In this document: positions 1 through 25,418 of the stretch, piece by piece
Layout: every line of letters starts with the position of its first letter
Position numbering within the stretch: position 1 is the first letter of the stretch
IMG/VR virus record: IMGVR_UViG_3300030419_003346
Coordinates: 1 to 25,418 of that record
DNA from: a virus
Length of the DNA stretch: 25,418 bases
Direction: 5' to 3' (one strand)
Made by a program: the position numbers and the translations under genes
The notes under the pieces: model-generated
What the model was told of the DNA's origin: nothing
Database searches by the model: none
Seen by the model: only the letters and a program-made list of their open reading frames with translations

Positions 1-37
1 TTTGGCGGCGGGGGTACATCTGGTGCCAATAGGACAT
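1..37 (-). CDS. Partial CDS, N-terminus only
   Basis: An ATG at 37-35 opens a frame that runs without a stop off the left edge; the first residues read MSYWHQMYPRRQ. Support comes from context: a strong ribosome site (AAGGGAGAGAAG) lies just before the ATG and a promoter-like sequence lies 20-50 nt further upstream, in the same arrangement as at two other gene starts in the window. Too little protein is visible to suggest a function. Confidence 0.6.
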   Translation of the reverse strand, partial: MSYWHQMYPRRQ

Positions 38-58
38 TACTTCTCTCCCTTACATTAG

Positions 59-87
59 TATATTAACATACTTCTAAGGGTGGTCAA
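59..87 (-). promoter_or_regulatory. Sigma-70-type promoter P1
   Basis: On the minus strand TTGACC (87-82) is followed by a 16-nt spacer and TAATAT (65-60), then AGGGAGAG and an ATG at 37. The layout matches the promoters at 13.5 and 14.8 kb element for element. It should drive the gene cut by the left edge. Confidence 0.65.
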
Positions 88-94
88 GTTTTAT

Positions 95-454
95 TTATAC
101 TTTATATTTTTTTATCCAAGAAAATCGTGGGCGGGTTGCGAGGTAATCAACGTTCTGGTCATTGTCGTAGGCTTCCTGTTCGGCCCTTATTCTCATATAA
201 GCTTCATGACCGTTTTTATATTTTACGAGCCCGTGAAGGTAGTCCCAAAAATACAAAGCGACAAATCCGACGACACCTGTTTCTAAAAATTGTTGGAAGT
301 GTATTGTCTCGTGACGCTTTATAACCTCGTCTAATTCTCCCTTGCAAAGGACTATAAAAAATAATGTAATGGCCCATATTTGGATCGGGGCAAGATAAGA
401 TAATATGGCAGGAATCCTGCTGTTCTCTATGAAAATAGGTTTCCAGTTTTTCAC
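95..454 (-). CDS. Small membrane protein with HExxH zinc-protease-like motif
   Basis: About 119 aa. A GTG at 454 is preferred because GGGGAG lies 6 nt before it and the upstream stop ends at 456; an ATG at 472 would give 125 aa. A hydrophobic segment at about residues 18-38 is followed by HETIH (H48, E49, H52), a second hydrophobic stretch at about 60-76, and then an E-Q-E-A-Y segment near residue 92-96. HExxH plus a downstream glutamate is the zinc-site pattern of gluzincin-like peptidases; that this is a working peptidase is inference. It is the last gene before promoter P1 and follows two other small membrane or coiled-coil proteins. No close family recognised. Confidence 0.6.
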   Translation of the reverse strand: MKNWKPIFIENSRIPAILSYLAPIQIWAITLFFIVLCKGELDEVIKRHETIHFQQFLETGVVGFVALYFWDYLHGLVKYKNGHEAYMRIRAEQEAYDNDQNVDYLATRPRFSWIKKYKV

Positions 455-455
455 C

Positions 456-590
456 TTATTCTCCCCAATCATCCCACATCCAAGAGTTTCTAATTAACTT
501 GTTCTTTTTTTCTTCACACTTCTTAAGTTCGATTCGATAATAAATCGTGGGGATAGAAAATATGATTGCCCCAACGATGAAGCCTATCAT
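456..590 (-). CDS. Small single-span membrane protein
   Basis: 44 aa. The ATG at 590 is chosen because it overlaps the upstream stop as ATGA (587-590), the coupling used elsewhere in this genome. A longer reading from 653 would overlap the upstream gene by 67 nt and add an unlikely Cys/Trp-rich N-terminus. The protein opens with a hydrophobic span (MIGFIVGAIIFSIPTIYY), then a lysine-rich charged segment, and ends W-D-D-W-G-E. Its position beside a coiled-coil protein with a C-terminal membrane segment could suit a holin or other lysis accessory, but nothing proves that. Confidence 0.55.
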   Translation of the reverse strand: MIGFIVGAIIFSIPTIYYRIELKKCEEKKNKLIRNSWMWDDWGE

Positions 591-1045
591 TGCATCATTA
601 GGTCCATAAAGTGCTTGACCCACATACCACCAGCCGCAGTAGCAACAAGCCAAATAACTTTCTGCATTCCTGCTTTCCAGTCTTGGAGTTTCGAAACTTC
701 TAGGCGTAGATTCTCTACTTCATCAATATCTTTTTCTGCTTCTTTCTTCCATAAAAGAATTTCTTGGTGCTGTCCCAGAATTGGTTTAGTTTCTACGATG
801 TAGTCCATACGTCGGGCAGATTCCATTTCGAGTTCTTTAACTCGGCTGAAAAGTCCTGAATCTGGCTCGTAAAGGCTTTTCTTTACGCCTCTTACGGCTT
901 CAAGAACTTCTCGTTGGGATTCTTTGATGTGCTCAACATCCCCAGTCAGTTTGTCAAACCCGCCGTTGAGCGACTTAGCACTGGTGATTCTGTGCTCCAT
1001 ATTTTCAACTTTTTGCAAAACAATTTTTAAAAGATCGTCGCTCAT
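587..1045 (-). CDS. Coiled-coil protein with C-terminal membrane segment
   Basis: 152 aa, starting at the ATG at 1045, which has GAGGA 8 nt upstream; an in-frame start at 1084 lies in the terminator region and has no ribosome site. Most of the protein is charged, heptad-like helix. Near the C-terminus is a short hydrophobic span (VIWLVATAAGGMWV). This layout recalls XhlA-type phage proteins that sit beside holins, and the next gene is a tiny membrane protein, but the assignment is by architecture only. A bidirectional terminator separates it from the GroEL gene upstream, so it probably needs its own promoter or read-through. Confidence 0.7.
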   Translation of the reverse strand: MSDDLLKIVLQKVENMEHRITSAKSLNGGFDKLTGDVEHIKESQREVLEAVRGVKKSLYEPDSGLFSRVKELEMESARRMDYIVETKPILGQHQEILLWKKEAEKDIDEVENLRLEVSKLQDWKAGMQKVIWLVATAAGGMWVKHFMDLMMQ

Positions 1046-1061
1046 CAGAGATTCCTCGTAT

Positions 1062-1095
1062 AAAAAAAGACCAGGCACAATCACTCTGGTCTTTT
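1062..1095 (-). terminator. Rho-independent terminator after groEL (bidirectional)
   Basis: A 10-bp perfect stem (1065-1074 pairing with 1086-1095, core AAGACCAG/CTGGTCTT) with an 11-nt loop is followed on the minus strand by a T-run. It lies about 45 nt after the GroEL stop at 1138. The A/T-rich flanks mean it could act in both directions. Confidence 0.8.
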
Positions 1096-1137
1096 GTATG
1101 AAACCGGCTGTCTTAATTAGTCGCTAAACTTAGCTTT

Positions 1138-3512
<2,375 letters not shown>

Positions 3513-3551
3513 GTTGCCTCGCTTTCTTTTATTATTTTACCACGAGTTTGG

Positions 3552-5501
3552 TTACTTGTTTATGTTCATCAAAAAGCCCATATAGTTACCGGAGATGTAA
3601 CCGGGCCATTTAAAAACAAACGTTGCATCTTTAAATTTGTTTAGCTGAAACGTCAGGACTTTCTTCTTAGCGTTAACGTTTGCCTGTATCACAGTTAGCG
3701 TCTGGGCTAGTCTGTTAAGTTCGTTCTGAATCGCCACACTCTCGTTGAGCATTTTTTCAGCTTGTGACCCCAACGGAGAACACACAAGCAACATTTTATC
3801 TCTCTTGTTTTTCTTAAAAGCAGCAAGGTCTGGCTTAGAGTTAGCAGCCGCCCACAAGGGCTCAAGTATCCCCGTGCCCTCTGTGTCTTCAGGCAGCTTA
3901 GGTTCTACATATTTTTCATCCTTTATTTCAGGCATACGATTTCCTATCAGTTCCTCCTCTGACTTTGAGTCTAGCCACTCTTGGACGTTGACTCTCGTTA
4001 CGTCCTCCCAGGAGGTCGGCATACCTGTAGCACTCATTATTTCGGCTAACTTCTTTATGGTCCTAGTGCCAACCGCAGAGTCAGGATTGGCAGGATCTTC
4101 TACTAGTATCTTATGGATGTAAATGGATTGTGTCCTTCCGGTGGCCTCGTGCTTAGGATCATTCGTAGCTGCGACCGCTATGAATTGTTGATCCTCTGGT
4201 AGCGCACCCTCAACTCCCTCGCTTATTTCATAGAGAACCCTGGCGGACTCGATGACATTTGTTATTTGAACTTTGCCACCCACTTTTCCTGACTTAACAG
4301 ACACTGGAATTTTAAGTCCCTGCTCAGTAAAACCATAAAAGTCCACCAGTTTTTCTGCGGGGTTAGAGGGGAAATTTACACCTTGGTATGGTAAGTTAAA
4401 CTGTTCGTTCTCTGCTTGGCTCATGGTCCACAGAGCCGATAGGGTCTCGCCATAATCTTTGGATATAACCTTCAAGTCGTCATTTCCAAATTGTAAATCT
4501 TTTTCGAACCTTACAACAGTCCCCTGTGCCTGGGCAGAGGATAACAAACTAATTAGTTCAGGGGCTACCCACTCCGGATATGTTGGGGGTGGGTATTTTT
4601 CATTTATTGATCCTTGGGCTATTTGCGTAATTTCTGACGTGCTTTCCCACACTCTGCTGTCGCTACCCAAACCAAGGGGAGAGGGGCTTAGAGCCTTATC
4701 CTTTACATATCTTTGTGTTTTGCCTTCTTTTTTAACCAGCACCAATGGCACATAAAAAAGTGAAGTGCCGGCGGGAATGTCTTGTAAACTACCTCGAACT
4801 TTGTAGGTATTTTTTTGTTCATCAGCGGTGATGTTCTCTTTTGTTGTCAAAACCAGAGTGTCATATTTTCCGGAGATAGATGGATTATATTCCTCGACAT
4901 CGATGTTAAACTTTGCAAACCACGGTTTTAAATCCTTGATCTCTGTGCTGTTAGGGATTGGGGATTCTGCTCTAATGTGATACGCAGTATCAGATCGCAT
5001 CGTACCAATCCTTATATTATTTGTCTCAAATATTTTCTTTACAAGAGATTTAAAATCGCTGGTGGCTGGTGTATTTTCTCCTAAGTCCTGCGTATTTATT
5101 TGCTCAATAATTATTTGTTCTAACAATAGGTCAATGGCCTGGTCAAGTCCACTGATACCTTCACCGATCCTGATTGTCATGTCCGGAAGCTTTTCCTGCT
5201 CTGCTTCGATCTCTCTCATCAGCATCGGAGAGTGATGGTGTAGCTCTTCAACTACATCAGGGCACCCACAATTATCAACAGCAGACACAACATAGTCTCT
5301 GATGTCCATAGCGGACTCAGGCTCTAAGAAAAGACCTTGTGTGAATATTTCTTGTTGGCGATCAGTCAGGCTGTCGTAGCCAGAGTAAGACATGCCGTTC
5401 ATACTTAAACGTCTGTCTAGTTCTTTTATCTTATCGCCAAATTCGTGTCCAACCGCAGCGTTGCCAAGAATCTGGTCGATCGCTTGCTGCGATAGGTTCA
5501 T
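3552..5501 (-). CDS. Large hypothetical protein, possible PD-(D/E)XK nuclease-like core
   Basis: 649 aa, not recognised as a named family. The middle holds KDYGE (near residue 350), LVDFYG (near 387) and VSVKSGKVGG (near 402). This acidic helix / Asp strand / S-x-K order resembles the PD-(D/E)XK nuclease core with Ser replacing the usual Asp/Glu, but it is weak evidence. A cluster N-C-G-C and H-H-H lies near residues 83-95. The C-terminus is predicted helical (LNESVAIQNELNRLAQTL), then a hydrophobic aromatic tail. The start at 5501 shares one base with the upstream stop (TAATG). It sits between probable virion proteins and the methyltransferase, so a structural or packaged role is also possible. 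Confidence 0.75.
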   Translation of the reverse strand: MNLSQQAIDQILGNAAVGHEFGDKIKELDRRLSMNGMSYSGYDSLTDRQQEIFTQGLFLEPESAMDIRDYVVSAVDNCGCPDVVEELHHHSPMLMREIEAEQEKLPDMTIRIGEGISGLDQAIDLLLEQIIIEQINTQDLGENTPATSDFKSLVKKIFETNNIRIGTMRSDTAYHIRAESPIPNSTEIKDLKPWFAKFNIDVEEYNPSISGKYDTLVLTTKENITADEQKNTYKVRGSLQDIPAGTSLFYVPLVLVKKEGKTQRYVKDKALSPSPLGLGSDSRVWESTSEITQIAQGSINEKYPPPTYPEWVAPELISLLSSAQAQGTVVRFEKDLQFGNDDLKVISKDYGETLSALWTMSQAENEQFNLPYQGVNFPSNPAEKLVDFYGFTEQGLKIPVSVKSGKVGGKVQITNVIESARVLYEISEGVEGALPEDQQFIAVAATNDPKHEATGRTQSIYIHKILVEDPANPDSAVGTRTIKKLAEIMSATGMPTSWEDVTRVNVQEWLDSKSEEELIGNRMPEIKDEKYVEPKLPEDTEGTGILEPLWAAANSKPDLAAFKKNKRDKMLLVCSPLGSQAEKMLNESVAIQNELNRLAQTLTVIQANVNAKKKVLTFQLNKFKDATFVFKWPGYISGNYMGFLMNINK

Positions 5502-5791
5502 TAAAGGTTCCCAAGTTGTCTTTTAATAAGATCTCTGATCGAGTCAAGGGATTCCTTTTTCATTGACTTGCGGAGTTGGGGTGGGACCTTGCTCAGATCT
5601 TTCTTATTATCCTTTTCTTTATCGTCCCCGTCTTCCTTGTCGTCGGCGGCATCTTCCATGGGCTCTTTTTTATTGCCATCCTTATCAAGATCCAAAAAAT
5701 CAGGCTTCTTTTCCTCTTGAGCCAAGATGGATTCATATTCTTCCTTGATAATTTCTGCTAACCGTTTTTTAGTGATTTTATATTGGGACAT
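5501..5791 (-). CDS. Small acidic protein with calcium-loop-like DxDxDG
   Basis: 96 aa. An amphipathic lysine/glutamate N-terminus (ITKKRLAEIIKEEYESIL) is followed by DFLDLDKDG, where D34, D36, D38 and G39 match the first half of an EF-hand or dockerin-type calcium loop, then an acidic Asp/Lys-rich stretch to about residue 65 and a basic helical C-terminus. N-termini of this style recur among phage structural and core proteins; that is from memory, not a search. The strong acid charge would suit a prohead core or scaffold component. It is coupled to the 649-aa gene by TAATG. Confidence 0.7.
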   Translation of the reverse strand: MSQYKITKKRLAEIIKEEYESILAQEEKKPDFLDLDKDGNKKEPMEDAADDKEDGDDKEKDNKKDLSKVPPQLRKSMKKESLDSIRDLIKRQLGNL

Positions 5792-5801
5792 TATCTTCTC
5801 C

Positions 5802-6629
5802 TTACATTCCTATGCTTGTGATTTTAAGAGCGTCGCCAAGCTTGAACCAACGATTAAACATTTTAGCAGCGGCCTGATTACCTTGGGACGCTGTGTTTAA
5901 AGTGGTGTCCACGACATTCCAAGCCTCCTGTACACTAGGCGCTAGCTCATTCATATTAATTGATTCGCCGGCTTGGTGGGCTTGCTGGAGGGCTACTTGC
6001 GCCTCGCCAACAGCGGTTCTGAACCCTACGTCTCCCACTGGGGCGTTTCTTGATGCTGTCTCTAGCACCCCTTGGACAGCCTTGTACTCTCCGTCGGTCA
6101 TAGTTTTGTCGCCAACCTGAACTGCTGCTTGGGCGTTAGACGACCCAAACAAAGCGTAAATAATCAGAATGATTATAACAGCAACAATAATTTTATAAAG
6201 TATAGGATGCTTCTCCTGAAACCTATCAATCGCATCTAGCACTTTTCTAGCATACTTGGAAAAGAACTCAATGCCACGGCTGGCCAGGTCCATTGCCTTT
6301 ATCATCATATTCAAATAAAAATCGCTTGCCTTTTTCCAGGCTGCTTTAATATCCTCGCCGATGTTGCTAAGGATTTCTCCTGCCTTGTCGTACCCTTTCT
6401 TGATTAGGTCGAAGATACCTTCCTCTATTAGTTGTCTTTCCCCGTACTCAAATGCTCTTTCAAAAATTAGGTACGCTTGCTCGTGTGATACTTTGCCTCG
6501 GTCAACTTCCTTTAGCAGATGGTGAAAGTTCACCTGCTCTACTTTACCTTTTCTTTCATAAATAAGAAATGGATCTTCTGGCTGTTCTAGAAAATTGCGC
6601 CAGTTCTCCATGATTAATTTGTGTTTCAT
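5802..6629 (-). CDS. Membrane-anchored protein with capsid-targeting-like N-terminus
   Basis: 275 aa. The N-terminus MKHKLIMENWRNFLEQ closely resembles those of the genes at 19.8-21.0 kb (ENFKKFLTE, NEWKKFLNE) and T4 internal-protein targeting peptides. A second site, LIEEG, near residue 71 fits the T4 prohead-protease consensus (hydrophobic-x-E before G/A). The centre is helical with one strong membrane span (HPILYKIIVAVIIILIIYAL, about residues 140-160), followed by an Ala/Gln-rich soluble C-terminal half. An internal virion or ejection protein that inserts into the host membrane is plausible inference. The ribosome site is GGGAG about 9 nt before the ATG. Confidence 0.7.
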   Translation of the reverse strand: MKHKLIMENWRNFLEQPEDPFLIYERKGKVEQVNFHHLLKEVDRGKVSHEQAYLIFERAFEYGERQLIEEGIFDLIKKGYDKAGEILSNIGEDIKAAWKKASDFYLNMMIKAMDLASRGIEFFSKYARKVLDAIDRFQEKHPILYKIIVAVIIILIIYALFGSSNAQAAVQVGDKTMTDGEYKAVQGVLETASRNAPVGDVGFRTAVGEAQVALQQAHQAGESINMNELAPSVQEAWNVVDTTLNTASQGNQAAAKMFNRWFKLGDALKITSIGM

Positions 6630-6669
6630 TAAAATAAAGCTCCCTATAAAAAGCGCTACTTATAAATAG

Positions 6670-7398
6670 TCAGCTATTTAGGTGTTTCCTCAAATCTTTC
6701 TCATCTATCAAAGTGTAGGTAAATCTAGGTCCGTAAATCTTGGCTGAGTCTCGACAAAGTTCCATGAAGGTGTTAAAGTCTTCAACCTTCTTAAAGACCT
6801 GACAGCCCGCTGACCACTTGTTTACTACATAGGACTCTGTGTAGGGGTTGCTCCTGTGAATGTTGATTCCAAAGTAGCCCTCGTCTATCATTGTTTTTAT
6901 GTTTTCATAATCTATGATTTCATCTTTGTTGTTGTCCCGCCAAACTTTCACCGGCTTGGCTTGGACGAGTGCCTCATAGTTGTTTTGGTGCTTGCCAAGT
7001 TGCCAAGTGCCTCGGTACTGGCCTGGCACCAAAACGGCTGTGCCTTTGGGGTTCATAGGCTTTTTAAGCCAGTGCTTTCCTGGGTCAGTTGTAACTTGCC
7101 ACCGAAGGTTGATCATGAAGTCTTCCTCTCTGTACATTACGAACAGGAAGTCATCAAAAGTATTGCTGCCTAGATTGTCACGGCGGACACCAATTATATT
7201 AAGGTTCAGCCTCTTGTCGGGAGTATCAAAGAACTTGTAGTCTTTAGCGGCGAAGTATGACTTTATGTTTTCAGGGGTCAGGAGTTCCATCAGCATCTTC
7301 GGTGGTGCTGGTGGTGTCTTCTCCTTCTTTGGGAGACTCTGGAACAGGTTTGCCAATATTTTTAATAAGTTCATCAACAATATTCTGTACCTCGTCAT
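6670..7398 (-). CDS. L,D-transpeptidase/YkuD-like cell-wall protein
   Basis: 242 aa from the first ATG. H181 and S196-A-G-C199 fit the YkuD pattern H-x(14-17)-[S/T]-x-G-C, with the catalytic Cys in SAGCQ rather than the usual SHGCH/N. Before it come a TTDPG motif (103-107) and GTAVLVPGQYRG (119-130), making a compact enzyme domain. The family cross-links or cuts peptidoglycan stems; in a phage this could be a lysin or a virion wall-remodelling enzyme. The N-terminus is uncertain: the start at 7398 overlaps the upstream gene by 128 nt, and ATGs at 7296 and 7290 give about 206-208 aa, keeping the enzyme but dropping a short hydrophobic, Pro/Lys-rich leader. Confidence 0.65.
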   Translation of the reverse strand: MTRYRILLMNLLKILANLFQSLPKKEKTPPAPPKMLMELLTPENIKSYFAAKDYKFFDTPDKRLNLNIIGVRRDNLGSNTFDDFLFVMYREEDFMINLRWQVTTDPGKHWLKKPMNPKGTAVLVPGQYRGTWQLGKHQNNYEALVQAKPVKVWRDNNKDEIIDYENIKTMIDEGYFGINIHRSNPYTESYVVNKWSAGCQVFKKVEDFNTFMELCRDSAKIYGPRFTYTLIDEKDLRKHLNS

Positions 7399-7663
7399 CA
7401 GGGTTTTTTAATTTGTACAGTAGTTTATCTTCTTCTTCGTCAAACTTTAAGTCTGCCATGTCTGTTTTATAATATAATAACATTGTTAAATAGGCTTGAA
7501 GATTGAAATCAGGCTCGGTCTTTACTTTGTTTCTTATCCACCGCATAACTCGTGCGGCAAAAAAAGCCTTCTCGGCACGGATCAAGTTGTCCTCACCGTC
7601 TTTGATATAGCCTTCTTCTTCTAGCAGCCTGAGGACATTAAAGGTCACTCTGCCCCCGTTCAT
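7271..7663 (-). CDS. Hypothetical protein with acidic C-terminal tail
   Basis: 130 aa, no family recognised. The first 90 residues look helical (LRLLEEEGY, FFAARVMRWIRNKV), then a Glu/Thr/Pro/Asp-rich low-complexity tail ending DADGTPDP. The start overlaps the kinase gene by 26 nt; a GTG at 7648 is an alternative just after a GGGGG run. The last 128 nt overlap the longest reading of the next gene in another frame, and much of the odd composition of the tail lies in that overlap. Confidence 0.6.
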   Translation of the reverse strand: MNGGRVTFNVLRLLEEEGYIKDGEDNLIRAEKAFFAARVMRWIRNKVKTEPDFNLQAYLTMLLYYKTDMADLKFDEEEDKLLYKLKNPDDEVQNIVDELIKNIGKPVPESPKEGEDTTSTTEDADGTPDP

Positions 7664-8570
7664 CCCTCATCTGTTGGATGCGGTCAGCCTCTCGGCGTCC
7701 GCCACGGAAGCCACCTGCTCCGCCGGGTTCTAGCGTGGTCACCCCACGCATCTCTAATTCGTCTTCAATCCATGCTTGTCCGAGTGGGTTGCGAACAGGG
7801 GCGTCAACGAAGCCTGTAATCTTCTCTATGATTTCTTCTTCGGGGGGACCGAACTTATCGTTGTCAATGATTACCATATCATCGCCAAACAATTGTTGGA
7901 AACCTGCTTTGTTATCTTGTACGGCTTTCCACATTTCTCGGACACCATCTTCGCCGAGTTTGCGCTTTCTGCTTTTATTTCTTTCCACCGCTATTTCTTC
8001 GCTGGTGTCAACAAAGATAAGCATGGTGTCATAACCAAGAGCCTCCAGGGCTTTCTTTTGGCGAACCATTTTATCATAGCGGCGACCAGTTCCATCAATC
8101 AACATTCCAAGTCGTCCAGTCTCATAGAACGCTCGGAGGCTAGCAAGTTTTGCCTTGGCTACATTTCTTATGGAGTCGGGACTAGGCCCTTGGATGATGT
8201 CCCAAAGTTCTGGGTCTTCTTCTTCAATTCTTGCTAGGTCGCCTGGATCTATGCCTGCGTCGGCTAGTCCCTTTTCAAAAAGGTTATCAGAATTTACATA
8301 TTTGAGCCCAGTTGACCCTATGAAAGAAGCCTTCTGGAATAGTGGCTTGCCGGATGCGTCTCTCATTCCGAAAATCAAATCGGCTGTGAAGGATTTTCCG
8401 CTTCCGGGTCCGCCAGCCGTGAAGACTGCCTTGAGGATGCCGGGGTCAAAGACGCCTTCCTCAATTACTTCGGGGCTTTCCAGTAGCCATTTATTTCTTT
8501 TTTCTGCCTTATAAGCAGAAACGACCTCAGTAACTAAGTTACGAAGGTCGTTTGCTTGAAAACGATTCAT
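7638..8570 (-). CDS. P-loop kinase (zeta-toxin/polynucleotide-kinase-like)
   Basis: 310 aa from the second of two adjacent ATGs (8570), which has the better spacing to GGGAG. Walker A is GGPGSGKS (about residues 53-60). MLIDGTGRRYDKM is placed like the nucleotide-kinase LID-side Asp motif, and LIFVDTSEEIAVERNKSR resembles the zeta-toxin/PNK strand followed by an arginine-rich lid. Substrate unknown. Upstream of the domain are LRNLVTE, NKWLLES and VIEEGVFD; the last matches the prohead-protease consensus and resembles LIEEGIFD in the 275-aa protein, so the kinase may be processed and packaged. The C-terminus is Gly/Arg-rich. Confidence 0.85.
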   Translation of the reverse strand: MNRFQANDLRNLVTEVVSAYKAEKRNKWLLESPEVIEEGVFDPGILKAVFTAGGPGSGKSFTADLIFGMRDASGKPLFQKASFIGSTGLKYVNSDNLFEKGLADAGIDPGDLARIEEEDPELWDIIQGPSPDSIRNVAKAKLASLRAFYETGRLGMLIDGTGRRYDKMVRQKKALEALGYDTMLIFVDTSEEIAVERNKSRKRKLGEDGVREMWKAVQDNKAGFQQLFGDDMVIIDNDKFGPPEEEIIEKITGFVDAPVRNPLGQAWIEDELEMRGVTTLEPGGAGGFRGGRREADRIQQMRDERGQSDL

Positions 8571-8587
8571 CATTTTCTCCCGAGGGA

Positions 8588-9166
8588 CTATTGACGGCTC
8601 AAAAGTCTTTCGACCACTCTCTTAAGAACAGCTTCGGTAAGCTCCTCATCGTCGATGACTTCAAGATCAAGTTCTTCTTTCTTCATCTTTTCGTCTTTGT
8701 CGTCTTTCATTCCGGCACCTCGCTTGGCGGGACGCTTTGCCTTATCTTCGTCGTCCTTCATCGCAGGGCGCTTGGCTTCGTTAGGTCCACGCATTGCAGG
8801 GTCATCGGCGGGAGCTTCATCTTCGCCTTCAGGACCCATTTCCACGTCCATCTCCATTTCGCCGCCTTCTTCTCCGGCTTCGCCTTCGACTTCGATGTCT
8901 ACGCCAGTTTCCTGTGCGATGGCGTCAACAACGGCCGACACAATCTTCTCGACTGCTTCTTCTTCGGCTGGGCTAGCCTCGGCTGCCTCTTCGCCAGCGC
9001 CTTCTTCGCCAGCGTCCATCTCCATTTCGCCTCCCATCTCTTCCTCTTCTTCTTCGAGAGGCTCTTCCGGTAAGGCATCGAGAAAGTTCTCGGTTAGTGC
9101 TGGCATATTGGCGAGCTTGCCCCAGCGACGGATAACATTTTCGTTAACAAGGGTTTTCTTTGACAT
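8588..9166 (-). CDS. Highly acidic prohead-core-like protein
   Basis: 192 aa with very strong acidic bias: runs of Glu at about 36-42 and many Glu/Gly/Met repeats to residue 110, then a Lys/Asp segment with repeated K-R-P-A and M-K-D-D units, then a helical basic C-terminus. The N-terminus (NENVIRRWGKLANMPALTENF) looks like a conserved phage tag. T4 core protein gp67 is also small and acidic, so a scaffold/core role is a reasonable inference, supported by neighbours with protease-like sites. The start has TAGGAGA about 10 nt upstream. Repetitive coding sequence here could expand or shrink. Confidence 0.7.
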   Translation of the reverse strand: MSKKTLVNENVIRRWGKLANMPALTENFLDALPEEPLEEEEEEMGGEMEMDAGEEGAGEEAAEASPAEEEAVEKIVSAVVDAIAQETGVDIEVEGEAGEEGGEMEMDVEMGPEGEDEAPADDPAMRGPNEAKRPAMKDDEDKAKRPAKRGAGMKDDKDEKMKKEELDLEVIDDEELTEAVLKRVVERLLSRQ

Positions 9167-9236
9167 TTGTAATTATCTCCTATAGGTGATTGACTAGACA
9201 ATCAACATTAAATAGTTTGGGAATATATAAAAAACC

Positions 9237-9560
9237 CTAATCTTGATGAAAAACTCCAGCGTCTTTTAATTTCTTAAATGCAGCGTGCTCAATCTGGCTG
9301 ATTCGTGGAAAGCTAACTCCCATTCTTTCCGCTACTTCTCTCAGGCTAAGTCCGTTATCGTTCTTCCTGGCACAGACCACTGCACAGTTTAGGTCTTCCT
9401 CGTAATTCATCCAGTTCCGGCACGACTCTACGTCACAAGGAAGCTCCCACTTTTCTTGGACTTCAAAGCAAGTAGGGTCAGGACCATATCGAACCTCTGC
9501 TTGGGTTGGTCTCTTGTTCTTTTCTTTTTGTAATTGTTTTGGATCTTTTCTATAAAACAT
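9237..9560 (-). CDS. Sigma-region-4-like HTH regulator
   Basis: 107 aa. Residues 70-97 (GLSLREVAERMGVSFPRISQ, then IEHAAFKKLK) match the helix-turn-helix of sigma-70 region 4, which contacts the -35 element. No region 2 is visible, so it cannot be a full sigma factor. A Cys-containing middle (C32, C42, C47, C59, C63) may bind metal. It is coupled to the IMPDH/GMPR gene by TAATG and precedes a 70-nt gap before the acidic core-like gene. It may redirect host RNA polymerase for late or structural genes, in the way T4 gp55 acts, but that is inference. Confidence 0.8.
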   Translation of the reverse strand: MFYRKDPKQLQKEKNKRPTQAEVRYGPDPTCFEVQEKWELPCDVESCRNWMNYEEDLNCAVVCARKNDNGLSLREVAERMGVSFPRISQIEHAAFKKLKDAGVFHQD

Positions 9561-10603
9561 TATTTTTTCCGTCCGTTTTGACTGGTTATAATATGAGTCC
9601 CACTTTCAACCGTGCCGGCAGATGTTTGCCGTGCCCACTCAGCCTTGTGTCTTAATTCTTCAATCGAACGGACGCCAGTATAGGACAACCCACTTCTAAT
9701 ACCGCCCTCCAAATCATCAAGAATATCAACAACACTACCTTTATATGGGATATAAGAGGCGACCCCCTCTGGCGTTGATGATTTGTTTCGCCAGTTCATC
9801 TGTGCATCTTTAGAGGCCATACCCCTGTACTCTTTCACTCTGGTGTTGTCAGAGAGGCTGATTACCGTGCCTGGACTCTCTGTCGTGCCTGCCAGCAATG
9901 AACCACACATTACAAAGTCTGCCCCTGCTGCCAACGCTTTAACAATATCGCCCGAGCATTTGATTCCTCCGTCTGCGATGATGGCAACATCTCGGTCTGT
10001 TCTGGCGCAGTCGAAGATTGTTTGTAAGCCTGGTAAACCGTGTCCCGTAACCAGACGAGTGCTACAAATGGAGCCACCACCAATATTACAGCGTACAGCA
10101 TTAGCGCCCCAATCTGCAAGATCATTGATGCCCTCCAGGGTGCAGACGTTGCCTGCCATAATATAAATATGATTACCATACTCTTGGCGCAAGGTGGTCA
10201 GGGCCTTTTTCATCAAGGCGTGGTGACCGTGGGCAACGTCAACGCACAAGATATCAATGCCGGCTGCGATGAGGGCTTCGGTTCGCTCTAGATAATCACC
10301 AGTCACACCGACAGCGGCTGCAACTTGTCCCGACCACTCCAGATGAGTGACCACTGTTTTTGCCATCTCTTGTTGTTCGGTAATCGTATTATAGCGGTGA
10401 AGGACTGCCAGTCCACCCGCTCGATCCATAGCTATGGCCATCTGGTCCTCGGACACGGTGTCCATCGGAGATGAAATGACAGGTAGTCTAAACTCCCTGT
10501 GCCCCAGATAGCTGCTGATATCTACATCTCTGCGACTTGTGATGTCACTGTATTGAGGCACCAGTAACATATCATCATAAGTGACCGCCTCTTTAAACTT
10601 CAT
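9560..10603 (-). CDS. IMP dehydrogenase/GMP reductase-family enzyme without CBS domains
   Basis: 347 aa from the ATG at 10603, which has GGAG 7 nt upstream and opens at MKFKEAVTYDDMLLVPQ, the usual family start. SSPMDTVSE, the Cys loop GGGSICSTR, ADGGIKCSGD and the phosphate-binding MCGSLLAG segment are all present. IPYKGSV and GGIRSGLSYTG favour IMP dehydrogenase (RSG rather than GMP reductase RST), but the length equals GuaC, there is no CBS domain, and the catalytic-flap Arg-Tyr pair is not evident (WRNKSS). The enzyme therefore either makes XMP from IMP or recycles GMP to IMP. It overlaps the zinc-ribbon gene by 11 nt. It fits the nucleotide supply set (RNR, dUTPase). Confidence 0.92.
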   Translation of the reverse strand: MKFKEAVTYDDMLLVPQYSDITSRRDVDISSYLGHREFRLPVISSPMDTVSEDQMAIAMDRAGGLAVLHRYNTITEQQEMAKTVVTHLEWSGQVAAAVGVTGDYLERTEALIAAGIDILCVDVAHGHHALMKKALTTLRQEYGNHIYIMAGNVCTLEGINDLADWGANAVRCNIGGGSICSTRLVTGHGLPGLQTIFDCARTDRDVAIIADGGIKCSGDIVKALAAGADFVMCGSLLAGTTESPGTVISLSDNTRVKEYRGMASKDAQMNWRNKSSTPEGVASYIPYKGSVVDILDDLEGGIRSGLSYTGVRSIEELRHKAEWARQTSAGTVESGTHIITSQNGRKK

Positions 10604-10991
10604 AATTGTTCTCCACCATTTCCCTGCCCTTATCTTGGCAACTTGGACAAAAAAGACTAACTCGTTTTTGTTGCTCCCTAACGACAACTCGCCAAGTCAT
10701 ATGAGCCTCCCGAGTCTTGGGGAACTCCAGTCCACAGGCGCTACACTCTTCTGGTAGTCTGTCAAACATATTCATCTGTTTGCCAAACTGTTCTTGCTGT
10801 TGTTTTGCCTTGGCCTTATCTTTTTTCTTTTTGGCTGCTCGCTTGAGCTTCTTCTTATGCTTCTTGTCCACCGAGCATATCCTTTTCACGTTCGGAAGTT
10901 GTGGTTCCGTCTTTCCAGTAGACAGTCCACCACTTTTCTCCGTTTCGAGTGAAAGGTCCGATAGTCCGACCCTCCAGTCCAGTTTTGTCAT
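10593..10991 (-). CDS. Lysine-rich zinc-ribbon protein
   Basis: 132 aa. A Lys/Ala-rich coil (residues 44-66) is followed by a zinc ribbon with C83-x2-C86 (CSAC) and C115-x2-C118 (CPSC), about 28 residues apart. MFDRLPEECSACG and the RVVVREQQ strand resemble a small family seen in phages (from memory). The basic coil suggests nucleic-acid contact. The start is uncertain: the ATG at 10991 lacks a good ribosome site, and the first 35 residues are atypical, so a later start is possible. Overlaps the next gene's start by 11 nt. Confidence 0.7.
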   Translation of the reverse strand: MTKLDWRVGLSDLSLETEKSGGLSTGKTEPQLPNVKRICSVDKKHKKKLKRAAKKKKDKAKAKQQQEQFGKQMNMFDRLPEECSACGLEFPKTREAHMTWRVVVREQQKRVSLFCPSCQDKGREMVENNYEV

Positions 10992-11005
10992 CTACGACTT
11001 TAGTG

Positions 11006-11542
11006 TTAAGCGACAGTTTCATTAAGTTCTCCAATCACCTCAAAAGGCTCACTACGATAATCATATACCCAAGATGGGATTTTGTCTACTGGATAACGCA
11101 AGCGAGGCTTGGAAGCATAGAACTTGCGGTAAGATACAACAGGATTGTCCGACCGAAACTCATCGGGCATAGCCAGACGGAGCGGTGTACACTCGGTGGT
11201 CGGGAAGCGATCAGCATCAAACAGAGCCACGCACTTGTTAAGGGCAACAGCACACTTGTGGGTCTTGCCAAAACGTTTGCCGTACTCTTCGATCATAGCC
11301 TCGCAGTGTAGGGCGAGGTTCATAAAGTTGGCAGCAGACTCAGCAGCCCACAGGCACGACGGGTGTTTGGGATTGAACGAGCGATAAGGAGCGTCAAGTC
11401 CCTGCTCGTTGAGTACGGTAGATAGGATCTGGCAAGACTCCAAGATCATCTTGACAACACGCAGGTTGTCTTGGGACTGGGCTGACTTGACCCAATCAAT
11501 CTCGCCGGTCTCTACATCACCTTCAATAGCAAAAATGTTCAT
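11006..11542 (-). CDS. Conserved phage protein, possibly pyrimidine-dimer-glycosylase-like
   Basis: 178 aa. Motifs NLRVVKMILESCQILSTVL (residues 26-44), HPSCLWAAESAANF (59-72) and EYGKRFGKTHKC (85-96) recall a phage family in which R-V-V-K-M, H-P-[SC]-W and Y-[RG]-[YF]-GK-HKC recur, sometimes annotated as related to pyrimidine-dimer glycosylases. The catalytic assignment is weak and from memory. Coupled by ATGA to the last small gene of the upstream array; the ribosome site GGAGG sits just before the ATG. It is the first gene after the array that is clearly larger. Confidence 0.65.
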   Translation of the reverse strand: MNIFAIEGDVETGEIDWVKSAQSQDNLRVVKMILESCQILSTVLNEQGLDAPYRSFNPKHPSCLWAAESAANFMNLALHCEAMIEEYGKRFGKTHKCAVALNKCVALFDADRFPTTECTPLRLAMPDEFRSDNPVVSYRKFYASKPRLRYPVDKIPSWVYDYRSEPFEVIGELNETVA

Positions 11543-11748
11543 ACGTCCTCCACTAACTTAAGATAACTTTGAGGAATATATTCTTGCTTTTGTCGGATCT
11601 CGTGGTCACCGGACCACTCGACTAAGACATAAGCAGCGGCACCGTGGCGTGGTGCAGGTGACACGCTCTTGACCAAACCAACCATATCCAAATTACTGTG
11701 ACTTAGGGATACTAGCTGTCCGGGCCTAAACTTTGGCATAATTGTCAT
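11539..11748 (-). CDS. Small SH3-like array protein 14
   Basis: 69 aa. FRPGQLVSLSH (residues 6-16) fits the array's G-[DQ]-L-V start; then M-V-G-L-V-K-S-V and Y-V-L-V-E-W-S-G-D strands and a final YLKLVEDV. This matches a five-strand SH3/KOW-like barrel. The start at 11748 has GGAG 6 nt upstream and lies inside the previous gene (23-nt overlap). Last member of the run; coupled by ATGA to the 178-aa gene. Confidence 0.7.
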   Translation of the reverse strand: MTIMPKFRPGQLVSLSHSNLDMVGLVKSVSPAPRHGAAAYVLVEWSGDHEIRQKQEYIPQSYLKLVEDV

Positions 11749-12013
11749 TGTTTTTCTCCGTCTTTACATTATCACAGGAACTCACAATGTCAAAACAATT
11801 ATGAGCGTTCACTAACATTTCTTCAAACCGCTCGCCAGTTGAGATCCACTGCATCTTCACATAGCGTCGAGGAGGATAGCCGTTGCTTGGTCGAGGACCC
11901 GCATAGGATCTCGCAAGGACCAAAGCCAACTGTCCACGGCGAGCACTATGGCGTGCTCGTAAAATAGTTCCGGGCTGTTGAACTTGCCACATTTTATTAC
12001 TACTATCCAGCAT
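11726..12013 (-). CDS. Small SH3-like array protein 13
   Basis: 95 aa. VQQPGTILRARHSARRGQLALVLARS matches the array pattern in degenerate form: P-G-T-I-L replaces K-x-G-D-L-V, and L-A-L-V-L is the second strand. It has an extra Arg/Pro-rich loop (PRPSNGYPPRRY) and a longer C-terminus with two Cys. GGGAGG sits 8 nt before the ATG at 12013, and the start overlaps the previous stop by 11 nt. Confidence 0.65.
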   Translation of the reverse strand: MLDSSNKMWQVQQPGTILRARHSARRGQLALVLARSYAGPRPSNGYPPRRYVKMQWISTGERFEEMLVNAHNCFDIVSSCDNVKTEKNNDNYAKV

Positions 12014-12209
12014 GGCTGACTACCTCCCAGTTCATAGGCATAAAAATACATCGGCTGCCGTTAGGGAACAGCACATCGTGCTTGATGTGTTTGCCGTTGA
12101 TGCTTGGCACCAAGATACCGTACTCGCCGTTCTGTCTGATGGTGACATTCTTGCGGCAGTACTCCTTGATCCGGAGCAGGGTACCAATTTTCAAATCAAT
12201 GCTTGGCAT
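12003..12209 (-). CDS. Small SH3-like array protein 12
   Basis: 68 aa from the ATG at 12209 (MPSIDLKIGTLLRIKEY). This start overlaps the upstream stop by 14 nt, the spacing used at four other array junctions; a longer frame to 12260 lies inside the upstream gene. K-I-G-T-L-L corresponds to K-x-G-D-L-V, followed by G-E-Y-G-I-L-V and W-E-V-V strands. At this junction the shared stop lies in Ile-Asp codons (ATTGAT) rather than Gly-Asp. Confidence 0.7.
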   Translation of the reverse strand: MPSIDLKIGTLLRIKEYCRKNVTIRQNGEYGILVPSINGKHIKHDVLFPNGSRCIFMPMNWEVVSHAG

Positions 12210-12435
12210 CAACCTTCTCCAAAAAATATGCCGCTTCCCAGACTGGCTCTTCGTTATCAAAAGATACTAGGCAAGCATCCTCATCCATTTGTAATGTTGT
12301 GTAGTTCATCATCTTTTTTCCCGTCCCCAACACAACGCCGAGCCTGTCTTTGCCGCCAACTACAAATCGCCTTACGATATCGCCGACCTTGAAGTGGTAG
12401 TCGGGGAGGTAGTCAACTTGGCGAGGAGAGGTCAT
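12196..12435 (-). CDS. Small SH3-like array protein 11
   Basis: 79 aa. FKVGDIVRRFVVGG begins near residue 15, followed by L-G-V-V-L-G and A-C-L-V-S-F strands and a final FLEKVDAKH. An N-terminal extension of about 14 residues precedes the barrel. The ATG at 12435 lies just after the previous stop (TAGTAATG), so here the genes abut without overlap. Confidence 0.72.
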   Translation of the reverse strand: MTSPRQVDYLPDYHFKVGDIVRRFVVGGKDRLGVVLGTGKKMMNYTTLQMDEDACLVSFDNEEPVWEAAYFLEKVDAKH

Positions 12436-12437
12436 TA

Positions 12438-12632
12438 CTACATCGTCTCCAAGTATTGAACTGGGTATTGCTTGGACTCGTGTCCTCCGAACATCACATC
12501 AATACATTCAATCTCGCCGCCGAGATATTCATCGAGCGCCCAGTAGTTGGACTTGGTGACCAGACCCGGAACTCTGCTGGTACCGGCCAGCACTAAATCT
12601 CCAACACGATAGTGTTTCCATTCAGGATTCAT
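12438..12632 (-). CDS. Small SH3-like array protein 10
   Basis: 64 aa from the ATG at 12632 with AAGGA 7 nt upstream; a TTG at 12635 gives one more residue. Y-R-V-G-D-L-V-L-A-G and V-P-G-L-V-T-K-S are the first strands, and it ends QYLETM. One base is shared with the previous stop (TGATG). Confidence 0.72.
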   Translation of the reverse strand: MNPEWKHYRVGDLVLAGTSRVPGLVTKSNYWALDEYLGGEIECIDVMFGGHESKQYPVQYLETM

Positions 12633-12829
12633 CAATACATCCTTGTGGTCAAGTGGCTTCTGTGAATGTGGACGGTATTGCCATCAGGCTTCAATACTTT
12701 CCAATAACTTTTATTTAGTTCTTCAATCAAAACCAGCGGGGTCTTGTGCTCTGCGTGCCAGATAAACCAGTTGGCAGACAGATGGTCAATAGAGGTTTTG
12801 CGAATGCGAACCAAATCACCTGGCTTCAC
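12632..12829 (-). CDS. Small SH3-like array protein 9 (GTG start)
   Basis: 65 aa beginning at GTG (12829-12827): VKPGDLVRIRKTS, then T-P-L-V-L-I-E-E-L and a strand W-K-V-L-K-P-D-G-N. It overlaps the previous gene by exactly 14 nt, and the previous stop TGA lies within its Gly-Asp codons GGTGAT. The ribosome site GGAGGTG is made by the previous gene's Glu-Val codons. Confidence 0.75.
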   Translation of the reverse strand: MKPGDLVRIRKTSIDHLSANWFIWHAEHKTPLVLIEELNKSYWKVLKPDGNTVHIHRSHLTTRMY

Positions 12830-12989
12830 TTACCACCTCCATCATCGTACTATCCAAGTGGACTCGTTGCGGTCCCATTTTAGAATAGTTAACCCAAATC
12901 ATTTCCGGGTCCTCATCATACTTCGAAACATAGCCGCTGTCAAGAACTATATCATAGGCCTTAAACTGGACCAGGGTCCCAAGTTTCAC
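12816..12989 (-). CDS. Small SH3-like array protein 8 (GTG start)
   Basis: 57 aa, translated by hand: GTG at 12989-12987, reading VKLGTLVQFKAYDIVLDSGY and ending MEVVSEAR before TGA at 12818-12816. The start overlaps the previous stop as GTGA, and the end overlaps the next start by 14 nt, so the frame fills what would otherwise be a 157-nt hole in the run. K-L-G-T-L-V is the array start motif and E-V-V-S-E-A-R its end motif. Short length and the GTG start make it easy to overlook. Confidence 0.78.
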   Translation of the reverse strand: MKLGTLVQFKAYDIVLDSGYVSKYDEDPEMIWVNYSKMGPQRVHLDSTMMEVVSEAR

Positions 12990-13234
12990 GATACCTGCTC
13001 CAAGTTACAAACATAATCTACGAAGGAGGGCGTGCCGTCAAAAGGCTCGCACAGGTAAAAGATGTGTTCCTCGGCTCCCTCATAATCTCGGTCAAACGAG
13101 CAAGCGGGCGACACGCTGACAACCAAAGCAAGTTTGTCAACGGTGGTTCCGGCGCTGCTCTTGACCAGCATACCTGGCTGGATGCGACAGCGTTTCTGGA
13201 TTGACTTGTGAAGCTCTTTACCTTGCAGCATCAC
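12986..13234 (-). CDS. Small SH3-like array protein 7
   Basis: 82 aa (81 if the ATG at 13231 is used rather than the GTG at 13234); AGGAGAG lies just upstream. An 18-residue basic N-terminus precedes IQPGMLVKSSAG; L-A-L-V-V-S-V-S and H-I-F-Y-L-C-E-P strands follow, ending NLEQVS. Its stop overlaps the next start as GTGA. Confidence 0.7.
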   Translation of the reverse strand: MMLQGKELHKSIQKRCRIQPGMLVKSSAGTTVDKLALVVSVSPACSFDRDYEGAEEHIFYLCEPFDGTPSFVDYVCNLEQVS

Positions 13235-13240
13235 TCTCTC

Positions 13241-13459
13241 CTAGTCAAACATCGGGTAGTTGTCCCAGAAGGACTTTTCGTTCTTGACCCGCACAAGGCT
13301 CTTCTCATCAACCTTGAGCACCTTACGCATCACACCTGCGGACGGCTTGCCGATAGCACGGGCACGCTTCAGGGCCTCACGCTTGCTGTCAGCACGGACT
13401 TGGTTGTAACCTCCACCGACCCAGTTCCACTTGTAAAGATTCTTGCCTTTGTACATCAT
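13241..13459 (-). CDS. Small basic protein, first gene after promoter P2
   Basis: 72 aa from the ATG at 13459, which follows GGAGGGAGAGAG. Not of the SH3-like type: it reads MMYKGKNLYKWNWVGGGYNQ, then a basic helix (SKREALKRARAIGKPSAG) and ends WDNYPMFD. This order recalls small viral DNA- or RNA-binding modules, but no family is recognised. It heads the second half of the array from its own promoter. Confidence 0.65.
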   Translation of the reverse strand: MMYKGKNLYKWNWVGGGYNQVRADSKREALKRARAIGKPSAGVMRKVLKVDEKSLVRVKNEKSFWDNYPMFD

Positions 13460-13479
13460 ATCTCTCTCCCTCCACAAGT

Positions 13480-13507
13480 ATAGTAGCATTAATATAAACT
13501 ATGTCAA
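13480..13507 (-). promoter_or_regulatory. Sigma-70-type promoter P2
   Basis: TTGACA (13507-13502), 16-nt spacer, TACTAT (13485-13480), then AGGGAGAG ribosome site and ATG at 13459. The -35 box shares bases with the TGA stop of the upstream gene (ACTTGA). It splits the small-gene array into two transcription units. Confidence 0.75.
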
Positions 13508-13725
13508 GTTTTATTTTGTGCCTTTGAAAGTAAAGTTAGGGAGGGTCTTGGGACCCAATAATTTTTTTCTGGGGTCTGGACCAAGAATTTATTGTCCGCA
13601 GTAAAAACAAAACGCTGCTTGATCACAACGCCAGTGAGTTTTTTCTCGGTAATGTATTCTTCCGTTGCTTGCTTTGTAGTGAACTCCACAAGGTCGCCAA
13701 CATTGTAAGCGAAGCTAGTCTTCAT
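13504..13725 (-). CDS. Small SH3-like array protein 6
   Basis: 73 aa. Y-N-V-G-D-L-V-E-F near residue 8 begins the barrel, with L-T-G-V-V-I-K-Q and K-F-L-V-Q-T-P strands and S-L-T-L-L-S near the end. Starts at ATG 13725, overlapping the previous gene by 11 nt. Its stop lies in the -35 box of promoter P2. Confidence 0.72.
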   Translation of the reverse strand: MKTSFAYNVGDLVEFTTKQATEEYITEKKLTGVVIKQRFVFTADNKFLVQTPEKNYWVPRPSLTLLSKAQNKT

Positions 13726-13930
13726 TTTCCACCAACCTCAAATGATGGACAGAATAATATTCCTCCATCTCGTAGCCAATCCAATTAACTTTTACACAGG
13801 TTGTCCCGTGGTTTTTGACTTCGGGGTATGAAAGGACAAGACCCAATTGCCGACCGTGCCTTTCTTTAACTTGGTCGGATTCATTAAAACTCCAGTTGGG
13901 CTCAACCAAGTCACCTGGCTTTAGATTCAC
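13715..13930 (-). CDS. Small SH3-like array protein 5 (GTG start)
   Basis: 71 aa beginning VNLKPGDLVEPNW from a GTG. L-G-L-V-L-S-Y and C-V-K-V-N-W-I-G strands follow, ending LRLVENED. It overlaps the previous gene by 20 nt; the upstream TGA again lies in the GGTGAC codons for Gly-Asp, the two extra codons before K-P-G-D explaining the longer overlap. Confidence 0.75.
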   Translation of the reverse strand: MNLKPGDLVEPNWSFNESDQVKERHGRQLGLVLSYPEVKNHGTTCVKVNWIGYEMEEYYSVHHLRLVENED

Positions 13931-14081
13931 TGAGCACCTCGCACGAAGACATTCTCCATTTACCCTTACCTTCAGTGGTGAGGACAGTCATCATTCCCGC
14001 ATCTGAAGTGGAGCGAGCCGGGCGCATCACTACCGCCGTAAAGCCAGTAATTTTGTGCCTTACCAAATCACCCGGCTTCAT
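13911..14081 (-). CDS. Small SH3-like array protein 4
   Basis: 56 aa from the ATG at 14081 (MKPGDLVRHKITGFTAVVMR), ending CEVLSESKAR. The longer frame to 14150 is rejected because the 14-nt overlap with the upstream gene and the GGAGGTG ribosome site fix this start. Strands: G-F-T-A-V-V-M-R, M-M-T-V-L-T-T, W-R-M-S. Confidence 0.75.
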   Translation of the reverse strand: MKPGDLVRHKITGFTAVVMRPARSTSDAGMMTVLTTEGKGKWRMSSCEVLSESKAR

Positions 14082-14241
14082 TGAGCACCTCCAAAGACGT
14101 GATGGGATGAGAAAAAGTGCCGTAGTCGCCAGACCACTGAACCTTGACAACGGCTCGGTCTACATTTACTACGAGCCCGAGTTGCTGGCGCTTCCATCCT
14201 TGCCATCCCTCGTGTCGTTTTACCAAGTCACCGACTTTCAT
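14068..14241 (-). CDS. Small SH3-like array protein 3
   Basis: 57 aa, translated by hand: ATG at 14241-14239, reading MKVGDLVKRHEGWQGWKRQQ, then LGLVVNV, VVKVQWSGDYG and ending LEVLNEAG before TGA at 14070-14068. Both ends overlap neighbours by 14 nt, and without it a 150-nt hole would remain. Textbook array member: start motif, G-L-V-V strand, V-x-V-x-W strand, L-E-V-L end. Confidence 0.8.
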   Translation of the reverse strand: MKVGDLVKRHEGWQGWKRQQLGLVVNVDRAVVKVQWSGDYGTFSHPITSLEVLNEAG

Positions 14242-14392
14242 CAACTAACTCCAAGTTTTGGGGCAACATATAAAAGTCGCCGATGGGGAAGCGAACAATC
14301 CATTCGCCAGCATATTTGCCAGGCTTGACAATGAGCCCAACTTCTGAATAGCCTTTGTCAATTTTCTCTCTGACCAAATCACCGACTTTCAC
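14228..14392 (-). CDS. Small SH3-like array protein 2 (GTG start)
   Basis: 54 aa, translated by hand: GTG at 14392-14390, reading VKVGDLVREKIDKGYSEVGL, then IVKPGKY, W-I-V-R-F-P-I-G-D-F-Y and ending LELVDESR before TGA at 14230-14228. GGAGGTG lies 7 nt before the start. 14-nt overlap on both sides. Short and GTG-initiated, so easily missed. Confidence 0.8.
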   Translation of the reverse strand: MKVGDLVREKIDKGYSEVGLIVKPGKYAGEWIVRFPIGDFYMLPQNLELVDESR

Positions 14393-14579
14393 TTAGCACC
14401 TCCTTGACCCGCCACGCACTACAACTGCCGTTGCTGTCATCATCAGCATAGCGCAACTTAACATGGGGATATTCCGCATCAGGGGTCTGCATATAGACTT
14501 CTGTGAGAATAGCCATATGGTCCGACCTCATCATAACGAGGTCGCCGACCTTCAGGCCTTTACGCCACTCGTTGCTCAC
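14379..14579 (-). CDS. Small SH3-like array protein 1 (GTG start)
   Basis: 66 aa from GTG at 14579 (VSNEWRKGLKVGDLVMMRSD), which overlaps the previous stop as GTGA; the longer frame to 14663 is rejected for that reason. M-A-I-L-T-E-V-Y and H-V-K-L-R-Y-A-D-D strands follow, ending VKEVLSESR. It opens the continuous run of K-x-G-D-L-V proteins. Confidence 0.72.
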   Translation of the reverse strand: MSNEWRKGLKVGDLVMMRSDHMAILTEVYMQTPDAEYPHVKLRYADDDSNGSCSAWRVKEVLSESR

Positions 14580-14749
14580 TTGCGTTTCCGTTCCGCCAAG
14601 GGCTGGATGCGTTTGAAGCTTTCCCAGTCCAGTTGTGGGACCTCGGCAGCAACCGCTTTCCACGCTTCCATGCGAGACATAGACGGGTCAGTCAACTCCA
14701 CAATCAAGTGAAGCAACTCGGTGATCTTCATCTTCTCAACTTTTCTCAT
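14576..14749 (-). CDS. Small helical protein, first gene after promoter P3
   Basis: 57 aa from the ATG at 14749, which follows AGGGAGAGAG; an apparent longer frame to 14797 runs back into the promoter. It reads MRKVEKMKITELLHLIVELT, then DPSMSRMEAWKAV and a basic C-terminus ERKRK. Helical, not SH3-like; no family recognised. It leads the first half of the array, as the 72-aa gene leads the second. Confidence 0.65.
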   Translation of the reverse strand: MRKVEKMKITELLHLIVELTDPSMSRMEAWKAVAAEVPQLDWESFKRIQPLAERKRK

Positions 14750-14769
14750 AACTCTCTCCCTACATCCAT

Positions 14770-14797
14770 ATATTATCATGGAAAGGAAGTATGTCAA
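14770..14797 (-). promoter_or_regulatory. Sigma-70-type promoter P3
   Basis: TTGACA (14797-14792), 16-nt spacer, TAATAT (14775-14770), then ATGTAGGGAGAGAG and ATG at 14749. It is the best match to consensus of the promoters seen and drives the first half of the array. Confidence 0.82.
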
Positions 14798-14802
14798 ATA
14801 TT

Positions 14803-15135
14803 TTATGATAGTCGAGTTATAGTTTTTGTGGACGGATCAACATTAATAGTTTGCTCTAGTTTTCCAATAGGATTATAGGGAGCCTCAGCTTCCGATGTGT
14901 CATCAGCATCAATGACCTCTGATAAGCCAAAGTGCTTATCATCTACTTGACTGACCCACCTAAGATCATCTCCGTGCTCTCGTCGAATCAACAGCCAAGG
15001 GCCTGGGCAATCAGAGTTGCCAATCTTGTGTCCAGCAGGTTTTATTTCTTCAATTATCCAGACATCCTCTTCTGATTCGCATTGGTGTTTATGCTTAAGT
15101 TTACAGTTTAAGATTACTTTTTGTCCGATTTCCAT
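14803..15135 (-). CDS. Hypothetical beta-rich protein, array-like N-terminus
   Basis: 110 aa from the ATG at 15135, with GAGGAGG 8 nt upstream. MEIGQKVILNCKLKHKHQC resembles the array start in weakened form (I-G-Q-K-V-I for K-x-G-D-L-V); V-W-I-I-E-E-I and W-L-L-I-R-R-E strands follow, then an acidic, less ordered tail. Three Cys (C11, C19, C43) and several His could bind metal. It may be a diverged array relative, but it lies before promoter P3 in the dUTPase transcription unit. Confidence 0.62.
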   Translation of the reverse strand: MEIGQKVILNCKLKHKHQCESEEDVWIIEEIKPAGHKIGNSDCPGPWLLIRREHGDDLRWVSQVDDKHFGLSEVIDADDTSEAEAPYNPIGKLEQTINVDPSTKTITRLS

Positions 15136-15148
15136 ATCTTGTCCTCCT

Positions 15149-15610
15149 CTATCGGTTTCCAGTTGACCCAAGGGCACCGTCGCCACGGGAAGTTTCCTCA
15201 TCATAAATATTATCTGCTTCAACAATCTTAACATCCGTGGTGATTTTTACGAAGACTGCCTGGGCAATCTTATCACCAGCGTGAAGCGTCTGTGTCCTGT
15301 CGCTGGGGTTGTGAAGGTTCACAAAGATTTCTCCTGTGTAGCCTCGATCGACAACACAGGCACCGACGATCAGTCCACGCTTGGAAGAGATACCAGACTT
15401 ATTCTTGATCTCCAGCATATATCCTTCGGGCACCTCAATCTTTAGGCCAGTTGGGAAGAGCGATGAACCGTGAGGTAGGACGCTTTCAATCTGCTTTGGG
15501 ATGTCGTCCCGTGGTGCTGGGCAGAAAAACAAATCCATGCCGGCATCTGTTGGGTGTGCTCGCACAGGTAGTTTAGCGTTCTCGTGAAGTCGTTGGACTC
15601 GTACTTTCAT
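15149..15610 (-). CDS. dut: Deoxyuridine 5'-triphosphate nucleotidohydrolase (dUTPase)
   Basis: 153 aa, the normal trimeric dUTPase length. All five family motifs appear in order: PTDAGMDLFF (1), NKSGISSKRGL (2), GACVVDRGYTGEI (3), AGDKIAQAVF (4) and RGDGALGSTG (5). The enzyme turns dUTP to dUMP and pyrophosphate, keeping uracil out of DNA and feeding dTMP synthesis. The ATG at 15610 has GAAGGA 6 nt upstream. The frame is open further back to 15709, adding 33 residues with a Cys cluster (CYDCGCDLKPAC); a TTG at 15709 overlapping the polymerase stop, with AGGAGG upstream, could start that longer form. Confidence 0.95.
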   Translation of the reverse strand: MKVRVQRLHENAKLPVRAHPTDAGMDLFFCPAPRDDIPKQIESVLPHGSSLFPTGLKIEVPEGYMLEIKNKSGISSKRGLIVGACVVDRGYTGEIFVNLHNPSDRTQTLHAGDKIAQAVFVKITTDVKIVEADNIYDEETSRGDGALGSTGNR

Positions 15611-15705
15611 TTTGTTTCCTTCTCGGTCGGCGCAGGCTGGTTTCAAATCACACCCGCAGTCATAACATTCATCACTAACATTAAATAATTTACTTTGGTC
15701 CACGA

Positions 15706-18700
15706 TCAAGTAAGCCTCCTAAAGCTGCGTCTAATGGAGCGGGTACTGAATCCCCACTTCTCATTGTATTCAAGGTTTGCAATATATACTTTGTTGAGAG
15801 AGATTTTGTCGTCTTCTCTCACACCCCAGCAGCGGATGCGAGCATCAAAGGCGTTGCTGTCGGTCGTGTGGATAACCCAGTATTCTTTGCCGTTCTTTGT
15901 TTTCTTTACTTTTACTTCCCTTGGAATGAACCAGACCAGTTGAAGGTCAGGGTCGTACTCGCTGATAGGCGGACAGCCACGGGTCATCAGGTTGTCCTGA
16001 ATCTCTTGCGGCATAATCTCGTGGATGGGGAAGATGCCTGTCAGGGATGCGAAGTGTTCCAACTTCTCTTCTTCGGAGAAGTCACCCTCCGGTGCATAGA
16101 CATCAATATTTTCCAGCAGGTTCTTTTCCTTGCGTGGCCTGTCCACGGCAACCGCTGACCAAAAGTGCTTCAGTCCTGTGAACCTGTCGTCCATCAATTC
16201 GTCAAGGGCTTTGCTCCTGACCAAAACATCCAGCGCCTTCTTGTTGAGCTTGGAGTATGTGATGTTCTCGTTAAAGATAAATTCCTCAATACTATTGAAG
16301 GGTCGGTTGGCTACGATCTGATCAATAGCACTATCCCCCAGACCCTTGATGCCTGCGAGCGGCTGAATCAAGGTCTTGCCATCCTCCGCAATCTCCCACA
16401 CTCGTCCTGACTTGTTGACGCTTGGCGGGACAATCTCAAACCCAAAGGACTTGGCTGTATTGATTGCTCCTGCTTTCTTATCTTCGGGCTCCTTGTCCAA
16501 GAACGCAGCCATCCACTCAACCGGATAATAATAACTGAGCCACGCACACTGGAAGGACACCGCCCCATAGGATACAGCGTGCGATAAGTTGAAGCCGTAG
16601 CCTGAAAAGTATTCCATCTTAGACCAGAGGTTTTTGGCTACGTCCTCGGTCAGCCCGTGCTTGCCGCAACCCTTGACGAACTTATTATAAAGTTTGGTCT
16701 TGATATTATCTTTTCCTGTTCCCTTTTTCGTTAGAACTTTGCGGAGCAGGTTGCCCTCGTCTAGTGATAGGTCATCGCCCAGCTTGTGAGCGAGCATAGC
16801 CAACTGCTCTTGGAAGACCAGCAGCCCGTATGTATCTCCGAGCACTTCTTTGATGATTGGGTGCTCGTAGTGTACTTGGCTAGGGTTGGACTTGTTCGCA
16901 ACATACAGACTGTGAGCCTTGGCGCTAAGTGGACCAGGGCGGAAAATAGCCGTGACTGCTGCGAAGTCTAACAGGGATGTGGGCTGGGCTTCTTGGCAGA
17001 ACCGCTGGGCTCCGCCGTTGGTCATCTGGAAGATGCCGGCCCACTTACCTTTGTGGAAAACCTCTCGCCAGACTTCTTGGTTGTCAAAGTCAATCGTGTC
17101 TGGGTGGAGGTGTGTATTATAATAATCTCTCACCTGCTCAAAGGTTGGGTCCTCGATGCCTTGATGGCGTTTGAGGATGTGACGAATGGCTCCCGAAATC
17201 ATACGGAGAGTTGACAATCCGAGCAGGTCAAACTTGATGAAGCCGAGCGGCTCCAAGTGTCTGACGTTCTGCCCTTCGCTCCACGGTGTCTGGATGACAC
17301 CGCCAGAGTTGATTAGGGGCATATGGCGGTCAAGGTTTTCTGCCACCACAACCCCACCAGCGTGCCGAGAAATACTCCGCATATTGCCGAAGAGGTTATC
17401 AACGTGAGTAGCAACCTCTGGGTACTTGTCAAAGAAGTCTTGGAGTGTTTCACTGTATTCTTTTACCTCGTCAAATGTGGGAGTGTAGACGCCAGCGGTC
17501 TGCCCCTTGGCTGCCTTGGCTTTTGGTGTGGCTTCGCTCATCATCACGCCAGTCACCTTGTTGACTTCGGTGAACGGGATATTATAAAACTTGCCGATGT
17601 CTTTGATGAGCGAGCGGAGTTGTAGCGTGTTGAAGTTGCTGATGGGTACAACCGTGGTTGGCCCCCACTCATCTGCTAGTTGCTTCTTCAACTCCATCGG
17701 CTCCTCAACATCAAAGTCAATGTCGGGGTAGCCCGTGCCGCCCTTGGTCAGGAACCTCTCAAACTGTAATTGATATTTGATTGGGTCCACCTGTGTGATG
17801 TCTAGGACATAAGACAGGAGTGAACCGGCTGCTGAACCTCGTCCAAGTCCGACCAGCATTTCCTCCTGGGCTTTGTCCGAGATAGCTTTCATCGTCAAGA
17901 AGTATTGAGCGAAGCCACGCTCCTTGATGATGTTGAGTTCATACTTCAAGCGGTCCACATACTCGGGGTCTGTGATATTCTTTTTCTTCATGCCCTCCAA
18001 GGCGTCGGAGGTCAGAGCCTGGATAGCTGTCTTGCCCTCGGGCACAACAAACTCTGGGAGGCGGACATCGCTGTTGGGAACAAAATCTTCGCATCGGTCA
18101 AAGGCGATGTGATGTGTACGCTCAATGCTGTCACGGATGAAAGTATCATCGTACTCAATCTTGTGTTTGGCAGCGTACCTCTTGTATGATTCCATCATCT
18201 GGTCGCCGTTCTTCGGGTAGAGTTCGTAGCCGACCTCTTCCACAGATGCGGGCAGCAGACTATCAGGGTCAGCCCACTCTGGGACCTTGCCGCCCCAACC
18301 AATGCGCTTGTACATCTCCCGGTCTTTCCACAGTTCTGGTCGTGGATAGTGGCTGTCGGCTGTGCTGATGACCTCAACACCCATCTCCATACAGGCTTGG
18401 ATGATAAGGTTGTTGCCCTCGTGTTGTTCTTTGATGTCGTTCCACTGGACTTCGCCGTAGAACCTGTCGCCAAAGATCTCCTTGAACTGAGCAATAGTAT
18501 CTCGCATAGCGGCGAGCACATGGTCAGGGCTCTTGTCCCTGTTCTTCCAGTAGTCCCCGAACAGAGGCCCAGACATACAAGCGGTGCTGATGATTAGCCC
18601 CTCGTTATACTTGTCCAGCATCTCAAAGTCCATGCGAGGGTAACGATAAAAGTTTTCAGGCTGGTAACTATCCGACACTAGTTTGAATAAGTTGTTTAGT

Positions 18701-19116
18701 CCTGCTTGGTTCTGGGCAATCATCACGAGGTGGCGGCGGTCATTGAGCGGGTTGCGCTTGAGTTTGCGGTCCTCGGTCTCAATGACCATACCAAACTCCT
18801 CTTTCTTTTGTCGCTTTTGATTGGCCTTGTGTTCCTCGTACATCTGCCGCCACTTCTTGTGCGAACGGATGAAGTAGGATTCACAGCCATACAGGGCTCG
18901 GAACTCTTTGCCGTCGGCTCGCATCTTCTTGAGATGCTCCACCTGAAACGACAAACCGTTCATATGTCCGTGGTCTGTTAGAGCGTGGGCGTTCATCCCG
19001 TTCTCGTAGGCAAAATCCATATGCTCACCAGGCATCCCCAATCCATCGAAAGGGGACAAACCTGAGTGAGCGTGGAGACCTACAAACGGAATCTTGCTTT
19101 CAATACGATCCGCCAT
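15706..19116 (-). CDS. dnaE: DNA polymerase III alpha subunit-like replicative polymerase (DnaE type)
   Basis: 1136 aa. An N-terminal PHP domain keeps likely metal ligands: LHAHS (14-18), LTDHGHM (about 42-48), CESYF and STADSHY. The polymerase part has GRGSAAGS, the catalytic PDIDFD (Asp near 465-469) and KFDLLGL (Asp near 630). A helix-hairpin-helix (IKGLGDSAIDQIV) and a short OB-like region follow. E. coli DnaE is 1160 aa; the clamp- and tau-binding tail looks reduced. Intact PHP ligands suggest built-in proofreading, though that is inference. Most large phages use family A or B polymerases, so a C-family enzyme is notable. Confidence 0.96.
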   Translation of the reverse strand: MADRIESKIPFVGLHAHSGLSPFDGLGMPGEHMDFAYENGMNAHALTDHGHMNGLSFQVEHLKKMRADGKEFRALYGCESYFIRSHKKWRQMYEEHKANQKRQKKEEFGMVIETEDRKLKRNPLNDRRHLVMIAQNQAGLNNLFKLVSDSYQPENFYRYPRMDFEMLDKYNEGLIISTACMSGPLFGDYWKNRDKSPDHVLAAMRDTIAQFKEIFGDRFYGEVQWNDIKEQHEGNNLIIQACMEMGVEVISTADSHYPRPELWKDREMYKRIGWGGKVPEWADPDSLLPASVEEVGYELYPKNGDQMMESYKRYAAKHKIEYDDTFIRDSIERTHHIAFDRCEDFVPNSDVRLPEFVVPEGKTAIQALTSDALEGMKKKNITDPEYVDRLKYELNIIKERGFAQYFLTMKAISDKAQEEMLVGLGRGSAAGSLLSYVLDITQVDPIKYQLQFERFLTKGGTGYPDIDFDVEEPMELKKQLADEWGPTTVVPISNFNTLQLRSLIKDIGKFYNIPFTEVNKVTGVMMSEATPKAKAAKGQTAGVYTPTFDEVKEYSETLQDFFDKYPEVATHVDNLFGNMRSISRHAGGVVVAENLDRHMPLINSGGVIQTPWSEGQNVRHLEPLGFIKFDLLGLSTLRMISGAIRHILKRHQGIEDPTFEQVRDYYNTHLHPDTIDFDNQEVWREVFHKGKWAGIFQMTNGGAQRFCQEAQPTSLLDFAAVTAIFRPGPLSAKAHSLYVANKSNPSQVHYEHPIIKEVLGDTYGLLVFQEQLAMLAHKLGDDLSLDEGNLLRKVLTKKGTGKDNIKTKLYNKFVKGCGKHGLTEDVAKNLWSKMEYFSGYGFNLSHAVSYGAVSFQCAWLSYYYPVEWMAAFLDKEPEDKKAGAINTAKSFGFEIVPPSVNKSGRVWEIAEDGKTLIQPLAGIKGLGDSAIDQIVANRPFNSIEEFIFNENITYSKLNKKALDVLVRSKALDELMDDRFTGLKHFWSAVAVDRPRKEKNLLENIDVYAPEGDFSEEEKLEHFASLTGIFPIHEIMPQEIQDNLMTRGCPPISEYDPDLQLVWFIPREVKVKKTKNGKEYWVIHTTDSNAFDARIRCWGVREDDKISLNKVYIANLEYNEKWGFSTRSIRRSFRRLT

Positions 19117-19142
19117 AGAAAACCTTTCTGTTTGGTATTGTT

Positions 19143-19170
19143 AGTATAAACTATTTCTGAGATTGTTCAA
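19143..19170 (-). promoter_or_regulatory. Likely sigma-70-type promoter P4 before the polymerase gene
   Basis: TTGAAC (19170-19165), 16-nt spacer, TATACT (19148-19143), about 27 nt before the polymerase ATG. The spacer length equals that of P1-P3, but AGGGAGAG is absent, and AAAGG serves as ribosome site. It overlaps the end of the upstream gene. Confidence 0.5.
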
Positions 19171-19516
19171 GTTCTTTTTCTTCGTCGGACTTATCACCAT
19201 AGACATCCTTTGTTCCATCCTGATAGGTGATGATAGTTTGGTTGCCTGGGTGTGGCTCAATGTGAACCTTCACAAAGTCACTCATACTATCAAAGATCGC
19301 AATACCACCACGGGGTGGTGGGTAGAGCCAGTGAACAACGCATTGACCTGTCGCCATAACGACGCCTTCAATAACCACACCGTCACCTGAAACTCCTGTC
19401 TCATCGTGTTGGCGGTAAACTGTGAAACTGGTAATCCCTCTTGGTGCCAACTTGGGTGGTGGCTTTGGGATTAGGTCATCAGCAACCTCTTCAACCGTCT
19501 TCTGTTCTTCGCTCAT
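19151..19516 (-). CDS. Conserved beta-rich phage hypothetical protein
   Basis: 121 aa. The ATG at 19516 is chosen over 19531 because GGAG lies 9 nt before it. An acidic, proline-rich N-terminus (PKPPPKLAPRG) precedes a compact beta domain: YRQHDETGVSGDGVVIEGVV, CVVHWLYPPPRGG and VHIEPHPGNQTIITYQDGT. The segment G-V-S-G-x-G-V-V-x-x-G resembles a short phage family known from many unrelated phages, of unknown role (from memory). The C-terminus is acidic. It overlaps the upstream gene by 26 nt and carries promoter P4 in its last codons. Confidence 0.7.
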   Translation of the reverse strand: MSEEQKTVEEVADDLIPKPPPKLAPRGITSFTVYRQHDETGVSGDGVVIEGVVMATGQCVVHWLYPPPRGGIAIFDSMSDFVKVHIEPHPGNQTIITYQDGTKDVYGDKSDEEKELEQSQK

Positions 19517-19805
19517 CTTGGTATTCTCCATGGGCTAACAAAACATTTCGCAACCACTTGGTGCTAACTGGCTTGAGCCAGTCTGCTCGGATTGTGTTGG
19601 TGTGTACCTTTCCAGAGTTCATTTTTTTATCCCACGCAACTCGACGTTCGTGAATATCATCCTCAAAAAAACGGACATCAAAATAAGCCCAGCCGTGATC
19701 GCCAGTGGACTGGCCCTCAACAATGCCAAACCGCAATAGTCCGTGGTGATAGTTCATTACAAATGTTCCTACGTCAATGCCGTAGGGTTCGCCCTTGAGT
19801 CTCAT
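19491..19805 (-). CDS. Hypothetical SH3-like protein resembling the small-gene array
   Basis: 104 aa. I-D-V-G-T-F-V-M-N-Y (residues 10-19), R-F-G-I-V-E-G and W-A-Y-F-D-V-R-F-F strands follow the plan of the array proteins at 11.5-14.6 kb, though with a longer charged C-terminus. AAAGG lies about 7 nt before the ATG at 19805. No named family; the similarity is by layout only. Confidence 0.65.
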   Translation of the reverse strand: MRLKGEPYGIDVGTFVMNYHHGLLRFGIVEGQSTGDHGWAYFDVRFFEDDIHERRVAWDKKMNSGKVHTNTIRADWLKPVSTKWLRNVLLAHGEYQDERRTEDG

Positions 19806-19818
19806 CTTATTGCCTTTC

Positions 19819-20331
19819 TTATTCGCCCTCTAGTTGGGCTTGTTCTTCCGGTGATACTCGGGTCGCCTCATAGGGAATGAATAGCGACACTACATCAAAA
19901 GCTCTCAGGGAATAGTATACACCAGCATAGCTATCTCGTATATCCTCTAGCATCGTATTCCACTCTTCGCCTTTTCTTAATTTATAAATTGGGTGGCTGT
20001 GTTTAGCCTTGTATCCCTCGGGGTCATTTCTAAAATCATATATTTCTCCGGCAGGGATTGTGGCTTGGTAAAGTTGGCGACCGGATGCCACTTGTCTCTC
20101 CCTTTGTTTTGGGTCTACATACCAAAAGGTCCTGGGCACCGTGCTTGTTTCGTACTCATTCCTAGTGAAGTGGCTTCTCTTCGCTCTGTCCGCAAAATAT
20201 TTGGGGTCTACGATGATTGCTTCCGCATCTACTGGGGCGTAGTGAAATATCCTCATTTCACCTCCCGACTCATAATCATTCTTTTGAGCCTCGGTGAGGA
20301 ACTTCTTGAAGTTTTCCATTATCTTTTTCAT
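19819..20331 (-). CDS. Putative packaged protein, possibly ADP-ribosyltransferase-like
   Basis: 170 aa. The N-terminus MKKIMENFKKFLTEAQ looks like T4 capsid-targeting peptides, with FLTE before Ala matching the prohead-protease rule. The rest reads like an enzyme domain: RIFHYAPVD (H near 30), TVPRTFWYVDP (Y near 71), LYQATIPAGEIYDFRNDPEG and YAGVYYS. A His on strand 1 and Tyr after a strand fit the H-Y-x order of ADP-ribosyltransferases; T4 Alt, an ADP-ribosyltransferase, is also packaged and injected. The fold call is a weak inference. Coupled to the next gene upstream by ATGA. Confidence 0.65.
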   Translation of the reverse strand: MKKIMENFKKFLTEAQKNDYESGGEMRIFHYAPVDAEAIIVDPKYFADRAKRSHFTRNEYETSTVPRTFWYVDPKQRERQVASGRQLYQATIPAGEIYDFRNDPEGYKAKHSHPIYKLRKGEEWNTMLEDIRDSYAGVYYSLRAFDVVSLFIPYEATRVSPEEQAQLEGE

Positions 20332-21026
20332 AGGCTCTTTTTCAGTTCCCTGAGTTTCAAGCGGAGGACTTGGCGGTGATGCCAGCGAGACTTGGGGGCT
20401 CGATCAGCATCTAGAGTGTGGGCGATTCTATCATTTATTTCTTTAATGAGTTCTTTGTTCTGTTCTCGTTGAGTCTCACTTAGACTAGGTAGATCATAAT
20501 CATATTCAAAACCTTCTTCCATTTCATACTGATCATCAAAGAAAGGAATATAAAATTTACGAGCGGCGGACTGGCGCTCTTGCGAATAAAAGTCGTCTCT
20601 GGCCTGGACCTCATCGCCGAATAGTGCAACGTCTCTTCTTTGGATCGTATTATCGCCCTCTATATACTCAAACACAAATTGGTTTTCGTCTGTCTTCTCA
20701 CCCCAAATTACCGACTCCTGATTAAAGTATTTCCCTGCCTCTGTGATGTCGTTGCGGGTGATGTTTGGGATCATCAATGAGCGCTCTTTGTTTCCAAATT
20801 GTCCTCGAATACGGATAGGTCCGTAGCCACGCTCCCGCATCCAATCCATCAATTCCTTATTAAGTTCCCTGTTCTCCCTGGAGGACATCTTCTGGGCCAT
20901 CGGGTTCTCAGCGGTCATAAAACCAACCGTGCTTACAGAGGCCACATTGCCTTGAAGTATGTTTTTGATCCTGTTAAACCCAGACTCATTTAAAAACTTT
21001 TTCCACTCATTCAAGATTTGTTTCAT
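20328..21026 (-). CDS. Putative packaged protein, DUF3293-like
   Basis: 232 aa. The N-terminus MKQILNEWKKFLNESG resembles the neighbouring gene's and T4 internal-protein tags (cleavage after FLNE). Next, FMTAENP, S-S-R-E-N-R-E-L-N, G-P-I-R-I-R-G-Q-F-G, E-R-S-L-M-I and K-Y-F-N-Q-E-S-V-I recall DUF3293 (T-A-x-N-P, E-N, Q-x-A-V). The last 60 residues are charged and helical with WHHRQVLRLKLRELKKSL. DUF3293 has no known function. Lies 4 nt after the GroES-like gene and overlaps the following one (ATGA). Confidence 0.68.
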   Translation of the reverse strand: MKQILNEWKKFLNESGFNRIKNILQGNVASVSTVGFMTAENPMAQKMSSRENRELNKELMDWMRERGYGPIRIRGQFGNKERSLMIPNITRNDITEAGKYFNQESVIWGEKTDENQFVFEYIEGDNTIQRRDVALFGDEVQARDDFYSQERQSAARKFYIPFFDDQYEMEEGFEYDYDLPSLSETQREQNKELIKEINDRIAHTLDADRAPKSRWHHRQVLRLKLRELKKSL

Positions 21027-21030
21027 TACA

Positions 21031-21282
21031 TTATTCTACACAGACCAAGTGGTTCTCGCCAACAAAAGTATACCTCTTTCCTTTGACAACTACTTCTTCT
21101 TTCCCAAAAGAGTGGATGACAACAGTCTTGCCGGCCAGATCATTCGCACAATCCTCAGCACAGGCGATTACTTTGGCAGTCAAGAACTCCTCGATCTTCT
21201 CCTCCACGGGAACGAAGAAGGCACCTTGTTGTGGTTCCTCCTCAATTACTTCAATAAGTAGTCTGCGATTCAATGGTTTCAT
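21031..21282 (-). CDS. GroES/gp31-like co-chaperonin
   Basis: 83 aa. MKPLNRRLLIEVIEEE aligns with the GroES start (x-P-L-x-x-R-V-I-V). QQGAFFVPVEEK stands where the GroES mobile loop (G-G-I-V-L) would be, F-F-V replacing the hydrophobic anchor; AKVIACAED, L-A-G-K-T-V-V-I and ENHLVCVE match the later strands and the C-terminal E-N-D-I-L-A-I-V-E. It is shorter than GroES (97 aa), mainly between strands. It probably caps the phage or host GroEL, like T4 gp31. It lies 18 kb from the phage groEL, in the replication region, so the pair is unlinked. Overlaps the gene before it by ATGA; AAGGA precedes the start. Confidence 0.78.
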   Translation of the reverse strand: MKPLNRRLLIEVIEEEPQQGAFFVPVEEKIEEFLTAKVIACAEDCANDLAGKTVVIHSFGKEEVVVKGKRYTFVGENHLVCVE

Positions 21283-21512
21283 CGTAATTCCTTCCAGTAG
21301 TCTTGTAGCATTTCAAATTCAAAGCGAGAAGTCTGGGTCCATTCTCTCATTCCACAATGCTTACAGTAGCACTCAATCGCTATCTCGTCTCCAAAGATAG
21401 CACGGGTTTGTCCAGATGGCAACCAAGAATGTTTTACCTTGTGTTGTTTCTCTTCTCGCTCGCAAAAGCCATCCTTTAGATCACGGGGCATAATAAAGTT
21501 TAGAGTAGCCAT
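21279..21512 (-). CDS. Small Cys/His protein, possible zinc finger
   Basis: 77 aa. C17, followed by several His (H24, H28), and then ECYCKHCGM (C-x-C-x2-C near residues 48-53) form a likely metal site. The N-terminus contains MPRDLKDGFCEREE. AAAGGAG lies before the ATG at 21512. Coupled to the GroES-like gene by ATGA. No family recognised. Confidence 0.65.
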   Translation of the reverse strand: MATLNFIMPRDLKDGFCEREEKQHKVKHSWLPSGQTRAIFGDEIAIECYCKHCGMREWTQTSRFEFEMLQDYWKELR

Positions 21513-21540
21513 GATGGGCTCCTTTCTGCCCCTACATTAT

Positions 21541-21568
21541 ATTATATTTTTTGTTTCCCTTTAAGTAA
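21541..21568 (-). promoter_or_regulatory. Possible promoter P5 before the zinc-finger/GroES-like genes
   Basis: TATAAT (21546-21541) is a perfect -10; at 16-nt spacing the -35 is only TTACTT (21568-21563). The gap here (48 nt) is the largest in this cluster, and AAAGGAG follows. Weak because of the -35. Confidence 0.35.
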
Positions 21569-23432
21569 TTTCGCACGCACCGCCAGCACAGGCTGCTTCA
21601 CCTTTGAGGTCGGTGTTATCATCCTCTTCAACAATCTTGGTGAGGTCAACATTTTCTAACGTGGCAAGCATCGCTTCAAACTTCTCCTTAGAGCAATCTT
21701 CAAAGGGTGCTTGCTGGTAGGTGCCTCCGTTGAAGGGAAGGACAGCCAATCCATTGTAGTAATGACGGTTGTCCCACATCCACTCGCCAGCGTCAGACCA
21801 CTCGTTTTCACGAAGAGAAATAGTGGCCGAAACATTATGTCCGTTCTGCCCTGTTCGCTTGCCAGGGTTGACCCACTCTCTTGTGATTTTCTTTACTCGC
21901 CGCAAAAGTTGGAACGCACTTTCGTCACGCAGGATAGAGCCTTCGGGTGCTCGTTGGGGCACCGAGATGACGGCTGTATCGTGTGGACGGAAGTATTCAT
22001 CTTCCACCAGTTCTGGGTGGTTGACAGCAAGGTGCCAATAAATTGGCTCATTTTTGCCAACTCTGATTCGGCGGATATAATAATCGTTGTGCCAGGCGTG
22101 GATGCCGCTGGATGTTCCCAGGGTCAAACTCGTGGTTCCCGCAGGTTTTACGCAGGTTGTACGGGCTGCCTTATTGATGCCAATGGCTTCCGCAACACGG
22201 ACATTTTCTTCTTTCACAACATTGGCAGCGTCCGCCAAACTAATGTCATCTTGGAGCACACGACCCGAAGCGATGCCTGTCATAGACACGCCGATGAGGG
22301 CATCCCTCTCTGTCGTTCGCTGCCAGACTGGGCGAAGATAATGAAAGTCTGTGTAGCCCGCTTGGAGTGTGCCGATGAAGGTGGCAGCCCTCACCCGCTG
22401 TTCCAAGTCATTCTGTCCGGTGATGTTGCTGACATTTACTTCTGTCAGATTACAGAACTGGAATGGTCGTAGCCCAATCTCACAGCACGGGTTGGTTCCC
22501 CAGTCCTTGTCGTTGGACAGGTAGATGCCAGGCTCACCAGCGTTGGATGCCTCCACACGCTTCCATAGATCCATGAAGAATTCTTTTGTTACTTTGTGCC
22601 GCAAAAGTACAGCGGAGTTGTTGGCTCGGCCACGCTGTGGGTTGGTCTCCCACCAGTTGCCAGCCTTGGCAGCAATCATCTCTTGGTCACCTGCGGAGAA
22701 CAAAGAAATAAGAGCAGCACGCCGGATACCACCAGCCAACACAGCATCAGCAATATGGCATACGATATCGTGAACCTCGATAGCGGACAGTCTGTCGCCA
22801 TCATTCTTTTCTGCTAACACACCTTCAACCTTGACCAAGCATTCTTTTAACGGTTGTGGTCCTGGGGCTTTGCCGCCAGACGTTACAAGGCGAGCACCTT
22901 TAGGGCGAATATCGCTATAATCAAATCGTAGCCGTGAGCCACCGAAGAAGTAACTGCGAATAAGATATTTGACGGCATCAGCCCATCCTTCAATACTATC
23001 ATTTATTAAATACCTCCGAGTTCGGTTTGCGTTTGGTTTTCTAATTTCTGGAAGCTCATCAACGTGATGCTGTTGGACAGAGTATCCTACGCCGGTTCCG
23101 CCCAACAGCAAAAACATAATCTCACCGAACACACGCCAGTCATCTACGGGAGCATAAGCGCAGTTGAACACACGGTTAGGAGAGATTTCAATGGGCTTGC
23201 CTGCGAATTGCATAGAACGCATAGATGGCAAAACCTTTTTCTCATATACAAATTTATAATTTGCTTTGATTTCTTTTTTGAGTTCCGGATACTTCTTGAG
23301 GTGCATATCCATATTCCGAGTCACTAGCTCATCCCAAGTCTCACGACGTTTCTTCTCAGGTAGATACCGGGCGTATTTCATATAGACCGTAATATCGGAT
23401 AGGATTTGAGTTGAGACGTCTTGTTCGTTCAT
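21561..23432 (-). CDS. Class II (adenosylcobalamin-dependent) ribonucleotide reductase, monomeric type
   Basis: 623 aa. C91 (FNCAYAP), N314-P-C316-C-E318 and C327 (FCNL), and C-terminal C615-x4-C620 (CAGGAC) correspond to C119, N406/C408/E410, C419 and C731/C736 of the Lactobacillus triphosphate reductase, with the 11-residue gap between active-site Cys exactly kept. It reduces ribonucleotides to deoxyribonucleotides using B12, independent of oxygen, and needs no small subunit. Shorter than the 739-aa bacterial enzyme. The start overlaps the helicase stop (ATGA). With dUTPase and the IMPDH/GMPR enzyme it secures precursors for replication. Confidence 0.94.
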   Translation of the reverse strand: MNEQDVSTQILSDITVYMKYARYLPEKKRRETWDELVTRNMDMHLKKYPELKKEIKANYKFVYEKKVLPSMRSMQFAGKPIEISPNRVFNCAYAPVDDWRVFGEIMFLLLGGTGVGYSVQQHHVDELPEIRKPNANRTRRYLINDSIEGWADAVKYLIRSYFFGGSRLRFDYSDIRPKGARLVTSGGKAPGPQPLKECLVKVEGVLAEKNDGDRLSAIEVHDIVCHIADAVLAGGIRRAALISLFSAGDQEMIAAKAGNWWETNPQRGRANNSAVLLRHKVTKEFFMDLWKRVEASNAGEPGIYLSNDKDWGTNPCCEIGLRPFQFCNLTEVNVSNITGQNDLEQRVRAATFIGTLQAGYTDFHYLRPVWQRTTERDALIGVSMTGIASGRVLQDDISLADAANVVKEENVRVAEAIGINKAARTTCVKPAGTTSLTLGTSSGIHAWHNDYYIRRIRVGKNEPIYWHLAVNHPELVEDEYFRPHDTAVISVPQRAPEGSILRDESAFQLLRRVKKITREWVNPGKRTGQNGHNVSATISLRENEWSDAGEWMWDNRHYYNGLAVLPFNGGTYQQAPFEDCSKEKFEAMLATLENVDLTKIVEEDDNTDLKGEAACAGGACEIT

Positions 23433-24919
23433 GATGCTTGTTGCTCCTCTTGTATCTTTGTAGCTAGTTCCCGTAACTCATCTTTAAGACTGTTCTGTTG
23501 TTTTTTTTTATTTTCGTCCACCTGTTTTGTTTGTTGTTGGCGGCGCTCTTCTTTGAACTTCTTATACTTCTTGCGTAGATGTTCGTCTTGTTCTTGCTTG
23601 GTCTTCATCACCACGGCATCAATCGTTGAGTGCTCGTCAGGTGGCAAGACTTTCATATGAACCTTGGCTGTATCAATCTCCATCGGGTAGACAATGCCGT
23701 CAATACCGTTACGGTTTTTGGCAACAAACATACGACCTCTGTTCTCGGTCTTGTCCTCAATCGTGCGGGAGATGGAACAGATAAAGTCAGCCACAAAGCA
23801 CTTGCTAAATGCTTCGCTGATGGCCTCCATCGTAATGACCTCGGCGTTCAATCCGCTGCGGTTTGTCTGGGAAGCAGTCCACACGGGAATATCAAAAGTC
23901 TGGCCGATGGCTCGTAGTTCTTCGTAGATGTTGCCAAGGCTGTGGCGCAGTTCCTGGGACTTGAACCCTGTGGCTGTGGGCTTCAAAAGGTCAGCGTAAT
24001 CTACGATAATCATATCGGGGTTAATACCCTTTTGTCGTAGTTTTTCTAGGTGCCCTGTGATTGTGCGGGTGGAGGCTGACTTGGTTGGATACTCTTTGAT
24101 AATCAGTTTGCCTGGGATGTGCTCTACCGCCATCACAATAGCGTCCTTCATTGACATCAGGTTTTTCAAGTCAATACCTGTGATACAGGAATCGTATCGT
24201 TGACCGACTACGGTGTCCGCAAGTTCGAGGGTGTAGTGAACTACGGTCTTGCCTTTGATGACAGCGTAGGCACCAAGATGAGCGAGAGCCATAGACTTGC
24301 CCGCACCAGTTGGGGCAACCACCACTCCCAGTTCACGCTTGCCAAGCCCACCCTTGGTAATGCTGTCAATCTCATCCCAGTGTGTAGAGACAGGATTACG
24401 CATCTTCATCTCAAAGCGGTCGAGGACATCTTTGTGCCAGTCGTGGCCGTGGTCGTTGTCGGCACCGAGATTCATCGCCTCGTTAATGACCTTTTGAATC
24501 TGGTCAAAACTCTGGGACTGAAGAAGGTCCACAGACTTGAGGATGGCCTCTTTTAGTTTCTGCTTCTTACAGAAGTCTAGCGACTTCTCCTTGACATATT
24601 CTTCATCGTCGTCACCGATGGCATTGCTTTTGATTCGAGCCATGAACTCAACGACTTGTTTGATGATGCTATCAGAGTAGTCCTCTGTTTGGGTCCGCAC
24701 AACCGAGACCATTGCTTCGTAGGTTGGGTGCGGGTAGGATTGTTTGTGTTGGAACAGAAGGTCCACAAAAACCTGTAGGTATTTTAGTTCCAGATAATTT
24801 GTATCAAGAACCTCTTCCATTTGGTTCGCAAAGTTGCGGTCAAACAGGATGGTCTTTACTAGTTTTTCTTGGAAGGACTTTCCGAACTTACTAAATGTGT
24901 CGTACTGTTGTTCGGGCAT
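23429..24919 (-). CDS. DnaB-like replicative helicase
   Basis: 496 aa. A helical N-terminal domain (to about residue 160) precedes a RecA-type motor: Walker A APTGAGKS (about 203-210), Walker B MIIVDYADLL, ASQTNRSG (the sensor/loop of DnaB) and KNRNG near the arginine finger. The last 70 residues are Lys/Gln/Glu-rich coiled coil, an unusual tail that might bind primase or another partner. It unwinds DNA ahead of the DnaE-like polymerase. AAGGA lies 8 nt before the ATG. Coupled to ribonucleotide reductase by ATGA. Confidence 0.94.
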   Translation of the reverse strand: MPEQQYDTFSKFGKSFQEKLVKTILFDRNFANQMEEVLDTNYLELKYLQVFVDLLFQHKQSYPHPTYEAMVSVVRTQTEDYSDSIIKQVVEFMARIKSNAIGDDDEEYVKEKSLDFCKKQKLKEAILKSVDLLQSQSFDQIQKVINEAMNLGADNDHGHDWHKDVLDRFEMKMRNPVSTHWDEIDSITKGGLGKRELGVVVAPTGAGKSMALAHLGAYAVIKGKTVVHYTLELADTVVGQRYDSCITGIDLKNLMSMKDAIVMAVEHIPGKLIIKEYPTKSASTRTITGHLEKLRQKGINPDMIIVDYADLLKPTATGFKSQELRHSLGNIYEELRAIGQTFDIPVWTASQTNRSGLNAEVITMEAISEAFSKCFVADFICSISRTIEDKTENRGRMFVAKNRNGIDGIVYPMEIDTAKVHMKVLPPDEHSTIDAVVMKTKQEQDEHLRKKYKKFKEERRQQQTKQVDENKKKQQNSLKDELRELATKIQEEQQAS

Positions 24920-24972
24920 TAGGTTTCCTTATCCTCACTATAACTCATTTGACGAAAATATAAAGAGCACTC

Positions 24973-25418
24973 TCAAACTTTTTTATGAGAGCGAAGCATC
25001 AACATTAGTTCATCAATATTAAGAGTACCGATACCATCCTTGAGGAGCATTGTCCTAATTTGGGTGCGATTGAGATTAACCCCGTCATTCTGAATCGCAT
25101 ACTTGAGTTTGTTGACTCCTTGTGGTGATATGGTGCTTGTATATAGCTGCATGATTTCATAATTTAGAGCAATAATTTCTTCGTTTTCAACAACATTTTG
25201 ATATGCCTTGATTTTATTTTTATTATTTTTTGCGTGCGTCAAAATGTCTTCGAGACCATAGTCTTTATTTTCCGAAAGGAAGGGAAATCTTTTCGCCATC
25301 GTCTTTAAGCCAAGCCCCTTAACCCCTTGAAGGTTGTCGGATTTGTCTCCAACCACGGCACGAGCCCACGCAAAGTTGCGAGGATGGATGCCATATTCTT
25401 CTAAGACTTTGTTCTTAT
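24973..25418 (-). CDS. 5'-3' exonuclease (FEN/RNase H-like), C-terminal part
   Basis: Partial: the frame is open to the right edge, so about 148 C-terminal residues are seen. GIHPRNFAWARAVVGDKSDN with LQGVKGLGLKTMAKRF is the diagnostic metal-binding Asp plus helix-three-turn-helix of the family (GDxSDN...GvxGiGxKTA). These enzymes remove RNA primers and flaps, as T4 RNase H and T5 D15 do. The N-terminal catalytic aspartates lie outside the window. It precedes the helicase by 53 nt with only a weak hairpin between. Confidence 0.92.
   Translation of the reverse strand, partial: KNKVLEEYGIHPRNFAWARAVVGDKSDNLQGVKGLGLKTMAKRFPFLSENKDYGLEDILTHAKNNKNKIKAYQNVVENEEIIALNYEIMQLYTSTISPQGVNKLKYAIQNDGVNLNRTQIRTMLLKDGIGTLNIDELMLMLRSHKKV

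Follow-up and report, generated by a model that had tools for sequence, protein, structure and literature searches.

Arrays of tiny genes in uncultured ocean phages share a dual-coding 14-nt junction at which genes may be exchanged

What joins a row of tiny phage genes whose products all start alike, and do their shared ends belong to the proteins or to the DNA between the genes? The question is raised by a window of 25,418 nt, the whole stretch analysed here, from the IMG/VR virus record IMGVR_UViG_3300030419_003346. A sequence-only reading had described a tandem array of about 14 tiny genes with a K-x-G-D-L-V start, and this description held. Fourteen small genes lie head to tail on the minus strand from 14579 to 11539, and all 14 ORFs begin K-x-G-[DTQ]-[LI]-[VL]. 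In order of transcription they are m00 (14379–14579; subfamily F0, with a GTG start at 14579), m01 (14228–14392; the singleton F22), m02 (14068–14241; F9), m03 (13911–14081; grouped with F1), m04 (13715–13930; F1), m05 (13504–13725; F8), m07 (12986–13234; F6), m08 (12816–12989; F10), m09 (12632–12829; F2), m10 (12438–12635; F7), m11 (12196–12435; F11), m12 (12003–12209; F3), m13 (11726–12013; F4) and m14 (11539–11748; F5). The row is interrupted once, by the small unrelated gene x06 (13241–13489, minus strand), which has no match to the array profile and an ortholog in few loci. On the same strand, a dUTPase gene (15149–15709) marks the upstream side and an IMP dehydrogenase gene (9560–10612) the downstream side, and a phrog_624 gene (“DNA binding protein”, endonuclease V-like; 11006–11542) is often the last gene of the array.

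The summed pairwise score of the 14 members was 2739, compared with 2020 ± 42 in shuffles. As had been proposed from the letters, the likeness extended beyond the start motif, since the score with that motif removed was 2145 against 1861 ± 37 in shuffles. Profile comparison without the start motif linked about half of the subfamilies; taken overall, the likeness outside that motif is statistically supported, and it is that half which carries it. When 53 sequences (52 loci and the window) were searched, the profile of the 14 members retrieved 200 ORFs, all on the coding strand, among 7,644 ORFs on both strands, and the iterated profile matched none of 4,923 shuffled ORFs. Neither of the related layouts suggested earlier at 19491–19805 and 14803–15135 was recovered by the profile. 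Scans of the members against PHROGs, Pfam and NCBIfam gave no match at E ≤ 0.001 (m11–m14 lay outside the Pfam scan), and the profile found nothing convincing among PDB sequences, with a best E of 0.042. Six members compared by tblastn with cultured phages gave no match or E values of 0.7 and above, and we found no published description of such arrays in the open-access literature. Similar arrays were present in at least 100 IMG/VR stretches. The array proteins collected number 1,223 distinct ones, in 636 clusters.

At many gene boundaries the same junction recurs, TGGAGGTgaTcA[A/G]TGAAAGTCGGTGATTTGGT. It is read in two frames, encoding the upstream tail E-V-x-S/N-E-S-R-stop and the next head M-K-V-G-D-L-V, and it contains the ribosome-binding site. 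Genes joined by the consensus junction overlap by exactly 14 nt. In the window, dual-coding 14-nt junctions lie on the minus strand between m00 and m01 (14379–14392, with S-E-S-R-stop over V-K-V-G-D), m01 and m02 (14228–14241), m02 and m03 (14068–14081), and m08 and m09 (12816–12829); between m03 and m04 there is a 20-nt variant (13911–13930). Of 613 distinct adjacent pairs, 429 overlapped by 14 nt; because the pattern scan that supplied most loci favours genes starting right at K-x-G-D, this share of 70% is an overestimate, and the 48% in the less biased, polymerase-derived set (48/99 pairs) is fairer. Elsewhere in three genomes the same overlap joined 3/180, 2/168 and 5/174 pairs, about 2% by crude gene calls. 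The glycine codon was GGT in all 423 of 423 14-nt junctions, compared with 84 of 169 others. Random junctions drawn across all arrays were 75% identical, and gene interiors in the window were at chance. The conserved C-terminus followed the junction, being present in 74% of pairs with a 14-nt overlap and in 1–4% of the others. We therefore rejected it as a signature of the fold, and the [LCM]-E-[VL]-[LV]-x-E end once listed as a protein feature proved to be mostly a by-product of dual coding. Read in this way, the motifs at the two ends of the proteins do not stand as separate protein signatures; both are encoded, at many boundaries, in a single stretch of junction DNA.

The junction also marks where related phages differ. 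Near-identical genes stand beside different neighbours in related phages, and identity breaks at the 14-nt junction. Neighbours switched in 14 cases on the right and 12 on the left, with identity dropping near positions +20 and −12 nt relative to the start codon. Switches occurred at 47 of 81 14-nt junctions and at 6 of 67 ordinary ones (Fisher p 2e-10), counts that are not fully independent of one another; under stricter identity the figures were 16/35 and 1/35. Genes with ordinary junctions kept their neighbours. Thus a short border sequence is shared and exchange is localised to it, which on sequence comparison is the pattern of boundary-sequence-mediated mosaicism. A different account is that the junction is kept for compact translation only, and that swaps arise by illegitimate recombination of which the boundary cases alone survive. 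Phage mosaicism is usually explained by a boundary bias of this kind, arising through selection (PMC3029335). However, ordinary boundaries of the same arrays switch far less under equal selection for intact genes, and we give this account roughly one chance in four. Genes with 14-nt junctions may also simply be more dispensable, as an alternative reason for the excess of switches.

What the encoded proteins do was approached through their predicted fold. The model of m04 (pLDDT 81) has strands at residues 8–11, 30–32, 43–50, 56–60 and 64–66, with a short helix preceding the last, and can be described with fair confidence as a five-stranded SH3-like barrel. Its structural matches were mostly SH3-like (VIA Z 6–7) and included Tudor, Spt5 KOW, NusG, PWWP, R67 DHFR and PetP/NdhS-type domains. 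Foldseek gave no match at E ≤ 0.001, and the fold shared with the SH3-like matches is a very common one. The low-confidence model of m09 (pLDDT 72, pTM 0.48) matched the barrel in part only and is too uncertain to settle its fold. The SH3-like fold first assigned to the whole array is thus upheld for m04 and in part for m09, and for roughly half of the subfamilies sequence profiles support a shared fold that goes beyond the start motif.

Barrels of this kind could act mainly on nucleic acid, with KOW- or Tudor-like members binding phage or host DNA, RNA or RNA polymerase and tuning transcription, a role proposed for T4 MotB through its KOW domain. The presence of Spt5 KOW, NusG, PWWP and Tudor domains among the nearest solved folds agrees with this, as do the basic subfamilies F2 (pI 9.6) and F3 (pI 9.8). 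Moreover, phage T4 makes MotB early, a protein that binds DNA and is predicted to contain an SH3/KOW-type domain, its KOW motif being N-terminal (PMC7827196). MotB is likened here by description; it has two domains, with an extra OB-fold, and is not part of an array. The charges of the array proteins point the other way: mean net charge over the 1,223 proteins was −0.3, with 24% above +2 and 28% below −2, and F1, F6, F7 and F10 are acidic. Because charge is so mixed and several subfamilies are acidic, a uniform nucleic-acid or DNA-binding role was judged unlikely, and a mainly nucleic-acid function has, in our estimate, about one chance in five.

The arrays are carried by large uncultured ocean phages that encode PolIII alpha; their portal, in records that reach it, is of the T4 type. 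The array genes sit compactly on one strand. Subfamily order is fixed in most of the related loci, and F0, F2, F3, F4 and F6 form a near-constant set. This accords with the earlier suggestion that the members are old duplicates diverged in their loops, to the extent that subfamily orthologs hold one order in most related phages; the upstream part is still reshuffled by whole-gene exchange at the shared junction. Overlapping genes often encode partner proteins, and the fixed order and near-constant set would also suit a single hetero-oligomeric complex whose subunits are co-translated through the overlaps. Against this, full arrays hold 6–17 members (rows reach about 20 tiny genes), neighbours are exchanged, a second clade has a rearranged order, and the array is absent from two large related genomes; we consider the complex improbable. 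A constant tie of the array to the dUTPase–IMP dehydrogenase site was rejected, since in genome G005 some 44 kb separate the array from the polymerase gene. In relatives, the same interval holds MT-A70 and D12 methyltransferases and FtsH, with variable gene content.

Near-consensus sigma70 promoter-like sites numbered 62 on the coding strand and 6 on the opposite strand, with 4.2 expected per strand. On the minus strand of the window, sites of this type include two consensus matches in which TG precedes the −10, one lying upstream of the array (14770–14797), with similar sites in related loci, and one within it, next to where x06 starts (13480–13507). A promoter-like site within m13, upstream of m14 (11765–11793), recurs in several relatives. 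In genome G001, promoter-like sites avoid most of the structural regions. A late-promoter motif, TATAAATA, occurred too rarely to inform. The near-consensus promoter-like sites and their bias to the coding strand suggest early expression of the array. Median dN/dS was 0.19–0.35 in ten subfamilies, compared with 0.05–0.10 in polymerase, dUTPase, IMP dehydrogenase and other neighbours; purifying selection, as estimated from these ratios, acts in every subfamily tested and is relaxed relative to neighbour genes. High turnover in the upstream part and singletons in most arrays could suggest an array that is mostly selfish or neutral, its junction repeats driving frequent duplication and exchange and its genes persisting without individual benefit; that selection and the placement of promoters make this very improbable.

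The explanation we favour, and consider fairly probable, is a modular, exchangeable array of tiny early genes encoding small barrels with varied host or defence targets, joined by a junction that is both coupler and homology patch. Each such junction combines the stop and tail of one gene with a Shine-Dalgarno site and with the next gene's start and head, and would double as a translational-coupling element and a patch of homology for recombination. A gene could then be gained, lost or swapped without loss of frame. The upstream part would be the exchangeable set, and F2-F7-F3-F4-F5 followed by the phrog_624 gene a more stable downstream core. Host RNA polymerase would transcribe the array genes early, and their products may bind different host or defence components. 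We infer a function in host takeover or counter-defence; such an effector role is compatible with the promoters, the variable gene content beside methyltransferases and FtsH, and the relaxed purifying selection. More tentatively, at perhaps one chance in three, the arrays might be a new gene-cassette system, in which the 14-nt coding junction serves as translational coupler, frame adaptor and recombination site, and phages draw on a pool in the environment to build rows of barrels that meet host defences as these change.

Integrons are rows of exchangeable single-gene cassettes sharing a common joint, and the arrays resemble them, except that here the joint is coding sequence and neither an attC-like site nor an integrase next to the array came to notice. 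Comparable, too, are the boundary (linker) sequences proposed for module borders of lambdoid and other phages, short conserved sequences shared at gene borders where modules exchange (PMC3029335). The array junction differs in being coding in two frames, in carrying a ribosome-binding site, and in occurring in many copies per genome between paralogous mini-genes. For the products, Nip of phage phi3T acts in counter-defence and is predicted to contain SH3-like domains (PMC11984713); likened by description, it differs in size and build, combining an HU-like domain with two SH3-like ones in 279 aa. The host-takeover module of SPO1 groups early genes, most of them small, that have strong promoters and ribosome-binding sites (PMC6873191). 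The array resembles it in its small, clustered genes and in its promoter-like sites, from which its early timing is read. No single fold or junction is known to be common to the SPO1 takeover genes, and here they would differ from the array.

In phage mosaicism, clear boundary sequences have long been missing at most module borders. The junction described here recurs in many copies within a genome and itself encodes protein, and sequence comparisons tie it to the exchange of neighbours, so that the linker hypothesis becomes directly testable. It also serves as a warning that conserved protein ends can arise as by-products of overlapping genes. In conclusion, the array probably gives these phages early proteins for managing the host cell that can be exchanged quickly; if its products are early host-directed proteins, such arrays would be a large untapped catalogue of small binders.

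The window is a 25.4-kb IMG/VR virus fragment, whose minus-strand genes encode a DnaB-type helicase, a ribonucleotide reductase with B12-dependent (class II) features, DNA polymerase III alpha, dUTPase, IMP dehydrogenase and a cpn60 chaperonin. The last two (9560-10612 and 1138-2724) are phage-encoded on the same fragment, and a kinase-like protein of Zeta-toxin/AAA type lies at 7638-8573. There was no near match among 50,697 phage records, and the polymerase shared at most about 31% identity with the listed cultured phage proteins. Scanning IMG/VR with the polymerase revealed 52 related loci, with identities of up to 94% on contigs of up to 201 kb. PolIII alpha was present in 15 of 16 records tested, mostly array carriers, and a T4-type portal in nine, several of the remainder being fragments.

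On the minus strand, fourteen small ORFs follow one another head to tail (14579-11539; members m00-m05 and m07-m14), with K-x-G-[DTQ]-[LI]-[VL] at the N-terminus. The tandem array proposed by the sequence-only reading was thus recovered: pairwise scores exceeded those of shuffles, and still did so with the start motif removed. The small gene at 13241-13489 is unrelated to the members that surround it, and few loci (L006, L063, L064) contain its ortholog. In the window and related loci, a profile built from the fourteen members matched 200 ORFs, every one of them on the coding strand and nearly all within the polymerase-IMPDH interval. The iterated profile matched none of 4,923 shuffled ORFs. 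Since the members trained the profile, their own matches are not evidence; the evidence lies in the other matches and in ortholog order. Two further regions of the window, previously suggested as related layouts, were not recovered by this profile.

Clustering divided the array proteins into subfamilies F0-F24. In the first-scan loci the prevailing order of the recurring subfamilies was F0-F9-F1-F8-F6-(F12)-F10/F14-F2-F7-F11-F3-F4-F5, apart from some additional or displaced F0 and F1 copies. The phrog_624 gene (11006-11542 in the window) often comes next. The phrog_624 protein resembles pyrimidine-dimer glycosylase (Pyr_excise, E 0.0037, under Pfam's cut-off), and its gene travels with the array in a second clade. 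Some close relatives, such as locus L003 with its 94% identical polymerase, lack an array at the polymerase site. In the 174.6-kb genome G005, from a clade with 77% polymerase identity, the array lies about 44 kb from the polymerase gene with its subfamily order partly altered, and two large related genomes (G004 and G008) lack it. Outside the array, a protein of 151-157 aa carries a member-like C-terminal K-x-G-S-L-V domain (L271-L274 region; G001:103245-103718; G005:91805-92260; G004:81625-82080).

A pattern search for two K-x-G-D-L-V starts at neighbour spacing, run on viral contigs and on genomes of bacteria and archaea, gave at least 192 loci, of which at least 117 had five or more profile matches. 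Six stretches were found in the bacterial and archaeal genomes (257 Gb), and cultured phages gave no significant match to the six members compared by tblastn. A record labelled as a WOR-3 bacterium chromosome (L268, CP070664.1) contains three genes of array type that share the array junction described below, possibly a prophage or a mis-binned sequence.

An AlphaFold2 model of m04 (33 relatives in the alignment) is a five-stranded barrel with pLDDT 81 and pTM 0.66. Its structural matches are SH3-like barrels: Tudor, PWWP, Spt5 and NusG KOW, PetP, NdhS and R67 DHFR. With Z values of 6-7 and Foldseek E never below 0.001, these matches indicate a common fold, not a family. The model of m09 was poor and matched only part of the SH3 core, and profile-profile comparison linked many subfamilies with the start motif and fewer without it. 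We therefore limit the SH3-like fold, earlier ascribed to the whole array, to a predicted fold of m04 and close subfamilies. No scanned member matched a curated family at E ≤ 0.001 (PHROGs, Pfam, NCBIfam; for m11-m14, PHROGs but not Pfam). Median dN/dS was 0.19-0.35 in the array subfamilies versus 0.05-0.10 in neighbouring enzymes, indicating that the subfamilies are functional under looser constraint.

At many array boundaries the same DNA ends one gene and starts the next. For example, A-GTG-AAA-GTC-GGT-GAT encodes M-K-V-G-D, while in the other frame AGT-GAA-AGT-CGG-TGA encodes S-E-S-R-stop; the GGAGGT ahead of it encodes E-V and doubles as a ribosome-binding site. The overlap is exactly 14 nt in 429 of 613 distinct adjacent pairs; because most of these loci came from the pattern search, which favours such starts, the fairer figure is 48/99 in polymerase-derived loci. 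Outside arrays, crude gene calls in three genomes gave 2-3%. The glycine codon was GGT in all 423 of the 14-nt cases, since the embedded TGA demands it, versus 84/169 of the others. The C-terminal motif, once read as a shared protein feature, occurs in 74% of 14-nt pairs versus 1-4% of other pairs, and is thus mainly a by-product of the junction. Away from 14-nt junctions the N-terminal motif occurs more often than its C-terminal counterpart, and so has a structural component also. Within the window, 14-nt junctions lie mainly upstream (m00-m03, m08/m09); in the downstream block the boundaries are ordinary and the order is stable.

Genes with a 14-nt junction on either side were compared where a pair of loci shared them at 88% DNA identity or more. 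The neighbour differed on the right side in 14 cases and on the left in 12. In right-side switches, identity stayed near 0.9 until about +20 nt past the start codon and then fell to chance level; in left-side switches it dropped at about -12. One gene, 96-99% identical among L096, L108 and L138, is preceded by three different genes in these loci. Neighbours switched at 47/81 14-nt junctions versus 6/67 other junctions, counts whose independence is incomplete. Dispensability of the genes at 14-nt junctions could contribute to this excess, but both junction classes sit in the same arrays. The member at L006:7372-7743 has, in its reading frame, the upstream remains of a start from another member (MGKPGVRTPANWSCSMKPGK...), as if an insertion had taken place at the K-P-G-D start.

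Array regions contained 62 promoter-like TTGAC-N-TA---T sites on the coding strand against 6 on the opposite strand (expected, 4.2 per strand), most with TG ahead of the -10. In genome G001, a stricter form was absent from 0-50 kb, the stretch that includes the T4-type portal, and most of the tail region lacked it as well. These sites suggest that the array is transcribed early in infection by the host polymerase. The array is most likely a bank of putative early host-directed proteins. The putative effector role proposed at first sight is compatible with the promoters, compact operon and varying gene content. Methyltransferases and FtsH in the array interval also favour a host-directed bank, as do precedents from SPO1 (PMC6873191), MotB (PMC7827196) and Nip (PMC11984713), and the discovery of anti-defence genes of archaeal viruses via early promoters (PMC11065993). 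An obligate complex is disfavoured by variable membership, and a uniform action on nucleic acid by protein charge.

Adenine methyltransferases of the MT-A70 and D12 types adjoin arrays (L013:13411-13965; L011:17220-18146). A phage-encoded FtsH-like AAA+ protease (AAA + Peptidase_M41) occupies the array's variable interval at L013:20703-22532, the copy covered by the domain scan, with putative counterparts at L002:19503-21332 and L036:20060-21886.

Phage mosaicism has been proposed to involve conserved boundary sequences, yet at most borders none are found (PMC3029335). Unlike these, the array boundary codes in two frames and repeats between paralogous mini-genes, an arrangement of which we found no description in the open-access papers searched. 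There is a real chance that the array junction deserves a category of its own.
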